Below, in pieces: positions 1-64,000 of a stretch of 64,000 nucleotides of DNA. The notes beneath the pieces are model-generated. The model saw only the letters and a program-made list of their open reading frames with translations, was not told where the DNA came from and searched no databases. Every line of letters starts with the position of its first letter. Position 1 is the first letter of the stretch. Origin of the DNA: an uncultured Lentisphaerota bacterium (GTDB taxonomy: Bacteria > Verrucomicrobiota > Kiritimatiellia > CAIQIC01); assembly GCA_903889245.1 (NCBI GenBank), contig CAISWQ010000102.1, positions 1-64,000 of the forward strand. Reading direction: 5' to 3'. The position numbers and the translations under genes were made by a program.

Positions 1-128
1 CCCCCCTTGGGGGGCGGGAAGGTTCCGGTCCCGCCACCAATCCCACCACACCCACCCGGTGACATGACCACCCTCTTCCAACCATCCACCCGACCCCCCA
101 AGTGGTGCACTTGGTCCTTGCGCCCGCG

Positions 129-202
129 GGCTTGGAAAAAACAGCGCGAGCTTTTCCCATCCTTGGAAAAACGCCTGTCCCGGTTTTCCAATCCCTGGAA
201 CG
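129..202. repeat. Phased TTCCAAG palindrome array, 3 units
   Basis: Units are centred near 130 (right half clear), 161 and 193, so the gaps are 31 and 32 bp. They lie just downstream of the stop of the minus-strand oxidoreductase gene. Bases 1-128 hold no gene: they contain a CCCCCC/GGGGGG palindrome at 1-14 and a 7-3-7 hairpin (CCAAGTG/CACTTGG) at 98-114. Neither is followed by a T-run on either strand, so no terminator is called. Confidence 0.85.
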
Positions 203-205
203 CCG

Positions 206-1558
206 TCAGACCTCCGGGTGCTGCCACGGCGCGCGGTAGGGCCGGCGCAGCAGTTGCGTCGCCGCCGGATCGCCGGTGACGATGCGCTGCCGCGGGTCAT
301 AGACCAGCCCGCGGCCGAGGTTCAGGCCCACGTTCGCGAGGATGCAACTCGCGGTGGAGATGTGGCCAGCCTCGATATCGGCGACGGGCCGGCCGCGGCT
401 CGCGATGGCGGCGAGGAAGTCGAGCATGTGCCGGCGCGTCGCGGGAGCGGCGTTGAGCTCGATCTTTTTCTCGGTCACGTCCTCGGGATATTTCTCCTTC
501 TCGAAGAGGCACTCGAAGTGCAGCGGCTTGGCGGTCTTGTCCAGCGGGATGTAGTCCGCGCGCATGGTGCTGGCCTTGAGCGTGCCCTTGTCGCCGTAGA
601 TGAACAGCGCCCACGGATAGTCGGGGTCGGGCGGCGAACCCCACGAGCGGTGCTGCCAGACGCAGTTGAACTGGTCGTACTCGAACGTCGCGGTCTGCGT
701 GTCGGAGATGTTCGACTTGCCGCCCTTCTGGACCAGGATGCCGCCGGTGGAACTGACGCGCTTGGGCCAGCCGAGGTTCAGCATCCAGCGCGCGGTGTCG
801 AACATGTGGACGCACATGTCGCCGAGGATGCCGTTGCCATACTCCATGAACGTGCGCCACCAACGCAGGTGCGGCAGGCCGTCGTAGGGCCGCAGCGGCG
901 CGGGGCCGGTCCACATCTCGTAGTCGAGAAAGTCCGGCACCGGCTCGACCGGCGGATTGCCGTTGGCGCGCATGGGGAAATAGCAGCACATCTCGACGTG
1001 GCCGACCGTGCCAAGCAGCCCGGCCTCGACGACCTGCTTCTTCACGTCAATCAGGTGCGGCGTACTCTTGCGCTGCGTGCCCACCTGCACCACGCGGCCG
1101 CAGTTGCGCGCGGCGGCAACCATGGCCTCGCCCTCGAGCACGTCCACGCTGATCGGCTTCTGCACATAGACATCAGCGCCCGCCTTGACCGCGTCAATCA
1201 TCTGGAGCGCGTGCCAGTGGTCGGGACTGCCGATGAGCACGATTTCCGGCTGATGCTCTTTCAGCAGTTGGCGGTAGTCGGTGTAGGTCGGCGGCGCCTT
1301 GCCGGATTTCTGCCGCTGGCTGATGAGCTGCACGGCGCCATCGAGCATGTGGCGGTCGGGGTCGCAGACGGCGACGACCTCCACGGGCGCGACCTGGATC
1401 AGGCGGAACAGGTCGCTCTTGCCGTACCAGCCCGCGCCGATCAGCGCGACGCGGCGCGTCCGCTGCACCAGGTCAACGCCATACGCGCCGAGCGCCGAGA
1501 ACGCGAAGGCGGCCGAGGCCGTTTGCAGGAAGCGACGACGGGAGATGTGGAAGCTCAT
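206..1558 (-). CDS. Gfo/Idh/MocA family oxidoreductase, Tat-exported
   Basis: A 450-residue NAD(P)-dependent oxidoreductase of the Gfo/Idh/MocA family, whose members act on sugars or sugar derivatives. The N-terminus carries a twin-arginine signal (SRRRFLQTASAAFAFSALG), so the protein is probably folded with cofactor and exported. A Rossmann dinucleotide motif follows (RVALIGAGWYGKSD), and the EKP-type signature appears as VQKPISVDV. The start was moved to the ATG at 1558 because the longer ORF adds 33 residues with no family resemblance ahead of the Tat signal. It stands alone on the minus strand. A second Tat-exported paralogue lies at 26577. Substrate is not predictable from sequence. Confidence 0.9.
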   Translation of the reverse strand: MSFHISRRRFLQTASAAFAFSALGAYGVDLVQRTRRVALIGAGWYGKSDLFRLIQVAPVEVVAVCDPDRHMLDGAVQLISQRQKSGKAPPTYTDYRQLLKEHQPEIVLIGSPDHWHALQMIDAVKAGADVYVQKPISVDVLEGEAMVAAARNCGRVVQVGTQRKSTPHLIDVKKQVVEAGLLGTVGHVEMCCYFPMRANGNPPVEPVPDFLDYEMWTGPAPLRPYDGLPHLRWWRTFMEYGNGILGDMCVHMFDTARWMLNLGWPKRVSSTGGILVQKGGKSNISDTQTATFEYDQFNCVWQHRSWGSPPDPDYPWALFIYGDKGTLKASTMRADYIPLDKTAKPLHFECLFEKEKYPEDVTEKKIELNAAPATRRHMLDFLAAIASRGRPVADIEAGHISTASCILANVGLNLGRGLVYDPRQRIVTGDPAATQLLRRPYRAPWQHPEV

Positions 1559-1724
1559 ACCGGGCTGCTCCGGCGGCGGGAACCGGGAAGGCCCACGTTG
1601 TTGCGGGCGGTCGGCGCCATGCCTGACCATTCCTGCCGCACCGCGCACTGATAGCAAGCCGCCCTGTCGGCGGCAATCCGAAACACGCCGTGGTGCAGCG
1701 GGAGCAGCCTAACCACAGGAGCGG

Positions 1725-2990
1725 TCAGCCTTGCGGCGGCGGCGGGGGCGCCTTGGGGAAAAAGATATGCACGCAATCGGGGCAAAGGCCGTGGCTGAAC
1801 ATCGCATCCGAATGGTCGGTGATATAGGTTTCGAGTTGGTTCCAGTAGCCTTTGTCATCGCGGATTTTCTTGCAATGGCCGCAGATGGGCAGCAGACCGC
1901 TCAAGATTTTGACATCCGACAGGGCCCGCTCGCGCTCCGAAACCAGCCGCTCCCGCTCGGCCTCCGCCCTCCGGCGCCCGGTGATATCCTGCACGCTGGA
2001 GAGGATGCAAGGCTCACCGCCAATCTGTACGAAGCCGGCGGAGAACAGCGTGGTCAGCAGATCCCCGCTCTTCCGACGAAACGGTAGTTCCAGCCCCTCA
2101 ATAAGGCCGCGCGCGGTCAACTGCTGCACCACCGCCATGCGCGCTTCCGCTTGCGGCCACAGATGCAGCTCCTCGGTGGTCCGGCCCACGGCCTCGGCAG
2201 AGGTGTAACCGGAAAGCTTCGTGAACCCATCGTTGACTTCCACAATCTGCCCATCGCTCGCACGGGTCAGCGTGAGCGCGTAGGGCGCGGAACGAAAGGC
2301 GGTGGAAAACTTCTGTTCCTGCGTCCGGATATCCTGTAGCAGGCGCTTGTTGACCATCAACCCCAGCGCGTAGGTCAGGCAGATGAACTGCATCTGGTAA
2401 ATAATGTGGAACACCGTCTCTGCGGAGCCGGAGTGGAAATAGTCGCTGTCCGGCTCCGGGTGCAACCAGGTCATAACCACCCGATAGGCGAAGATCAGGG
2501 TGTACGTTCCAAACACCACCCCCACCCAGAAGGTGAGAGGACGCTGCACCGGCGCCACCCGGCGGAACAACAGCCAGACACATTGCAGGGTGACCAGCAG
2601 GAGCGCCAGGGCCAGATTCAGATTACGACCCCAGAGCGAGGGGCTGATGAGCGTCCAGTAGGTGTGCAGTCCCACGAACACCGCCAGCAGCACATAGTTG
2701 TGGGTTTGCGGCCCACGCCGGCCGAGAAATCGCTCCAGCCCCTGGTAGCCGCAGATGGCCCCCCAGATGACCATGGCATTCGAGGGGATCATGGAGAGCC
2801 AATCAGGGATGAGACCCCGCACGACAATCAGGATCAAGCCCGCGGTTTGCAGAGCGAAGTCGGCGGCCCAATAGCCCACGCCGTCGAACCGTTTATGGTT
2901 CTGCCGCCACAAAGCCACGATCAGCAGCGTGCAGACCACGTCGGTAATGACACCGCTGAAAACCGCCGTACGTAAATCAAGTGCGATCAT
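1725..2990 (-). CDS. Membrane PAS-domain sensor protein with C-terminal Cys motif
   Basis: A 421-residue protein with about seven N-terminal membrane helices (roughly residues 1-220), then a PAS domain around residues 230-355 that includes the PAC-like segment SSVQDITGRRRAEAERERL. A short coiled coil leads to a C-terminal motif, LPICGHCKKIRDDKGYWNQL, with a later CPDC pair. This tail recurs at the ends of bacterial PAS/response-regulator proteins and has a C-x2-C...C-x2-C layout suggesting metal binding. No histidine kinase, GGDEF or methyl-accepting domain is present, so output must go through the Cys tail or a partner. The start at MIALDL fits the first helix; the longer ORF start is unlikely. 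Confidence 0.75.
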   Translation of the reverse strand: MIALDLRTAVFSGVITDVVCTLLIVALWRQNHKRFDGVGYWAADFALQTAGLILIVVRGLIPDWLSMIPSNAMVIWGAICGYQGLERFLGRRGPQTHNYVLLAVFVGLHTYWTLISPSLWGRNLNLALALLLVTLQCVWLLFRRVAPVQRPLTFWVGVVFGTYTLIFAYRVVMTWLHPEPDSDYFHSGSAETVFHIIYQMQFICLTYALGLMVNKRLLQDIRTQEQKFSTAFRSAPYALTLTRASDGQIVEVNDGFTKLSGYTSAEAVGRTTEELHLWPQAEARMAVVQQLTARGLIEGLELPFRRKSGDLLTTLFSAGFVQIGGEPCILSSVQDITGRRRAEAERERLVSERERALSDVKILSGLLPICGHCKKIRDDKGYWNQLETYITDHSDAMFSHGLCPDCVHIFFPKAPPPPPQG

Positions 2991-3318
2991 CTCTTCACTG
3001 CACCATTCCACCCCCTTCAAGCACCAGACACCTGCACCAAGGCATCCGCAGACATCACGCCAGGGCCACACCCACTGCCGAGCGCGGCGGATGCTAGGCA
3101 ATGGCCGGGGCCGGGTCAAGCACCGCGCGCGAACATTCGACCAGCGGTTGTAAAAAATTCCCCGGTCTCATTGACACGCCGTCTGTGATCTGGTAAGCGA
3201 CTCGCGGTTTCAACGCACAAGAAACCGCAAGCGGTGTGGCGGCGTGATGTCGTCATAGGAAATTTGGATGGTCGGGCCGCCATCCAGTAAATCGCATAAC
3301 GATTGACTGGAGGCTGTC
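2991..3318. other. Divergent intergenic region with two hairpins
   Basis: This gap separates the minus-strand PAS gene from the plus-strand glycan locus and holds no convincing gene. It contains a promoter-like pair (listed separately), a hairpin with an 8-bp stem GCGGTTTC/GAAACCGC at 3204-3228 and a 7-bp stem TGGATGG/CCATCCA at 3265-3286. Both hairpins would lie in the leader of the glycan locus transcript. No T-run follows either, so they are not called terminators. Confidence 0.5.
3171..3199 (+). promoter_or_regulatory. Candidate sigma-70-type promoter of the glycan locus
   Basis: A perfect TTGACA is followed after 17 bp by TAAGCG. The -35 element is consensus but the -10 is weak. The same TAAGC-type -10 follows the perfect -35 of the deoA gene in this window, which gives modest support. 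The predicted leader would be about 115 nt and include two hairpins. Confidence 0.4.
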
Positions 3319-3651
3319 ATGCCCGACGCGGGTGAGAAGCCGGTCACCGGGGCCGGTTGTTTGTTGCGTACCTACTGGATGCTAGCCGGTAAGGCCCTGC
3401 TGGTACTACTGGCCATCTTCATTGCCCAACAGAAGGGTCTCGACTTTACCTACCACGATCTCCTGTACTGGCTGGTAACCGGCTCGGTCGTGGCGGCACG
3501 CTTCTGGGATATTCACTATCTGCAAGGCCAGACGGCCGATGGCAGGCCGGCCACCCCGCAACAGTGGCGACGCTACAGCCTCGTGCTGCTCAGCGTGGCG
3601 GCCCTGTTCTGGGGTTTGAGTCATGGGCTGGCCAGGCTGCACGGCAATTAG
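3319..3651 (+). CDS. Small integral membrane protein of unknown function
   Basis: 110 residues with three likely membrane helices (about 22-37, 47-60 and 85-105). No recognised family. A clear ribosome-binding site, GGAGG, precedes the ATG, so this is probably a real gene although short. It is the first gene of the plus-strand glycan locus; the next gene (GT-C transferase) starts 13 bp after its stop, which suggests co-transcription and perhaps a helper role for that enzyme. Confidence 0.6.
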   Translation: MPDAGEKPVTGAGCLLRTYWMLAGKALLVLLAIFIAQQKGLDFTYHDLLYWLVTGSVVAARFWDIHYLQGQTADGRPATPQQWRRYSLVLLSVAALFWGLSHGLARLHGN

Positions 3652-3664
3652 AGAGCGCTTGTTG

Positions 3665-5554
3665 ATGGAAACCCGCAAATATATTCAACAGGGGTTGCTC
3701 TACGGTGCGCTCCCGCTGCTGGCCTTCGTCGCGACGTGGTGGCTGCATCGTTTTATCCTGCACGGCGCACCCATTACGACCGACGAAAACAGCTATGTCT
3801 TTCAAGCCTATAATTTTCTGGCCGGTGTCATCGCCCGCCCGTGTCCGCCCCTGCCGGAAGGTTTTTTCCATGCGATGATCATTTGCGATGAACGGGTGGG
3901 CTGGCTGTCCCGCTATCCACCCGGCCACTCGTTGTGGCTGGTGCCGGGCTGCCTGCTGCAACAACCCCATCTCATGGTTGCGCTGGCCGCAGCCCTGTCG
4001 GTGCTGCTCATGGCCCGCATCGGGTCGGTGTTGGGTGGGCCTGTTACCTGGCTGGCGCCCCTGCTTCTTTTGCTGTCGCCCTTCTTTCTCTTCACGCATG
4101 GCACCTTGCTCGGACACAGCAGTGGTTTACTGGCCACGCTGGTGCTCTTGTATGCGTTTCTGCGCTGGCAACAGGAGGACAGGCTGCTTTATGCGGCGCT
4201 GGCCGGCCTGGGTTGGAGTTGGCTTTATTTGAACCGCACCTATACCGCCATGTTGTTCGTGCCGCCGCTGGCCCTCTATGGTCTGTTCACGCTGTACCGG
4301 CAGTTTCGCCAACGCACAGCCTGGCTTGGCCTGCTGTTGTTCGCGGGCACGTCCGCGTTGGGGGTGGTGCTGATCTTGGTCTATAACCATCTGGCCCTTG
4401 GTGACGCGTGGACCATGACCTACCTCTATTTCCGGCCCACGGAGACCCTCGGCTTCGGCGTCAAGCAGATTGACCATGCGCGAATTGTGCATACGTTGGC
4501 CGAGGGTCTGCGCATGTTGGGGCAAAACCTGCGCCTCTATGACCACTGGCTTTTCGGCTTCACCGGGTCCCTGGGTATAACGGGGCTGGCCTTCCTGGCA
4601 GGTTGGCGTAAAAAATGGAGCCCCTTGCTGCTCATGATGCCCATCATGGTGTGGGCCGGTTATGTCCTCTTCTGGTATCACGGCCCGCACGAGGTGGGGC
4701 CGGCTTATTACACGGAAACCCTGCCCTTCATTATTTTGGGCGCAGCCTTGGGGCTGGCCCGCCTGTTCGTGTGGTTACAGAGGCAACACTGGGGTTGGCG
4801 CTGCGGGCTGCTCCTGCTCTGCGGTGGCTGGCTGATGGTGGCAGCGCACTTCATGGCGCAGCAGGCTTCGGCCTTGGAGGCCCAGTGTCAACCGCTCGCC
4901 ACGTTGCAGCAGGTGGTGCGACAAGCGCCACCTAACTCCGCCGTCGTCATCCCCGCCGACACGCCCTTTTCCAGCCGGCGGTTCGGCCCGTTGCTTTTCA
5001 ACCCACAAGGGCTGGAGAGCCAACCCGTACTTGTCCGTTCCGCTGGAGGCCTGAACGGCAGTCTGATGCCCAAGCTATTCCCCGACCGCCGGCTCCTTAT
5101 GCTGTCGCAGCAGGATGGTCGCCCCCAGTTGGTCCCGCTACCTCCTGCTGCCGCACACTACCGGCTTGAGCCGCAGGATCTCTACTACCGGACAGGCGAG
5201 CGCCAGCGCGCCACCAAGTCCCAGACTATGCTGCTGGTGGCACAACAGGCGAAGGATCGCCCCGGCTTCTTCGCTTTCGGACAGACGGCCTGGTTGCCCC
5301 CGGGCCGGTTCGCCATCGAATTTGATCTCACCATCAGCCAGACCACAAACGACACGACCGTGGCGACCGTAGAACTGGCGCGTCACAGCGGACGGGAGAT
5401 CGTGGCGCGGCAGGAGTGCCGACAGAGCACAGAGACCCCTCCCCGCCTGACACTCTGCACGACCAATTTTTTTGAAATAGAGCCGCGCGTGTATTTTCAC
5501 GGTCACGGTGCTGTGACACTGCGCGGCATCACCATACAGGAACTCACCCCATGA
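3665..5554 (+). CDS. Polytopic membrane protein, GT-C glycosyltransferase-like
   Basis: 629 residues, about ten to twelve membrane helices in the first 420 residues, then a soluble C-terminal domain rich in beta strands (about 420-629). An acidic stretch in the first loop (APITTDENSYVFQA) resembles the catalytic loop of lipid-phosphate-sugar-dependent GT-C transferases of the ArnT/PMT type. Function as a glycosyl transferase to a lipid or protein acceptor is inferred from this topology and from the two following glycosyltransferase genes; the GT2 start overlaps its stop by ATGA. The start was placed at METRKY because an upstream ORF extension overlaps the preceding gene and has no signal. The true family is uncertain. 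Confidence 0.65.
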   Translation: METRKYIQQGLLYGALPLLAFVATWWLHRFILHGAPITTDENSYVFQAYNFLAGVIARPCPPLPEGFFHAMIICDERVGWLSRYPPGHSLWLVPGCLLQQPHLMVALAAALSVLLMARIGSVLGGPVTWLAPLLLLLSPFFLFTHGTLLGHSSGLLATLVLLYAFLRWQQEDRLLYAALAGLGWSWLYLNRTYTAMLFVPPLALYGLFTLYRQFRQRTAWLGLLLFAGTSALGVVLILVYNHLALGDAWTMTYLYFRPTETLGFGVKQIDHARIVHTLAEGLRMLGQNLRLYDHWLFGFTGSLGITGLAFLAGWRKKWSPLLLMMPIMVWAGYVLFWYHGPHEVGPAYYTETLPFIILGAALGLARLFVWLQRQHWGWRCGLLLLCGGWLMVAAHFMAQQASALEAQCQPLATLQQVVRQAPPNSAVVIPADTPFSSRRFGPLLFNPQGLESQPVLVRSAGGLNGSLMPKLFPDRRLLMLSQQDGRPQLVPLPPAAAHYRLEPQDLYYRTGERQRATKSQTMLLVAQQAKDRPGFFAFGQTAWLPPGRFAIEFDLTISQTTNDTTVATVELARHSGREIVARQECRQSTETPPRLTLCTTNFFEIEPRVYFHGHGAVTLRGITIQELTP

Positions 5555-6267
5555 CCACGGCCCTTCACACCACGACGGCAAACCCGCCCGTAGCGCAGAT
5601 AGATGTGGTGGTGCCCGTGCTCAACGAGCTGGACATGTTGCCCCGCTTTCTGGAACGGGTCCGCGCCTTGCCCCTGCCCTTGCATTTGATCTTTGTGGAT
5701 AACGGATCCACGGATGGGACCCTGCCTTTTTTACGGGAACAGACGGATGTTCAACTGATCGAGCATGGCCAGAATCTGGGTTATGGCCGCTCCCTCGCCG
5801 ACGGCCTGCTGGCCTCGACCGCCCCACGAGTCATCATTCTGGACGCTGACTGCGAATATCCACCCGAAGCCATCCCTGCTTTGCTGACGGCCCTGGAGCA
5901 GACGGCCATGGTCTATGCCAGCCGTTTTCTGAACGCCAGACAGGTGGCTATGGCGCCTCTGCGCCGGTGGGGGAACCGCGGCCTGACGGCCCTCTTCAAT
6001 CTGCTCTACGGCCAACAGTTGACCGACCTTTACACGGGCATGAAGGCCCTGCGACGCTCCGCCTTTACGGGGCTGACGTTCACCCGCGGCGGCTTTGAGC
6101 ATGTGATGGAACTCTCGGCCAAGGTGGCGCGGCGCGGCGTGCATATCGGCGAAGTCCCGGTGGCCTATACCCCGCGGCAGACAGGACGCTCCAAGATGCA
6201 ACATGTTCCTGAATTCCTGAAGGCCGTTGGCTGCCTGCTCTATTATCGCGGGGGGTGTCATGACTGA
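5551..6267 (+). CDS. Glycosyltransferase family 2 (dolichol-phosphate-mannose synthase-like)
   Basis: 238 residues with the GT-A fold signatures of family 2: an N-terminal VVVPVLNELDMLPRFLERV, the FVDNGSTDGT loop, and ILDADCEYPPEAIP with the metal-binding DAD triad. No C-terminal membrane helices, so it is a cytosolic enzyme of the DPM1 type that would transfer sugar from a nucleotide donor to a polyprenyl phosphate. It overlaps the upstream membrane transferase by four bases and the downstream fusion protein by eight, so translation is probably coupled. A plausible job is to make the lipid-linked donor used by the GT-C-like neighbour; this is inference. Confidence 0.85.
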   Translation: MTTALHTTTANPPVAQIDVVVPVLNELDMLPRFLERVRALPLPLHLIFVDNGSTDGTLPFLREQTDVQLIEHGQNLGYGRSLADGLLASTAPRVIILDADCEYPPEAIPALLTALEQTAMVYASRFLNARQVAMAPLRRWGNRGLTALFNLLYGQQLTDLYTGMKALRRSAFTGLTFTRGGFEHVMELSAKVARRGVHIGEVPVAYTPRQTGRSKMQHVPEFLKAVGCLLYYRGGCHD

Positions 6268-7699
6268 ACGCATCAGCCTGATCCCGGCCGCCGGCCGGGG
6301 AACCCGCGCCTACCCTTACACCCGAAACATCCCCAAGGGCCTGCTCAAGGTGGCTGGCAAACCGTTGCTGGAACACCTGGTGGAACTGCAACGCGACCAG
6401 TTGAAAGTTGAGCACATTTACATGGTTGTCGGCGCCACCGGACAACAAATCCGCGATTATTTTGGCGATGGCAGCCGCTGGGGCGTCCGGATTGACTATC
6501 TCCAAAATGACCGTGTGGATTTGGGCCTGGCCTATTCCGTGGCCCTCGGCGCACAGGTCATCCGCGAACCCTTCTGGTTAATGCTCTCCGATGAGTTCTA
6601 TCAGGACACCAACCATGGCGCGCTGGCCAGCCTGACGTTGAGCGCTGATCAACTGGGCTACTGCGGGCTGATGCAATCGCAGGACTGGGATCGCATCCGC
6701 CGCAACTACACGGTCACCCTCGAAGGCGGACGCGTCACCCGGTTGCTGGAAAAGCCGAAGGAGCGGCAAGGCGACCTGCTGGGCACGGGCACCTTGCTGC
6801 TGTCGCCCAAAATCTTTGACCTGCTCAAGCAGGCCTTGGCCGCCGCCACCAAACCGCCGGATTTCATCGGGGTGTTGGATCAGGCGGTCCGCGCCGGCGC
6901 ACTGCTCCGGCCGCTGCTGCTCACCGGCCACTACCTCAACATCAACGAGGTGGACAGCCTGAACTGGGCCAATTTTCTCGGGCGCAGCCGCCAGTTGCCG
7001 ACCGCGAGTATCAGTGTCGTCGTGCAATCCTTGGGCACCGAGACCGGGCTCGCCCGTGTGGCGGCCGAGTTCAACGAGTTGCCCCCTGTCACCGAAGTCC
7101 TCGTGGTGGTGCCGTCCGGAATCCATCAACCAGCCTGGAGCCATGCACTCGCCAAGGTGCGCTGGCTCCCCGCCCCTCCGGGCTGTGCTGAATATGGCAG
7201 CCTGATCGCCTACGGCCTGGATCAGGCCCGGGGCGATATCCTGACGGTCGTGGAAGGCGCGTACTCTTTTCTCCCGCGCGACCTAGCCAAACTGCTCGCC
7301 TACTTGGCGGACGCCGATCTGGTGTTGGGCACCCGGACCACACGCCAACTGATCCAGCAGGGCAGCCGTATGCGCGGCAGCGTGCGCCTGGCGCATCTTT
7401 TTCTGGCCGGCCTGATCGAGGTGCTCTGGCTCGGTCACCACATCCGCCTGACCGACGCGGGCTGCACCTTCCGCGCCCTCTGGCGGCACAGCTATCTGGA
7501 TATTCGCGACCGCCTGCACAGCATCGGCCCCGAATATGTGCTTGAGATGGATATCGAAACCCTGCGCGCCCGCAAGCGTCTGATCGAAGTGCCCGTCAGT
7601 TTTCTCCACACCAACGAAACGCTGGCCGAACGCTATCAGCATCCGCGCGTGTTCTTCCAGATGCTCTGGACGATCCTGCGGAAACGCTGGGGCGCTTGA
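6260..7699 (+). CDS. Nucleotidyltransferase-glycosyltransferase 2 fusion protein
   Basis: 479 residues with two domains. Residues 1-235 form a sugar/alcohol-phosphate nucleotidyltransferase: the NTP-binding LIPAAGRGTRAYPYTRNIPK, a lysine in the KPLLEH segment, then MLSDEF in place of the usual GD and LLEKP. Residues 250-479 resemble a GT2 domain (YGLDQARGDILTVVEGAYS, and TDAGCTFRALW like the DPM1 family). One polypeptide would activate a sugar and transfer it. The start at MTERIS overlaps the end of the preceding GT2 gene; the longer ORF start would read through it. The Asp metal ligands of the second domain look eroded (DILTVVEGA), so its catalytic state is uncertain. Confidence 0.8.
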   Translation: MTERISLIPAAGRGTRAYPYTRNIPKGLLKVAGKPLLEHLVELQRDQLKVEHIYMVVGATGQQIRDYFGDGSRWGVRIDYLQNDRVDLGLAYSVALGAQVIREPFWLMLSDEFYQDTNHGALASLTLSADQLGYCGLMQSQDWDRIRRNYTVTLEGGRVTRLLEKPKERQGDLLGTGTLLLSPKIFDLLKQALAAATKPPDFIGVLDQAVRAGALLRPLLLTGHYLNINEVDSLNWANFLGRSRQLPTASISVVVQSLGTETGLARVAAEFNELPPVTEVLVVVPSGIHQPAWSHALAKVRWLPAPPGCAEYGSLIAYGLDQARGDILTVVEGAYSFLPRDLAKLLAYLADADLVLGTRTTRQLIQQGSRMRGSVRLAHLFLAGLIEVLWLGHHIRLTDAGCTFRALWRHSYLDIRDRLHSIGPEYVLEMDIETLRARKRLIEVPVSFLHTNETLAERYQHPRVFFQMLWTILRKRWGA

Positions 7700-7704
7700 C
7701 CGTA

Positions 7705-8634
7705 TCAGGCCGGAGGACGGTGCAAGATCAGTGCGAGATAGAGCGCATAAAGAAGGAGCAATAGCACGCCGCGCCGGCGCGTGATGAAGCCCGACCGCGG
7801 CGGATAGGAGAACAGCACCGCCACCACGCCGCAGGAAAGCGCGACGAGCAATTCCCGTGCGCCCACGGTGATCGGGTGCAGGATGGCGGCCACGGCGATG
7901 ATGAAGAGGCCGTTGAAGATATTGCTGCCCAGAATCGTCCCCAAGCCCACCTCGTCGTGTTTGCGCAGTTTGGCCATGAGCGTGGTCGCCAACTCCGGCA
8001 CGGAGGTGCCCACCGCCACCACGGTGGACCCGATGATAAACTCGTCCAAGCCCCACGCCTGCGCCATACCGCGTGCGCCCAGAACAATCAACTTGCCGGC
8101 GGCGATCAGCAAGAGCAGTCCCAGTGCGCCGGAACCGAGGGCGGACCAACCGCGCCGGGCGCCAAGGATGGGACCGGCCGCACTCCGCTGCCGCCGCGCC
8201 TCGCGGAGCACCGCGATCAACCAGCCGCCGAACAGGGCCAGCAAAAGAAAACCCTCAAGGCGTGTCAGCGTGCCGTCCCAGAAGAGTACACCGAGCACGA
8301 GCGGTGAGAGCAGGGCGACGGGGAAATCCCGCTTGAGGCTGTCGCGCGGGCTCTGGATACCGGAGATCACCAGCGCCACGGCCAGAATCAACGCCACATT
8401 CACGACGTTGCTGCCGAGCGCATCGCCGAGCGAAATCTCGGGTTCGCCCGCCAGGGCCGAATTGACCGCCACGGTGAGCTCGGGACTGGAGGTGGCAAAC
8501 GCCGCGACGGTGGCCCCGATGATCCCCGGCGCGATCCGCGCCCACTGCGCCAGCCCCACGGCGCCGCGCACAAAAAGTTCGCCGCCCAAGCCCGCGCAAA
8601 CCAGACCGGCCAGCAATGCCAGATAAGCTTGCAT
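7705..8634 (-). CDS. Sodium/calcium exchanger family protein (YrbG-like)
   Basis: 309 residues, ten to eleven membrane helices, with the two inverted alpha repeats of the CaCA family: GATVAAFATSSPELTVA near residue 40 followed by LGDALGSNVVN, and GSTVVAVGTSVPELATTL near residue 200 followed by LGTILGSNIFN. It exchanges Ca2+ (or K+) for Na+ or H+ across the inner membrane. The start was set at MQAYLALL; the longer ORF adds 41 residues that are not membrane-like and run into the hairpin region. It converges with the glycan locus, with only five bases between stops. Confidence 0.9.
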   Translation of the reverse strand: MQAYLALLAGLVCAGLGGELFVRGAVGLAQWARIAPGIIGATVAAFATSSPELTVAVNSALAGEPEISLGDALGSNVVNVALILAVALVISGIQSPRDSLKRDFPVALLSPLVLGVLFWDGTLTRLEGFLLLALFGGWLIAVLREARRQRSAAGPILGARRGWSALGSGALGLLLLIAAGKLIVLGARGMAQAWGLDEFIIGSTVVAVGTSVPELATTLMAKLRKHDEVGLGTILGSNIFNGLFIIAVAAILHPITVGARELLVALSCGVVAVLFSYPPRSGFITRRRGVLLLLLYALYLALILHRPPA

Positions 8635-8740
8635 GGCGACATGATAAGGCTGGCGCGCGTCCTGCCAAGCCAAACCGCCATAAACCTGTCGGGTGGCCCA
8701 CCACCACACATGGATGAGATTTTTTTCCACCCCAAAAATG

Positions 8741-8773
8741 AAAACCGGGTTCTCCAAGACATGGAAAACCCGG
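8741..8773 (-). terminator. Intrinsic terminator after the GYF_2 gene
   Basis: On the minus strand a stem CCGGGTT/AACCCGG is followed at once by TTTTCATTTTT. It sits 27 bp after the GYF_2 gene stop and before the exchanger gene. The loop contains TCCATGTCTTGGA, a degenerate relative of the dispersed TTCCAAG palindrome. Confidence 0.65.
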
Positions 8774-8799
8774 CACGACCCTTACCTGCACTGGATAGC

Positions 8800-9360
8800 T
8801 TAGTGCGGCTGAATCCGCGAGATCATCGCGAAGATGAAGCCGAAGTAGACGACCATGAAGACGATCACGGAGATGAACATCAGGATATAGGCCCACCCGG
8901 CCGTCTTGAAGGCGTAGCGCAATTTCTCCAACAAGGGTTGCATGGCCGGGTCAATGGCCGGCAGGGTCACCAGCAGGTTCTTGGCACCGAGAAAGGCCAC
9001 GCCGCTCATAATCAGGGGCACGCCATAGAGGATGTAGATGCATGAGAGGCACGCAAATACGCCGCTGATGATTTGCATCACCGCGCAGAAGGTCATCCAG
9101 CCGCCCAAGCCCTGCGGGATGCCGGCCGCGCCGCCCGCTGCCGGGGCCGCCGCGACGGCTGCCGCCGTCGGTGCTACGCCCGCCGCCTGCTGTTGCAGGG
9201 CCGCCACCGAGTTGGCCGGCGCCCAGCTCGCCATACCCTCGCTCCAGACCAGCGTCGCCGCCGGGATCTGCCCGATGGCGAGCATCTGCTTGAGTTCACT
9301 CTCCGCGACCGGTCCTTTCTTTTCCTGCCCGTCCGACGAGTAATACCAATTTTTTTCCAT
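8800..9360 (-). CDS. GYF_2 (DUF4339) domain membrane protein
   Basis: 186 residues. Residues 1-50 are a GYF_2/DUF4339 domain (WYYSSDGQEKKGPVAESEL...LVWSEGMASW), a small module common at the N-terminus of PVC and proteobacterial membrane proteins. An Ala/Pro linker (55-82) leads to two or three membrane segments (about 86-125 and 158-182), like DUF5362 proteins. Start supported by GGAG upstream of the ATG. Function unknown; GYF_2 domains are thought to mediate protein contacts. Followed by a good hairpin terminator. Confidence 0.8.
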   Translation of the reverse strand: MEKNWYYSSDGQEKKGPVAESELKQMLAIGQIPAATLVWSEGMASWAPANSVAALQQQAAGVAPTAAAVAAAPAAGGAAGIPQGLGGWMTFCAVMQIISGVFACLSCIYILYGVPLIMSGVAFLGAKNLLVTLPAIDPAMQPLLEKLRYAFKTAGWAYILMFISVIVFMVVYFGFIFAMISRIQPH

Positions 9361-9426
9361 GGCTGACTCCTATGGGTTGAAGGTTGCGCGGAGCATAAAG
9401 AGTCGCCCCGAAAATGCAAGCCGGCA

Positions 9427-10608
9427 TCAGGCACGCCAGAACGCCGTGCCGCGCGGCAGCGGCGGCAGGCCGAAGAGCGCGGCCAAGGTCTGCGCCACGT
9501 CGAAGAATCCGCGCCGTACGCCGAGGCTGCCGCCGGCGCGGCCGGGCCGATAGGCGAGCAACGGCACGAACTCGCGCGTGTGGTCGGTTCCGCGGAAGGT
9601 CGGGTCGTTGCCGTGGTCGGCGGTGATGATGAGCGCGTCGTCCGGCGTCAGCAGCGACAGAAAGTCGCGCAGGAAACCATCGGTCTGCTCCAGCGCGGCG
9701 GCGAACCCGCGCGCGTCGCGGCGGTGGCCATAGAGCATGTCGAAATCAATGAAGTTCGCGAAGATCAGGCCAGCCGGCTGCTCGCGGAAGAAACGGACCA
9801 CCTGTTCCTGCGACGCGGTGTTGTGGCCGGTGTGAACCGATTCGGTGAGGCCGCGGTGCGCGTAGATGTCCTCGATCTTGCCGACGGCATAGACCGGCAC
9901 ACCCGCGCCCGTGAGCCGCTCCAGCACCGTCGGCTCCTCCGGCCGGTAGGCATAGTCGCGCCGGTCCTCGGTCCGCGTGAACGCGCCGGGCGCGCCGGTG
10001 AATGGGCGTGCGATGACGCGCCCGACCTTGAGCGGGTCGCACAGCTCGCGCGCGATTTCGCAGCCGCGGTAGAGCTCCGGGAGCGGAAGCACATCGTTGT
10101 GCGCGGCGAGTTGGAAAACGGAATCGGCGCTGGTGTAGGCAATCCACGCGCCGGTCCGCAGATGCTCCGCGCCCAGTTCGGCGATGATCGCCGTGCCGCT
10201 CGCCGCCTTGTTGCCGATGATCCCGCGGCCCGTGCGCCGCTCGAAGGCCGCGACCAGATCCGGCGGGAACGAGGGATGGTCCGGCGGGAACAGGTGGAAC
10301 GGCGGATGAATCTGCAACCCGGCGAGTTCCCAGTGGCCGGTGATCGTGTCCTTGCCGTCGGAGACCTCCTGCATCGCGCCAAAGCTGGCCAGCGGCGTCG
10401 CGACCGGCGGCACCCCCGCAAGCGCCTTGCCGCCGGGCAACAGCGCCGGGATGTTGCCGAGGCCGAGTTGCTGGAACGTCGGCAGCCGCAACCCGCCGGC
10501 CGCCGCCGCACAGTGCGGCAGCGTCGCGGAGCCGGCATCGCCGTAGGCCGCCGCGTCCGGCGCCGCGCCGATGCCGACGGAATCGAGCACGATGAGCACA
10601 ACCTTCAC
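9427..10608 (-). CDS. deoB: Phosphopentomutase
   Basis: 393 residues, the usual length for DeoB. The enzyme interconverts (deoxy)ribose 1-phosphate and 5-phosphate and belongs to the alkaline-phosphatase superfamily. Visible metal-site motifs are the N-terminal VLIVLDSVGIGAAPDA, the DTITGHWELAG loop holding the phosphorylated threonine, IDFDMLYGHRRD, and LIITADHGNDPTFRGTDHTREFVP. It links to the nucleoside salvage operon at 21778-24318 (deoA, punA, cdd) by pathway although it lies 11 kb away. It diverges from speA, with a four-unit palindrome array between them. Confidence 0.96.
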   Translation of the reverse strand: MKVVLIVLDSVGIGAAPDAAAYGDAGSATLPHCAAAAGGLRLPTFQQLGLGNIPALLPGGKALAGVPPVATPLASFGAMQEVSDGKDTITGHWELAGLQIHPPFHLFPPDHPSFPPDLVAAFERRTGRGIIGNKAASGTAIIAELGAEHLRTGAWIAYTSADSVFQLAAHNDVLPLPELYRGCEIARELCDPLKVGRVIARPFTGAPGAFTRTEDRRDYAYRPEEPTVLERLTGAGVPVYAVGKIEDIYAHRGLTESVHTGHNTASQEQVVRFFREQPAGLIFANFIDFDMLYGHRRDARGFAAALEQTDGFLRDFLSLLTPDDALIITADHGNDPTFRGTDHTREFVPLLAYRPGRAGGSLGVRRGFFDVAQTLAALFGLPPLPRGTAFWRA

Positions 10609-10627
10609 GCCGCGACTCTAACCGCCT

Positions 10628-10738
10628 TTCCAAGGCTTGGAAAGCGCCGACGCGGTTTTTCCAAGCCTTGGAAAAAGTCCGCGCCAGATGGTCCAGGCCC
10701 CGGAACTTGCCCGGGTAATTGTTCCGGGCCTTGGACAA
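10628..10738. repeat. Phased TTCCAAG palindrome array, 4 units
   Basis: Centres at 10635, 10666, 10698 and 10729, so gaps of 31, 32 and 31 bp, total 94. The units are TTCCAAGGCTTGGAA, TTCCAAGCCTTGGAA, GTCCAGGCCCCGGAA and TTCCGGGCCTTGGAC. The array fills the region between divergent deoB and speA. Confidence 0.9.
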
Positions 10739-10753
10739 CGGCGCATCGTTTTC

Positions 10754-10781
10754 TTGCAAGCGGGGGAAAAGTTTGTAGCAT
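10754..10781 (+). promoter_or_regulatory. Candidate speA promoter
   Basis: TTGCAA and TAGCAT are separated by 16 bp, each matching four or more of six consensus positions. The predicted start of transcription would be near 10788, giving a leader of about 36 nt with a GGAG ribosome-binding site before the ATG at 10824. Confidence 0.45.
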
Positions 10782-10823
10782 GACGCTGGCCGCTGCGCCA
10801 AATGGCGCGCGGTGGAGACGCTG

Positions 10824-12737
<1,914 letters not shown>

Positions 12738-12740
12738 AAC

Positions 12741-12803
12741 TGCACAGAAGAAACCAAGATAACCAAGAAGACTTCCCTTCGTTTCTTCGTTAACTTCTGT
12801 GCA
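12741..12803. repeat. Inverted repeat TGCACAGAAG/CTTCTGTGCA
   Basis: A perfect 10-bp inverted repeat (12741-12750 and 12794-12803) fills the gap between speA and nadB. Its right half (TTCGTTTCTTCGTTAACTTC then TGTGCA) is close to a second copy near 57389-57415, so it belongs to a dispersed family and is not simply a terminator. No T-run follows. Confidence 0.6.
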
Positions 12804-12812
12804 AATTTTCCG

Positions 12813-14399
12813 ATGCAAATCCTCGAAACAGATTTCCTCATCATCGGCGGCGGGTTGGCGGGGTTGACGGCGGCGCTGAAGTTGAGCGCGCGCGGCCGGG
12901 TGCTGGTGGCCGTGAAGAAGGAACCCACCGAGAGCAACACCAGCTACGCGCAAGGCGGTATCGCCGCGGTCATGGATCCCGGCGACAGCTTTGCCCACCA
13001 CATCCAAGACACGTTGATCGCCGGCGCGGGCCTGTGCCAGCGCGACGTGGTCGAGGCGATCGTCACGGCCGGTCCGCCGTGCATCCGCGAACTGGAAAAG
13101 CTGGGCCTCGCCTTCGAGCGGCGCGAGGGACGCTGGGACGAGTATGACTTGGGTCAGGAGGGCGGCCACTCGCACCGGCGCGTGCTGCACGCGGGCGATT
13201 TCACCGGCCAGGAAATCATCCGCGTGTTGCTGGAGCGCTGCCGCGAGCAGCGGCGCATCACACTCCGTCCGCACCTGATGGCGGTGGATCTGGCCACCGC
13301 CGGCGAAGGCAAGGCGCGGCGTTGCCTCGGCGCGTGGTTCCTCGATGGCGCCACCGGCGAGCTGCTCGGCGTCCGCGCCACCGTCACCGTGCTCGCCACC
13401 GGCGGCGCGGGCAAGGTTTATCTCTACACGAGCAACCCCGATGTCGCGACCGGCGACGGTGTTGCCATGGCGTGGCGCGCCGGCCTGCCGGTGCTGAACA
13501 TGGAGTTCGTCCAGTTCCACCCGACCTGCCTGTTTCATCAAGACGCGAAAAGCTTCCTCATCAGCGAGGCTGTCCGCGGCGAGGGCGCGGTGCTCAAGAC
13601 CCGCGACGGCGCGCCGTTCATGGAGCGCTACGATCCGCGCGCCTCGCTCGCGCCGCGCGACATCGTCGCCCGCGCCATTGACCGCGAGATGAAGACGCGC
13701 GGCGATGACTTCGTGCTGCTCGACATCACGCACCACTCCGCCAAGTTCCTGCGCAAGCGCTTCCCGAACATCTACGCGCGCTGCCTGGAGTTCGGCATCA
13801 ACATGGCGCGCGACCCGATCCCGGTTGTCCCCGCCGAACATTATTTCTGCGGCGGCGTCGAGGCCGATGTCGCCGGGCGTACCGCGCTGCCGGGCCTCTA
13901 CGCCTGTGGCGAGGTCGCCTGCACCGGCCTGCACGGCGCGAACCGGCTGGCAAGCAACTCGCTGCTCGAGGCGCTGGTTTGCGCGTGTAATGCCGCCGCC
14001 GCCATCCTGCAACGCCCGCCGGAGAAGCCGGGCGTGGCGCCGCCGTTCCCCGACTGGCGCGCTAGCGGCGAGGCCGCCAGCGAGGAAGCGGTCGTCATCG
14101 CCCACAACTGGGAATCGGTCCGCAAGGCGATGTGGGACTATGTCGGCATCGTCCGCACCACCTCGCGCCTGGAGCGCGCGCTGGCCCGCGTGAAGATGGT
14201 GCAACACGAGGTCGCGCACTATTTCCGCAGCTACCGCGTCACCAGCGACCTGCTCGAACTGCGCAACATCACCGATGTCGCCGCACTCGTCATCCGCTCC
14301 GCGCTCCACCGCAAGGAGAGCCGCGGCCTGCACTACACGCTCGACTATCCGCTGCCCGACGACGCCCACCCGCCGCGCGACACGCGGCTCCAACTCTGA
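12813..14399 (+). CDS. nadB: L-aspartate oxidase
   Basis: 528 residues, full length for NadB, the FAD enzyme that makes iminoaspartate for NAD synthesis. The FAD site IIGGGLAGLTAAL is at residues 9-21; the family blocks NTSYAQGGIAAV, HSHRRVLHAGDFTGQEI, EFVQFHPTC and YACGEVACTGLHGANRLASN are all present, as is the fumarate-reductase-like C-terminal helical domain from about 430. No nadA or nadC is in the window. It is followed by a small membrane protein and then a NAD-consuming sirtuin, so genes that make and use NAD are adjacent. Confidence 0.96.
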   Translation: MQILETDFLIIGGGLAGLTAALKLSARGRVLVAVKKEPTESNTSYAQGGIAAVMDPGDSFAHHIQDTLIAGAGLCQRDVVEAIVTAGPPCIRELEKLGLAFERREGRWDEYDLGQEGGHSHRRVLHAGDFTGQEIIRVLLERCREQRRITLRPHLMAVDLATAGEGKARRCLGAWFLDGATGELLGVRATVTVLATGGAGKVYLYTSNPDVATGDGVAMAWRAGLPVLNMEFVQFHPTCLFHQDAKSFLISEAVRGEGAVLKTRDGAPFMERYDPRASLAPRDIVARAIDREMKTRGDDFVLLDITHHSAKFLRKRFPNIYARCLEFGINMARDPIPVVPAEHYFCGGVEADVAGRTALPGLYACGEVACTGLHGANRLASNSLLEALVCACNAAAAILQRPPEKPGVAPPFPDWRASGEAASEEAVVIAHNWESVRKAMWDYVGIVRTTSRLERALARVKMVQHEVAHYFRSYRVTSDLLELRNITDVAALVIRSALHRKESRGLHYTLDYPLPDDAHPPRDTRLQL

Positions 14400-14411
14400 A
14401 CGGAGCGAACC

Positions 14412-14609
14412 ATGAGCAAAAAACTTTTGATTGCGCTGATCCTGATCGGCCTCGCGGCGCTGGTGCTGATCTACAACACCCGCGCCACCATCATGGACCG
14501 CACCATCACGATTGATCTGCTCGTCGCCCAGGTGTCCGTGCTCAAGTCGCTGGCCTTCCTGATTTTCCTCGCCCTCGGCACGACCATCGGCGTGTTGCTG
14601 CACAAGTAG
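14412..14609 (+). CDS. Small two-helix membrane protein (LapA/DUF1049-like)
   Basis: 65 residues with two membrane helices (about 5-22 and 44-63) separated by a short polar stretch, the layout of the LapA/DUF1049 group. A good ribosome-binding site (CGGAGCGAACC) precedes the ATG and the gene starts 12 bp after nadB, so it is likely expressed. Assignment to the LapA group is by topology only; function unknown. Confidence 0.6.
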   Translation: MSKKLLIALILIGLAALVLIYNTRATIMDRTITIDLLVAQVSVLKSLAFLIFLALGTTIGVLLHK

Positions 14610-14616
14610 CGGGCGC

Positions 14617-15426
14617 ATGAAAACGGCGGACAGCGCGCAGGTCGCCGAGTGGGTGCTCGCCGCCGACCATATCGCCGTCCTGACGGGCGCGGGCATCTCG
14701 ACGGCATCCGGTATTCCCGATTTCCGCTCCGCCGCCGGCCTTTACGCGACGCGCGCCAGCGAAAACATTTTCGACATCGAACTTTTTCGGCGCGACCCGG
14801 CGCCGTTCTACACCTTTGCGGCCTGGTTCTATCCGACCCTCCTGAATGCCCGCCCGAACGCCGCGCACACGGTGCTGGCCGAGTGGGAGCGCGGGGGCAA
14901 GAAAATCGAGATTGCGACGCAGAACGTGGACGATCTGCACCAGCGCGCCGGCTCGCAGCGCGTTTACCCCGTGCATGGCTCATGGCTGACGAGCCGCTGC
15001 CTGAAATGTTCCAGGGATTGGAAAACGATGGAGGCTGTTTTTCCAGGGATTGGAAAAGCTCACGGAAATTTTTCCGGGCCTCGGAAAAATCCCGGCGAAA
15101 TTTTCCAAGCCTTGGAAAAAGAAATACCACGCTGTGATTGCGGCGGCGTGTTGAAGCCGGACATCACGTTCTTTGGCGAGGATCTGCCGGGGACGGCGTG
15201 GGCCTGCGCGCTGGAGGCGATGCAGTCTGCGCCACTGATCCTCGTGCTGGGCACCAGCCTGACGGTCTTCCCCGCCGCCACCCTGCCCGACTATCGCCAT
15301 ATGAACGCACGGCTCGTCATCATCAACCGCGACCCAACACCACTGGATGATGCGGCCCACGCCGTCCTGCGCGGCGAATTAGCGGAAGTGATGGCGCAAC
15401 TTCATGCGCGCGCATTTCTGGCGTGA
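14617..15426 (+). CDS. NAD-dependent protein deacylase (sirtuin) with repeat-derived insert
   Basis: 269 residues of the Sir2 family. NAD-binding GAGISTASGIPDFRS (residues 24-38), the TQNVDDLHQRAG block, the catalytic His in VHGSW, and the C-terminal LVLGTSLTVFPA are intact. The zinc module is unusual: CLKC and CDCGG are separated by about 41 residues where about 15-20 are typical, and the DNA for this extra stretch is a four-unit array of the dispersed TTCCAAG palindrome (15009-15117) translated without a stop. KPDITFFGE resumes directly afterwards. The zinc loop is probably longer but functional; whether the insert is tolerated or affects substrate choice is unknown. Follows nadB and a small membrane gene. 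Confidence 0.9.
   Translation: MKTADSAQVAEWVLAADHIAVLTGAGISTASGIPDFRSAAGLYATRASENIFDIELFRRDPAPFYTFAAWFYPTLLNARPNAAHTVLAEWERGGKKIEIATQNVDDLHQRAGSQRVYPVHGSWLTSRCLKCSRDWKTMEAVFPGIGKAHGNFSGPRKNPGEIFQALEKEIPRCDCGGVLKPDITFFGEDLPGTAWACALEAMQSAPLILVLGTSLTVFPAATLPDYRHMNARLVIINRDPTPLDDAAHAVLRGELAEVMAQLHARAFLA
15009..15117. repeat. Phased TTCCAAG palindrome array, 4 units, inside the sirtuin gene
   Basis: Centres at 15016, 15048, 15079 and 15110 (gaps 32, 31, 31; total 94). The units are TTCCAGGGATTGGAA twice, TTCCGGGCCTCGGAA and TTCCAAGCCTTGGAA. It is translated in frame between the two Cys pairs of the sirtuin zinc module. Confidence 0.92.
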
Positions 15427-15472
15427 ATTTTTTTTCGCAGTCTGGCAAGCTGGCCGCGGAACGGAGCAGGCC

Positions 15473-16693
15473 ATGTACACCAAACAGGTTCATGTTTTGC
15501 TGGAACGGGGCGTGGTCATCCACCGCCCGGAAGCCGTCGAAATCGCCCCCGAGGTGCGCGCGGAGCGCGTCGCACCGGGGGTGGTGCTGCACGCGGGCTG
15601 CAAGCTCGCGGGCGCGGCAACCAGCATCGGGCCGGGTTGTGTGCTCGGCGCCGAGGCGCCGATGACCCTGGTCAACTGCCAGCTCGGCCGCCACGTGGCA
15701 CTCAAGGGCGGCTATGCCGAGGGCGCGACCTTCCTCGATGGCGCGAACACCGGCAGCGGCGCGCATATCCGTCCCGGTTCGTTGCTGGAGGAGGAGGCCA
15801 ATGTCGCGCACACGGTCGGCCTCAAGCAGACGGTGCTCCTGCCCTATGTGACGTTGGGCAGCCTGATCAATTTCTGCGATCTGCTGATGGCGGGCGGCAC
15901 GGACCGCAAGAACCACAGCGAGGTCGGTTCGTCCTACATTCACTTCAACTACACGCCGCATCAGGACAAAGCCACACCCTCCCTGCTCGGCGACGTGCCG
16001 CGCGGCGTCATGCTGGATCAGCCGCCGATCTTCCTCGGCGGTCAGGGCGGCTTGGTGGGGCCCGCCCGCATCGGCTTTGGTTGTGTCGTGCCGGCGGGTA
16101 TTGTCTGGCGCGGCGATGCGCCCGAGGATGGGATGTTGCTCCAGCCGGAGCAAACCGTCATGGCACGCGCCACCCAGCCGCGCCAGTTCAAGGCCGGCGC
16201 CTTCAAGAGCGTCGCGCGTATCGTGAAAAACAATCTCCATTATCTGGGCAATCTGCGCGCGCTCGAGCAGTGGTATCGCCACGCGCGGCGGCCCTTCCTG
16301 AACCGCGACGTCTGGGCGCTGGCCTGCGTCGAGGGTGCGCTGTTGCGGTTGCGCGAGTGCATCGAGGAACGCCTCAAGCGGCTGGGCGAACTGGCGGACC
16401 GGATGCCGCGCTCCATGGAACTGGCAAGGCTCAACGGCTTGGCCGCGGCGCCGTGGCTGGCCGAACAGGAAAAGCTACAGCGGCAGTGGCCGGCCCTGGA
16501 GGCCGCCCTCAAGCAACCGCCGGTGGACGAACTCGGCGCGGAGGAGCGCAGCCGGCTCGTCGCCGCGTTGCTGAAACAACTGGGCGGTAGTTTTGTCGAG
16601 GCGGTCCACGCGTTGCCAGCCGCAGCGCGGCACGATGGCACGGCGTGGCTGCAAAAAATTGTCGAGCAGACAGTGAAACTGGGACACACCTGA
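15473..16693 (+). CDS. Left-handed beta-helix sugar-nucleotide transferase-like protein (UDP-GlcNAc pathway)
   Basis: 406 residues. The first 250 show hexapeptide-type left-handed beta-helix repeats (SIGPGCVLGAEAPMTLVNC, GSGAHIRPGSLLEEEANVAH, VGPARIGFGCVVPAGIVWRG), like the acyltransferase half of GlmU and the PVC proteins annotated as UDP-N-acetylglucosamine pyrophosphorylase-like. The C-terminal 150 residues are helical. No nucleotidyltransferase GxGTRM loop is present, so pyrophosphorylase activity is doubtful; an acetyl- or acyltransferase is more likely. It lies 15 bp upstream of glmM, supporting a role in UDP-GlcNAc supply. The start at MYTKQ was chosen because GGAG precedes it; the ORF track start overlaps the sirtuin. 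Confidence 0.65.
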   Translation: MYTKQVHVLLERGVVIHRPEAVEIAPEVRAERVAPGVVLHAGCKLAGAATSIGPGCVLGAEAPMTLVNCQLGRHVALKGGYAEGATFLDGANTGSGAHIRPGSLLEEEANVAHTVGLKQTVLLPYVTLGSLINFCDLLMAGGTDRKNHSEVGSSYIHFNYTPHQDKATPSLLGDVPRGVMLDQPPIFLGGQGGLVGPARIGFGCVVPAGIVWRGDAPEDGMLLQPEQTVMARATQPRQFKAGAFKSVARIVKNNLHYLGNLRALEQWYRHARRPFLNRDVWALACVEGALLRLRECIEERLKRLGELADRMPRSMELARLNGLAAAPWLAEQEKLQRQWPALEAALKQPPVDELGAEERSRLVAALLKQLGGSFVEAVHALPAAARHDGTAWLQKIVEQTVKLGHT

Positions 16694-16708
16694 CGGAGGA
16701 GACGCACT

Positions 16709-18067
16709 ATGGCGCGACTGTTTGGAACCGATGGCGTGCGCGGCGTGGCCAACATCGAACCGATGACCGCGGAGATGGCGTTGCAAATCGGACGGGCCAC
16801 CGCCTACGTCTGCAAGCGCCACGACCGCCGCGGTTACAAACATCGCATCGTCATCGGCAAGGACACGCGGTTGAGTGGCTACATGATCGAGAACGCGCTG
16901 ACCGCGGGCATCTGCTCGATGGGCGTCAACGTCTTCCTCGTCGGCCCGATGCCGACGCCGGGCATCGCGTTCATCACCCACTCCATGCGCGCCGATGCCG
17001 GGCTGGTGATCAGCGCCTCGCACAATCCTTATCAGGACAACGGCATCAAAATCTTCTCGCGTACCGGCTACAAGCTGCCCGACGCCGATGAGGACGAAAT
17101 CGAGCAGCTCATCACCTCCGGCCACATCCGCGACATCCGGCCCACGGCAGATGAGGTGGGCAAAGCCTTGCGCATTGACGACGCGCGTGGCCGTTACATC
17201 GTCTTCTGCAAAAACACCTTCCCGGAGGATCTTTCCTTCGAGGGGCTGAAGATTGTCCTCGATTGCGCCAACGGCGCCACCTACAAGGTCGCCCCGATCA
17301 TCTTCTCCGAACTCGGCGCCGACGTGGTCACGCTCCACAACGAGCCGAACGGGATGAACATCAACGACCACTGCGGCTCGCAACACACGCAGGATTTACG
17401 GACACGCGTGCTTGCGGAGCAGGCGCAGCTTGGCCTGGCCTTCGATGGCGATGGCGACCGCCTGATCGCCGTGGATGAAAAGGGCGAGGAGTTGACTGGC
17501 GACCATATCATGGCCATCTGCGCCAAGATTTATCAGGAACGCGGCCTGTTGCGAAACAACCTTGTCATCGCCACCGTGATGAGCAACTTCGGTTTTCATG
17601 CCGCGATGAAGAAACTCGGCATCGAGGTCGGCATCGCCCCGGTGGGCGACCGCTACGTACTCGAGATGATGAAGGAGCGCGGCGCCGTCCTCGGCGGCGA
17701 AGCGTCCGGGCACATGATCTTCCTCGACCAGCACACCACCGGCGATGGCATCATCTCCGCGCTGCAGTTGCTCGCCGCCATGTGCGCCGCCCAGCAGCCG
17801 CTTTCGGAACTGGCCAGGGTGATGCACTTCGCGCCCCAGAAAATGATCAATGTCACGGTCAAGCAGAAGCCGCCGCTGGAGGAGGTGCCGGTCCTGCAAC
17901 AAGCCATCCGCGCGGCCGAGGTCGAGCTGGGCGATGGCGGGCGCGTGCTGATCCGCTATTCCGGCACACAGGCGATGTGCCGCGTCATGGTCGAAGGCCC
18001 CACAGTGGAAACAACCAACCGTCTTTGCCAGAGTCTGGCCGATACCGTCAAGAAGTGCCTCACATGA
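16709..18067 (+). CDS. glmM: Phosphoglucosamine mutase
   Basis: 452 residues, standard length. Converts glucosamine 6-phosphate to glucosamine 1-phosphate for peptidoglycan and lipid A. The N-terminal [14 protein letters not shown], the phosphoserine loop [14 protein letters not shown] (Ser104), the metal-binding [12 protein letters not shown], the sugar loop [10 protein letters not shown] and the C-terminal phosphate loop [15 protein letters not shown] are all present. It sits in an apparent operon after the beta-helix protein and overlaps the start of the WPL-repeat lipoprotein by ATGA. Confidence 0.97.
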
Positions 18068-19572
18068 CAGCCACCCTCCGCTGGGCTTCCGCCTGTCTGG
18101 CGGCGGCGACTCTTGTATTGCTGACCGGATGCGCCTCGCCCGGCTTGAATCGCAAGGCCGGCGAATTTGACTTGGGCCCCCTGGCCAGCCGCCTCACGGA
18201 CCCGGCGGGCGGGCTGCACCTGAAGGCGGCCGGCCCACTCTATGAGCGCGCCAGCGACACCAACGGTTTGAACTTCTGGGCCGTACGCCCCCTGACCAGC
18301 GGCGGTGGCGAAAACGCCGATCGTAGCGCCGGCGAAGTGCTCTGGCCGCTGGCCTATGCGTGGGATTTCCAGAACAGCCACAGCGTCCGCGTGCTGACCT
18401 CCTTCTATACCGACTACGACACGACCAACCCGGACTCGCGCTGGCAGTGGTGGTGTTTCCCCTTCTGGTTCCAGGGCCGCACCGCGGGCGGCACCAACTA
18501 TGCCGCCTGCTTCCCGCTGGGCGGCACGGTGCGCGACTTCCTGTTTCAGGACGAGGCCTTCTTCGTGCTCTGGCCGCTCTATATCCACAGCGTCCTGAAC
18601 GGCGAGCACAGCTACCATGTCCTCTACCCGATCTTCTGCCGCGAACATAACGAGCGTAACGACCGCTTCCGTGTCTGGCCCCTGTACGGCTGGAACATCC
18701 GGCAGGGCGACTACGACAAGCGGTTCTGCCTGTGGCCCCTCTGCTCGTGGGCGCGCTACGACCGCCCCGGCGCTTCAGGCTACGGCTATCTCCTCTTCCC
18801 CCTCTACGGCCACATCAAGCGCGAAAACCAGGAGTCGTGGATGGTGCTGCCGCCCTTCTTCAAATACGGCACCAGCGCGCACGAAACGATGGGCTACGCC
18901 CCGTGGCCGATCATCCAGTGGCAGACCGGCCCCATGGAGAAGTTCTATGTCTGGCCCCTCTGGGGCTACAAGGCTTATGGCCACATCCACGGCGGCTTCT
19001 ACCTCTGGCCGCTCGGCTGGTGGCGGCATTTCGAGCGCCCTGGCGAGCACCTGCACCGCTATACCTTCGCGCCTTTTTGGATGAGCGAGTCCGAATGGGG
19101 CCCCGGCCGGCAGGTGCAAACCGTGATGAGCGAACGCGCGCGCGAACCGTTGCCACCCCTGAAGATGGCGGAGGCCAACGCGGCCACCACCAACTGCGCC
19201 TACCGCTACTGGCACTTCTGGCCGCTGTGCGAGTACATCCGGCAGAATGACCAGTCGCGTTTCCGCCTCCTCAAACTCTGGCCCAAACGCTACGGTTCGA
19301 TGGTCGAGCGCGAGTTCACGCCCCTCTGGACCCTTTACCAACACCAGCGCGCCGGTCAGAACAGCAGCGACGAACTGCTCTGGGGCCTCCTCCGCCGCTC
19401 CAACCGAGGCGAAGAACAGAGCCGCTTCTCGCTTTTCCCGCTGGTTGAGTGGGGTCACGACGACAAGAACCAAAGCGGTGGCTGGCACCTGCTCAAGGGT
19501 TTGGTCGGTTACGAACGTGAAGGCACCAACACCTATCTCCGCCTGCTTTGGTTTTTGAAACTCGGCCTCTGA
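18064..19572 (+). CDS. Lipoprotein with repeated WPL motifs
   Basis: 502 residues. The true start is the ATG at 18064, overlapping the glmM stop; the ORF track extends it needlessly upstream in the glmM region. A lipoprotein signal ends in LVLLTGC with Cys near residue 21. The mature chain repeats an aromatic strand motif: [75 protein letters not shown] and others, spaced about 20-40 residues. This suggests a beta-rich repeat protein at the outer membrane. I recognise no named family. Coupling to glmM suggests constitutive expression with envelope synthesis. Confidence 0.8.
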
Positions 19573-19580
19573 CCTCCCCT

Positions 19581-19689
19581 GTCCAAGGCCTGGAAAATTT
19601 TGCGCGTTTTTTTCCGGGCCTTGGAAAAAATGAGCCGCCGTTTTCCAGGGTTTGGAAAACGGCGGTGTGGTTAGTTCCAATGCTTGGAA
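19581..19689. repeat. Phased TTCCAAG palindrome array, 4 units
   Basis: Centres at 19588, 19619, 19650 and 19682 (gaps 31, 31, 32; total 94). It fills the space between the convergent lipoprotein and argD genes. Unit three is embedded in a longer stem, GCCGCCGTTTTCC/GGAAAACGGCGG, which could form a hairpin in RNA from either strand. Confidence 0.9.
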
Positions 19690-19693
19690 CTTT

Positions 19694-20911
19694 TCAGCTC
19701 TGCGGCGCGGCGGCGAGTTGCTGTTGCCACTCGGCGCAGGCCTGGCCGAAGATCCGCGCGGCCTTGCGGACCTGCGCGGCGGTGACGTTCAGCGGCGGCA
19801 GGAAGCGCATGATGAGGTTGTTGGTGGTCAGCCCCAGCAGGCCCTTCGCGCGCATCAGGTTTTCGAGGTCCTTGCACGGCCGGTCGCAGATGACGCCGAT
19901 CATCAGGCCCTTGCCGCGGATGGTCTGGATGAACTTGTACTTCTTCGCGAGCTTCTGGAGCAGGCCCATGAAGAGCTCGCCCATCTGCACCGCGTTCTCC
20001 AAACACTTCTCATTCTCCATGGCCTCGATGGTGGCGAGCGCGGCGGCGCAGGCGAGCGGCGTGCCGCCGAAGGTGCTCGCGTGGTGGCCAGGCTGGAAGA
20101 GGTCGGCCAGCTTCGGGCCGGCGACGACCGCGCCCATCGGGTAGCCGTTGCCGATGCCCTTCGCCAGCGAGAAGGCGTCGGGCTGCACGCCGTAGGGCTG
20201 GAAGCCGAACCACGCGCCCGTGCGGCCCATGCCGCACTGCACTTCGTCGCACATCATCAGGAGCTTCTTTTCGTCGCAGAGCTGCCGCAGGCCCTGCATG
20301 AACTCCGGCGTCGCGGGCAGGATGCCGCCCTCGCCCTGCACGGCTTCGGTCAGCACGGCGACGGTCTTGTCGGTAATCGCGGCGCGGATGCTCTCGAGGT
20401 CGTTGAAGTCGGCGAGCACGAAGCCGGTCGGCAGCGGCTCGAAGCCTTTCTGCACCTTGACCTGTCCGGTCGCGGTCAGTGTCGCGAGCGTGCGGCCGTG
20501 GAAGCTGTTCCGCATGGTGATGATTTCGTAGCGGCCCTGGTCGTGGCCCCAGAGGCGCGCGAGCTTGAGGAGGCCCTCGTTGGCCTCGGCGCCGGAGTTG
20601 CCGAAGAAGACCTTCGTGCCGGCGCCCAGGCCGGAGCGTTCGGCGAGTGCCTGCGCGAGGCGCGGCTGGTTCTCGTTGTAGTAGAGGTTGGAGACGTGGA
20701 CCAGCTTGGCGGCCTGCTGGCGGATGGCCTTGGTCACGTGCGGATGGCAGTGGCCCACGGTCACGACCGCGATGCCGCCGAGGAAATCGAGGTACTCGCC
20801 ACCGTCGGCGTCCCAGACGCGCGCCCCCTTGCCGCGCACGAGCGGGATACTCGGCACGTAGGTGTTCATGACGAACTGTTTGTGCAGCGCAATGATGTCG
20901 GTGTTGTTCAT
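19694..20911 (-). CDS. argD: Acetylornithine aminotransferase
   Basis: 405 residues, class III PLP aminotransferase. It makes N-acetylornithine in arginine synthesis (and often succinyldiaminopimelate in lysine synthesis). Motifs: FGNSGAEANEGLLKLAR, NSFHGRTLATLTATGQ, DEVQCGMGRTGAWF, and the PLP lysine in AFSLAKGIGNGYPMGA. It is separate from argJ-argB at 54847-56933; argC, argF, argG and argH are not in the window. The promoter-like sequence puts the transcription start only a few bases before the ATG, with no Shine-Dalgarno sequence. Confidence 0.94.
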   Translation of the reverse strand: MNNTDIIALHKQFVMNTYVPSIPLVRGKGARVWDADGGEYLDFLGGIAVVTVGHCHPHVTKAIRQQAAKLVHVSNLYYNENQPRLAQALAERSGLGAGTKVFFGNSGAEANEGLLKLARLWGHDQGRYEIITMRNSFHGRTLATLTATGQVKVQKGFEPLPTGFVLADFNDLESIRAAITDKTVAVLTEAVQGEGGILPATPEFMQGLRQLCDEKKLLMMCDEVQCGMGRTGAWFGFQPYGVQPDAFSLAKGIGNGYPMGAVVAGPKLADLFQPGHHASTFGGTPLACAAALATIEAMENEKCLENAVQMGELFMGLLQKLAKKYKFIQTIRGKGLMIGVICDRPCKDLENLMRAKGLLGLTTNNLIMRFLPPLNVTAAQVRKAARIFGQACAEWQQQLAAAPQS

Positions 20912-20919
20912 GGCGCGGA

Positions 20920-20948
20920 AGGAAACACGCCCCGGCCCGCGGTGTCAA
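20920..20948 (-). promoter_or_regulatory. Candidate argD promoter, very short leader
   Basis: On the minus strand a perfect TTGACA is followed after 17 bp by TTTCCT, only eight bases before the argD ATG. If used, the mRNA would begin at or within a few bases of the start codon. Confidence 0.4.
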
Positions 20949-21022
20949 CCGGAAATCTTTCCCGCTTTGCGCACCGCGCACGCTGTGCTACGTTCCCGCC
21001 CACCCAACCAACAGGAGTAACG

Positions 21023-21733
21023 ATGAACAAGATTACCATGCTGTTGAGCCTGACCCTCGCGAGCGCGGCGCTGGCGGCGGAGAACACCCTGACCGACCAG
21101 GAGAGCGCGAACGGCTGGCAGTTGTTGTTCGATGGCAAGTCCAGCGCCGGCTGGCGCGCGCTGGGCAGCCCGGAGTTCCCCAAGGCCGGCTGGCAGGTCG
21201 CCGATGGCACGCTGGCCATCGGAAAAAGCACCAAGGCCGGCGACATCATCACGACGAAGAGCTACAAGAATTTTGAGCTCGTGTTTGAGTTCAAGCTGAC
21301 CGAGGGTGCGAATGGCGGCGTGAAGTATTTTGTCCAACCCGGCGCCAAGCCCACCGACAAACACGGCCTCGGCTGCGAATTCCAGGTGCTCGACGACGAC
21401 AAGCATCCCGACGCCAAGCTCGGCCGCGACGGCAACCGCAAGACGGCCTCGCTCTACGATGTGATACCCGCCCCAGCCAACAAGAAGCTCAAGCCGGTCG
21501 GCGAGTGGAACCAAGGCCGTATCGTCGTCAGCGGCAAACACGTCGAGCACTGGCTCAACGGCGAGAAGACGGTCGAATATGATCGCGGCACCGAGGCGTT
21601 TGCCGCCCTGATCGCCAAGAGCAAATTCGCCAAGAACAAGGGCTTTGGCGAGGCGCCCGAAGGCCACATCCTCCTGCAGGATCACAACGACGAAGTCTCC
21701 TTCCGCAACCTGAAACTCAAGCCGCTGGAATAA
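21023..21733 (+). CDS. Secreted DUF1080 (3-keto-disaccharide hydrolase-type) protein
   Basis: 236 residues with a cleavable signal peptide (KITMLLSLTLASAALAAE). The rest is one DUF1080 domain, a concanavalin-like jelly roll: NGWQLLFDGKSSAGWRA, WQVADGTLAIG, YKNFELVFEFKLTEGANGGVKYFVQ, GEWNQGRIVVSGKHVEHWLNGEKTVEY, GHILLQDHNDEVSFRNLKLKPL. The family is now linked to cleavage of 3-keto-glycosides made by Gfo/Idh/MocA-type dehydrogenases. AGGAG precedes the ATG; the long upstream ORF extension is antisense to argD and is rejected. A paralogue is at 33916. Confidence 0.88.
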   Translation: MNKITMLLSLTLASAALAAENTLTDQESANGWQLLFDGKSSAGWRALGSPEFPKAGWQVADGTLAIGKSTKAGDIITTKSYKNFELVFEFKLTEGANGGVKYFVQPGAKPTDKHGLGCEFQVLDDDKHPDAKLGRDGNRKTASLYDVIPAPANKKLKPVGEWNQGRIVVSGKHVEHWLNGEKTVEYDRGTEAFAALIAKSKFAKNKGFGEAPEGHILLQDHNDEVSFRNLKLKPLE

Positions 21734-21742
21734 GCCGCGCGG

Positions 21743-21771
21743 TTGACACACCCACGGCGCGGCCATAAGCT
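21743..21771 (+). promoter_or_regulatory. Candidate deoA promoter, leaderless
   Basis: A perfect TTGACA and TAAGCT are 17 bp apart, and the expected transcription start (six to seven bases after the -10) falls on the ATG of deoA at 21778. No Shine-Dalgarno sequence is visible before that ATG. Confidence 0.45.
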
Positions 21772-21777
21772 GCGGCC

Positions 21778-23085
21778 ATGCTTCCGCAGTGGCTCATCGA
21801 GAAGAAGCGCGACGGCGCGGCCCTCGCGCCGGACGAAATCCGCGAGTTCATCGGCGGCTTCACCGCCGGCGCGATCCCCGACTACCAGATGGCCGCGCTC
21901 GCGATGGCGATTTTCTTCCGCGGCATGACGCCCGACGAAACCGCCGCGCTGACCGACGCCATGATGCGCTCCGGCGACGTGCTGGACACCTCGGCGCTCG
22001 CCGCGCCGAAGATTGACAAGCATTCCACCGGCGGCATCGGCGACAAGATTTCCCTCGTGCTCGCGCCGCTGGTTGCCTGCTGCGGCGTCGCCGTGCCGAT
22101 GATCTCCGGCCGCGGGCTCGGCATCACCGGCGGCACGCTCGACAAGCTCGAGGCCATCCCCGGCTATCGCACCAACCTCGCGACGCGCGAATTCCTCGAC
22201 GTCGTCGCGCGCTTAGGCTGCTCGATCATCGGCCAGACCGACCGGCTGGCGCCCGCCGACAAAAAACTGTACGCGCTGCGCGACGTCACCGGCACCGTGC
22301 CCTCGATCCCGTTGATCACCGCGAGCATCATGTCCAAGAAACTCGCCGCTGGCCTGGATGGGCTCGTACTCGATGTGAAATGCGGACGCGGCGCGTTCAT
22401 GAAGGAGCGCGCCGCCGCCGCCGAACTCGCGCGCAGCATGGTACGGGTCGGCCGCGCGATGGGCAAAAAGATGTGCGCGCTGCTGACCGCGATGGATCAG
22501 CCGCTCGGCCGCACCGCGGGCAACGCTCTGGAGATCGTCGAGACCTGCGAGGCGCTCCAAGGGCGCGGCCCTGGCGATCTGATGGCCGTGACGCTTGCGC
22601 TCGGCGCGAAGATGTTGCAACTCGCCGGGCTGGCCAACTCCTGTGATACCGCCCAAGCCATGCTCTCCGCGCACTTGAAGTCCGGCGCAGCCTGGCGCAA
22701 ATGGCTGGAGATGGTTCGCCTCCACGGTGGCGACACTGCGACGTTGGAAAACACAGCCCGTCTGCCGCGCGCGAAAATCGTCGAGCCGCTGCCGGCGCCG
22801 CAAGCCGGCTTTGTTGCGCAAGCCGACGCCGAATTGATCGGCAAGGCGGGTCTGCTCCTCGGCGCAGGCCGGACGAAGACCACCGATGCCGTGGATCACG
22901 CCGTCGGCGTCAGCGGCCTCGCCAAGATTGGTGAACGCGTGGAACAAGGTCAGCCGCTGGCTCTGCTTCACGCCAACGACGCTGCGCTCCTCGCCGAGGC
23001 GCGGCCACTCATGCTGGCGGCCTTCCGCGTCACTGAACGTGCCGCACCGGGACCAGAACTGATTCTGGAGGAGATCACGTCATGA
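21778..23085 (+). CDS. deoA: Thymidine/pyrimidine-nucleoside phosphorylase
   Basis: 435 residues, full length. Splits thymidine (or pyrimidine nucleosides) with phosphate. The N-terminal helical domain has QMAALAMAIFFRGM, the phosphate site KIDKHSTGGIGDKISLVLAPLVA, then SGRGLGITGGTLDKLE and DVKCGRGAFMKERAAA; the C-terminal domain starts near 345. Whether it is DeoA or the broader Pdp type cannot be settled here. First gene of a salvage operon: punA overlaps it by four bases and cdd overlaps punA. The products feed deoB. Confidence 0.94.
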   Translation: MLPQWLIEKKRDGAALAPDEIREFIGGFTAGAIPDYQMAALAMAIFFRGMTPDETAALTDAMMRSGDVLDTSALAAPKIDKHSTGGIGDKISLVLAPLVACCGVAVPMISGRGLGITGGTLDKLEAIPGYRTNLATREFLDVVARLGCSIIGQTDRLAPADKKLYALRDVTGTVPSIPLITASIMSKKLAAGLDGLVLDVKCGRGAFMKERAAAAELARSMVRVGRAMGKKMCALLTAMDQPLGRTAGNALEIVETCEALQGRGPGDLMAVTLALGAKMLQLAGLANSCDTAQAMLSAHLKSGAAWRKWLEMVRLHGGDTATLENTARLPRAKIVEPLPAPQAGFVAQADAELIGKAGLLLGAGRTKTTDAVDHAVGVSGLAKIGERVEQGQPLALLHANDAALLAEARPLMLAAFRVTERAAPGPELILEEITS

Positions 23086-23939
23086 TGATGGATAAACATC
23101 AACTGGCGCGCGCGGCCGAGTATGTGCGGCAGCACTGGCCGATGGCAAAACCGCGTGCCGGGTTGATCCTCGGCTCCGGCTGGGATATGGCGGCGGACTT
23201 CTTTCACAAGCGCGCGACGCTCTCCTACGCGGTGATTCCCGGCCTCGGGGCCTCCACGGTGGCAGGTCACAGCGGACAGTTGCACTGGTGCGAGGCGGCC
23301 GGCGTCGAGACGTTCCTGTTCCATGGTCGCCGCCATTTCTACGAGGGCGCGGACTGGACCGCCGTCGCCACGCCGGTGTATCTGATGAAGCAGTTCGGCG
23401 TGAAGGTGCTGATGCTGACCAACGCCGCCGGCGGGCTGCACGAGAATCTCGACGCGGGTGACCTGATGGTGATCGCCGACCACATCAACCTGATGGCCGA
23501 CAACCCCTTCATCGGGCCGCACGATCCCGCGTGGGGGCCGCGCTTTCCCGACCTCTCGCAGGTCTATTGTCCCAGGCTTGGAAACCGGCTGGAGCGGATT
23601 TTCCAAGCCTTGGAACTCCCGTTCCGCAGCGGCGTCTATGCGGCGGTCACCGGCCCGGTGTTCGAAACCCCGGCCGAGGTGCGGATGCTGCGCGCGCTCG
23701 GCGCCGACGCGGTCGGCATGTCCACCGTGCCGGAGGCCGTGCTCGCGCACAGCGCCGGCATCCGGCTCGCCGCGCTCGCGTGCATCGCCAACCGCGCCGC
23801 CGGCCTGCACCCGCGCGAGCTGACGCACGAGGATGTGATAGCGACCACGCAGGCGGCGCTGCCGCGCCTGCGCGGCGTGTTGGAAAATTTCTGGAAGGAG
23901 CTACCCGATGAACTCACAGCAACGCACCCGCCTGCTTGA
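23082..23939 (+). CDS. punA: Purine nucleoside phosphorylase (trimeric type)
   Basis: 285 residues of the trimeric PNP/MTAP family. Phosphate loop LILGSGWDMAADFF, VAGHSGQLHW, FHGRRHFYEG, LTNAAGGLHENLDAGDLMVIADHINLM and GPVFETPAEVRMLRALGADAVGMSTVPEA all fit. Residues around 163-183 (YCPRLGNRLERIFQALELPF) are encoded by two units of the dispersed palindrome, exactly where ordinary PNPs have a helix of the same length between FPD and GVY. The fold is probably kept. Overlaps deoA (ATGA) and cdd (32 bases), so translation is coupled. Confidence 0.94.
   Translation: MMMDKHQLARAAEYVRQHWPMAKPRAGLILGSGWDMAADFFHKRATLSYAVIPGLGASTVAGHSGQLHWCEAAGVETFLFHGRRHFYEGADWTAVATPVYLMKQFGVKVLMLTNAAGGLHENLDAGDLMVIADHINLMADNPFIGPHDPAWGPRFPDLSQVYCPRLGNRLERIFQALELPFRSGVYAAVTGPVFETPAEVRMLRALGADAVGMSTVPEAVLAHSAGIRLAALACIANRAAGLHPRELTHEDVIATTQAALPRLRGVLENFWKELPDELTATHPPA
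23569..23615. repeat. TTCCAAG palindrome pair inside punA
   Basis: Centres at 23576 (degenerate left arm) and 23608, 32 bp apart. Translated as PRLGN and FQALE within punA. Confidence 0.8.
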
Positions 23940-24318
23940 CGCCGCCGAACGCGCCCTGCGCAACGCCCATGCCCCCTACTCACACTACCGCGTTGGCGCG
24001 GCCGTGCTCGCTGATGGCGGCAACATTTTTGCCGGCTGCAACGTCGAGAACGCGTCCTACGGCCTGACCATGTGTGCCGAACGCGTCGCCATCGGCGCGG
24101 CGCTGGCGGCGGGTAACAAGAATATCCGCGCGGTCGCCGTCGTCAGCGATGGCCCCGAAGCGCCCTGGCCCTGCGGCGCATGCCGGCAGGTGCTGGTGGA
24201 ATTCGCCAAGGATGACGCGCCGGTCCTCGTCGCCATCCGCGGCCACCTGCGCGCCGCCGAACTCACCACGCTCGGCGAACTGCTGCCCCACGCGTTCCGG
24301 TTGGGAGAAAGGGCCTGA
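23908..24318 (+). CDS. cdd: Cytidine deaminase
   Basis: 136 residues, the homotetrameric type. Deaminates cytidine and deoxycytidine to uridine forms. Zinc site residues are in MCAERVAIG (Cys and the catalytic Glu) and PCGACRQVL (two Cys); substrate contacts in FAGCNVENASYGLT. AAGGAG precedes the ATG. The start overlaps the 3' end of punA by 32 bases. Third gene of deoA-punA-cdd, so the operon covers purine and pyrimidine nucleosides. Confidence 0.96.
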   Translation: MNSQQRTRLLDAAERALRNAHAPYSHYRVGAAVLADGGNIFAGCNVENASYGLTMCAERVAIGAALAAGNKNIRAVAVVSDGPEAPWPCGACRQVLVEFAKDDAPVLVAIRGHLRAAELTTLGELLPHAFRLGERA

Positions 24319-24454
24319 AGCCTTGCGACTTGGGGTTTGAGGTGGTCGGAGAGATTACGATTAAGATTAGGAAACACTCGCAAGCACACAGGCGCGCTGG
24401 TTTTTCCATGTGCGACAAATGACCAATGACAACTGACCACTGACCTCCGCTGCC
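24319..24454. repeat. Composite of short dispersed repeats
   Basis: The gap between cdd and trmL holds GATTACGATTAAGATTAGGA (24353-24372), whose core GATTAAGATTAGGA recurs in inverse orientation near 62297-62320, and an imperfect TGACCAATGACAACTGACCA run (24418-24447). No gene or clear terminator is seen. Confidence 0.5.
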
Positions 24455-24967
24455 ATGAAGCCTCCGCATCTGCGCCGTTTTGATCTGCCGTTCCACTGGC
24501 CGGCGCCACCGTTCCAGGTGGTGCTCGTGAAGCCGGAGATTCCGCCGAATACCGGCAACATCGCGCGGCTGTGCGCGGCCACCGGCACACCACTGCACCT
24601 CGTCGGCCCGCTGGGCTTCCGGCTCTCCGACAAAAGCCTGCGCCGCGCCGGTCTCGATTATTGGGACGCCGTCGAGCTGCACGCGCACGGCGACTGGGAG
24701 GATTTTCGGAAAGTGGTGCCGCTGACCGTCGAACGCGTCCACCTGTTCAGCACGGCCGGCCAGCGCAGCCTGTTCGACGCCAAGTTCCAGCCCGGTGACG
24801 TGTTGATTTTCGGCAGCGAGAGCGTCGGCCTGCCCGATCCGCTGCTGCGCGAATTTCCCGGCCGCGTGCTCGGCATCCCGATGCGCGCCGGCGACGTACG
24901 CTCGCTCAATCTCTCCACCTCCGCCGGCCTCGCCCTCTACGAAGCCCTGCGCCAGCAGCAGGCGTGA
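24455..24967 (+). CDS. trmL: tRNA (cytidine(34)-2'-O)-methyltransferase
   Basis: 170 residues of the SPOUT class, matching TrmL, which methylates the wobble ribose of leucine tRNAs using S-adenosylmethionine. Motif 1 is VKPEIPPNTGNIARLCAATG, motif 2 LIFGSESVGLPDPLL, motif 3 VLGIPMRAGDVRSLNLSTSA with the trefoil knot. The N-terminal ten residues before VVLVKPEIP are extra; a later start is possible but no alternative ATG is closer. Confidence 0.93.
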   Translation: MKPPHLRRFDLPFHWPAPPFQVVLVKPEIPPNTGNIARLCAATGTPLHLVGPLGFRLSDKSLRRAGLDYWDAVELHAHGDWEDFRKVVPLTVERVHLFSTAGQRSLFDAKFQPGDVLIFGSESVGLPDPLLREFPGRVLGIPMRAGDVRSLNLSTSAGLALYEALRQQQA

Positions 24968-25297
24968 GATCACACGCGAGCGAACAACCGGAACCTGGGC
25001 AGGCGCGCAGCAATGGTTCCAGCGCATGGTGTGCGTGGCTTGCGGCGGCCACCTGACAACCGCCTGGTCCTGTCGCCAAGGCAGCCCCGTGGCTCCCGTT
25101 TCCGCAGCAAGGATCACCGGCAGTTTCCCAAGCCTTGGAAAACTCTACCGCAAAATTTCCAAGGCTTGGAAAAACACGGCTTGCCACGCTGGCGGCGCGC
25201 AGATATTTTGCCCGCAACATTATTGCGCCGTGCCGCGGATGCGGCACCGCACGGGTGAGGCGGAGCAAGCAACGAGAACCAGCAGAAGGAGCCAGCC
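24968..25297. other. Intergenic region before the MFS permease gene
   Basis: 330 bp without a supported gene. It holds the two-unit palindrome pair at 25126-25171, a 7-4-7 hairpin GTGCCGC/GCGGCAC at 25230-25247 without a T-run, and AGAAGGAG as the ribosome-binding site of the permease. Small ORFs here are read through the palindromes and show no protein-like pattern. Confidence 0.5.
25126..25171. repeat. TTCCAAG palindrome pair
   Basis: Centres at 25133 and 25164, 31 bp apart, in opposite central-base orientation (AGCCT then AGGCT). Confidence 0.88.
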
Positions 25298-26560
25298 ATG
25301 AGCGTCGAGATGAGCACCTATCTTCCGTTGAGCGTGGTCATGTTTCTGCAATACGCGATCTGGGGCGCGTGGTGCCCCGTGCTCGCCGCGCGGCTGCTCG
25401 GCCCGCTCAAGATGACCGGCAAGCAGACGGGCTGGATCTACGCGACGCTGCCGCTGGCCTGCATGTTCGCGCCACTGGTCGCCGGCCAGATGGCCGACAA
25501 GTATTTCAACGCGGAGTGGATTCTCGCGGTGATGCACCTCGTGGGCGCAGTGCTGCTGTTCGTCGCCAGCCGCACCGAAAAATTCGGCAGCCTCTTCCTC
25601 GTGATGCTGCTCTATTCCATCTGCTACGCGGCGACGTTGCCGCTGGCGAACGCCGTGCTCTTCGCGCACGTCAAGGACATCCCGACGCAGGGCCTGGTCT
25701 TCATCTGGGCGCCCATCGCGTGGGCGCTGGTGGGCTACTGCCTGACCGGCTGGCGCATGCTGCGCAAGGGCGAGGGCGATGGCAGCGACTGCCTGACGTT
25801 CGGCGCCTTGCTCTCGGTGGTTATGGTCGCCGCGTGCTTCCTGCTGCCGGCCACCGCGCCCACCGCGGCGGCGGGCCAGGCGGCGGCAACAGCCCAGGGC
25901 GAAGCCACCCCGCTCGTCAAGGCGTTGAGCCATCTGGGGCAGTTCGACTTCCTGCTGTTCTTCGTCACCTCGATGTTCGTCTCCGGCATGATGCAGTTCT
26001 ACTTCCTCGGCTCGGCGCAGTTCATGATGAACCTCGGCATCTCCGGCAAGGCGGTGCCCGCCTCGATGGCCAGCGCGCAGGTGGCACAGACGATTGCGAC
26101 CTATTTCCTGCTGGGGCTGTGCTTGAGCAAGGTGGGCTTCCACTGGACGCTGACGATCGGTGCGGCCTCGTGGCTGCTGATGTACGTCGCGTACGTGCTG
26201 GGTAAACCGAAAGCGCTCGTGCTCGCGGTGCAGCCACTGCACGGGCTGGCCTACGTGCTCTTCATCATCGTCGGCCAGATCTTCGCGGGCGCGGTCGGGG
26301 CGGACGCGCCCAGCTCGATGCAGGCGCTGATCTTCGCGGCGACGGTCGGCGTCGGCATGTTCCTCGGCACGCAGCTCGCCGGCATCGCGATGGACAAATT
26401 CTCCAGCGCGGGCCAGTTCCTGTGGCGGAAAATCTGGCTGATCCCGCTCGGCGTGATGCTGGTCAGCACCCTGGTCATGGCCTTCGTCTTCAAAGGCACG
26501 GTGCCCGAAGCCAAGCAGGCCGCACCCGCGCCCGCCGCCGCCACGACCCCCGCGAGATAA
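25298..26560 (+). CDS. MFS permease, nucleoside:H+ symporter (NupG-like) family
   Basis: 420 residues with twelve membrane helices and a central cytoplasmic loop near 185-215. The opening LPLSVVMFLQYAIWGAWCPVLA and GWIYATLPLACMFAPLVAGQMADKYF match the nucleoside/proton symporter branch of the major facilitator superfamily. In PVC and Bacteroidetes genomes this branch often stands beside Gfo/Idh/MocA genes, as it does here (16 bp upstream of one), which suggests a sugar or keto-glycoside substrate as much as a nucleoside. AGAAGGAG supports the start. It is not next to the salvage operon. Confidence 0.82.
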   Translation: MSVEMSTYLPLSVVMFLQYAIWGAWCPVLAARLLGPLKMTGKQTGWIYATLPLACMFAPLVAGQMADKYFNAEWILAVMHLVGAVLLFVASRTEKFGSLFLVMLLYSICYAATLPLANAVLFAHVKDIPTQGLVFIWAPIAWALVGYCLTGWRMLRKGEGDGSDCLTFGALLSVVMVAACFLLPATAPTAAAGQAAATAQGEATPLVKALSHLGQFDFLLFFVTSMFVSGMMQFYFLGSAQFMMNLGISGKAVPASMASAQVAQTIATYFLLGLCLSKVGFHWTLTIGAASWLLMYVAYVLGKPKALVLAVQPLHGLAYVLFIIVGQIFAGAVGADAPSSMQALIFAATVGVGMFLGTQLAGIAMDKFSSAGQFLWRKIWLIPLGVMLVSTLVMAFVFKGTVPEAKQAAPAPAAATTPAR

Positions 26561-26576
26561 TGGGTGAGGAGCAACC

Positions 26577-27899
26577 ATGACTACAGCCCATGCCATCACG
26601 CGCCGCCGGATGCTCCAGCAAAGCGCCGCGGCCGCCGCCGCGTTCACCATCGTCCCGCGCCACGTCCTCGGCGGGCCGGGCCAGACACCGCCGAGCGAAC
26701 AAATCCGGCGCGCCGTCATCGGCGTCGGCGGCATGGGCAAGGGGCACCTCACCTATAACTACGGGCCGCTCGTCGCCGTCTGCGACGTGGATGCGCAGCA
26801 CCTCCAGACCGCGCTCAACCTCGCGAACAAAGACAACAAGGACAAGCAGACGGTCAAGGGCTACCACGATTTCCGCGAGCTGCTCGAACGCCCGGACATT
26901 GACGTGGTCCACATCGCCACGCCGCCGCACTGGCACGCGCTGCTCACCATCGCCGCCGCCAACGCGGGCAAGGATGTCTGGTGCGAGAAGCCGCTGACCC
27001 GCACGATCGGCGAAGGCGAGAAAGTCGTCGCGGCCATCCGCCGCAACAAACGGGTGCTGCGCATCAACACGTGGTTCCGCTTCACCTCGTCGCTCTACGG
27101 CATGGAGACCACTGCCGAGCGCATCAGGAAAGCTGTTGTCGCCGGCCTGCTCGGCAGCCCGCTGACCGTGACGGTCGGCGCATGCACCGGCTTCGACTGG
27201 AAGCTGAAACTCTGGAGCGGCCTGACCAGCTACACGCCGGTCGCCGTGCCCTCGCACTTCGATTACAACCTCTGGCTCGGCCCCGCGCCCGTGAAGCCCT
27301 ATCACCCGCACCGCACGCACGGCAGTTTCCGCGGCTACTGGGACTATGACGCCGGCGGGCTCGGCGACATGGGCCAGCACTACCTCGACCCGGCGCAGTA
27401 CATCCTCGGCAAGGATGACGAAAGCCCGGTCGAGATCATCCCCGATACGCAGCCGCAACATCCCGACGCCGTCCTACCGTGGAACAAGGTCACGCTGAAG
27501 TATCGCGACGGCAACACCCTCATCCTCGACGCCGTCACGCCCGGCTCGGAGCGCGTGCCCTATCTCTCCGGCCCGAAGGGCAAGATCTACCGCAAGCTGG
27601 AGTCCGACATTCCGAACCTCGCGGAAAAAATCCGGGAACTGCCGGACCTGCCCAAGCGCATCACCAAGTTCGAGGAGTCGGTGCGCACGCGCGAGAAGTT
27701 CGCGCTCAACGAAATCAATGGCCACCGCTCCTGCACGCTGGTCAATCTCGCCAACATCGCCGTCAAACTCTCGCGCCCGCTGAAGTTCGACTCCGCGAAG
27801 CAGCGCTTCATCGGCGACGACGCCGCGAACGCGCTCATCTACCAGCCCATGCGCAAGCCGTGGAGCCTCTCCGGCTCGCCGTGGTGGTGGCCGTTCTGA
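26577..27899 (+). CDS. Gfo/Idh/MocA family oxidoreductase, Tat-exported
   Basis: 440 residues. Tat signal TRRRMLQQSAAAAAAF followed by the Rossmann segment RRAVIGVGGMGKGHL near residue 41, DVVHIATPPHWHALLTIAAA and the CEKPLTRTIGEG signature with the catalytic Lys. The C-terminal part has the GGLGDMGQHYLDPAQYIL stretch typical of secreted PVC members. GAGGAG precedes the ATG. It follows the permease and precedes an SGNH hydrolase; with the DUF1080 proteins it could oxidise glycosides at C3 outside the cytoplasm. That pathway is inferred from family and context. Confidence 0.9.
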   Translation: MTTAHAITRRRMLQQSAAAAAAFTIVPRHVLGGPGQTPPSEQIRRAVIGVGGMGKGHLTYNYGPLVAVCDVDAQHLQTALNLANKDNKDKQTVKGYHDFRELLERPDIDVVHIATPPHWHALLTIAAANAGKDVWCEKPLTRTIGEGEKVVAAIRRNKRVLRINTWFRFTSSLYGMETTAERIRKAVVAGLLGSPLTVTVGACTGFDWKLKLWSGLTSYTPVAVPSHFDYNLWLGPAPVKPYHPHRTHGSFRGYWDYDAGGLGDMGQHYLDPAQYILGKDDESPVEIIPDTQPQHPDAVLPWNKVTLKYRDGNTLILDAVTPGSERVPYLSGPKGKIYRKLESDIPNLAEKIRELPDLPKRITKFEESVRTREKFALNEINGHRSCTLVNLANIAVKLSRPLKFDSAKQRFIGDDAANALIYQPMRKPWSLSGSPWWWPF

Positions 27900-27911
27900 A
27901 AAGAAGAATGG

Positions 27912-27984
27912 CGTGATGGAGTTTTGGAGAACTGGAGTGCTGGGAATGTGTGTGGAGGGCCGCGCTCTGTCGCGGCCGATAACG
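27912..27984. repeat. Dispersed repeat pair: ATGGAGT element and GGCCGCG palindrome
   Basis: ATGGAGTTTTGGAGAACTGG (from 27917) resembles the ATGGAGTGTTGGAGTACGGG copy at 56961. It is followed by GGGCCGCGCTCTGTCGCGGCC, a palindrome at 27957-27979. Together they separate the oxidoreductase and hydrolase genes. Confidence 0.5.
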
Positions 27985-27996
27985 AAAGGGCCTGAA

Positions 27997-28893
27997 ATGA
28001 AAACTACCTTCCGACTTTTACTCGCTGGCGCGGCCACGGCCGCCGGGCTCTGGCTTCCGGGTCCCGCCGCGGAGACCGCTCCCAAGCATGTGAAACTGCT
28101 CGCCATCGGCAACAGCTTTTCGGGGAACGCCACGCGCTACCTGCCGCAGATCGTCGCGGCGGGCGGTGACAAACTGACCTTCCGCACCATCAGCATCGGC
28201 GGCTGCCCGCTGGAGAAGCACTGGAAGAACGCCGAGGCCTTCCAGCAGGGCGCCACCAACAAGGACGCGCGTGCCTGGACCGCGCTGACAAGCGAGGACT
28301 GGGACTTCATCACCATCCAGCAATACAGCATGCACAGCTTCAAGCCGGAAACCTTCCAACCGTTCGCGAACAAGCTGCACGCCTACCTCAAGCAGCAGCG
28401 GCCGAAGTCGGAAATCCTCGTGCACGAAACCTGGGCCTACCGCGCCGATGATCCGCTCTTCAAGGACGGCTTCTCGCAGCAGGACATGTATTGGAAACTG
28501 CGCGGCGCCTACGAAAAAGTCGCCGGCGAACTCGGCTGTCGCATCCTCCCCGTCGGCGACGCGTTCGAGAACGCGCGCCGCGACAGCGCCTGGGGCGGCG
28601 TCTTTCCCGATCCGAAGTTCGACCGCAAGGCCGCGCAGCCGCCCGCGCTGCCCGACCAGTCGCGCTCGCTCCACAAGGGTTTTGCGTGGGCCGGGAAGTC
28701 GTTGAAGTATGACGGCCACCACGCGAACACCGCTGGCGAATATCTTGGCGGCGCGGTCTGGTACGAGTTTATGTTCGGCCACAGTATCGTCGGCAACAGC
28801 TTTGTGCCGCCGGGCATGACCAAGGAGGATGTCGCCACCCTCCAGCGCATTGCGCACGCCACCGTGACCGATGGCCTGAAGCCGAAAAAGTAA
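27997..28893 (+). CDS. Secreted SGNH/GDSL-type hydrolase (DUF4886-like)
   Basis: 298 residues with a signal peptide ending near AETAPKH. The catalytic serine block is KLLAIGNSFSGNATRYLPQI, with WDFITIQQYSMHS and EILVHETWAYRADDP in the middle and the Asp/His block DGHHANTAGEYLGGAVWYE near the end, the order found in DUF4886 SGNH hydrolases. Likely an esterase or deacetylase on carbohydrate, outside the cytoplasm. The start was placed at MKTTF with AAAGGG upstream; the ORF track start lies in a repeat. Confidence 0.85.
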   Translation: MKTTFRLLLAGAATAAGLWLPGPAAETAPKHVKLLAIGNSFSGNATRYLPQIVAAGGDKLTFRTISIGGCPLEKHWKNAEAFQQGATNKDARAWTALTSEDWDFITIQQYSMHSFKPETFQPFANKLHAYLKQQRPKSEILVHETWAYRADDPLFKDGFSQQDMYWKLRGAYEKVAGELGCRILPVGDAFENARRDSAWGGVFPDPKFDRKAAQPPALPDQSRSLHKGFAWAGKSLKYDGHHANTAGEYLGGAVWYEFMFGHSIVGNSFVPPGMTKEDVATLQRIAHATVTDGLKPKK

Positions 28894-29014
28894 AAACATC
28901 CAAACGAACATGCTCACCCTGTTTCTCTAGTATGACAAGGTTGGCGGTCGAGTTTGGAGCATCATAATTCTGCTGCGTGTGGACAGGTATAGTTTGTGCT
29001 GACGTAATCACTCG

Positions 29015-32000
29015 ATGAAATGTGTTCACGGTATAGGCTGGTTGTTCCTATTCGTTAATTTGGCAACACCGCTGCCAGCACAGATTTCATCTTCCTTTGT
29101 CCGGCAATGGGGCGGCCCGGGCAACGGCAATGGGCAGTTCGCGGGAACACATGCCATCGCCTACAACCCGGCCAATAACCGCATCTACGTGGATGACGAA
29201 GCTAATCATCGGATCCAATATTTCAGCAACACCGGATCCTATCTCGGCCAATGGGGGACGTGGGGCAGCGGTAATGGCGAGTTGAAAGGGCCGGCGGGTT
29301 TTGCCATCGCGACCAATGGCACCGTCTATGTGGTTGAGCGCGATAATCATCGCGTGCATTACTTCAGCGCCGGCGGCACACATCTTGGCCTGTGGGGCTC
29401 GCAGGGCAACGGCAACGGTCAATTCAGCAGTCCTGCCGCGGCAGCGTTCGCACCCGATGGCACGCTCTACGTGGCCGACCGCATGAACCATCGCATCCAA
29501 TATTTCACAGCCACGGGTACGTTTCTCGGCAAATTTGGCGCCAGCGGCAGCGGTAACGGCCAGTTCAACGAACCGATGGGTATTGCGGTCTCCAGCAGCG
29601 GCGTCGTCTATGTGGCCGACAGCCAGAACCGGCGCGTGCAATTTTTCTCCCTCACCGGCACATACCTCGGCCAATGGGGTTCCGTGGGCAGCGGCGATAG
29701 CCAGTTTGGCAACACCTCGATCTATAACAATGGGCCTGGCCACATCACGCTCGATGGCAGCGGTCTGGTTTATGTGGCCGATCCAAATAACTACCGCATT
29801 GAAGTCTTCAGCCCCACCGGCACCTTCCTCGGGCAGTGGGGCGGCTATGGCGACGGAAATGGCGGCTACTACTTCCCCAACGGTGTGGCCATCGCACCCG
29901 GCGCGCAGGTCTATGTGGCTGATGAAGGCAACAACCTCGTACAACAGATGACCGTCACCGCTCCCAGCGGCACAAACCAGGCGCCAACCGATGTGCTGCT
30001 CACCCCCGCCAGCATCGCGGAAAATCTGCCGGTGGGCACCACGGCCGGCACTTTCACCACGCTCGACCCCGATAGCGGCAACACGTTCACCTACACGCTG
30101 GTCGGGGGCGAGGGCAGTACGGACAACAGCGCGTTTATGGTGGATGACAGCGGCCATCTACTGACCGCGGCGATCTTCAGCTATGCGGTAAAAAACAGTT
30201 ATGCGATCCGCGTCCGCTCCACGGATCAAGGCGGTCTCGCCATCGAGAAAGTTTTGACCATCGCGGTCACATCTGCCGGCTCGGCCCTCAACCCGCCAAC
30301 CACCTTTGTCTCGCGCGGGCCGGGTGGCGGCGGCGCGTTCTTCGATCCATGTTTCAATCCGAGCAACCCTGACGAGGTGTGGGTGGGGTCGGATATGAGC
30401 GATCTGTTCCATTCGACGGACTTCGGACGCACTTGGGAGACGGTGGACTTCCGCTCGCTTCAGGGTGGGCACCAGACGGGCCGGATGCAGTTCACCAGCG
30501 ATCCGCAGGTCCGTTACGCGCTCAATGGCGACGTCCCCGCGCGTTCCCTGGATGGCGGCGCGACCTGGAGCAGCATCCCGCCCGACCCGTGGTCGCAGTC
30601 GGTGTATTGCCTGTACGCCGATCCGCTTTCGACGAACCGCCTTCTTGTCAGCGATTACACGACGTTGAAGCTCTCGACCGACTCCGGAGCGACCTATGCC
30701 GACCGTTACACTGCGCACGACCTGCTCATTGCAGGCGTGTTCTGGGATGGGCCACGCATCTTCGTGGGTACGCGCCCCGGGCTGCTGGTTTCCACCAACG
30801 GCGGCGCTACGTTCGCCCTCGCGGGACTACCGGGTATTGGCGCGGGCGAAGAGATGGTCTCGTTCACTGGCGCCAAAGAAAATGGCACGCTGCGCTTCTA
30901 CTGTGTCACGCTTCCGGCCGGCAACGTATGGCCGGGCATGGAAGGTTCCGAGTATCCGGGCTATCTGCGGATGTACCGGCTCGAGGGGGGCACGGGCTCA
31001 TGGGTGGTGGCGACCAATGGCGTGGGCGGCAACCAACCGTTCTTCGTGGCGATGTGCCGCACGAACATCGGCACCGCCTACGCAGCCGGTTGCGATGGCG
31101 CCAATCAGCCCGTGGTGCTCAAGACCGTGAACGGCGGGGCCGCATGGACGAAGGTAATGCACTGCACCGGTAACGCGAACGTGGTTACGGGTTGGTCCGG
31201 CGATGATTCCGGTGGCTGGAACTGGAAGAAATGGTCTTTCGGCGAGTGCGCGCTGGGCTTCGCCGTCCACCCGACCGACCCCCAACGCGCGGTGCTCACC
31301 GACTTCGGTTTCATCCATGTGACGACCGACGGCGGCGCGTCATGGCGACAGGCCTACGTCACACCCGCCACCGAAAATGCCGCCGGCGCGGCGACGCCCA
31401 AGAACACGTTCTACACCGGCAACGGGGCGGAGGATACCTCCTGCTGGTGGCTCTCCTGGTTTGGCAGCAACACCTTGTTCGGCAGTTTCACCGACGTGCG
31501 CGGCATGGTGAGCACGAACGCCGGCCAAGCCTGGATGTGCCCGATGACGCTGCCGTTCAACAGCACCTACCAGACGTTGAAACATCCGGTCAGCGGCTTG
31601 GTCTATGGCGCCATGTCGTCGGTGCACGACCTGTACGCCTGGGACACCTATTGCAGCGATGGCCGGATTGACAGCGGCGCCGGCGCGGTGATGGTCTCGG
31701 CGGACAACGGCACGACGTGGAGCACACTCAAAAATCTCGGCGGCCCCATCGTGAGCCTTGCGCTTGATCCCCATCATCCCGACCGGCTCTATGTCGCGAT
31801 GGTCAACAGCGTCAGCGGCGGCGTCTTTCGCACCACGAACCTCGCCGCAGGCGCCAGCGCGACCTGGACCAAGCTGGCCACGCCGCCGCGCACACAGGGC
31901 CATCCCTATAACCTTGCTGTGCTCAACGACGGTACGCTGGTCGCCACCTATTGCGCACGCATCGCGTCGGGTGATTTCCAGCCGAGCGCCGGTGTCTTTA

Positions 32001-33778
32001 TCAGCACCAACGATGGCGCGAGCTGGCTCGACCGCTCCGCGCCGGCGCTGCAGTACTACACGAAAGACCTCACGATCGATCCGTTCGAGCCCGCGCAGAA
32101 TCGCTGGTATGCCGGCGTCTGGGGCGAATGGGGCGCGTCGTCGGGCTTGGGTGGGCTCTATTGTACGACCAACCGCGGCCTTTCATGGACACTGATCACA
32201 TCGGGCCTCAAGGCCGTCGGTTCCTGCACCATCAGTCCGGCGAATTCCAATGTGATGTACGTGACCACCGAGGATCAAGGCCTGTGGTTCAGCACCAACC
32301 GCTGCGCGGCAACGCCATCTTTCACACAACTGGCCGGTTATCCGTTCCGCTTCCCCTCGCGCGTTTTCTTCAACCCCTATAATCTTGGCGAAGTCTGGGT
32401 CACCAGCTTTGGCAACGGTATGCGGGTCGGCCTCGCCAACTCCGCTCCGCTGGGTACCATCACGGCTCTCGCCAACCCCGCAGCAGGTGGAATCGTCAGC
32501 GGCGGCGGCGCCTATCCGGTGGGCAGCAACGCCACGCTCACGGCCACCGCCAATAGCGGCTGGGTATTCCTTGGCTGGAGCGATGGTGAGACAAATCAAA
32601 CACGTTCTGTCGTTGTGACAGCAGGCACGGCGGCCTTCACGGCGCAATTTGGTTCCCCCACCGCCGTGGCTGTCGCCCTCGATGCCGCCAATTATAGCTG
32701 GACCCTCGGTGGCCACGCCGCTTGGTTCAGCCAGGCAGGCACTACGCACGGCACCGCCTCTGCCGCCCAAAGCGGCGCCATCAGCGCCGGTCAGCAAACC
32801 TGGTTCCAAACCTCAACCAACGGTCCGCTCTCGTTGTTTTTCTGGTGGAAAAATTCCGCCGCATCGAGCAGTAGCCTCCAGTTCTTCATCAACACCCAGC
32901 TCGTCACGCAAATTTCCGGCAACGTGGACTGGAATCAGTACGTCACCTTCCTGGGCTCCACCAACCGGTATACGTTCACCTGGCTTTACAACCAAAGCAG
33001 CAACGTCATGTCCGGTGCCGATGCCGCTTTTGTGGATCAAGTGACGATCCTTCCCTGCCCCTACGCGACCCACGTCCCGCAGCTGTTCTTCCAGGAGCCC
33101 GGCAGCATGCTGGCCAGCTGGGTCATCAACAGCACCGGAGCTTTCCAGTTTGCGCGTATCCTGGCCAAAACGGGTGACTGGCAACTGAAAGCCGCTGGCG
33201 ATGTGGATGGCGATGGTGTCAGCGACCTGCTTTTCCAAACCGCGAGCGGCAACACCGGCGGCTGGTTTATGAACGCCGATGGTTCCCTGCGCGATGCCCG
33301 TTTCTGGTGGAACGTCGGCGGCTGGGAAATCCAGGCGGCCGGCGATTACGAAGGCATTGGCCGGGCGCAACTCTTCTTCCAGACGGCCGGCGGTGCCGTG
33401 GCCTATTGGCGGCTCGACACCCATGGCGCGTTTGTCGCCGCCATGCCGCTTGGCCATATGGGCGCGTGGCGGTTACGCGGTGCGGGCGATCTCGATGGCG
33501 ACCACAAAGCCGAGCTCTTCTGGCAGACCGCTACGGGCCCCGTCGCCATCTGGCAACACAACCCCGATGGCAGCATCCGCGGCGCCGTGGCCTATAATAC
33601 CGGCGAATGGATGTTAAGCGGCGTCACCGACATCGATGGTGACGGTGTCTGCGACCTCCTCTGGCAGACACCGGACAGCCGGACCGGCGGCTGGCTGATG
33701 CAGACCAACGGCCTTGCCCGCGACGCCCGCTTCTGGTGGCCCACCGGCGGCTGGAAACTCAAGGCCGCCGGAGGTTGA
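29015..33778 (+). CDS. Very large secreted multidomain protein: NHL, cadherin-like, BNR/sortilin-like and FG-GAP-like repeats
   Basis: 1587 residues with a signal peptide (IGWLFLFVNLATPLPAQ). Order: six NHL-type units (QWGGPGNGNGQF, GSGNGQFNEPMG, YVADSQNRRVQFFS and others) to about 310; a cadherin-like domain (DVLLTPASIAENLPVGTTAG) to about 425; a long BNR/sortilin-like beta-propeller region with STDFGRTWETV, STNGGATFAL, VTTDGGASWRQ, STNDGASWLDR to about 1140; an InlB B-repeat-like segment (GGIVSGGGAYPVGSNATLTATA) to about 1215; a lectin-like stretch; and four C-terminal units with DVDGDGVSDLLFQTASG-type calcium loops. A surface or secreted protein, perhaps polysaccharide-binding or GH74-like. 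No anchor motif is obvious. The upstream 120 bp is AT-richer than the surroundings and lacks a clear ribosome-binding site. Confidence 0.82.
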   Translation: MKCVHGIGWLFLFVNLATPLPAQISSSFVRQWGGPGNGNGQFAGTHAIAYNPANNRIYVDDEANHRIQYFSNTGSYLGQWGTWGSGNGELKGPAGFAIATNGTVYVVERDNHRVHYFSAGGTHLGLWGSQGNGNGQFSSPAAAAFAPDGTLYVADRMNHRIQYFTATGTFLGKFGASGSGNGQFNEPMGIAVSSSGVVYVADSQNRRVQFFSLTGTYLGQWGSVGSGDSQFGNTSIYNNGPGHITLDGSGLVYVADPNNYRIEVFSPTGTFLGQWGGYGDGNGGYYFPNGVAIAPGAQVYVADEGNNLVQQMTVTAPSGTNQAPTDVLLTPASIAENLPVGTTAGTFTTLDPDSGNTFTYTLVGGEGSTDNSAFMVDDSGHLLTAAIFSYAVKNSYAIRVRSTDQGGLAIEKVLTIAVTSAGSALNPPTTFVSRGPGGGGAFFDPCFNPSNPDEVWVGSDMSDLFHSTDFGRTWETVDFRSLQGGHQTGRMQFTSDPQVRYALNGDVPARSLDGGATWSSIPPDPWSQSVYCLYADPLSTNRLLVSDYTTLKLSTDSGATYADRYTAHDLLIAGVFWDGPRIFVGTRPGLLVSTNGGATFALAGLPGIGAGEEMVSFTGAKENGTLRFYCVTLPAGNVWPGMEGSEYPGYLRMYRLEGGTGSWVVATNGVGGNQPFFVAMCRTNIGTAYAAGCDGANQPVVLKTVNGGAAWTKVMHCTGNANVVTGWSGDDSGGWNWKKWSFGECALGFAVHPTDPQRAVLTDFGFIHVTTDGGASWRQAYVTPATENAAGAATPKNTFYTGNGAEDTSCWWLSWFGSNTLFGSFTDVRGMVSTNAGQAWMCPMTLPFNSTYQTLKHPVSGLVYGAMSSVHDLYAWDTYCSDGRIDSGAGAVMVSADNGTTWSTLKNLGGPIVSLALDPHHPDRLYVAMVNSVSGGVFRTTNLAAGASATWTKLATPPRTQGHPYNLAVLNDGTLVATYCARIASGDFQPSAGVFISTNDGASWLDRSAPALQYYTKDLTIDPFEPAQNRWYAGVWGEWGASSGLGGLYCTTNRGLSWTLITSGLKAVGSCTISPANSNVMYVTTEDQGLWFSTNRCAATPSFTQLAGYPFRFPSRVFFNPYNLGEVWVTSFGNGMRVGLANSAPLGTITALANPAAGGIVSGGGAYPVGSNATLTATANSGWVFLGWSDGETNQTRSVVVTAGTAAFTAQFGSPTAVAVALDAANYSWTLGGHAAWFSQAGTTHGTASAAQSGAISAGQQTWFQTSTNGPLSLFFWWKNSAASSSSLQFFINTQLVTQISGNVDWNQYVTFLGSTNRYTFTWLYNQSSNVMSGADAAFVDQVTILPCPYATHVPQLFFQEPGSMLASWVINSTGAFQFARILAKTGDWQLKAAGDVDGDGVSDLLFQTASGNTGGWFMNADGSLRDARFWWNVGGWEIQAAGDYEGIGRAQLFFQTAGGAVAYWRLDTHGAFVAAMPLGHMGAWRLRGAGDLDGDHKAELFWQTATGPVAIWQHNPDGSIRGAVAYNTGEWMLSGVTDIDGDGVCDLLWQTPDSRTGGWLMQTNGLARDARFWWPTGGWKLKAAGG

Positions 33779-33822
33779 CACGGCGGATGGTTTCGCGGAC
33801 TCTGCCGCACGAACCATGTTGT

Positions 33823-33899
33823 TTCCAAGGCTTGGAAAAAGTTGTGTGAGATTTTCCTAACCTTGGAAAATCGGCCGGAAAATTTTCCAATGTTTGGAA
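33823..33899. repeat. Phased TTCCAAG palindrome array, 3 units
   Basis: Centres at 33830, 33861 and 33892 (gaps 31 and 31) in the gap between the large surface protein and the DUF1080 gene. The final unit abuts AAAGAAAGG, the ribosome-binding region of the next gene. Confidence 0.9.
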
Positions 33900-33915
33900 A
33901 AAGAAAGGCAGTTCG

Positions 33916-34578
33916 ATGAAAACGATGATCACGGCTACGTTACTGGGAATGATGCTGATCGCCGCGCAGGCCGCGGATAACACGCCGCCGGAGGGTTTCA
34001 CGGCGCTGTTCAACGGCAAGGACCTGACGAACTGGAAGGGCCTCGTCGCCAATCCGGCCAAGCGCGCGCAGATGACGCCGGAGCAGCTCGCCGCCGAGCA
34101 GCAGAAAGCCGACGCCGTCATGCGCTCCGGCTGGCGGGTGGAGCATGGCGAGCTGATCTTCAGCGGCAAGGGCCAGAATCTCTGCACGATGAAGGACTAC
34201 GGCGACTTCGAGCTGTGGGTGGACTGGAAGATCCTGCCAAAGGGCGATAGCGGCATCTACCTGCGCGGCTCGCCGCAGGTGCAGATTTGGGACAAAGCCC
34301 AGGTCGGCTCCGGCGGGCTCTTCAACAACCAGAAGAACCCGAGCAAGCCGACCGCCGTCGCCGACAAGCCCGTCGGCCAATGGAACACGTTCTGCATCCG
34401 CATGGTGGGCGACAAGGTCACCGTGAAGCTCAACGGCCAGCTCGTCGTGGACAACGTGACGATGGAAAACTACTGGGAGCGCAGCAAGCCGATCTACCCC
34501 ACCGGTGCCATCGAGCTGCAGAACCACGGCAACGAGCTGCGCTTCAAAAATATCTACGTTCGCGAATTGCCGCGGTGA
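33916..34578 (+). CDS. Secreted DUF1080 (3-keto-disaccharide hydrolase-type) protein
   Basis: 220 residues with signal peptide (TMITATLLGMMLIAAQAAD). DUF1080 blocks: PPEGFTALFNGKDLTNWKGL, WRVEHGELIFSGKGQNLCT, YGDFELWVDWKILPKGDSGIYLRG, PVGQWNTFCIRMVGDKVTVKLNGQLV, PTGAIELQNHGNELRFKNIYVREL. Compared with the paralogue at 21023 it keeps the GDSGIYLRGSPQVQIWD stretch of the classical family. Converges on the FAD oxidoreductase with six bases between stops. A carbohydrate-active role outside the cytoplasm is inferred. Confidence 0.9.
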   Translation: MKTMITATLLGMMLIAAQAADNTPPEGFTALFNGKDLTNWKGLVANPAKRAQMTPEQLAAEQQKADAVMRSGWRVEHGELIFSGKGQNLCTMKDYGDFELWVDWKILPKGDSGIYLRGSPQVQIWDKAQVGSGGLFNNQKNPSKPTAVADKPVGQWNTFCIRMVGDKVTVKLNGQLVVDNVTMENYWERSKPIYPTGAIELQNHGNELRFKNIYVRELPR

Positions 34579-34584
34579 GCGCGG

Positions 34585-37251
34585 TCATTCGTTGTAGGCG
34601 CGGAGCTGGTAGAGACGGGCCTCGTCGCCGTTGATCGCCTTGCGGACTTCGAGGCGGATCTTGTCGGTGGTGAGGGTGTCGAAGCTGTGTTTGCGGAAGC
34701 GCCGCCAGTTGTCCTTCTCCTCGAACGCGGCGCGCCACAGGCCGTCGCAGTTATAGAGCAGGCGGTAGTCCTGCGCCGTCACCTCGGCGCCGGCGCGCGA
34801 GGTCGGGAAGCGGCCGAAGATGTTCGAGTCCCATGTCAGGTAAACCGTGTTCAGCTTTTGCGGCTTGCCGAAATCAACCTCGATCCACTGCGGCAGCCCC
34901 TTCACCGGCTCGCTCCGCCACTGGTGGCACTCGTCGCCCAGCGGCCACGCGACGCCATCCACGGCGCACTCCGGCGCGGTCTTGCCGAGCTTGCGCGGCA
35001 TCGCCAGCGGCCGCAGCACGTAGGCGCCGTGCGCCCGCGTCCAGTCACCGACCTTGCCGTAGAGCCGCTCGCCATTGACGTGATCATAGAGCCGCCAGAA
35101 GAGGTTCTTCGTCGCCGGCACCCACACTTCATATTTCACACCCGGCTTGAGTGGCGCGGGCAGCTTGAAGTCCACCCACTTGAACACCGCGCCGGGTTTG
35201 ACCTTCGCGCTGACGATGACCGGCTTGGCCTGGCCATCTTCCAGCACGTTGAGCTGTACAGCGATGGTCTGGTCGCCATCGGCGCGCAGCTGCAGGCCGA
35301 TAGTCTGGACATCGCTCTTCGAGGTGCCGAGCGTCTGGCCGCGCGCCATGCCCATCGGCGCCTCCTTGCCCAGCTTGGGGTCCGCGCCGTAGAAACCAAG
35401 CGAGCCATCGGGCAACGAGCTCGAGGCCGTGACCTTCGCGCCGTGGCAGAGGTCGCCGGCGTCCTCGTGGCCGAGCTCGGGGAGGTAGCAATCCCACTTG
35501 AGCAGCAGTTGCTGCAGTTCCGTGATGTGCGCGGGATTCACCGCGCGCGGCAGGATGCCGTACTTCTTGCAGAGGCACGCCGCCGCGCCCACCGCCTGCC
35601 CCTCGGTGCCGATCGTCTGGATCAGGCGTGGCGAGCCGAGCCCGACGTGCGTCAGGCTGATGTGCCGGCCGGCCAGGAAGAGGTTGTCCACGTCACGCGT
35701 GTAGAGGCAGCGATACGGGATCGAATAGGATTGCTTCAACTGCGTGAAAATCGCAGGCGGGATGTCCTTGCCGTAGATGCCAGGCGAGGGATGGATGTCG
35801 ATCGGCCAGCCGCCGAACGCCACGCGGTCGGGGAACAGCGGCGCCGTTTCGAGGTCCTGCTGCTTGAGGATGTAGTCGCCGAGGAAGCGCCGCGACTCGC
35901 GCTTGCCGCCGACCGTCGGCACCGGACGCAGCTTGTAGTTCGCGTTCTTCTCGCGGTTCGCCGGGTCGTAGTTCTTCGCCCAGTCGAACGCGCCGTAGAT
36001 GACGCGCAGCAGCTCGTCGCGGACATCCTCGGCGTCGTTGATGGTGTCGATCATGCCGCCGTACTCGATCCACCACGAGCCGTTGACGAGGTTCAGCTTG
36101 CGCTGCGTGAAATCCTCCGCGCTGAACTTGTGCGCGAACGCCGGCGCGACGAACGGCTGCGGCGTCTCCATCCAGTCCGAGTGGTGGATGATCGAGGTGC
36201 CCATCGTGTTTTTGTTCGCCACGTCCGGCGCACGCTCCTCGCCGTACTCGCTCTTCGCCTCCTGCCCGACGCGGAACGCCGCGCCCGCCGTGAACGCGAG
36301 GTGCCCGTCGCCCGTACAGTCGGCGAACAGCGGCGCGGTGAACAGGTAGCGCTCGCCGGTGACGACCTGCTCGGCCTCGACCGCGGCGATATGGTTCTTG
36401 TCGCTCATCACCGCGCGCAAGCCCTCGGTGTTCAGGTAGATCGTCAGGTTCGGCACGTCCTTGATCATCAGGTCAATCGCATCGCTCCAGTCGTCGGAGC
36501 CGAGCTTGAAACGCGCCTCGGCGATCTCCTCGCAGATGCCTGTCTCGCGGAAACGGCTGGTGTGCCCGCCCGCGCCGCCGGGTCCCACGTTGATTTCGCG
36601 ACTCGCGTTGCCGCCGAGGCACGGCCGGTTCTGGATCAGCGCCGTCTTCAGGCCCAGCCGCGCCGCCTGCACCGCCGCGCCGATACCGCCGTAGCCCGCG
36701 CCGACGACCACGAAATCGTAAGCGAGTTTTTTCTGCGCCGGCTGGCCCAGCACGCGGTCGCGCAGCGCGGCGAGACCCGCAAGGTCGTCCGGTGGCGTGA
36801 GGTCTTTTTCGGTGGTCAACAGCAGCGCATCGCAGCGCGCGTAGTAGCCGGTCAGATCGTGCAACGCCACCTTCGCCGGGCCCCTGGCCAGCGCGAACGT
36901 ACCGCCCTTGATCCAACTCCACCCTTTCTGCTGCTCGCCGAACGTCGTTGCGCACGGCTTGTCATTCACAATGACCTGAAATTTACCCGGCGACGACTTG
37001 TCCCAATCCTTGCAGCGCACCCAGAGCTGATAATCGCCGGCCTCGGGTATCGCCACCTTGGTTGCCGCATCGGCGACCGGCACGCCCGTCCCCGCCGCGA
37101 GCAGATAGGTCGAGCCCATCTGCAGCCGGAACTGCGCGTCAATCGTCCACCCGCCGACGCTGTCGAACCGCTCCGCCTCGAGGTAAAGCGTAGCCGCCTG
37201 GGCTGCACCAGAACAGGCCAGCAACAGACCGAGGAACTTCGTCATGCGCAT
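34585..37251 (-). CDS. Secreted FAD-dependent oxidoreductase with flanking carbohydrate-binding-like domains
   Basis: 888 residues. Signal peptide TKFLGLLLACSGAAQA, then a beta-rich N-terminal domain (EAERFDSVGGWTIDAQ...GDYQLWVRCKDWDK) to about 150, then an FAD_oxidored core with DFVVVGAGYGGIGAAVQAARLG, NRPCLGGNASREINVGPGG and FADCTGDGHLAFTAGAAF, ending with LFLAGRHISLTHVGLGSPR near 545. The last 200 residues include an F5/8-type-C-like strand (KLNTVYLTWDSNIFGRFP). The core is a common secreted enzyme in PVC genomes of unknown substrate; sugar is likely from the flanks and neighbours. AAAGGAAA precedes the ATG. The 955-residue ORF opposite is a shadow. Confidence 0.85.
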   Translation of the reverse strand: MRMTKFLGLLLACSGAAQAATLYLEAERFDSVGGWTIDAQFRLQMGSTYLLAAGTGVPVADAATKVAIPEAGDYQLWVRCKDWDKSSPGKFQVIVNDKPCATTFGEQQKGWSWIKGGTFALARGPAKVALHDLTGYYARCDALLLTTEKDLTPPDDLAGLAALRDRVLGQPAQKKLAYDFVVVGAGYGGIGAAVQAARLGLKTALIQNRPCLGGNASREINVGPGGAGGHTSRFRETGICEEIAEARFKLGSDDWSDAIDLMIKDVPNLTIYLNTEGLRAVMSDKNHIAAVEAEQVVTGERYLFTAPLFADCTGDGHLAFTAGAAFRVGQEAKSEYGEERAPDVANKNTMGTSIIHHSDWMETPQPFVAPAFAHKFSAEDFTQRKLNLVNGSWWIEYGGMIDTINDAEDVRDELLRVIYGAFDWAKNYDPANREKNANYKLRPVPTVGGKRESRRFLGDYILKQQDLETAPLFPDRVAFGGWPIDIHPSPGIYGKDIPPAIFTQLKQSYSIPYRCLYTRDVDNLFLAGRHISLTHVGLGSPRLIQTIGTEGQAVGAAACLCKKYGILPRAVNPAHITELQQLLLKWDCYLPELGHEDAGDLCHGAKVTASSSLPDGSLGFYGADPKLGKEAPMGMARGQTLGTSKSDVQTIGLQLRADGDQTIAVQLNVLEDGQAKPVIVSAKVKPGAVFKWVDFKLPAPLKPGVKYEVWVPATKNLFWRLYDHVNGERLYGKVGDWTRAHGAYVLRPLAMPRKLGKTAPECAVDGVAWPLGDECHQWRSEPVKGLPQWIEVDFGKPQKLNTVYLTWDSNIFGRFPTSRAGAEVTAQDYRLLYNCDGLWRAAFEEKDNWRRFRKHSFDTLTTDKIRLEVRKAINGDEARLYQLRAYNE

Positions 37252-37284
37252 ATCGTTTCCTTTCACAAGGGAGAACACCGCAGC

Positions 37285-38544
37285 TCAAGGCGGGGCTGTC
37301 GGCGATGGAGCCGGTGCGGCGTGTGTTTTCTTTTCGAATTGGGCCATGTAATCGCGCCGCTGATCCAGCGTCTGTTCCAACGCGGCCAACCGGCCCTCGG
37401 CGTCGGCAAGCAGAACGCGAAGCTGTTTCTCGTTCGCTGCGCGATGGAACCACTTGCGCCAGCCCTTCGGCGGCACCGCGGCCACCGCGTCAAAGAAGGC
37501 GCCCCACGCCCCCAGCACCGGTTGAAATTCGCCTGGGCGTCCCAATCCCGATGAAACCACGGCAGTCGCCACCTGCTCGGCGAGGCGGCGGATGACCGGC
37601 TCCCTGCGGCGCGTGATGAAGTCCTGCGACGTCAAGCGCGGCGCACCCAGTCTGGTTTCCACGCCATAGGTCGTGGGATCCACCTGCAACAGGTCACGCA
37701 AGGCGTCGGTCTGCTGGCGGGTCAGCGCGCCGAAGTCCTGCACGGCATCGTCCCAGTGCAACACCCACACGTCCCACTGCTTCTCCAGCGCGCGCACATC
37801 GGTGGCGCCCAGCCGGTGGGCAAACCACGCCGCATCCAACGGCTGTCCCGCCATGACGCGGGCCAACAGCGCGCTGATCAACGCAGGACGGTCTGGCGTG
37901 GTAAGCAGGAACTCGACCGCCAGCCCGCACAGCGCTTTGTCGGCCCACCGGCCTTCGGGGAGCAACCGCCAGTTCACGATTTCGCCGAACCGTGTCGCCT
38001 TGTCGGTCTGCCAGCGGCGCAGCGCGACCTGCCGGTTACGCTTGGCGTATTGCGGAAACAGATTCTGCGCGAGCCCCACCGCCAGCCATTCCGGCATCTG
38101 CGGTGGCGGCGGCATGGTCAGGCGCGTCTGGAGTTGCACCGCCAGCCGGTTCAACGTCAGCCAGCACAGCGCCTCCAGGAAATCCTCCGTGTCGGCGCGC
38201 ACAGGATTGAGCACACGCATGCGCTGGTCGAGTATGCCATCGCGCATGTGCTGCGTGCGTGTCACACGCTGGGCCGGATTGTTCGTATCGGCCGCCAACT
38301 CGATGCGGATGGGCGGGAAGAGTTCCGAACGCAACGCCAAACCGGTCAGTTGCGCGCTGCTGGCCAGCGCGCTCTCGGCATAACTGGCAATGACCGAATT
38401 GGCGCCGGCCTCGAGTCCGCTGACACGCAGGTTGCGCGTGGTGACCGCGCTGGCCGGCGGAGGGGTCGGCACGGCGGCGCCAGCCGCGCCCGCCAAGGCC
38501 AGGCAGGCCACGCTCATGGGGACGATGCGCATGGCGCGGAGCAT
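37285..38544 (-). CDS. Secreted protein of unknown function
   Basis: 419 residues with a signal peptide (MRIVPMSVACLALAGAAGAA). The mature part is mostly helical with a conserved-looking PEWLAVGLAQNLFPQYAKR stretch that resembles the HEXXH-like region of peptidase-associated helical proteins but has no zinc motif, and ends in a coiled coil (LLADAEGRLAALEQTLDQRRDYMAQFEKK) and a Pro/Ala tail. I recognise no family. The start was set at 38544; 38532 is also possible. Probably the last gene of the minus-strand envelope operon. A palindrome pair lies just upstream and would be its leader. Confidence 0.65.
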   Translation of the reverse strand: MLRAMRIVPMSVACLALAGAAGAAVPTPPPASAVTTRNLRVSGLEAGANSVIASYAESALASSAQLTGLALRSELFPPIRIELAADTNNPAQRVTRTQHMRDGILDQRMRVLNPVRADTEDFLEALCWLTLNRLAVQLQTRLTMPPPPQMPEWLAVGLAQNLFPQYAKRNRQVALRRWQTDKATRFGEIVNWRLLPEGRWADKALCGLAVEFLLTTPDRPALISALLARVMAGQPLDAAWFAHRLGATDVRALEKQWDVWVLHWDDAVQDFGALTRQQTDALRDLLQVDPTTYGVETRLGAPRLTSQDFITRRREPVIRRLAEQVATAVVSSGLGRPGEFQPVLGAWGAFFDAVAAVPPKGWRKWFHRAANEKQLRVLLADAEGRLAALEQTLDQRRDYMAQFEKKTHAAPAPSPTAPP

Positions 38545-38562
38545 AACGTTCCGGACGGAAAT

Positions 38563-38608
38563 TTCCAGACCTTGGACGGAGAAACGCCGGCTTTTCCAAG
38601 CCTTGGGA
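38563..38608. repeat. TTCCAAG palindrome pair
   Basis: Centres at 38570 and 38601, 31 bp apart; a shorter TTCCGGACGGAA palindrome precedes them at 38549. Located between the LysM lipoprotein stop and the start of the hypothetical gene. Confidence 0.85.
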
Positions 38609-38641
38609 AACCGCCCCTGATGCACCGTAGCCACCTCAACC

Positions 38642-39352
38642 TTAAGGAAGGACCAGCGTCTGGCCGGGCTTGATACTCTGGGGCGAGGCGAGCGTCTCAC
38701 GATTGGCCTCAAAAATCCTCATCGCCTTGCCGCGGTCCTTGTAAACCTTCAGCGCGATGCTGGCCAGCGTCTCGCCCGGTTGGACGACATGCGTACGCAC
38801 AGGCGGCTGGGCGGCGACCGGTTGTGGGGGCGCGGGTTGGGGCGCGTTCGTACTGGTCAGCCCCTCCGCGAACTCGGGTGGCAGGGTGCCGGGTGGCGCG
38901 TACTTGCGCACCTGGGCACGCAGACTGGCGTTTTCCTTTTTGAGCAGGGCAATTTCCTCGATCGCGCCCGGCGGCCGATGCGGCAGCGAAGCGGCATAGC
39001 AGACCTTGGCGACGCGAACCATGTCCTCGACAAGTTTGTTTTTCTGCGCAGCGGGACGCAACTCGAGGTAGCGCTGATAGTGATAGATGGCGCGGACGTA
39101 GTCCTCCTTCTTCTCATAGAGCATGCCGACCTCGAGGTGGGCGCTGGCGAGACGCGGTCGGCGTTCCAGCGACTCGTTATAGAGCTCCATGGCGCGCAGG
39201 TAGTCCTGCGCATTCTTGGCGGCGCGGGCGCGCAGCAGGGTCGGATCGCGTTCGTCGCGGCTGTCCTGCCATGAAGCGCTGTCGCTGCAACCGGCCAGCA
39301 ACAGCAACGCACTACCAGCGAGGCTGCGCCAAAGGTGGTGTCGGACATTCAT
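38642..39352 (-). CDS. Lipoprotein with TPR, coiled coil and C-terminal LysM domain
   Basis: 236 residues. Lipoprotein signal ends LLLLAGC (Cys near 23). Residues 40-100 form two TPR units (YLRAMELYNESLERRPRLASAHLEVG, YVRAIYHYQRYLELRP); a short coiled coil follows (IEEIALLKKENASLRAQVRKY); residues 185-236 are a LysM domain (HVVQPGETLASIALKVYKDRGKAMRIFEANRE...LKPGQTLVLP type). It would bind peptidoglycan at the envelope. Position at the end of the Tol-Pal/Tat gene run suggests a role like CpoB (YbgF), which also combines a coiled coil and TPRs; that comparison is inference. The start at MNVRHH gives a short signal. Confidence 0.88.
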   Translation of the reverse strand: MNVRHHLWRSLAGSALLLLAGCSDSASWQDSRDERDPTLLRARAAKNAQDYLRAMELYNESLERRPRLASAHLEVGMLYEKKEDYVRAIYHYQRYLELRPAAQKNKLVEDMVRVAKVCYAASLPHRPPGAIEEIALLKKENASLRAQVRKYAPPGTLPPEFAEGLTSTNAPQPAPPQPVAAQPPVRTHVVQPGETLASIALKVYKDRGKAMRIFEANRETLASPQSIKPGQTLVLP

Positions 39353-39403
39353 GGCGCTTCTGTTAGCACCAGCGGGGCGCAGCGTCAATCGTGGAGCGCT
39401 TGC

Positions 39404-41896
39404 TCATGGCCGCGGCAAGGCGGCTTGCAGGCGCAGCAGTTGGGCGCGGAGTTCGGCGGGCAGTTCGCTGTTGGTCAGCGCGCGGCAGCAGGTCTCCGCG
39501 GCAGCGGCGGACTGGCCGGCCTCGATTTGTGCGTTGGCCAGACCGAGCCACGCCTCGCCTTGGGCGGGATTCTGCTGCGTGAATTTTTCCAGCGCGGCCA
39601 GCGCGCCGGGCGCATCGCCGGACTGCCGCAGATAGTAGGCGTGCGCGGAGGCATAGCGCCACTCGCGCGGCGCCCACTCGGTCGCGCGCGCGGCCCACGC
39701 GGCGCCGTCACGCGGATTCGCAGTCCCGGTGATGACCGCGAGGTTGAACGCGGCGGTCGGCTGGCGCGGCTCAACTTTCAAAACCTGCAACCATGCCTGC
39801 CGCGCCTCCTCCATCCGCCCTTGCTCGCCGAGCAGCAGCGCGAGGTTGAGATGCACGCCCGAGTTACTGGGTGCGTGTACCAACGCCGCACGCAGGCAGC
39901 GCTCGGCCTCGGTGTTGCGCCCAAGCTGGTTCAGCGCGAGCGAGATGTTGACCGCCGGCGGGACGAAATCGGGACGCAAGCGCAGCGACGCCTCGAAGTT
40001 GGTCACCGCGGTGTTCAGCTCGCCCTTCGTCATGTGATAATTGCCGAGGTTATAGAGCGAGACCGAGTCGTCGGGCCGCAGGTTCAGGCTCGTCTCCAGC
40101 TCGGCGGTGGCCTGGGCGACGGCGGCGCGATCCTCTGGCGCGAGTTGCGCCGGCGGACAGCCGGCAAGCGCCTGCGCGGCGCGGACGCGGACGAGGCGGA
40201 AGTCATCGCGCACGCCGCGCAGCAGCGCGGCGAATTCCACGCCACCGAAACGGCCCTCCAACCCGGCGCAGGCGGCGGCGCGCACGAGCGGCGATGACGC
40301 CTCGGAGGCGGTGCGCGCGAGGGCCGGCCACTTGGCGGCGTCGGAGCAGTTCTGCAACAGGCGGATCAAACCGACGGCGACGGCTTCTTCGTGGTTGGTG
40401 GCAGTGATGTAGGAAAACATCGCCGCGCTCTGTGACCAGTCGCCGCGCCGCGCGGCTTGCACGAGCGCAGCCCAGCGCAAGGTCTCGGCCTGGTAGTCGT
40501 CCTTGTGCCACTGGCGGACGCAGGCCTCGACCCACTCCGCTTTCTTGTCGGCATGGCAGAGCAGGCAGGCGAGCGTCGAGCCGAACTGCTTGGCGGCGGC
40601 GGGCATCGGCGGGCGGAACGAGTGATCGCTACGGCGCATCCGGCCGAACTCGGTCATCGGCATGTGACAAGAAACGCAGGTCGGCGAGTTCGTGCCCGGC
40701 GGATGATGCGTGTGCTGCTCCGGCGCAGCGACGCGCTCTTTGTGGCACGGCAGGCAAGACTTGTTCGCCTCGGCGCCGGGGAAGCGGTTGCGACCGCTGG
40801 AAGTGTGGCAGTGGACGCAATCGAGATTCGAGAGGCGCGCGCAGCGATTCATCCGCCAACTGGTGAAGGTGTAGTTCTCGCCGAGGTCGCGGCCTTCGGG
40901 GAAGAAGTCGGGATCCTCCAGGCATGTCAGGTCAAAGTGGTCAAAGAAGCGCTCGCCCGGCGTGAACGCCGGCGTCAGCGGCGAGAGCTTGGCGTGGCAG
41001 GTCGAGCACATGTCGTTGCGCAACTGCGGCGGCAGCGTGCGCACGACGATCAGCTTGACGTCCTTGATCGGTTGGTTGGTCGGCGTCGCGCGGCAGAGGC
41101 GGACGTGCTCCGCGCCGGGGCCGTGGCACGTCTCGCAGTTGATGCCCGGCTCCAGCCACGTCGTCGCGTAGGAATCGTCCGCCGCGTTGTAGCGTGTCGC
41201 GAGCTGGCTGACGTGGCAGGCGAAGCAGGCGGTGTTGAACGTGTACATTCGATCAGTCCATTCCAGTGCTTCGTCTCGGCGGTCGCCGAAGTGGCGCACG
41301 GCGCTGGCGGCGGTATCGAACCAGCGGCGGCGCGGCACATCGTAGGCAACGGGCAGCACTTGCAGGTGACCACGCTCCAGCGGCGTTAGCAGGTAAAAGA
41401 CGTTCTTGCCGCCCATGACCACGGTGATCGGATAGCGCCGCTCGCCCTGCGGCCCGGTCTCGATCACCGCGCCGGACGGCTGGTCATAGCGGAACTGGCG
41501 CGGACCGATGACGACGGGATTGGTCTGCGGGAGGAACTGCGCCTGCGCGAGCGCCGGCGTGTACGGCTGCATCGCGAGGCCGTGATGCGAGGTGGACCAC
41601 TTCTGGTAGAAACTTTCGTGGCACTCGCGACACTCGCGCGAGCCGACGAAACCGGACGCGGGCGTGCGGTGCGCGGCGAGCCACCACGCGAGGCCGGCGC
41701 CGCACAGCAGCATCACACCGAGCAGCAGCAGTGGCCGCGCGCCGCCCCGCCGCGTGACACGGGCTTCCAGCCCGTGCGCTGCCCTCGCCGTCAAGACTCC
41801 ACGGGCGGGACGCCTGTGCCACTCGGAGAGTTTTTTCCAAGGCTTGGAACGTGGGGCGGGCTGTTTTCCCAAGGCTTGGAACTGTGGTGTGTGCAT
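39404..41896 (-). CDS. Octaheme cytochrome c / TPR protein with repeat-encoded N-terminus
   Basis: 830 residues. A membrane anchor at about 53-75 is followed by eight CxxCH heme sites: CRECH, CFACH, CETCH, CSTCH, CVHCH, CLPCH, CVSCH and CLLCH. After a HEAT-like helical stretch (about 440-560), TPRs follow (DSVSLYNLGNYHMTKGELNT, LVHAPSNSGVHLNLALLLGE). The first ~50 residues (FQALGKQPAPRSKPWKK, HRRPARGVLTARAAHG) are translated from two dispersed repeat families, so the ancestral start may have been later; no internal ATG precedes the anchor, and a TTG near residue 36 is an alternative. It starts 24 bp after tatC. Likely periplasmic electron carrier; terminal partner unknown. Confidence 0.85.
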   Translation of the reverse strand: MHTPQFQALGKQPAPRSKPWKKLSEWHRRPARGVLTARAAHGLEARVTRRGGARPLLLLGVMLLCGAGLAWWLAAHRTPASGFVGSRECRECHESFYQKWSTSHHGLAMQPYTPALAQAQFLPQTNPVVIGPRQFRYDQPSGAVIETGPQGERRYPITVVMGGKNVFYLLTPLERGHLQVLPVAYDVPRRRWFDTAASAVRHFGDRRDEALEWTDRMYTFNTACFACHVSQLATRYNAADDSYATTWLEPGINCETCHGPGAEHVRLCRATPTNQPIKDVKLIVVRTLPPQLRNDMCSTCHAKLSPLTPAFTPGERFFDHFDLTCLEDPDFFPEGRDLGENYTFTSWRMNRCARLSNLDCVHCHTSSGRNRFPGAEANKSCLPCHKERVAAPEQHTHHPPGTNSPTCVSCHMPMTEFGRMRRSDHSFRPPMPAAAKQFGSTLACLLCHADKKAEWVEACVRQWHKDDYQAETLRWAALVQAARRGDWSQSAAMFSYITATNHEEAVAVGLIRLLQNCSDAAKWPALARTASEASSPLVRAAACAGLEGRFGGVEFAALLRGVRDDFRLVRVRAAQALAGCPPAQLAPEDRAAVAQATAELETSLNLRPDDSVSLYNLGNYHMTKGELNTAVTNFEASLRLRPDFVPPAVNISLALNQLGRNTEAERCLRAALVHAPSNSGVHLNLALLLGEQGRMEEARQAWLQVLKVEPRQPTAAFNLAVITGTANPRDGAAWAARATEWAPREWRYASAHAYYLRQSGDAPGALAALEKFTQQNPAQGEAWLGLANAQIEAGQSAAAAETCCRALTNSELPAELRAQLLRLQAALPRP
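41758..41823. repeat. ACGGGCTTCCAGCCCGT palindrome element inside the cytochrome gene
   Basis: ACGGGCTTCCAGCCCGT (41759-41775) is followed by CACGGGCGGGACGCCTGTG (41799-41817), paired palindromic blocks of a type seen dispersed in PVC genomes. It is translated as the HRRPARGVLTARAAHGLEAR segment of the cytochrome. Confidence 0.65.
41835..41881. repeat. TTCCAAG palindrome pair in the cytochrome N-terminal coding region
   Basis: Centres at 41842 and 41874, 32 bp apart, translated as SKPWK and FQALG at the N-terminus of the octaheme cytochrome. Confidence 0.88.
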
Positions 41897-41920
41897 GGCC
41901 CAGCCGCCAAGGTTGCCGGC

Positions 41921-43027
41921 TCAATCGGTCGGCGTTTCGTCCTTCGGCTCTTCCTTCGGCAGGTCCTTCTTCTGGCGCTCGCCGAGCCAGATCAGGATCA
42001 TGGAGATTTCGAAGAGCCCGTAGAGCGGCACCGCCATGATCAGCATCGAGATCACGTCCGGGCTTGGCGAGATGATCATCGCCACCACCAGCGAGATGAT
42101 GACGACCACCTTGCGCGAGCCGCGCAGCATCGCCGAGGTGATCAGACCGATGCGGCCGAGGATGACGAGGATGATCGGGAACTCGAAGATCAGGCCGAAG
42201 CCGAGCATGGTGAACGTGGCGAAGCTGATGTAGCTGCTGATGGTCCACTGCGCCTCGGTGCCCAGCCAGACGTTGATCTTGTACATGACCTGCGTGCCGA
42301 TGGGCACGGCGACGAAGTAGGCCAGCGCGACGCCGGCGAAGAACAGGATGCCGGCAAAGCCCAGGGATTGGCGGATCACTTTGCGCTCGGTGTGCGTCAG
42401 GCCGGGGAAGACGAACTGCATGATGAAGTAGATCAGCAGCGGCGCGCCCAAAATCAGGCCGAACCAGAAGGAGAGCTTGAGCGCCAGCATGAACGCGTCG
42501 GTGACGTAGAGGGTCTGGAGATAGCGGTCGCGGCTGTCAGTCAGGCGCTTGAAAAGCGCCTTGGACTCGTCGCTGACGTTCACGGTCAGGGCGAGGACGT
42601 TGGTGTTCTCGCCGCCATGCAGGGTGAGCAGCGGCAGGTCGGCGCGCGAGCGGAGGTAGAGCGCGAACTGGACTTTTTCCGGCGCGGCGAGCACCTGCTT
42701 GAGCACCGGCGCGGCGTTGGTCGCCAGGTTCAGGTTCAGCAGCGATTCATCCACCGCGTTGCTGATGCTCATCGCCACCAGCGCGGAGTCGGGTCGGTGG
42801 CTGAAGCTCATCAGCACCACCGGTTTCTCGTGCTTGGCGACGATCAGGTCCAGCGGCGCCTTGAGCCAGCCCAGAAAATGCGGCGCCATCGGGAACGAGA
42901 TGGACATCGTGACGACCAGCGTCAGGATGCAGCGGACGAGCATCTGCCGCAGATCCTCGAGGTGCGCGAGGAACGGCTTGGTCTCCTTTTCCTTCTCGTC
43001 GAAGGGATCACGCCGCAGTTTGCGCAT
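41921..43027 (-). CDS. tatC: Twin-arginine translocase subunit TatC with enlarged first periplasmic loop
   Basis: 368 residues against about 250 for usual TatC. The N-terminal signature KPFLAHLEDLRQML binds the twin-arginine signal; FGLIFEFPIILVILGRIG and ISPSPDVISMLIMAVPLYGLFE are conserved helices 4 and 5. The extra length is nearly all between helix 1 (about 28-47) and helix 2 (about 177-198), where the loop is about 130 residues instead of about 40. The tail is Lys/Glu rich. It overlaps tatA by 20 bases and serves the Tat-signalled oxidoreductases in this window among others. Confidence 0.95.
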   Translation of the reverse strand: MRKLRRDPFDEKEKETKPFLAHLEDLRQMLVRCILTLVVTMSISFPMAPHFLGWLKAPLDLIVAKHEKPVVLMSFSHRPDSALVAMSISNAVDESLLNLNLATNAAPVLKQVLAAPEKVQFALYLRSRADLPLLTLHGGENTNVLALTVNVSDESKALFKRLTDSRDRYLQTLYVTDAFMLALKLSFWFGLILGAPLLIYFIMQFVFPGLTHTERKVIRQSLGFAGILFFAGVALAYFVAVPIGTQVMYKINVWLGTEAQWTISSYISFATFTMLGFGLIFEFPIILVILGRIGLITSAMLRGSRKVVVIISLVVAMIISPSPDVISMLIMAVPLYGLFEISMILIWLGERQKKDLPKEEPKDETPTD

Positions 43028-43538
43028 CCGGCTTTTTCTCCACAGGCGGATTATCCGGCGCGACCGGGGGCGGCGCGGCGGCGGCAGGCATTGCTTCTGG
43101 AGCGGGAACGGTGGGAGTCACAGCCGCTGCCGGCTCCGCCGGAGCGAACGCGGGCGCGGACTCGGCCGGCAGCGCCACCGGTTGATCGGCGACGACGACC
43201 GGCTCGCTCGGCGCGGTGTCCGTCGTGTTGCCGCTCTCGTAGCCCGGATATTCCTCGCCGGTCTCGCTGTAGTGGTGCTCGCCCTCCGGCGTGTGCTCGG
43301 CCGCGGGCGTGCCCTCGGTCGTGGTGGGCGGCGGAGGCGGGGGCGGCGTGGTCGGCTCCGGCTCTTTCATGATCTCGGTTTCGATCTCGCGCGCGGCGCG
43401 GCGGAACTCCTCCATGGATTTGCCGATGCCGCGCGCCATCTTCGGCAGGTTCTTCGGGCCGAACAAAATCAGCGCGATCACCAGAATGATGATCATGTCC
43501 GGTGTGCTGAACATCGCCAGTTGAGGTTGCGCCATCAT
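43008..43538 (-). CDS. tatA: Twin-arginine translocase subunit TatA/TatB
   Basis: 176 residues. One N-terminal membrane helix (PDMIIILVIALILFG) with the FG hinge, then the amphipathic helix PKNLPKMARGIGKSMEEFRRAAREI. The remaining 115 residues are a long Pro/Ala/Glu-rich tail with no fold visible, longer than in usual TatA and closer to TatB in length. Only one such gene is in the window, so it may serve as both. Lies 77 bp after pal and overlaps tatC. The first of two adjacent Met codons is used here. Confidence 0.88.
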   Translation of the reverse strand: MMAQPQLAMFSTPDMIIILVIALILFGPKNLPKMARGIGKSMEEFRRAAREIETEIMKEPEPTTPPPPPPPTTTEGTPAAEHTPEGEHHYSETGEEYPGYESGNTTDTAPSEPVVVADQPVALPAESAPAFAPAEPAAAVTPTVPAPEAMPAAAAPPPVAPDNPPVEKKPDAQTAA

Positions 43539-43615
43539 CGCTTCACCATGCCACGATTTTCACAAAGCAAAGGGCAGGACTGCACGCCCTGCCCCTGCGG
43601 CCGCTCCAGCAGCGC

Positions 43616-44137
43616 TTACTTGAACAGGACGAACTCGGCGCGGCGGTTCTTGCCCCACGATTCCTCGTCGTGCCCGAGCGCCACCGGCTTTTCCTTGCCA
43701 AAGCTCTTGGTCTGGATGCGCGCGGCGTCCACGCCGAGCGATTGCAGGTAGGCGCGCACGGCCATCGCGCGGCGCTCGCCGAGCGAGAGGTTATACTCCG
43801 CGCTGCCGCGCTCGTCGCAGTGGCCTTCCACGATCACGCCGCCGCTGGTGCTCTTCTTGAGCCCGGCCGCCACGGCCTCGACCTTGGCGCGCTCCGAGTC
43901 CCTGACCTGCGCGCTGTCGTAATCGAAATACACCGCCGCAAACTGGCCCGCGATCTCCAGCGCGTTCAGGTCGGGCCGCGTGCCCAAGCCGCCCTCGCCG
44001 ATGTTGAGGCCCTTGATACCGCCGAGCTCGCCTTCGCCCAAGCCGGCGCCCGCGGTCTTCTTCTTGCAGCCGCTGCCCACGACCACGGCCGCGACCAACC
44101 CCACCGCCAACCACGTCATCCAACGCTTGCTGTGCAT
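43616..44137 (-). CDS. pal: Peptidoglycan-associated lipoprotein
   Basis: 173 residues. Lipoprotein signal ends VVVGSGC (Cys near 24), followed by a Gly-rich linker and an OmpA-like domain (about 65-173): VYFDYDSAQVRDSER, VIVEGHCDERGSAEYNLSLGERRA with the diaminopimelate-binding residues, and NRRAEFVLFK. Anchors the outer membrane to peptidoglycan and binds TolB. Gene order tolQ-tolR-tolA-tolB-pal is kept. Followed by tatA. Confidence 0.96.
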   Translation of the reverse strand: MHSKRWMTWLAVGLVAAVVVGSGCKKKTAGAGLGEGELGGIKGLNIGEGGLGTRPDLNALEIAGQFAAVYFDYDSAQVRDSERAKVEAVAAGLKKSTSGGVIVEGHCDERGSAEYNLSLGERRAMAVRAYLQSLGVDAARIQTKSFGKEKPVALGHDEESWGKNRRAEFVLFK

Positions 44138-44162
44138 GTTGCTTCCTTTGTGAAGTCTTCCG

Positions 44163-45356
44163 TTACTTCGCCGTCACCGACGGAGAATACCAGTCGCCGG
44201 AAAGTTGGGCGAACGCTACAGGCGGGTCGCCCAATGTGTCAAGCAGGTAAATGGTCGAGCGGTAGTTCTGCGTGCGGCTGCAAACGATGTGCCGGCCATC
44301 GGGCGCCCAGCACGGATCCTCGTAGCTGGCGCTGTCGCCGGGCGAGACCATCTTGCTATCGAGCGTGTTCGGGTCGAGCACGCAAATCTGGAACTTCCCG
44401 AGCAGGCTCGCGTAGGCGATCAGCCCGTTCGCGCCCCAGTTCGGCGCGACGTTCTGCGAGCCGCGCGTCGTCAGCCGCTTGGGTGCGCCGCCGCTGCGCG
44501 AGATCAGGTAGAGCTGCGGATGCGCCGTGCTCGCCTGGTCCGAGGTGTAGACGAGGTGATTGCCGTCCGGCGCCCACGAGGGCGAGGCGATCGCCGCGCG
44601 CGTCTCGGTGGTCAGGCGCACCGGCGCGCCGCCGCCGAGGCCGCGCACGTAGAGGTTCGGACTGCCGTCCTTCGAGAGCGCAAGCGCCACGAGGCTGCCA
44701 TCGGGCGAGATCGCGCCACCGGAGTTCATGCCGCTGTAGCTGGCGAGTACGCGCCGGCTGCGCGTGGCCAGGTCAATCAGGTAGACATCCGGCCAGCGCT
44801 TGAGATAGGAGGTGTAGGTGATGCGTTGCCCGTCCGGCGCCCAGCGCGGCGCGAGGCAGATGCTGCGGTCGCTGGTGATCTGCTGCAGATTGCCGCCATC
44901 CATGTCGCAGACATACAGTTCCTTCGCGCCGCTGCGCGTGCCGACCATCACGATGCGCCCGCTGAACATCCCCTTGCGGCCGATCGCGGCGAGGATGTCA
45001 TCGGCCACACGGTGCGCGAGGCTGCGCGCCGCCGTGCTCGCCACCGTGTACTGCTTGCTCAAGAGCCAGCGCTGCTGCGATGCGCTGTAGAGTTGAATCT
45101 GCGCCGTGAGCTGGCCGCTATCCTGCGCCGTACCCACGAGCGAGAACTCCGCGCCCGGCGCCGCCGGTGTGAACCAGCCGGAGCGGATCAAATCATCTTC
45201 GAGCACGCGCTTGAATTCCGACGGCGCGGTGCCGCTCGCCACGAGGCGCGACCAATCAATGCCCGCCTTCGTCGCGCCGCCCTTGACCACACGCACCTGC
45301 GCCTCCGCGGCGCACATGCCGAACGCCAGCAACATCAGCAAAATTTTCCGCGTCAT
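44163..45356 (-). CDS. tolB: Tol-Pal system translocation protein TolB
   Basis: 397 residues. Signal peptide (KILLMLLAFGMCAAEA), an N-terminal domain to about 150 and a six-bladed PD40 propeller with LAPRWAPDGQRITYTSY, GAISPDGSLVALAL, ASPSWAPDGNHLVYTS, VAPNWGANGLIAYAS and EDPCWAPDGRHIVCS. It is the periplasmic partner of Pal and of the TolA/TonB-like protein. A four-unit palindrome array separates it from the upstream tonB-like gene. Confidence 0.95.
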   Translation of the reverse strand: MTRKILLMLLAFGMCAAEAQVRVVKGGATKAGIDWSRLVASGTAPSEFKRVLEDDLIRSGWFTPAAPGAEFSLVGTAQDSGQLTAQIQLYSASQQRWLLSKQYTVASTAARSLAHRVADDILAAIGRKGMFSGRIVMVGTRSGAKELYVCDMDGGNLQQITSDRSICLAPRWAPDGQRITYTSYLKRWPDVYLIDLATRSRRVLASYSGMNSGGAISPDGSLVALALSKDGSPNLYVRGLGGGAPVRLTTETRAAIASPSWAPDGNHLVYTSDQASTAHPQLYLISRSGGAPKRLTTRGSQNVAPNWGANGLIAYASLLGKFQICVLDPNTLDSKMVSPGDSASYEDPCWAPDGRHIVCSRTQNYRSTIYLLDTLGDPPVAFAQLSGDWYSPSVTAK

Positions 45357-45370
45357 AAAACCTTTCAGGG

Positions 45371-45479
45371 TTCCAAGGATTGGAAAACCGAACCATGCCT
45401 AGTTCCAACCCTTGGAAATTCTCACGAAATTCTTTCCAAGCCTTGGGAAAATCCGCGCGGAAATTTCCAAGGCTTGGAA
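45371..45479. repeat. Phased TTCCAAG palindrome array, 4 units
   Basis: Centres at 45378, 45410, 45441 and 45472 (gaps 32, 31, 31; total 94). It lies inside the Tol-Pal operon, between the tonB/tolA-like gene and tolB. Confidence 0.92.
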
Positions 45480-45492
45480 AACGGCGGGTTCT

Positions 45493-46320
45493 CTACATCA
45501 AGAGCTTCTGCAATTCAAACTCAATCGAGATGTCCTGCGAGGGCCCAATGAACTGCGGCGGCAACGGCTTGAGGCGCCTGACGGCCTGCACGGCGCGTTT
45601 GACCGAATCATCCATGATCTTGTTGCCGGATGGACGCGACATCTGCCAGTCGCTGATGGTGCCATCGCGCTTGACGCGGATGGTCACGGTCGCGATCGGA
45701 TTACCCGCGTTCGCGAGCCCGCTCGGCTGCTGCCACGCCTCGTACATGATCTGCTTGACCATCGCGTAGTACCACGCCACGGGCGAGTCCGCGCCGCCAC
45801 CGCCCCCACCCCCGCCGCCGATAGCCGCGCCGTAGCCGGCGCGCCCACTGACGCCGCGCGACTTGCTGCTGCCCACGGTGTGCGCCGCGCCGGAAAGCAA
45901 CGCGCGAATCTGGTCGGCGGTGAGCTTGGGTCCCTTCGTCTTGCTCTTGGCCTTGGCCACCAGGTTGGTCCGCGGCGGCGTGGGCGCTTTCACCTGCGGC
46001 GTCGGCTGCTTCGGCTTGGCTTTGACCTTGGTCGGCTGCTTGGGCTTGATGGGCTCGTGGATCACATCCTTCGGCGGATCGGGCGGCGGCGGAATATCGT
46101 CCGGGATTTTGACGTCCGGCGGCTTGGGCGGGACGGGCGCGACCGGGCCGGGCTCGCCGCCGCCACCCGCGGGGCCGGAGAGATCAATCATCGTGATCTC
46201 TTCCCGCATCTTCAGCGGGCGCGCGCCCATCAGAAAAAACTGCACCACTACGAACGCCCCGATCACCACCAAGTGCGTGATGGCGGTTCCCGCGTAGACA
46301 CGCCGGAACTGGTGGTTCAT
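45493..46320 (-). CDS. TonB/TolA-like energy transducer
   Basis: 275 residues. One N-terminal membrane helix (TAITHLVVIGAFVVVQFFL), a long Pro/Lys-rich spacer (PPKPPDVKIPDDIPPPPDP, IKPKQPTKVKAKPKQP), a Gly stretch and a C-terminal TonB-type domain (SPVAWYYAMVKQIMYEAWQQP...ATVTIRVKRDGTISDWQM, ending ISIEFELQKLLM). The position between tolR and tolB shows it fills the TolA role, although the C-terminal domain looks TonB-like. Overlaps the exbD/tolR gene by four bases. Confidence 0.9.
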   Translation of the reverse strand: MNHQFRRVYAGTAITHLVVIGAFVVVQFFLMGARPLKMREEITMIDLSGPAGGGGEPGPVAPVPPKPPDVKIPDDIPPPPDPPKDVIHEPIKPKQPTKVKAKPKQPTPQVKAPTPPRTNLVAKAKSKTKGPKLTADQIRALLSGAAHTVGSSKSRGVSGRAGYGAAIGGGGGGGGGADSPVAWYYAMVKQIMYEAWQQPSGLANAGNPIATVTIRVKRDGTISDWQMSRPSGNKIMDDSVKRAVQAVRRLKPLPPQFIGPSQDISIEFELQKLLM

Positions 46321-46736
46321 CGCCCGCGGCGCTCCTGGGGTGAGGTGACCAGGCCCATGCGCGTGATCTTGGCGTCGTGCAGAATCTTCATGACTTCCGC
46401 GACGCGGCCATAGGGCAGCGTTTCGTCGGCACGCACGAGTACGGTGAGTTCGGGGTCAGCGCGGCCCATCAGGTCCATCTCGCTGGCGAACTCGTCGCGC
46501 GTGATGAACTTGTTGTCGAGGTAGAGGCGACCGGCGGCGTCGAGCGTGACCGAGCGGTTGTGGACGCCGCTGATGTCGCTGGCCTTGCCGACCGGCAGCT
46601 TGACGGGGATACCCTGCTCCAGCAGCGGCATCGTGATGATAAACACGACGAGCAGGAACATCATCACGTCAATCAGCGGGATCATGTTGATGTCCCGGAT
46701 CTGGTGGACGGAAACAATGGCGGAGCGGCGTGCCAT
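46317..46736 (-). CDS. ExbD/TolR family proton-channel protein
   Basis: 139 residues. One membrane helix with the conserved Asp (INMIPLIDVMMFLLVVFII) and the periplasmic domain (VTLDAAGRLYLDNKFITRDEF, LTVLVRADETLPYGRVAEVMKILHDAKI). Works with the ExbB/TolQ gene three bases upstream to energise the TonB/TolA-like protein. By synteny with tolB and pal it is TolR. Confidence 0.95.
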   Translation of the reverse strand: MARRSAIVSVHQIRDINMIPLIDVMMFLLVVFIITMPLLEQGIPVKLPVGKASDISGVHNRSVTLDAAGRLYLDNKFITRDEFASEMDLMGRADPELTVLVRADETLPYGRVAEVMKILHDAKITRMGLVTSPQERRGR

Positions 46737-46738
46737 GG

Positions 46739-47488
46739 TCAGCCCTGGTCCTTGAGGAACTCGCGTTGCAACGAGCTCATGAGTTCATCGGCGAAGTTAT
46801 CCATCTGCACCGCGAGCGTGCGAATTTCCGCCGCGAGATAGTTGTAGCCGACCGCCGATGGAATCGCGACGACGAGCGCGGCGGCGGTGGTGATGAGCGC
46901 GCCGGAGATGCCGGGCGCGACCTCGCCGATGGAGGCCGCGCCGGCCTTGGCCATCGAGGAGAACGTATCCATCACGCCCCACACGGTGCCGAGCAGGCCG
47001 AGCAGCGGCGCGGCGCTCGCGGCGGTGGAGAGGAAGCCCATGCGGTCTTCGAGTTCCAGCGCCTGATCGGCGATGCTGCGCTCCGCCGCGTTGCGGATCG
47101 CCGTGAGTTGGTAGGGATTGAGCTTGAGCTGGCGCTCGAGCCCACGCACGAACAACTCGGCGGTCTCGTTGCCGCGCGATTCCAGTTCGATGCCGACCGC
47201 GGTGCAGGCACCCTCATAGACCGAAAGCAACGGCGAAGACGGCAGCGGCAGGCGCTTGAGGTGCAGCGCCAGCGGGTGCTGCTCCTTGCGGAAGTTGGTG
47301 AGGAAAACCCGCGCCGCCCGCTTCGCGCGCTTGAGCACGAGCCACTTGAGCACCATCACCGTCCACGCATAGATGGAGACGAGGAACAGCAGGCAGACAA
47401 AACCCTTGCCCGCGACGGCGTCGCTCTTCATGAAGGCATACACGATATCAGCGACGACCGGCTGCGGCATGAACATGGCTAAATTCAT
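46739..47488 (-). CDS. MotA/TolQ/ExbB proton-channel protein
   Basis: 249 residues with three membrane helices (about 25-45, 140-165 and 180-205), the last two carrying GLLGTVWGVMDTFSSMAKAG and GISGALITTAAALVVAIPSAVGYN. AAGGAAG precedes MNLAMF, so the start was moved eight codons inside the ORF. First gene of the Tol-Pal/Tat run and therefore the likely place of its promoter, for which a good candidate is visible. Confidence 0.95.
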   Translation of the reverse strand: MNLAMFMPQPVVADIVYAFMKSDAVAGKGFVCLLFLVSIYAWTVMVLKWLVLKRAKRAARVFLTNFRKEQHPLALHLKRLPLPSSPLLSVYEGACTAVGIELESRGNETAELFVRGLERQLKLNPYQLTAIRNAAERSIADQALELEDRMGFLSTAASAAPLLGLLGTVWGVMDTFSSMAKAGAASIGEVAPGISGALITTAAALVVAIPSAVGYNYLAAEIRTLAVQMDNFADELMSSLQREFLKDQG

Positions 47489-47524
47489 TTTCTTCCTTAC
47501 GTTGGCGGCCAAAAAACCGCGCGC

Positions 47525-47552
47525 ACTTTAGCAGCTTCGGCCCGCCGGTCAA
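47525..47552 (-). promoter_or_regulatory. Candidate promoter of the Tol-Pal/Tat operon
   Basis: On the minus strand TTGACC and TAAAGT are 16 bp apart, each close to consensus. Transcription would start about 30 bases before the tolQ ATG, which has AAGGAAG as ribosome-binding site. Confidence 0.5.
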
Positions 47553-47577
47553 TCGCCGCGCGGCAAGCGCGCGGGTT

Positions 47578-47623
47578 CTCCAAGGCTTGGGGAAATACCG
47601 GTTTGTTTTTCCAAGCCTTGGAA
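47578..47623. repeat. TTCCAAG palindrome pair
   Basis: Centres at 47585 and 47616, 31 bp apart, upstream of the tolQ promoter. Confidence 0.88.
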
Positions 47624-47791
47624 CGCCTGCCCGCACACCAGGCCCCGCCCGAGCATTAACTCCCCCGGCAGCGCTTAATTCACCAGGCCCGTTTTGCCCC
47701 TGACCGTGCCTCATCCATGCTTGAGTCTGGAGACGTGACAAGATGAACAGGGTCCCTCTCCGGGCAAACCCCCAAGGCGTGGAACGCAAGC

Positions 47792-48205
47792 TCACTTGAG
47801 GCCGGCAGACAGGCGGTAAAGCCAGTTTGCCAGTACCAGCACCACCAAGCCGGCGAAGGCCCAGCGCCACGGCAGGCGTAGGAGCAGGCGCCGGCCGGTG
47901 ATGAGGCCCGCAAGACCCCAACCCAACGCCACCGGCAGCAGCAAGAACAAGGGCACACCCAACGGCGACATATGCCACGCACCCGCAACATCGCCATGCG
48001 CCATCAGCACGAAGGCGCGCGTCATGCCACAAAACATGCACGGATAGCCGGTGAGGTGACGGAACAGGCAGGTGTGAAATTTCCCCATCAACTCCAGCGG
48101 TACCACGGTCACAAGCAACAGCGCCGAGCCCGTGCCCAGCACGAGCAGCCAGCGCAACTGGCGGCCGCCGCGATCGAGCGGCGCGGTTGGAGGCACGGCA
48201 GCCAT
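47792..48205 (-). CDS. DUF2752 membrane protein
   Basis: 137 residues, three membrane helices. The family signature is present as CLFRHLTGYPCMFCGMTRAF, with the Cys-Pro-Cys-Gly-type pair and the TR motif, then a helix and a basic stretch (GRRLLLRLPWRW). Function of DUF2752 is unknown. It starts six bases after the stop of the membrane protein gene at 48212, so the two are probably co-transcribed. Confidence 0.88.
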   Translation of the reverse strand: MAAVPPTAPLDRGGRQLRWLLVLGTGSALLLVTVVPLELMGKFHTCLFRHLTGYPCMFCGMTRAFVLMAHGDVAGAWHMSPLGVPLFLLLPVALGWGLAGLITGRRLLLRLPWRWAFAGLVVLVLANWLYRLSAGLK

Positions 48206-48211
48206 GACGCC

Positions 48212-48937
48212 TCACGGCGCCGGAGTGGCAGATGGCTCCGCGACCGGTTCCGCGGCGCCCAGGTGAGGAAAGACTTCGCGGAAGGCGACGGCGAGCAGAC
48301 AGAAGTAGAGCGGCAACGTCGCCACCACGCCGATACCGCAGGCGATGACACCAGCGATGCCAACGCCAAGCGCCATCAGGTGAAAAATCAGAAAGACGTG
48401 GAAGTTGTCCTTGACCGCGCTCCAACTGCCGGAGAGCGCCGCCTGGAAGCCGCACTTATGTTCGGCCATCAGCCACACGCTGAACATGGCGGCCGTGAAG
48501 ATGAAAAACGAAATCACCGCCGAACCCAACTGGGCCAACATGGGCCAGAGGAACAGGCTCAGGACATACTGCGCCACAAAACCCGCGCCGCTGATGATCA
48601 GGAACAGCAGAGCTGCATCCTTGAACTGCTGGTAACCTTCCAGGGCCGCGCGAAACGCCGCATGGATGTCCACCGCCTGGTCGGGATTATCGAACAGCCG
48701 CAACACATAACGCGCGATGCCGACCATCACCGGCCCGGTCACGGCCACGACCACGGCCAGTTGGAACAGTAACGTCAGCAGCGGATAACCCAACAGCCAC
48801 TGCTGGGCCAGCGCTTGCGGTACGCCCACGCAGATGCCCGCCGCCGCGAACAGGCTCACCAACGGGAGCCAGTGTACCTTGAACACCGCCAGCGCCCGCT
48901 CGAACCACGTCCCAAAGTTCACTTCCATTGCGCTCAT
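48212..48937 (-). CDS. Integral membrane protein of unknown function
   Basis: 241 residues with six likely membrane helices spread evenly (about 25-45, 60-85, 110-135, 140-165, 185-215). FGTWFERALAVFKVHWLPL at the N-terminus resembles the DUF975/glycerophosphoryl-type membrane domain group. The start was set at MSAMEV with GAGGGA upstream. No function can be assigned. Confidence 0.75.
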   Translation of the reverse strand: MSAMEVNFGTWFERALAVFKVHWLPLVSLFAAAGICVGVPQALAQQWLLGYPLLTLLFQLAVVVAVTGPVMVGIARYVLRLFDNPDQAVDIHAAFRAALEGYQQFKDAALLFLIISGAGFVAQYVLSLFLWPMLAQLGSAVISFFIFTAAMFSVWLMAEHKCGFQAALSGSWSAVKDNFHVFLIFHLMALGVGIAGVIACGIGVVATLPLYFCLLAVAFREVFPHLGAAEPVAEPSATPAP

Positions 48938-49052
48938 GTTTGTTCCCTCAACGTTCGCGCAGACTCTAGCCAGCGCCATTCACTTTGCAAGCCGGTTGAT
49001 GTCACACAGCGAACTTGTGCCAGTGATGGACTGCTGAAACAACAAGGCGGGC

Positions 49053-50162
49053 TCAACCGAGATAGCGGCGTTCGAGGTGCGGGTGGATGCAGGTGAGAAT
49101 CTCGTAGGCGATGGTGCCGCACTGGCCGGCAAGCTCGTCGGCCCAGACTTCCTCGCCGCCCTGCCGGCCGATCAGCACGACCTCGTCCCCCACCCTGACG
49201 CCGCTCTCCGGGCCGCAGTCCACCGTGATCCAGTTCATGCTGACACGGCCGACGACCGGGCGGCGCGCGCCGCGGATCAGCACGTGGCCCTTGTTGCTCA
49301 AGGCGCGCAAATAGCCATCGTCGTAGCCGAGCGCAATGGTCGCGATGTCGGTGGGCTGGCTGCTGCGCCAGGTGCTGTAATAGCCGACGGGGAAATCGGC
49401 GGGGACACTCTTGACCTGGATGACGCGCGTCTTCCATTGCAGCGCGGGGCGCACCGGCAGCTCGCGCTGGAACGCGCCGGCGCCGTAGCCGTAGAGCAGG
49501 ATGCCGATGCGGACGGCGTCGAAGAGGCCGTCCGGCACGTGCAGGAACGCGCGGCTGCTGGCGATGTGGGCGAACAGGCGGCGGTCGAGCTGCCGCTCGA
49601 GCAGCGCGCGGAAATGGCGGAAGCGTTCGAGCTGTGGCGCGGCGCGTTCGGGGTCTTCGGGATCCACCGCGGCAAAATGGCTGCACACGCCCTGGATGTC
49701 GAGGTTCGGCAGCGCGCAGACGCGCGGGAGCACTGCATCGGCCTCGAGCCACGTGAAACCGAGGCGGCCCATGCCGGTATCGAGCTTGACGTGGACGGGT
49801 AATTTCAGCCCATGCGCGCCGGCCTCGGCGTTGAGCGCCACGGCGTGCTCCTCGCTGGTGATGATCGGGATGATGTCCTGCGCGACCAAGGTCTCGACAG
49901 CGCTGGGCGGCACGACGCCCATGACGAGGATGCGCGCGCCATCCACCGCGGGCTTGAGGCCGAGCGCCTCCTGCAGGTGCGCGGTGACGAACCAGTTGCT
50001 GCCGTGCTCCTGCGCGCGGCGGCCGACGTCGAGCGCGCCGTGGCCGTAGGCGTTGGCCTTGAGCACCGGCATCAGCGCCGCCTGCCCGCCGAGCCGCGCC
50101 TGCAACAGCCGGAGATTTTCCACCAGCACACCGAGATCAACTTCAACCCAGGAATGGTTCAT
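49053..50162 (-). CDS. alr: Alanine racemase
   Basis: 369 residues. Makes D-alanine for peptidoglycan. The PLP lysine is K35 in MPVLKANAYGHGAL; VHVKLDTGMGRLGF and the second catalytic region near DFPVGYYSTWRSSQPTDIA, GYDDGYLRALSNKG and GRVSMNWITVDCG are present. At the usual tyrosine position the sequence reads GYYSTW where SYGxTW is common, a mild variation. Confidence 0.95.
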   Translation of the reverse strand: MNHSWVEVDLGVLVENLRLLQARLGGQAALMPVLKANAYGHGALDVGRRAQEHGSNWFVTAHLQEALGLKPAVDGARILVMGVVPPSAVETLVAQDIIPIITSEEHAVALNAEAGAHGLKLPVHVKLDTGMGRLGFTWLEADAVLPRVCALPNLDIQGVCSHFAAVDPEDPERAAPQLERFRHFRALLERQLDRRLFAHIASSRAFLHVPDGLFDAVRIGILLYGYGAGAFQRELPVRPALQWKTRVIQVKSVPADFPVGYYSTWRSSQPTDIATIALGYDDGYLRALSNKGHVLIRGARRPVVGRVSMNWITVDCGPESGVRVGDEVVLIGRQGGEEVWADELAGQCGTIAYEILTCIHPHLERRYLG

Positions 50163-50233
50163 GGAGCCTCAAAATTTTTTCGGAAAACAGAACCGCAGCA
50201 TAGCGAACAAGGCATGTCGAAGTGGACGTTGCT

Positions 50234-50282
50234 GTAGCGGCGACCTGTGGTCGCCGACGGCGGCCATAGGCCACCGCGACAG
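50234..50282. repeat. REP-like palindrome, TAGCGGCG family
   Basis: TAGCGGCGACC...GGTCGCCG followed by CGGCGGCC...GGCCACCGCGACA forms two adjacent hairpins between alr and the PfkB kinase gene. A second member is at 57251-57300. Confidence 0.6.
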
Positions 50283-50309
50283 ACAGGCATGGCCAAACAG
50301 AGGACATAA

Positions 50310-51233
50310 TCAAACCCGCAGCATGGCCTTGAACTCTTTGACGCGGCGGGCCAGTTCGCGCGGCTTGAGCTTGCGCAGGCGGTCGAGGCTGAAGGCCTCG
50401 ACGTTGAACGACGCCACGACGCTGCCGACCAGCATCGCGCGGCGGAGTGCCGTCTCGTTGACCTGGCCGCCCGCGGCGAGGTGGCCCATGAAGCCACCGG
50501 CGAAGGTGTCGCCCGCGCCGGTCGGGTCGTGGACCTCCTCCAGCGGGTAGGCGGGCATCAGGAACGTGCTGCGCCGGGAGAACAGGACCGCGCCGTGCTC
50601 ACCCTTCTTGATGAGGATGTGCTTGGGTCCCCACCCCAGCAGCTTGCGCGCGGCCTTGATCAGCGCGCGCTCGCCGGTCAGGTGCCGCGCCTCGGACTCG
50701 TTCAGCGTCAGCAGGTCAATGCGGCGGATCACCTTCTTGAGGTCGGCCAGCGCGACGTTGATCCACAGGTCCATCGTGTCGGCGGCGACGAAGCGCGGGC
50801 GGCGGAGCTGGTCGAGCACGCGCAGTTGCAGCGCGGGCGCGATGTTGGCGAGGAAGAGGAACGGCGCGCTGCGGTAGTGCCGGGGCAGTTCGGGCATGAA
50901 CTCGGCGAAGACGTTCAACTCGGTGGAAAGCGTCCGGCGGTTGTCCATGTTGGCCTCATAGACGCCGGACCAGCGGAACGTGCGGCCCTCGCGGATTTGC
51001 AGGCCCTCGAGATCGAAGCCGAAGCCGCGATAAATGCCGAAATAGTCCTCGCCAAAATCCGTGCCGACCACGCCGACCATGCCGGCGCGCGTGAAGAACG
51101 ACGCCGCGGCGCAGGCGTAGCTGGCGGAGCCGCCGAGGACATCGGTGCGCTTGGCGGCGGGCGTCTCGATCGTGTCGAGGCCGACCGAGCCGACGATGAC
51201 AAGCTGGACGGGAGCGGGACGGGGGCTGGGCAT
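50310..51233 (-). CDS. PfkB family carbohydrate kinase
   Basis: 307 residues of the ribokinase/PfkB family. Substrate region VIVGSVGLDTIETP and VLGGSASYACAAASFF; the C-terminal anion hole and catalytic Asp in HDPTGAGDTFAGGFMGHLA. It lies 18 bp downstream of a gmhA-type isomerase, so a heptose- or sedoheptulose-derived phosphate is a possible substrate (the HldE kinase domain is in this family), but ribose or adenosine-type substrates cannot be excluded. Confidence 0.88.
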   Translation of the reverse strand: MPSPRPAPVQLVIVGSVGLDTIETPAAKRTDVLGGSASYACAAASFFTRAGMVGVVGTDFGEDYFGIYRGFGFDLEGLQIREGRTFRWSGVYEANMDNRRTLSTELNVFAEFMPELPRHYRSAPFLFLANIAPALQLRVLDQLRRPRFVAADTMDLWINVALADLKKVIRRIDLLTLNESEARHLTGERALIKAARKLLGWGPKHILIKKGEHGAVLFSRRSTFLMPAYPLEEVHDPTGAGDTFAGGFMGHLAAGGQVNETALRRAMLVGSVVASFNVEAFSLDRLRKLKPRELARRVKEFKAMLRV

Positions 51234-51251
51234 GGCGGACTCCTTGGCTGC

Positions 51252-51815
51252 TCAACGCAGAATTTCTTCCACGCGTTCGCAGATCAGATGCAGAATAAGT
51301 TGATGTCCTTCCTGGATGCGCGTTGTCTGGGGCGTACACGCGACCGAGAGCACGCGGTCGGCGAGCGCAGCGAGTTTGCCGCCCTTGCCGCCGGTCATCG
51401 CGATCGTCTTCAGGCCCGCGGCCTTGGCGACGCGGACGGCGAGGCAGACGTTCGGCGCGTTGCCGCTGGTGGAGATCGCCACGAGCACGTCGCCGGGTTT
51501 GCCGAGCGCGAGCACCTGCTTCTCGAAGACGCGGTCATAACCGTAGTCGTTGCCGATGGCGGTGAGCACCGAGGTGTCGGTCGTCAGCGCGAGGCCGGCG
51601 TAGGGCCGGCGTTCGAGCAGGAGGCGGTTGATGAATTCGCCGGCGAAATGCTGGGCGTCGGCGGCGCTGCCGCCGTTGCCGCAGAAGAGCACCTTGCCGC
51701 CGGCGCGGACGGCGGCGACCATGTCATCGGCCGCGCCCGCGATCTCCGCCTGTAACGGCCCAAAGATGTGCTCCGCCACGGCGCGATAATCGGCCTGGAT
51801 TTGCGCGAGGTTCAT
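51252..51815 (-). CDS. gmhA: Sedoheptulose 7-phosphate isomerase (SIS domain)
   Basis: 187 residues, the size of GmhA, which forms D-glycero-D-manno-heptose 7-phosphate for LPS core. Motifs: LFCGNGGSAADAQHFAGEFINR, DVLVAISTSGNAPNV, KTIAMTGGKGGKLA and the C-terminal IQEGHQLILHLICERVEE. The ORF track extends it 190 codons upstream; those lie in the AmaP gene in another frame, and the true ATG at 51815 overlaps that gene's stop by one base. With the PfkB kinase it suggests ADP-heptose supply, but hldE/gmhB are not in the window. Confidence 0.92.
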   Translation of the reverse strand: MNLAQIQADYRAVAEHIFGPLQAEIAGAADDMVAAVRAGGKVLFCGNGGSAADAQHFAGEFINRLLLERRPYAGLALTTDTSVLTAIGNDYGYDRVFEKQVLALGKPGDVLVAISTSGNAPNVCLAVRVAKAAGLKTIAMTGGKGGKLAALADRVLSVACTPQTTRIQEGHQLILHLICERVEEILR

Positions 51816-52381
51816 CAGGTCAGGTCCCCGCTGAACTCGGCCTCCGGCTCGTCGCGGCGCGCGCCGCCGCCGCTGCCGGAAATCTCCTGCACCAGCACAT
51901 CCACCTTGCCGACCTGCGTGATGCCCAGGCTGACGCGCAGCGTCGTGCGCACGCGCTCCTGCAACATCCGCGAAAGTTCCGGGATGTGGCAGCCGGGGCG
52001 CACGGTGACGTTCAGTTCCACGTCCATGTTCTCGCGCCGCATCGTGAACTCCGGTTCGAGCTTTTCGACCGTGGAGAACTCGGCGGCGATGCCGGCGAGA
52101 AAATCGCGGACGGCGCGGCGGCTGATGCGGACGCTGCCGCCCTCGCCCTCGAACGAGATGTAACGCTCGAACTCGGCGCGGTAGGAACCGGAGTAGGAAT
52201 AGAGCAGCACGAGCAGGAAGACCAGCAGGCCCATGGCCAGCGCGCCGGGTTTGTTGTCGCCCAGCGCCTGGAACGTCTGGTCCCAGAGGTTGGAGGAGAG
52301 CGCGGCATAGACGAAGAACGCGGCAGCCACGCAGATCAGGATGAACAACACCAACCCGATCGCCCGATGCAATGCTTTCAT
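51815..52381 (-). CDS. AmaP-like membrane protein with Asp23-type domain
   Basis: 188 residues. Two N-terminal membrane helices (about 7-30 and 49-66), then an Asp23/Gls24-like domain (GGSVRISRRAVRDFLAGIAAEF, MDVELNVTVRPGCHIPELSRML, VDVLVQEI). AmaP anchors Asp23 at the membrane in Firmicutes. The ATG overlaps the stop of the Asp23 gene (ATGA), so the pair is coupled. Function in a Gram-negative PVC-type cell is unknown. Confidence 0.85.
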   Translation of the reverse strand: MKALHRAIGLVLFILICVAAAFFVYAALSSNLWDQTFQALGDNKPGALAMGLLVFLLVLLYSYSGSYRAEFERYISFEGEGGSVRISRRAVRDFLAGIAAEFSTVEKLEPEFTMRRENMDVELNVTVRPGCHIPELSRMLQERVRTTLRVSLGITQVGKVDVLVQEISGSGGGARRDEPEAEFSGDLT

Positions 52382-52785
52382 ACCGCAAACTCCTCCGGCG
52401 CCAGCGCCGGCTTCGCCTTGGGCGGCTGCACTCCCTGCACGATCACGTCCACGCGCTGTACACGCTTGCCGGTCATCTGCTGCACCGCCTGCCGCACCTC
52501 GCTCTGCACCTGCCACGAGAGCTGCGCGATGCTGCTGCCGAACTCGATCACCAGGCTCAACTCCAGCGTCACATCGTTGCCCGCCACCTCGACGCGAATG
52601 CCGTGCGTGCCGCCCTTTTTGCCGATCATGCCGACGATGCCATCCACGAACGAGCCGCCGGTATCCACGACGCCGGCGATCTTCATCGCGGCGATGCGCG
52701 CGATGGCGGCGATGGCGTCGTGATGCACCTGCACCGCGCCCAAGTCGCCGTTCCGCTCACCCGCCATGCGTGGATCGCCTGTCAT
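52378..52785 (-). CDS. Asp23/Gls24 family envelope stress protein
   Basis: 135 residues. One Asp23 domain: VQVHHDAIAAIARIAAMKIAGVVD, IRVEVAGNDVTLELSLVIEFG and VQSEVRQAVQQMTGKRVQRVDVIVQGV. In Firmicutes the relative YqhY is next to accB-accC and modulates acetyl-CoA carboxylase; the same neighbourhood is found here, seven bases after accC. It is followed by the AmaP-like gene. Confidence 0.92.
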   Translation of the reverse strand: MTGDPRMAGERNGDLGAVQVHHDAIAAIARIAAMKIAGVVDTGGSFVDGIVGMIGKKGGTHGIRVEVAGNDVTLELSLVIEFGSSIAQLSWQVQSEVRQAVQQMTGKRVQRVDVIVQGVQPPKAKPALAPEEFAV

Positions 52786-52792
52786 GCCCGCC

Positions 52793-54154
52793 TCACGCGT
52801 TCAGCAGATACACTTCCTTCATGTAGTTCTCGAGGAACTGCGTGTTGTATTCGCCGCGCCCGAACCGCGCGTCGGAGAGCAGCGACTGGCCGAGCGGGAC
52901 GGTCGTCGAGACGCCGTCAATCGAGAACTCGCCCAGCGCCCGCGCCATGCGCGCAATCGCCTCCTGGCGGCTGTGGGCATGCACGATCAGCTTGCCGATC
53001 ATGCTGTCGTAGTAGGGCGAAATTTCGTAGCCGCTGTAAACGTGCGAGTCCACGCGGACGCCCGGCCCGCCGGGGAAATGCACGGCCTTCACCAAGCCGG
53101 GGCTGGGCGTGAAATTCTTCGAGGGGTTCTCCGCGTTGATGCGGAACTCGATGGCGTGCCCGCTGAACCGCACGTCGCTCTCGCGCAGCGCGAGTTTCTC
53201 GCCCGCCGCCACCCGGAGCTGCTCGCGAATCAAGTCGGTGCCGGTGACTTCCTCCGTCACCGGATGCTCCACCTGGATGCGCGTGTTCATCTCCATGAAG
53301 TAGAAGTTGCCGCTCTTCTGGTCAAAGAGGAACTCGATCGTGCCCGCATTGCGGTAGCCGACTGACTCGGCCGCCTTGACCGCCGCGCGGTGGATCTTCT
53401 TGCGCTGGTCGCTCGTCAGCCCGGGGCTGGGCGATTCCTCGACCAGCTTCTGGTGCCGCCGCTGGAGCGAACAGTCGCGCTCGCCGAGGTGGATCACGTT
53501 CTTGTGATGATCGGCCATGATCTGCACTTCGATGTGCCGCGCGCTCTCGATGTACTTCTCGATATAGACGGCCGGGTTGTTGAACGCGCGCTCCGCCTCG
53601 TTGCTCGCGGTCATGAAGCCCTGCACGAGGCTGACGTCGTTGCGCGCCACGCGCATGCCCTTGCCGCCGCCGCCGGCGACGGCCTTGATGAGCACGGGAT
53701 AGCCGAGCTTCTCGGCCACCTTGAGCGCCTCGTCCTTGTTCTGGACGATGTCGCTGCCCGGCGTCACCGGCACGCCGGCCTTGCGCATGGTCTGCCGCGC
53801 CACGTTCTTGTCGCCCATCATACGGATGTTTTCGGCCGAGGGGCCGATGAACACGATGTTGCAGTTCTTGCAGATCTCGGCGAAGTGCGCGTTCTCGGAG
53901 AGGAAGCCGTAGCCCGGATGGATCGCGTCCACATCGGCGACCTCGGCGGCGCTGATGATGTTGGCGATCTTCAGGTAGCTATCCTTCGAGGCGGCCGGCC
54001 CGATGCAGATCGCCTCGTCGGCGAGCTGCACGTGGAGGCTCGACTCGTCGGCCTGCGAATAGACGGCGACGGTCTTGACGCCGAGCTCCTTGCACGACCG
54101 GATGATGCGGACCGCGATCTCGCCGCGGTTGGCTATGAGGATGCGTTCAAACAT
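52793..54154 (-). CDS. accC: Acetyl-CoA carboxylase, biotin carboxylase subunit
   Basis: 453 residues. ATP-grasp enzyme that carboxylates biotin on Acc[25 protein letters not shown] starts it; [29 protein letters not shown] (ATP glycine loop) and [19 protein letters not shown] (metal and catalytic region) are present. It follows accB by nine bases. Confidence 0.97.
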
Positions 54155-54163
54155 GGCGCCTGC

Positions 54164-54655
54164 TTAATCCAGTTCCACGAGGAAGAGCGGTTGCCCGAAC
54201 TGCACCGGCGTGGCGTTTTCCACCAGCACCTTGCGGACCGTGCCCTTGAGCTCGGCCTTGATCTCGTTCATCACCTTCATCGCCTCAACGATGCACACGG
54301 TCGTCTCCGCGTCCACGTGCGCGCCGACGCCGGTGAACGGCTCGGCGTCCGGCGAGGCCGAACGGTAGAACGTGCCGACGATCGGCGACTTGATTTCGAC
54401 CAGCTTCTTGCCGCTTTCCGACACGGGCGCCGCGGCCGCCGGAGCGGCGGCGGGGGCGCTGGCTGGGGCGGGTGCCGCGACAGGCGCGGGAGCCGCCATG
54501 ACCATGGGGGCCGCCGGCGCCGAGACAATCACCTGCGGCTCGGCGGCATTGCGCCGCTTGATCGCGATCCGAAAGCCCTCTTCTTCCATTTCAAATTCGC
54601 AGAGCTCGTTGCTCTTCATCAACTCGATCACGGTCTTGATCTGTTCAATATCCAT
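54164..54655 (-). CDS. accB: Acetyl-CoA carboxylase, biotin carboxyl carrier protein
   Basis: 163 residues. N-terminal dimer region (MDIEQIKTVIELMKSNELCEFEME), an Ala/Pro linker (about 48-85) and the C-terminal biotinyl domain with the modified lysine in CIVEAMKVMNEIKAE. GGAGGAG-type ribosome-binding site upstream. First gene of accB-accC-asp23-amaP. Confidence 0.96.
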   Translation of the reverse strand: MDIEQIKTVIELMKSNELCEFEMEEEGFRIAIKRRNAAEPQVIVSAPAAPMVMAAPAPVAAPAPASAPAAAPAAAAPVSESGKKLVEIKSPIVGTFYRSASPDAEPFTGVGAHVDAETTVCIVEAMKVMNEIKAELKGTVRKVLVENATPVQFGQPLFLVELD

Positions 54656-54736
54656 GGTCTCCTCCGGTCGTTATTGCCCTCGGCGCACCCGGCGCCACGG
54701 GCGCGAATGCTACCAACCCCGCCCCGCCCTGTCCAT

Positions 54737-54845
54737 GTCCAAACCTTGGAAAAATCCGCCCGCCGGTTTCCAAGCCTTGGGGAAAATGACGCTGAAATTT
54801 TCCAAGCCTTGGAAAAACCGCGGTTTCCATTTCCAATCCCTGGAA
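54737..54845. repeat. Phased TTCCAAG palindrome array, 4 units
   Basis: Centres at 54744, 54775, 54807 and 54838 (gaps 31, 32, 31; total 94). It fills the gap between the argB stop and the accB start; its last unit touches the argB stop codon region. Confidence 0.92.
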
Positions 54846-54846
54846 C

Positions 54847-55719
54847 TCAGGGAATGATCTCGGTCCCAACGCCCTGGTCGGTGAACAGCTCCAGCAGCAG
54901 CGAGTGCGGCAGGGCGGCATCAATGATGTGGGTCTTGCGGACGCCAGCCTTGATCGCCTTGAGCGCGCCGCCGATCTTCGGCAGCATCCCGCCGGAAATC
55001 ACGCCGCGTGCAATCAGATCCTCGACCTCGCTCATCTGCAATGTCGAAATCAGCGACGACGGGTCATCGAGTTTCGCGAGCAGGCCGGGGACATCCGACA
55101 GGAAGACGAGCTTGCGCGCCTGTAACCGCTCGGCAATCGCGGCGGCGGCCTCGTCGGCGTTGATGTTGTAGATGTGGCGCTCCGGCCCGCGGCCGAGCGG
55201 CGTGATGATGGGCGTGATGTCGGCCTGGAGATAGGCCTTGATCGGCTCGGCATCGAGTTCGACCACGTCACCCACATAGCCCCAGTCGAGCGTCTCGCCG
55301 GTGGCGGAATCCTGCTTGGTGTGCTTCTTGACCTTCAGGATGTCCTCACCGTGGATGCCGCGCGCCTTGCAGCCGAAGCCTTCCAGCGTGGTGACGAGGT
55401 CGGGGTTGACCTCCTGGTTGAGCACCTGCTCGACGATGCGCATCGAGGCTTCGTCGGTGACGCGCAGGCCCTGCACGAAGTTCGGCTTGAGGCCGGCTTC
55501 CTTCATGCGCGCGTTGATCGCTTTGCCGCCGCCGTGGATCACCACCGGGCGCAAGCCAACGCACTCCATGAACGCCACGTCCTGCAGCACGCTCTCGACG
55601 CAGGCCTTGTCCTCCATCGCGCTGCCGCCGAGCTTCACGACGACCGTCTCGCCGCGGAACTTCTGGATGTAGGGCAACGCCTCGACCAGCACTTCCGCCT
55701 TCTGGATCACTTTCTTCAT
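54847..55719 (-). CDS. argB: Acetylglutamate kinase
   Basis: 290 residues. Phosphorylates N-acetylglutamate in arginine synthesis. Motifs of the amino-acid kinase family: VVKLGGSAMED, VIHGGGKAINARMKEAGL, FVQGLRVTDEASM, YNINADEAAAAIAERL, and ISGGMLPKIGGALKAIKAGVRK. The ORF track adds 150 upstream codons that are an argJ shadow; the ATG at 55719 lies five bases after the argJ stop. Confidence 0.96.
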   Translation of the reverse strand: MKKVIQKAEVLVEALPYIQKFRGETVVVKLGGSAMEDKACVESVLQDVAFMECVGLRPVVIHGGGKAINARMKEAGLKPNFVQGLRVTDEASMRIVEQVLNQEVNPDLVTTLEGFGCKARGIHGEDILKVKKHTKQDSATGETLDWGYVGDVVELDAEPIKAYLQADITPIITPLGRGPERHIYNINADEAAAAIAERLQARKLVFLSDVPGLLAKLDDPSSLISTLQMSEVEDLIARGVISGGMLPKIGGALKAIKAGVRKTHIIDAALPHSLLLELFTDQGVGTEIIP

Positions 55720-55724
55720 TCGGG

Positions 55725-56933
55725 TCACTCCACGTAGTTGATGCGCACATATTCCTCGGTGCAGTCGCAGGTATAGACCACCGCCGCGCCCTGGCCGAGG
55801 TTCAGGTTGATGGTGAGGGTGAACTTCTTCTGCCGTTGGATTTTCTCCAGCGCCTTCAGCGGCGTGCCGGCGAAGACGCCGTTCTGCACCGCGAGCAGGT
55901 CGTCGTAGTGGATCGAAACCTTCTCCTCCTCCACCTTGGCGCGCGAGTAGCCGATGGCATCCATCAGCCGCCCCCAGTTCGGATAGTCGCCCACCCACGA
56001 GGTCTTCACGAGCAGCGAGTTTGCCACCGCGCGCGCCGCGAGGTCGGCCTCGGCATCGCTCCGCGCGCCGAGCACGCGGACGGTGACGAGCTTGGTTGCG
56101 CCCTCGCCATCGGCCGCCATCTTGATCGCGAGGTTCAGCGCCACGGCGTTGAGCGCCGCGCAGAACGTCGCCCACGCCGGATGGCCGGGCTTGAGCGGCT
56201 TGTTGCCCGCGACGCCGTTGGCCAGCAGCAACGTCGTGTCATTCGTGCTGCGGTCGCCATCCACGCTGACGCGGTTGAAGCTCTGGTCCGCCGCCGCCTT
56301 GAGCGCGCCCTGCAACGCCTTGCGCTCCACCGCGGCATCGGTCAGGATGAACGCGAGCATCGTCGCCATGTTCGGCTCGATCATGCCCGCGCCCTTGGCC
56401 ATGCCCGTCAGCGTCACCGGTTTGCCGTTCACCTTGAACGTCACCGTCGCGTGCTTGATCCGCGTATCGGTGGTCATGATCGCGGTCGCCGCGTTCTTGC
56501 CGCCGCGCGGCGAGAGCGCCGCCGCGACCTTGCCGATGCCTTCCTCGATGATCGCCATCGGCATCGCGATGCCGATGCGGCCGGTCGAGCAGACGAACAC
56601 CTGTTTCTTCGGCGCGCCGAGCAGCAGGCCGGTCAGTTCCGTCATGCGGTCGGCGTCGCGCAGACCCTGCGGGCCGTTGCACGCGTTCGCGTTGCCGCTG
56701 TTGATGATGACGGCGCGCGCCACGCCGCCGCGTACGCGCTCGCGGTCGAGCTTGACCGTCGCGCTCTGCACCTGGTTGGTCGTGAACACGCCGGCGACCG
56801 CCGCGGGGACATCGGAGACCAGCAGCGCCATGTCACGCCGCCCGCTCCGCTTCAAACCGATCGCCTCGCCCGCCGCGCGAAAGCCGCCCGGCAACTGCAC
56901 CGTTTCCTGCACCACCATCTGCACTTTGCTCAT
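55725..56933 (-). CDS. argJ: Glutamate N-acetyltransferase (ornithine acetyltransferase)
   Basis: 402 residues. Transfers acetyl from acetylornithine to glutamate. The autocleavage and nucleophile threonine is T191 in GMIEPNMATMLAFI; VFTTNQVQSATVKLD, NSGNANACNGPQG and DGDRSTNDTTLLLANG also fit. The C-terminus CTEEYVRINYVE is typical. Forms argJ-argB; a cyclic pathway is implied. Confidence 0.96.
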   Translation of the reverse strand: MSKVQMVVQETVQLPGGFRAAGEAIGLKRSGRRDMALLVSDVPAAVAGVFTTNQVQSATVKLDRERVRGGVARAVIINSGNANACNGPQGLRDADRMTELTGLLLGAPKKQVFVCSTGRIGIAMPMAIIEEGIGKVAAALSPRGGKNAATAIMTTDTRIKHATVTFKVNGKPVTLTGMAKGAGMIEPNMATMLAFILTDAAVERKALQGALKAAADQSFNRVSVDGDRSTNDTTLLLANGVAGNKPLKPGHPAWATFCAALNAVALNLAIKMAADGEGATKLVTVRVLGARSDAEADLAARAVANSLLVKTSWVGDYPNWGRLMDAIGYSRAKVEEEKVSIHYDDLLAVQNGVFAGTPLKALEKIQRQKKFTLTINLNLGQGAAVVYTCDCTEEYVRINYVE

Positions 56934-57250
56934 GTTATCTCCTGAAATGGACCCGCGTTGATGGAGTGTTGGAGTACGGGAGTGATGCGGTCAGCAAGAA
57001 AGAGGGCCCCTGCCTCGCTGTTCCCGGCATCCCAACACTCCATTACTCCAGTTTTCCCTTCCGCTGCGCGGCGAACGTATCACGTTTGCCGCCGCGCGCC
57101 AACTGCCGGAAAGGCAGCTTCCTCCACTTCTATTTTCAGGGATCCTGGAACGGCGGAGGAAAGTCGTCCACAGCTTTCACAGATTACACCGATGGGAATC
57201 TGTGAAAGCCGCGTAATCTGCGGATGATCTTCTTGTCCGTGGTTGCAGTC

Positions 57251-57300
57251 TTTAGCGGCGGGCTGCGCCCGCCGTCGGCGCGCATAGCGCGCCGCTACAG
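57251..57300. repeat. REP-like palindrome, TAGCGGCG family
   Basis: TAGCGGCGGGCTGCGCCCGCC followed by GGCGCGCATAGCGCGCC: two adjacent hairpins with the same layout and flanks as the copy at 50234-50282. Confidence 0.6.
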
Positions 57301-57470
57301 TCTGCTGGTGGGCGGGAGCTACAGCTCCCGCGAAAACAAACCCACACGCTGATGAGCGCGGGAGCTGTAGCTCCCGCCCACAAGGCAGGCTTCGTTGTCT
57401 TCGTTGCCTTCTGTGCAGCCCCGTTCCTGCTTTCCTGATTTATTTTTGAAAGAGGAAAGGGAGGAGGAAT

Positions 57471-57545
57471 CCACAGATTTTCACCGATTAACACCGCTGG
57501 GAATCTGTGCAATCTGTGGATGGTTTTCCGAGGGCTTGGAAAACA
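57471..57545. repeat. AATCTGTG repeat and one TTCCAAG unit
   Basis: CCACAGATT...AATCTGTGCAATCTGTGG followed by a TTTTCCGAGGGCTTGGAAAA unit centred near 57534. The AATCTGTG block is shared with the stem at 57174-57208. Confidence 0.6.
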
Positions 57546-57599
57546 GCTCTCTGCTTTCTGGTTTCCGCCGCACGTTGACTTGCGCCGGCCCATGGCTGG

Positions 57600-57637
57600 A
57601 AATAAAACGACCCCGCCAGCCGGAGCCGCGGGGTCGT
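57600..57637 (-). terminator. Terminator of rplM-rpsI
   Basis: On the minus strand, stem ACGACCCCGC/GCGGGGTCGT followed by TTTATTT, 20 bp after the rpsI stop. A strong intrinsic terminator. Confidence 0.85.
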
Positions 57638-57656
57638 TCGTCGCGCGCCAGTCCCA

Positions 57657-58055
<399 letters not shown>

Positions 58056-58074
58056 GTTGGTTCTCCCTTATAAA

Positions 58075-58503
58075 TCAGGCGGTGAGGGCCGCGGGTTTCT
58101 GGGCGCTGTGCGGGTGCTCGGCGCCGGCATAGACTTTGAGACGCTTGAACAGCGTGCGGGCGAGGCGGTTCCGGGGCAGCATGTCGCGCACGGCGTGCGT
58201 GATCAGGAATTCCGGGTGTTTGGCGCGCACCTGCGCCGCGGTCTTCTGGTTCAGGCCGCCGGGATAGAGGCTGTAGCTGGAGTAGAGTTTCTGGGTTTCC
58301 TTCGCGCCGGTCAGCTTGACCTTGGCGGCGTTGAGCACCACCACGAAATCGCCCAAATCAAGATGCGGCGCGAACGCCGGCTTATCTTTTCCGCGCAGGA
58401 GTTTGGCGATCTGGACGGCCAACCGCCCGACGGGCTTGTCGGTCGCATCCAGAACATGCCAGGCGCGCTGGACTTCACTTTCCTTAGCCAATGTCGTCTT
58501 CAT
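58075..58503 (-). CDS. rplM: 50S ribosomal protein L13
   Basis: 142 residues. RAWHVLDATDKPVGRLAVQIAKLLRGKDK, DFVVVLNAAKVKLTG, and the MLPRNRLARTLFKRLKVYAGAEHPHSAQKP C-terminus identify L13. A good promoter lies directly upstream. Confidence 0.98.
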   Translation of the reverse strand: MKTTLAKESEVQRAWHVLDATDKPVGRLAVQIAKLLRGKDKPAFAPHLDLGDFVVVLNAAKVKLTGAKETQKLYSSYSLYPGGLNQKTAAQVRAKHPEFLITHAVRDMLPRNRLARTLFKRLKVYAGAEHPHSAQKPAALTA

Positions 58504-58538
58504 TCTTCGTTGCCTTTGGATTGCAGAAACGGGCGCGG

Positions 58539-58567
58539 AGAATAACGGCGGCCCTCTGGGCTGTCAA
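58539..58567 (-). promoter_or_regulatory. rplM-rpsI promoter
   Basis: On the minus strand a perfect TTGACA, 17 bp, then TATTCT. The best promoter match in the window; leader about 30 nt with AAAGG as ribosome-binding site. Confidence 0.7.
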
Positions 58568-58599
58568 CCCTTCTCACGGATTATTTTCGCCGCGCGCCT

Positions 58600-59412
58600 T
58601 CAGAGGCGTTTGCGCAGGTGCGGCGCGGCCAAAACCGTGTTCGTGCGGAGGCTGCCGCCGCCCCAGCGGACGCACACCGCCGCGCCCTGGCGCTGCCGGG
58701 TGTAGTACTCCACCCGCAACTCATGCCAGCCGTTGGTGAGTTCCAGCGGCACCCGCCGCAAACTTTCCTCCCACGTCTGGTCGCGCCAGTTATCCAACAC
58801 GCAGCGGCCCCCGAGGAAGAGCCGCAGGCCCCCGCGGCTCTGACACTGGAAGACATAGTTCGTGGTCTCCGGCGCCAGCAGCCAGCCAGACCAGCGCGCG
58901 GAAAAATCCCCGCGCCCGAACCACCATGGCAAAGGCCGGTCGGCCGGCGAGAGCAGCACATCGAACGTCGTCGTCTGCCAGCCGAGCTGCGTCAGGTTGG
59001 TGTCCCGAAAATACGTCATGAACAAACCGTCCGGCCGCCGCCAGCGGCGTCGCTCACCGAGACCCATCGAGCCAAACCATACGACGACAGCGGCGAGCAC
59101 ATAGAACGCCACGCGCCACCGCGCCTTGCGCCGCAGGGCGGGAGGCCGTTGCCGGTAAAGTTCGGCCGCCAACCGTTCCGCCAGAAGTCGCAGCGCCCGC
59201 CCCTTCAAATCCACGTCTGCAAAGGAGGCCAGCGCCAAGGCGGTCACCGGGGGCGGCCACTGCAAGGCGGCGTTGACCTCCCAGAGTTCCGCCTCGGCCT
59301 GCTGCAGCGCCTCCCGGCAGCGGGCCAGAGCTTTGGCCGTCAGGGCCAGCGTCACCGCACGCGCGGCGCGCTGCACCTTGTCCCGCAACTCACGATGTAG
59401 CTTGGCATCCAT
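58600..59412 (-). CDS. Membrane protein with C-terminal PA14-like domain
   Basis: 270 residues. A helical N-terminal cytoplasmic part (about 1-95), one membrane helix (WRVAFYVLAAVVVWFGSMG), then a PA14-like domain outside (GLFMTYFRDTNLTQLGWQTT, SARWSGWLLAPETTNYVFQCQSRGGLRLFLGG, HELRVEYYTRQRQGAAVCVRW). PA14 domains bind carbohydrate. It starts seven bases after the stop of the membrane protein gene at 59420, so the pair is likely an operon, perhaps for a surface glycan. The start at MDAKLH is preferred. Confidence 0.8.
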   Translation of the reverse strand: MDAKLHRELRDKVQRAARAVTLALTAKALARCREALQQAEAELWEVNAALQWPPPVTALALASFADVDLKGRALRLLAERLAAELYRQRPPALRRKARWRVAFYVLAAVVVWFGSMGLGERRRWRRPDGLFMTYFRDTNLTQLGWQTTTFDVLLSPADRPLPWWFGRGDFSARWSGWLLAPETTNYVFQCQSRGGLRLFLGGRCVLDNWRDQTWEESLRRVPLELTNGWHELRVEYYTRQRQGAAVCVRWGGGSLRTNTVLAAPHLRKRL

Positions 59413-59419
59413 GTTGGGC

Positions 59420-60532
59420 TCACAACAGGGAGCGCACCCACGTCCAGACATCCCAGGCGTTTTGCTCGCGATGGAAGACCTGTCCCAACCACATGTAATA
59501 GGTGGGCGCGAGCGACCCGATCACGGCGACGATCAGCAACACACGCTCTAATTGCAGCCGCAACCGGACGTCTTCCTGCTCCGCCCTCTGCAGCGCATGA
59601 ACCACACAGTGCCAGGCCGGGGCCCACGCCAACAGCGCAAACACACGCGTCGTATCAAGACAGAAGAACGTGATGCCATAGAACGCCACGAGCAACCCGA
59701 GCAACGTCCAGGCATAGCGGCGGTCCAGCCGCAGCAGCACCAGGAAACTGGCTGCGAGCGCAAACCAGACGATGTTTTGCAGCGAAAAAATCGCCACCGG
59801 CAGATGCGCCAGGTTATATTTGATCCAGAACAGCAGGTTGCGGTCGCCGATGTATTCCGCCCGCGAGACGACCTCGATGTTGTTGATGTTCAGGAAAACG
59901 CGCACCGCCAGCCAGCCCGCCACCACGCCTGCCAGCCCCGTGGCCACATGCCGGAACGTCAACCCGCTCTCGCGCGCCAGCCAGCGCAACAACAGCACGC
60001 TCGGCACCGCGAAGGTCGCCGTCGGGTGGTTATAGGCGCCCAGCCCCGCCAGCAGAAAAATGAGCCACCCCTGCCGCACATAAAGCATCAAGGCCAGCAC
60101 CAGGAACGTGATCGCGTCCGGCATCCCGATCCACGACAGCAGCACCACCGTCACCGGGTTCGCCAGCAGCAGCGCCAGCAGCAAGAGCGACCACAGCGGC
60201 CCGTACCGGCGGCGCGAAGCCCGCACCAGATAGACAAAGCCCGCCGCGATGAACGCGAAGCACAGCAGGCCAAAGCTGGTCGGCGCATGCCAGCCCGTCA
60301 CAAAGCCCAGCGTGGGCAGCAGCGGCGATTCCTGGAAATAGTTTTCCTGATGGATATCGGTGCGTTGCTTGAACGGATCTTGGGCCAGCGCACGATAGAA
60401 CTCCCGGGGCACCGTGCCGACGCCGCAATAGAGGAAGGTCAGCAGCGCCAGCAGCGCCAGCGCCAGCCAGAACCGGCGCCGCGCACAGCCGCGCAGCCAG
60501 AGTTCCAGTTGCTCGAAGATCGTCGGTTGCAT
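59420..60532 (-). CDS. Polytopic membrane protein (possible GT-C-type)
   Basis: 370 residues with about nine membrane helices. EFYRALAQDPFKQRTDIHQENYFQE in the first loop and LGAYNHPTATFAVPSVLL suggest an extracytoplasmic active region, as in some polysaccharide-linked membrane transferases, but no family is recognised. Start at MQPTIF; the longer ORF adds 11 residues. Operon with the PA14 protein. Confidence 0.65.
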   Translation of the reverse strand: MQPTIFEQLELWLRGCARRRFWLALALLALLTFLYCGVGTVPREFYRALAQDPFKQRTDIHQENYFQESPLLPTLGFVTGWHAPTSFGLLCFAFIAAGFVYLVRASRRRYGPLWSLLLLALLLANPVTVVLLSWIGMPDAITFLVLALMLYVRQGWLIFLLAGLGAYNHPTATFAVPSVLLLRWLARESGLTFRHVATGLAGVVAGWLAVRVFLNINNIEVVSRAEYIGDRNLLFWIKYNLAHLPVAIFSLQNIVWFALAASFLVLLRLDRRYAWTLLGLLVAFYGITFFCLDTTRVFALLAWAPAWHCVVHALQRAEQEDVRLRLQLERVLLIVAVIGSLAPTYYMWLGQVFHREQNAWDVWTWVRSLL

Positions 60533-60609
60533 CGCGTACGCGGGAGAAAAGCACACCACGGGCACGCCGTCACGCGTTTAATGCCATCGCACCGTGCCGC
60601 CACCAGCAC

Positions 60610-60640
60610 AAAGGCCCGTCACACTCGCGTGGGACGGGCC
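60610..60640 (-). terminator. Hairpin after the Cys-rich peptide gene
   Basis: On the minus strand GGCCCGTC/GACGGGCC stem followed by a short TTT, 25 bp after the stop of the Cys-rich gene. The T-run is weak. Confidence 0.45.
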
Positions 60641-60664
60641 TGCGGTTAAACACCTGACCGGCAC

Positions 60665-60916
60665 TTACGTGCCGCATTTGCACTTGGCCTTGCAGCCGGG
60701 CGAACCGGCGTTGAGGCCGCACTTGGCGCATTTTGCAACGTCCGCTTTGCAGCACTTCTCGCCACCCTTGAGTTCTCCGCACTTGGCGCAGGTGGCGGCT
60801 TGCGCCCCCTCGCCCTTCTTGCCCTTGCCGCAACCACCACAGGCATCCGCATAGGCGCTCATGGAACCCACGGCGACGGCAGCCAGCACAGCCAACAACC
60901 ACAGACTCTTCTTCAT
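60665..60916 (-). CDS. Small secreted Cys-rich protein
   Basis: 83 residues. Signal peptide KKSLWLLAVLAAVAVGSMSAYA, then a 60-residue chain with 11 Cys in CAKCG/CGGCGK-type repeats and many Lys, suggesting metal binding (zinc or copper) in the periplasm. No family recognised. GGATC-type upstream region and a clear signal peptide make it real. Near-repeat structure may mean internal duplication of CAKCG units. Confidence 0.75.
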   Translation of the reverse strand: MKKSLWLLAVLAAVAVGSMSAYADACGGCGKGKKGEGAQAATCAKCGELKGGEKCCKADVAKCAKCGLNAGSPGCKAKCKCGT

Positions 60917-61005
60917 GTTGTTTGATCCTTTCGTGTGCTCAAGACGGGGTGAATGTACTCAATAGTCCGCCAACGTCAATCATCGCTTTTCAGCTCATGC
61001 TGTCT

Positions 61006-62262
61006 TCACTTGCGCACCTGACCATGCCCCCAAATGATAAATTTATAGGTGGTCAATTCCTCAAGCGCCATCGGGCCGCGCGCGTGCAGTTTGTCGGTGC
61101 TGATGCCGATCTCCGCGCCCATGCCGAACTCGCCGCCATCGGTGAAGCGCGTCGAGGCGTTGACGTAGACGGTCGCGGAATCCACCTCGTCGGTGAAGGC
61201 CTTCTGCGCGGACTCATCGGCGGCGACGATCGCGTCGGAGTGATGCGAGCCGTAGTGGTTGATGTGCGCGGCCGCGGCGTGGACATCCTTGACGAGGCCG
61301 ACGGTCAGAATCAGGTCGAGGTATTCCTCGAACCAGTCGGCCTCGGTCGCCGGCTTCATCGCGGGTACGAGGGCGCGCGCGGCGTCGCTGCCGCGCAACT
61401 CGACCTTGCGCGCGGCAAGGCGCGCGGCCATCTGCGGTAAAAACGTCGCGGCAATTTTTTCGTGGACGAGCACTTTCTCGATCGCGTTGCAGACGCCGGG
61501 CCGCTGGCACTTGGCGTTCTCGATGATGTCGAGCGCCATCGGGACCTCGGCGCTGGCGTCCACGTAGACGTGGCAGACGCCCTTGTAATGCTTGATCACC
61601 GGCACGTAGGCCTGCTCGACGACGGCGCGGATCAGGCCCTCGCCGCCGCGCGGGATCGCGAGATCCACGCGGCCCTCGAGCTGGACGAGTTCCCGCACGG
61701 CGTCGCGGTCGGTCGTGGCGACAAGCTGGACGGCATGTTCCGGCAGCCCTTTCTTCGCGCCGCCGGCTTGCAGCGCGGCGGCAATCGCCTGGTTCGAGTA
61801 CAGCGCCTCGGAACCGCCGCGGAGGATCACCGCGTTCGACGCCTTGAGGCACAGCACCGCAGCGTCGGCGGTGACGTTCGGGCGCGACTCGTAGATGATC
61901 GCAATGACGCCGATGGGCACGCGGATTTTTTGGATCTCCAGCCCGTTGGGACGCATCCAACGGCTGATGCACTGGCCGACCGGATCCTTGAGCGCGGCGA
62001 CATCGCGGAGGCCCTTGATCATCGCGTCCACGCGCGCGTCAGTCAGTTGCAGGCGGTCGAGCAGCGCGCTGGAAAGCCCCGCCTTGCGGCCGGCTTCCAG
62101 GTCAACGGCGTTCGCCGCCTTCAAGGCGGCGCGTTGTGCGTCGAGTTCGGCGGCCATCGCCTCGAGGATGGAATTTTTCTTGCGGCTGGAGAGCAGCGCC
62201 AGCGCGCGCGCGGCGGCGACGGCACGGTCGCCCATCTGGATCATGTCATCGTGCAAGCTCAT
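61006..62262 (-). CDS. proA: Glutamate-5-semialdehyde dehydrogenase
   Basis: 418 residues. NADPH-dependent reduction of glutamyl 5-phosphate in proline synthesis. VPIGVIAIIYESRPNVTADAAVLCLKASNAVILRGGSEA, the catalytic-Cys region NAKCQRPGVCNAIEKVLVH, and RFTDGGEFGMGAEIGISTDKLHARGPM match ProA. It follows proB after 73 bp that contain a dispersed repeat. Confidence 0.97.
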   Translation of the reverse strand: MSLHDDMIQMGDRAVAAARALALLSSRKKNSILEAMAAELDAQRAALKAANAVDLEAGRKAGLSSALLDRLQLTDARVDAMIKGLRDVAALKDPVGQCISRWMRPNGLEIQKIRVPIGVIAIIYESRPNVTADAAVLCLKASNAVILRGGSEALYSNQAIAAALQAGGAKKGLPEHAVQLVATTDRDAVRELVQLEGRVDLAIPRGGEGLIRAVVEQAYVPVIKHYKGVCHVYVDASAEVPMALDIIENAKCQRPGVCNAIEKVLVHEKIAATFLPQMAARLAARKVELRGSDAARALVPAMKPATEADWFEEYLDLILTVGLVKDVHAAAAHINHYGSHHSDAIVAADESAQKAFTDEVDSATVYVNASTRFTDGGEFGMGAEIGISTDKLHARGPMALEELTTYKFIIWGHGQVRK

Positions 62263-62335
62263 GTTCGTTCTTTCAAAATTTCCGGCTCTTGTTCTTAACT
62301 CCTAATCTTAATCCGATTAGGATTACGAGTAAGGT
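62263..62335. repeat. Dispersed repeat in the proB-proA gap
   Basis: CTTAACTCCTAATCTTAATC CGATTAGGATTACG: the TCCTAATCTTAATC core is the reverse complement of GATTAAGATTAGGA at 24353-24372. Confidence 0.5.
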
Positions 62336-63475
62336 TCAAGATTTCAATAAAACCAGTTTGTCACGGTGGACGGCTTCTGCGACACCCTCGGTGCCAAGCA
62401 GCGCGACTAGTTCGCCTGTGTGGTGTCCGGCGATCTTGCGCAACTCGGCGCTGCCGTATTCCGCCAAGCCGCGCGCGACGAGTTGGCCATCCAAGGCCTG
62501 AATATCCACGACTGCTTCGGCCTTGAATTCGCCGGTGACGGCCTTGATGCCAATGGGCAACAAGCTGCTGCCTTTTTGCGAGAGCGCGCGCAATGCGCCG
62601 TCATCAACGGTCAAAACGCCGGCGGGTTTTTGGAAATAGGCGAGCCACCGCTTGAACGCGCCACGGCCGGCTTGCGCCGGCGCGGTCAACAGCGTGCCGA
62701 GATCGGCGCCGGAGAGGATGCGCGAGACGATCTGCGGCGCGCGGCCGTTCGCGATGACGACGGGTGCGCCGACTTGCGCGACCATGTCGGCCGAGCGCAA
62801 CTTGCTCGCCATACCGCCGGTGGAGAGTTCGCTGCCTTTCCCCTTGGCCAGCGCGAGCGTTTCATCGTTGAGGCCGCTCAAGCAGCGCACGCGCTGCGTG
62901 CGGCCATGCGCCGCCGGCGCGCGGAAACCATCCACCGTGGTCAACAGCACCAGCACGTCCGCGGGCACGAGCAGCGCGACGAGCGCGGCGAGCAGGTCGT
63001 TGTCGCCGAACTTGATTTCCTCGACGGCGACAACGTCGTTCTCGTTGATGATCGGAATGATGCCGTGTGCGAGCATTGTGAGCAGCGTATTGCGCGCGTT
63101 GAGGTGGCGCGTGCGATCCTTCAGATCGGCGTGCGTCAGCAACACCTGGCCGATGCGGCAGCGCTCGCGCTCAAAAAGTTTTTCGTAGATTGCCATCAGG
63201 CGCGACTGGCCGACGGCCGCGGCCATCTGCAACTCGGCGATCTCCGTCGGCCGGCGTTTCAGGCCGAGCGCCTGCATGCCGGACCCGATCGCGCCCGACG
63301 AAACGACCATGACATCCACGCCGGCGCGGCGCAACTGGCCGAGGTCGCGCGTCAGTTCGCGCAACCGCCGCAGGTCGGGCCGGCCGTTGCGTTGCACGAG
63401 CACACGGCTGCCGATTTTCACGACCACCTTGCGCGCGGTTTTGAGCGAGGCGCGCTGCTGGAGATTGGCGTTCAT
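62336..63475 (-). CDS. proB: Glutamate 5-kinase
   Basis: 379 residues, long form with the C-terminal PUA domain (about 290-379: GVLTVDDGALRALSQKGSSLLPIGIKAV). Amino-acid kinase motifs ARKVVVKIGSRVLV, VSSGAIGSGMQALGLKRRP, INENDVVAVEEIKFGDND and ELSTGGMASKLRSADM. The start was moved to MNANLQQ; the extra 37 codons of the ORF lie in the palindrome region. First gene of proB-proA. Confidence 0.96.
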   Translation of the reverse strand: MNANLQQRASLKTARKVVVKIGSRVLVQRNGRPDLRRLRELTRDLGQLRRAGVDVMVVSSGAIGSGMQALGLKRRPTEIAELQMAAAVGQSRLMAIYEKLFERERCRIGQVLLTHADLKDRTRHLNARNTLLTMLAHGIIPIINENDVVAVEEIKFGDNDLLAALVALLVPADVLVLLTTVDGFRAPAAHGRTQRVRCLSGLNDETLALAKGKGSELSTGGMASKLRSADMVAQVGAPVVIANGRAPQIVSRILSGADLGTLLTAPAQAGRGAFKRWLAYFQKPAGVLTVDDGALRALSQKGSSLLPIGIKAVTGEFKAEAVVDIQALDGQLVARGLAEYGSAELRKIAGHHTGELVALLGTEGVAEAVHRDKLVLLKS

Positions 63476-63549
63476 GGCAAAAACGGCGGGAACAGATAGC
63501 AGAACCGCCCCTGCCTGTCGAGCCGGCGTCGGCCGCTGCCGCGCTCCGT

Positions 63550-63626
63550 TTCCAAGCATGGGAACGTGCGAGGCGTGGTTTTCCAAGCCTTGGAAAATAT
63601 CACCGGGGCTTCTTCAAACCTTGGAA
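63550..63626. repeat. Phased TTCCAAG palindrome array, 3 units
   Basis: Centres at 63557, 63588 and 63619 (gaps 31 and 31), upstream of proB on the minus strand. Confidence 0.88.
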
Positions 63627-63710
63627 GAAATGGTCTTCAGGATCGTAGTGGTTTGGGTCGGTGCGAAAGTGGTGGGGCCAAGTGTCAATAAACCGGTAGT
63701 TTCGCACAAG

Positions 63711-63719
63711 TTATCCACA
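63711..63719 (+). promoter_or_regulatory. DnaA-box-like site
   Basis: TTATCCACA, identical to the E. coli DnaA box consensus, about 80 bp upstream of the mraZ promoter. A single copy, so an origin is not implied. Confidence 0.4.
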
Positions 63720-63791
63720 GGTTTTCAATACGTCGTAATTGCATAACTTCCAATCAGATGAGTCTTGTTGAAAAAAAGTTTCAAAAAGTTG

Positions 63792-63827
63792 TTGACGGGT
63801 TGTGGGGCAAAGTGGGATAAGGTGCCG
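63792..63827 (+). promoter_or_regulatory. mraZ promoter with MraZ-type boxes
   Basis: TTGACG (63792-63797) and GATAAG 18 bp later form a promoter. Overlapping it, TGGGG at 63803 and TGGGA at 63813 are exactly 10 bp apart, with weaker TGACG (63793) and TGCCG (63823) in the same register. MraZ is known to bind TGGGN repeats spaced by 5 bp in its own promoter, so this is probably autoregulated. Confidence 0.6.
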
Positions 63828-63859
63828 CGAAAGGTCATGCTGTGGGCGACAATGTCACA

Positions 63860-64000
63860 ATGGAGCAGAGCGAAGTCGGGACGGCCAGTTTCATGGGCCG
63901 TTACCTGCACGCACTCGACGGGAAAAAACGCCTGACCATCCCCGCGACGTGGCGGATGCAGGTCGGGACGCCCACGGATTTGGTGGCCGTACCGAGCGCC
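63860..64000 (+). CDS. mraZ: Transcriptional regulator MraZ (5' part)
   Basis: The first 47 codons are in the window, cut off by its end. FMGRYLHALDGKKRLTIPATWRM is the N-terminal SpoVT/AbrB-like MraZ repeat (family form: GRYEHALDDKGRLSIPAKWR). The start could be the ATG at 63860 or the one at 63893 nearer the domain; neither has a clear Shine-Dalgarno sequence. In most bacteria mraZ opens the division and cell-wall cluster, so mraW, ftsL and mur genes would be expected beyond the window. Confidence 0.88.
   Translation, partial: MEQSEVGTASFMGRYLHALDGKKRLTIPATWRMQVGTPTDLVAVPSA

Follow-up and report, generated by a model that had tools for sequence, protein, structure and literature searches.

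NrdR boxes reportedly follow the consensus acaCwAtATaTwGtgt, a 16-bp sequence of even length. Noc sites are TTTCC..GGAAA-like palindromes scattered over the chromosome, and most nucleoid proteins of bacteria bind DNA with weak specificity. The NrdR tetramer needs whole helical turns between its boxes (spacers of 15-17 or 26±1 bp), and these boxes are tandem palindromes 31-33 or 41-43 bp apart (PMC12051234). The Lrp-type regulator BarR has four to five semi-palindromic sites of 15 bp, separated by spacers of 15-17 bp, that are thought to be bound by a DNA-wrapping octamer (PMC10201364). For the uptake sequences (USS), even spacing is described as an expected outcome of uptake drive (PMC7811141), and an even spacing of uptake sequences has likewise been noted in another study (PMC1939737).

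We analysed palindrome arrays in a window of 64,000 nucleotides (contig C102:1-64000) from the draft assembly of an uncultured Lentisphaerota bacterium (G000; 5.26 Mb in 125 contigs). The four-unit array at 45369..45481 has its unit centres at 45378, 45410, 45441 and 45472 (gaps of 32, 31 and 31 bp) and sits between a PD40/TolB-like gene (44163-45356, minus strand) and a TonB-like gene (45493-46320, minus strand). The gene models are our own hexamer-based calls with approximate starts, and some of the units assigned to genes may be mis-called. A scan with a position weight matrix (PWM) recovered the clusters listed in the original prediction, with their coordinates and their 31/32-bp gaps, save for the unit at 130. 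This unit is only a half-match that falls below the PWM threshold, while its neighbours at 161 and 193 were recovered as a two-unit array (152..202, gap 32 bp). The scan also added two weak units to the earlier list, a single one at 8750..8768 (centre 8759) and one at 10761.

The unit at 10761 is a weak fifth unit next to the four-unit array at 10626..10738 (centres 10635, 10666, 10698 and 10729). This array lies in a divergent intergenic region, and its syntenic site in the relative G062 also has an array (C5:22541-22585). The other four-unit arrays are found inside the intact sirtuin (SIR2) gene (array 15007..15119; gene 14617-15426, plus strand), in a convergent intergenic region (19579..19691; centres 19588, 19619, 19650 and 19682) and in a tandem intergenic region (54735..54847; gaps 31, 32 and 31 bp). 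Three-unit arrays with gaps of 31 and 31 bp occur at 33821..33901 (tandem intergenic) and at 63548..63628 (divergent intergenic). One two-unit array (23567..23617) lies inside the intact purine nucleoside phosphorylase gene (23082-23939, plus strand), and four more occupy tandem intergenic regions at 25124..25173, 38561..38610, 41833..41883 (gap 32 bp) and 47576..47625 (gap 31 bp). A single unit is present at 57525..57543. The window also carries an nhaA-I RNA motif at 3232-3285 on the plus strand (RF03057, 46.3 bits, above the gathering score), upstream of a gene whose start lies at about 3319.

In the source genome the unit is an odd-length palindrome, TTTTCCAAGSCTTGGAAAA. Its symmetric PWM reads TTTTCCAAG-S-CTTGGAAAA, with CC/GG at ±4 and ±5 conserved at 98% and no GTAG or CGTC end tag. 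The whole assembly contains 2,466 units with at most two mismatches to the core, compared with 15 matches to the reversed pattern. The genome has a GC content of 64.7% and the unit ends are AT-rich; a control on the reversed sequence rules out composition as the cause. Array statistics were taken from 1.44 Mb of this assembly (27% of the genome), where 836 units fall into 334 arrays: 70 of one unit, 132 of two, 53 of three, 57 of four, 20 of five, and one each of seven and eight. Divergent, convergent and tandem intergenic regions hold arrays at about the same frequency, and some arrays lie at gene ends or within housekeeping genes. Of the larger intergenic regions, about half contain one whatever their type, and no preference for a promoter, terminator or operon context was found in the 1.44 Mb. 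A literature search on the motif, and on palindromic repeats in this bacterial group, returned nothing relevant.

We observed that 467 of about 480 short gaps in the 1.44 Mb were of 31 bp (296) or 32 bp (171). The next commonest were 30 bp (9), 42 bp (8), 29 bp (3), 52 bp (2) and 65 bp (2), with single others. The genome-wide histogram thus has the sharp 31-32 bp peak on which the original prediction had staked itself. The mean three-turn gap of 31.4 bp corresponds to 10.46 bp per turn, and the rare other gaps lie mostly at 42, 52, 62-63, 84 and 94 bp, which are whole helical turns. Outside the three-turn class, 16 of the 23 gaps were within 1 bp of whole 10.46-bp turns (p = 7e-5), 42 bp being the commonest. 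Four-unit arrays had been claimed to span exactly 94 bp. This is true of all five in the window; however, among the 46 four-unit arrays with only 31/32-bp gaps, 25 spanned 94 bp, 12 spanned 93 bp and 9 spanned 95 bp. These counts agree with those expected from independent gaps (15.0/20.4/9.2/1.4), and neighbouring gaps showed no anticorrelation in the 1.44 Mb of the source assembly. A strict 94-bp rule was therefore rejected.

In their gaps the arrays resemble NrdR box pairs, as both the 31/32-bp class (467) and the 42-bp class (8) fall within the 31-33/41-43 bp rule. The NrdR box is however of even length and has few sites per genome, whereas the unit described here is odd-length and differs in sequence. 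NrdR was present in 93 of 97 genomes, array-rich and array-free alike, and has a canonical Zn-ribbon in the array-rich genome G314; it was rejected as the binder on both counts. With the BarR-type operators of the Lrp/AsnC family the arrays share two to five regular sites, here at 31-32 bp, but such operators occupy one or a few loci whereas the arrays are genome-wide. All 12 Lrp-less genomes of the class are array-free, a distribution compatible with Lrp as the binder. The sole Lrp of the source genome is nevertheless unlikely to be the binder: its acidic recognition helix differs between members of the genus, although the motif stays the same. The units also recall the scattered palindromes of the Noc/ParB systems, but ParB is essentially single-copy in every genome, array-free ones included, and a ParB/Noc paralogue was likewise rejected. 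When we looked for an autoregulated binder gene beside the few arrays of sparse genomes, no recurring DNA-binding gene was found.

Conservation was examined by comparing orthologous arrays with matching spacing. Units were identical at 365 of 418 positions (87%), compared with 69 of 136 spacer positions (51%; p = 3e-17), in 11 comparisons that are not independent, as four are of one locus. Arrays remain in a given intergenic region despite changes in the number of units, in phase and in spacers, and between L043 and C28 the entire intergenic region is a three- or four-unit array whose spacers are unrelated. The units and the spacing are thus what is preserved, whereas the spacers can vary freely. 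It had been proposed that the spacing is what is selected; the spacing is indeed conserved, but so, strongly, is the unit sequence as judged from the PWM. Changes in the two half-sites were independent at nearly every position, with symmetric double changes at expectation; what is conserved is therefore not base pairing. The turn-quantised gaps, the independent half-sites and the conservation of both unit and spacing give good support to the predicted dimeric protein, which would sit on one face of the helix.

We further scanned the draft genomes of the class, taken to be Kiritimatiellia, with a loose pair pattern, TCCN7GGA-N18/19-TCCN7GGA. Families f1-f7, f9, f10, f17, f22, f27 and f65 had roughly 20 to 1,481 pairs per genome, although pairs were nearly absent from some genomes in f9, f10 and f17. 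In some twenty further families of the class the count was 0-4 pairs, with reversed controls at 0-3, and with a stricter core the rest of the phylum was at background. The core exists in dialects, CCAAGSCTTGG (f1), CCAAACATTGG (f2), CCAATSATTGG (f10) and TCCGANNNTCGGA (f7), and exact-core pattern scans undercount diverged units in other families. The spacing also differs between species: the source genome mixes 31 and 32 bp, G062 and G314 have mostly 32 bp (65 of 74 gaps in G314), and G017 has 32 bp only among the listed pairs. Strict arrays were also seen on three viral-labelled contigs (L248-L251, IMG/VR), one of them with two arrays; these contigs may be host DNA or proviruses.

The arrays inside genes were informative on how arrays arise. 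In the sirtuin, the array encodes residues ~131-169, within the zinc-ribbon insert. This loop has about 21 residues more than that of the T. maritima Sir2, which equals 63 bp, or twice the array period, and appears to have grown in frame. Before such growth, the distance between the two outer units would have been 31 bp. Alignment blocks indicated that G062 has no sirtuin gene at this place, and that the junction carries a two-unit array instead. The purine nucleoside phosphorylase has no gap at its array when aligned to solved homologues, and we conclude that this array formed by substitution. Between L061 and contig C3 of the source assembly, in a coding region of 87% identity, one species has a two-unit array that the other lacks, with no indel; by a count made by eye on the alignment, 19 of 38 unit positions differ as against 1 of 12 spacer positions. 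In aroB (L039 versus C65; named from its translation) the array is read in frame as FFQTLEKHAALFSKPWKN. To judge from these alignments, arrays arise in place through substitution, even within intact enzyme genes, and are not inserted elements.

Arrays are evenly spaced along the chromosome. The distance between arrays averaged 4.0 kb with a coefficient of variation (CV) of 0.597, whereas arrays placed at random in intergenic regions, weighted by length, gave 0.765±0.037. Six distances exceeded 10 kb where 16.4 were expected. Among intergenic regions of 100 bp or more, 10% held an array when another lay less than 1 kb away, and 83% when there was none within 4 kb. The logistic coefficient for this repulsion was 1.80, against 0.10±0.16 under random reassignment; it was evident in both tandem and divergent regions, whereas convergent regions taken alone did not show it (p = 0.4). 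G314, a distant relative from another family with the core TTTCCAATSATTGGAAA, had a mean spacing of 3.4 kb and a CV of 0.395 (null 0.682±0.092). In G062 the spacing tended towards evenness, but its difference from the intergenic null did not reach significance (p = 0.13), and sparse genomes were not clearly even (G079, CV 1.09; G184, CV 0.67, p = 0.025). Arrays within genes had no clear tendency to fill stretches poor in intergenic regions (p = 0.17). One 9-kb array-free stretch (G000:C70 9485-18710, in L132) has 51% GC compared with 65% for the genome and few called genes, and is possibly acquired DNA.

The even spacing points to a function that is tied to distance along the chromosome, and a protein probably binds the chromosome at regular intervals. 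The reading we favour, to which we assign a probability of roughly 0.48, is that the arrays are phased multi-dimer binding sites of a putative architectural protein. Each palindrome would be the site of one protein dimer, and two to five sites set three helical turns apart would bring adjacent dimers onto a common face of the double helix. Such dimers may join into a tetramer or a larger assembly, or may wrap the DNA in the manner of octameric Lrp-type proteins. The protein would then mark or anchor the chromosome every ~3-4 kb, forming loops, supercoil boundaries or a chromatin-like scaffold, with a role that is chromosome-wide rather than in the control of particular genes. A fuller version of this proposal, which we advance tentatively, is a sequence-specific bacterial chromatin or 'ruler', in which selection would keep the phased arrays of an oligomeric protein ~3-4 kb apart, in intergenic and coding DNA alike, as the dialects drift between families of one class. 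The factor had been predicted to be a nucleoid or silencing factor. The array spacing of ~4 kb argues strongly, if indirectly, for the nucleoid part, while silencing found no support, since arrays are used about equally in all three types of intergenic region and inside housekeeping genes. Several observations stand against an architectural role: array density covers a wide range among relatives, from 1236 pairs in G000 through 53 in G053 of the same order to a single pair in G047, the arrays of sparse genomes are not clearly even, which is odd for an essential scaffold, the evenness in G062 is not significant and repulsion is lacking in convergent regions alone, and no binding protein was found among the candidates ParB, NrdR and Lrp.

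The main rival, and a serious alternative even if we consider it rather unlikely, is a drive of the DNA-uptake type. A surface or pilus DNA receptor would prefer a phased pair of palindromes, and biased transformation (molecular drive) would spread mutations towards the motif until most fragments carried one array. This would account for the even spacing, the origin by substitution, the arrays in genes, the lack of a preferred context, the dialects and the variable density. The arrays are indeed similar to the USS/DUS of Pasteurellaceae and Neisseriaceae, which occur in thousands of copies, in and between genes, with species dialects and an origin by point mutation under drive; the high copy number combined with even spacing is shared by the dense genomes only, and not by G079. 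However, known uptake sequences are single, short, non-palindromic cores that are not helix-phased, whereas the arrays are palindromic, phased, multi-unit, mostly intergenic and very even. ComEC is present, and its length, which is bimodal across the class (about 520-600 versus 770-910 aa), largely follows array presence: ~770-910 aa in most array-rich families and ~415-606 aa in most array-free ones. No ComEC was seen in G115, whose arrays are few for a genome of that size. There are exceptions (f12 is long without arrays; f5 and f9 are shorter with arrays), and the pattern is suggestive but confounded with phylogeny. To our knowledge, competence has not been documented in this class.

A very large regulon, in which a transcription factor that oligomerises (of the Lrp, NrdR or LacI kind) would use the arrays as ordinary operators, appears improbable. 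The form of the sites is like that of such operators, and most relatives hold only ~20-230 pairs, which is the size of a global regulon. However, convergent regions hold arrays about as often as divergent ones, arrays are also found at gene ends and inside genes, regulation offers no obvious reason for the repulsion between neighbours at 2-3 kb, and the NrdR of G314 is canonical in its Zn-ribbon.

We give very little credence to a transposase-driven spread of a mobile or REP/MITE-like repeat. Like REP/BIME elements, the arrays are abundant, mostly intergenic palindromes that are sometimes clustered, with thousands of copies, and some of them share spacers or flanks. These shared flanks, however, trace to other repeat families of the same intergenic regions, and almost all spacers are unique. 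Unlike REP/BIME, the arrays are strictly phased and lack the GTAG/CGTC tag, RNA covariation and an insertion signature. Their even spacing and the in-place substitution within genes also argue against mobility. A MITE was rejected, as copies are not alike over their full length and comparison with relatives gave no clean insertion or empty site. Several such dispersed families share intergenic regions of G000 with the arrays, for example at L093 (75.7-75.9 kb of the window contig): GTGGAGCGYGACCTCCGGGCACG, TTTTTCTGTCTCCYGTTTTTCTGTCCACC, GAACATCGAACACCGAACATCGAAC, ACCGCCAAGACGCCAAG and GTAGGCCGCGTGACCTCACGCGG.

An RNA-level element, i.e. a terminator or processing hairpin, is barely credible and was rejected: the units are inverted repeats near gene ends, but compensatory changes are absent, the gaps are quantised by helical turns, the 3' side has an A-run rather than a T-run, divergent regions are used equally, and an Rfam search gave no match at the arrays.

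Under the architectural and the uptake reading alike, protein-coding genes are reshaped to carry a DNA signal. Should the arrays be uptake sequences, they would be the first that we know of outside the two classic Gram-negative families, and of a new form, that of phased palindromes. We know of no bacterium whose chromosome is punctuated regularly by strong, phased, multi-site protein-binding arrays. If the architectural reading is correct, this group would have a chromatin scaffold that is written into the sequence and carries its own rule of distance. Whichever of the two readings holds, the roughly 1,200 natural arrays per genome offer material for the study of helix-phased cooperativity.
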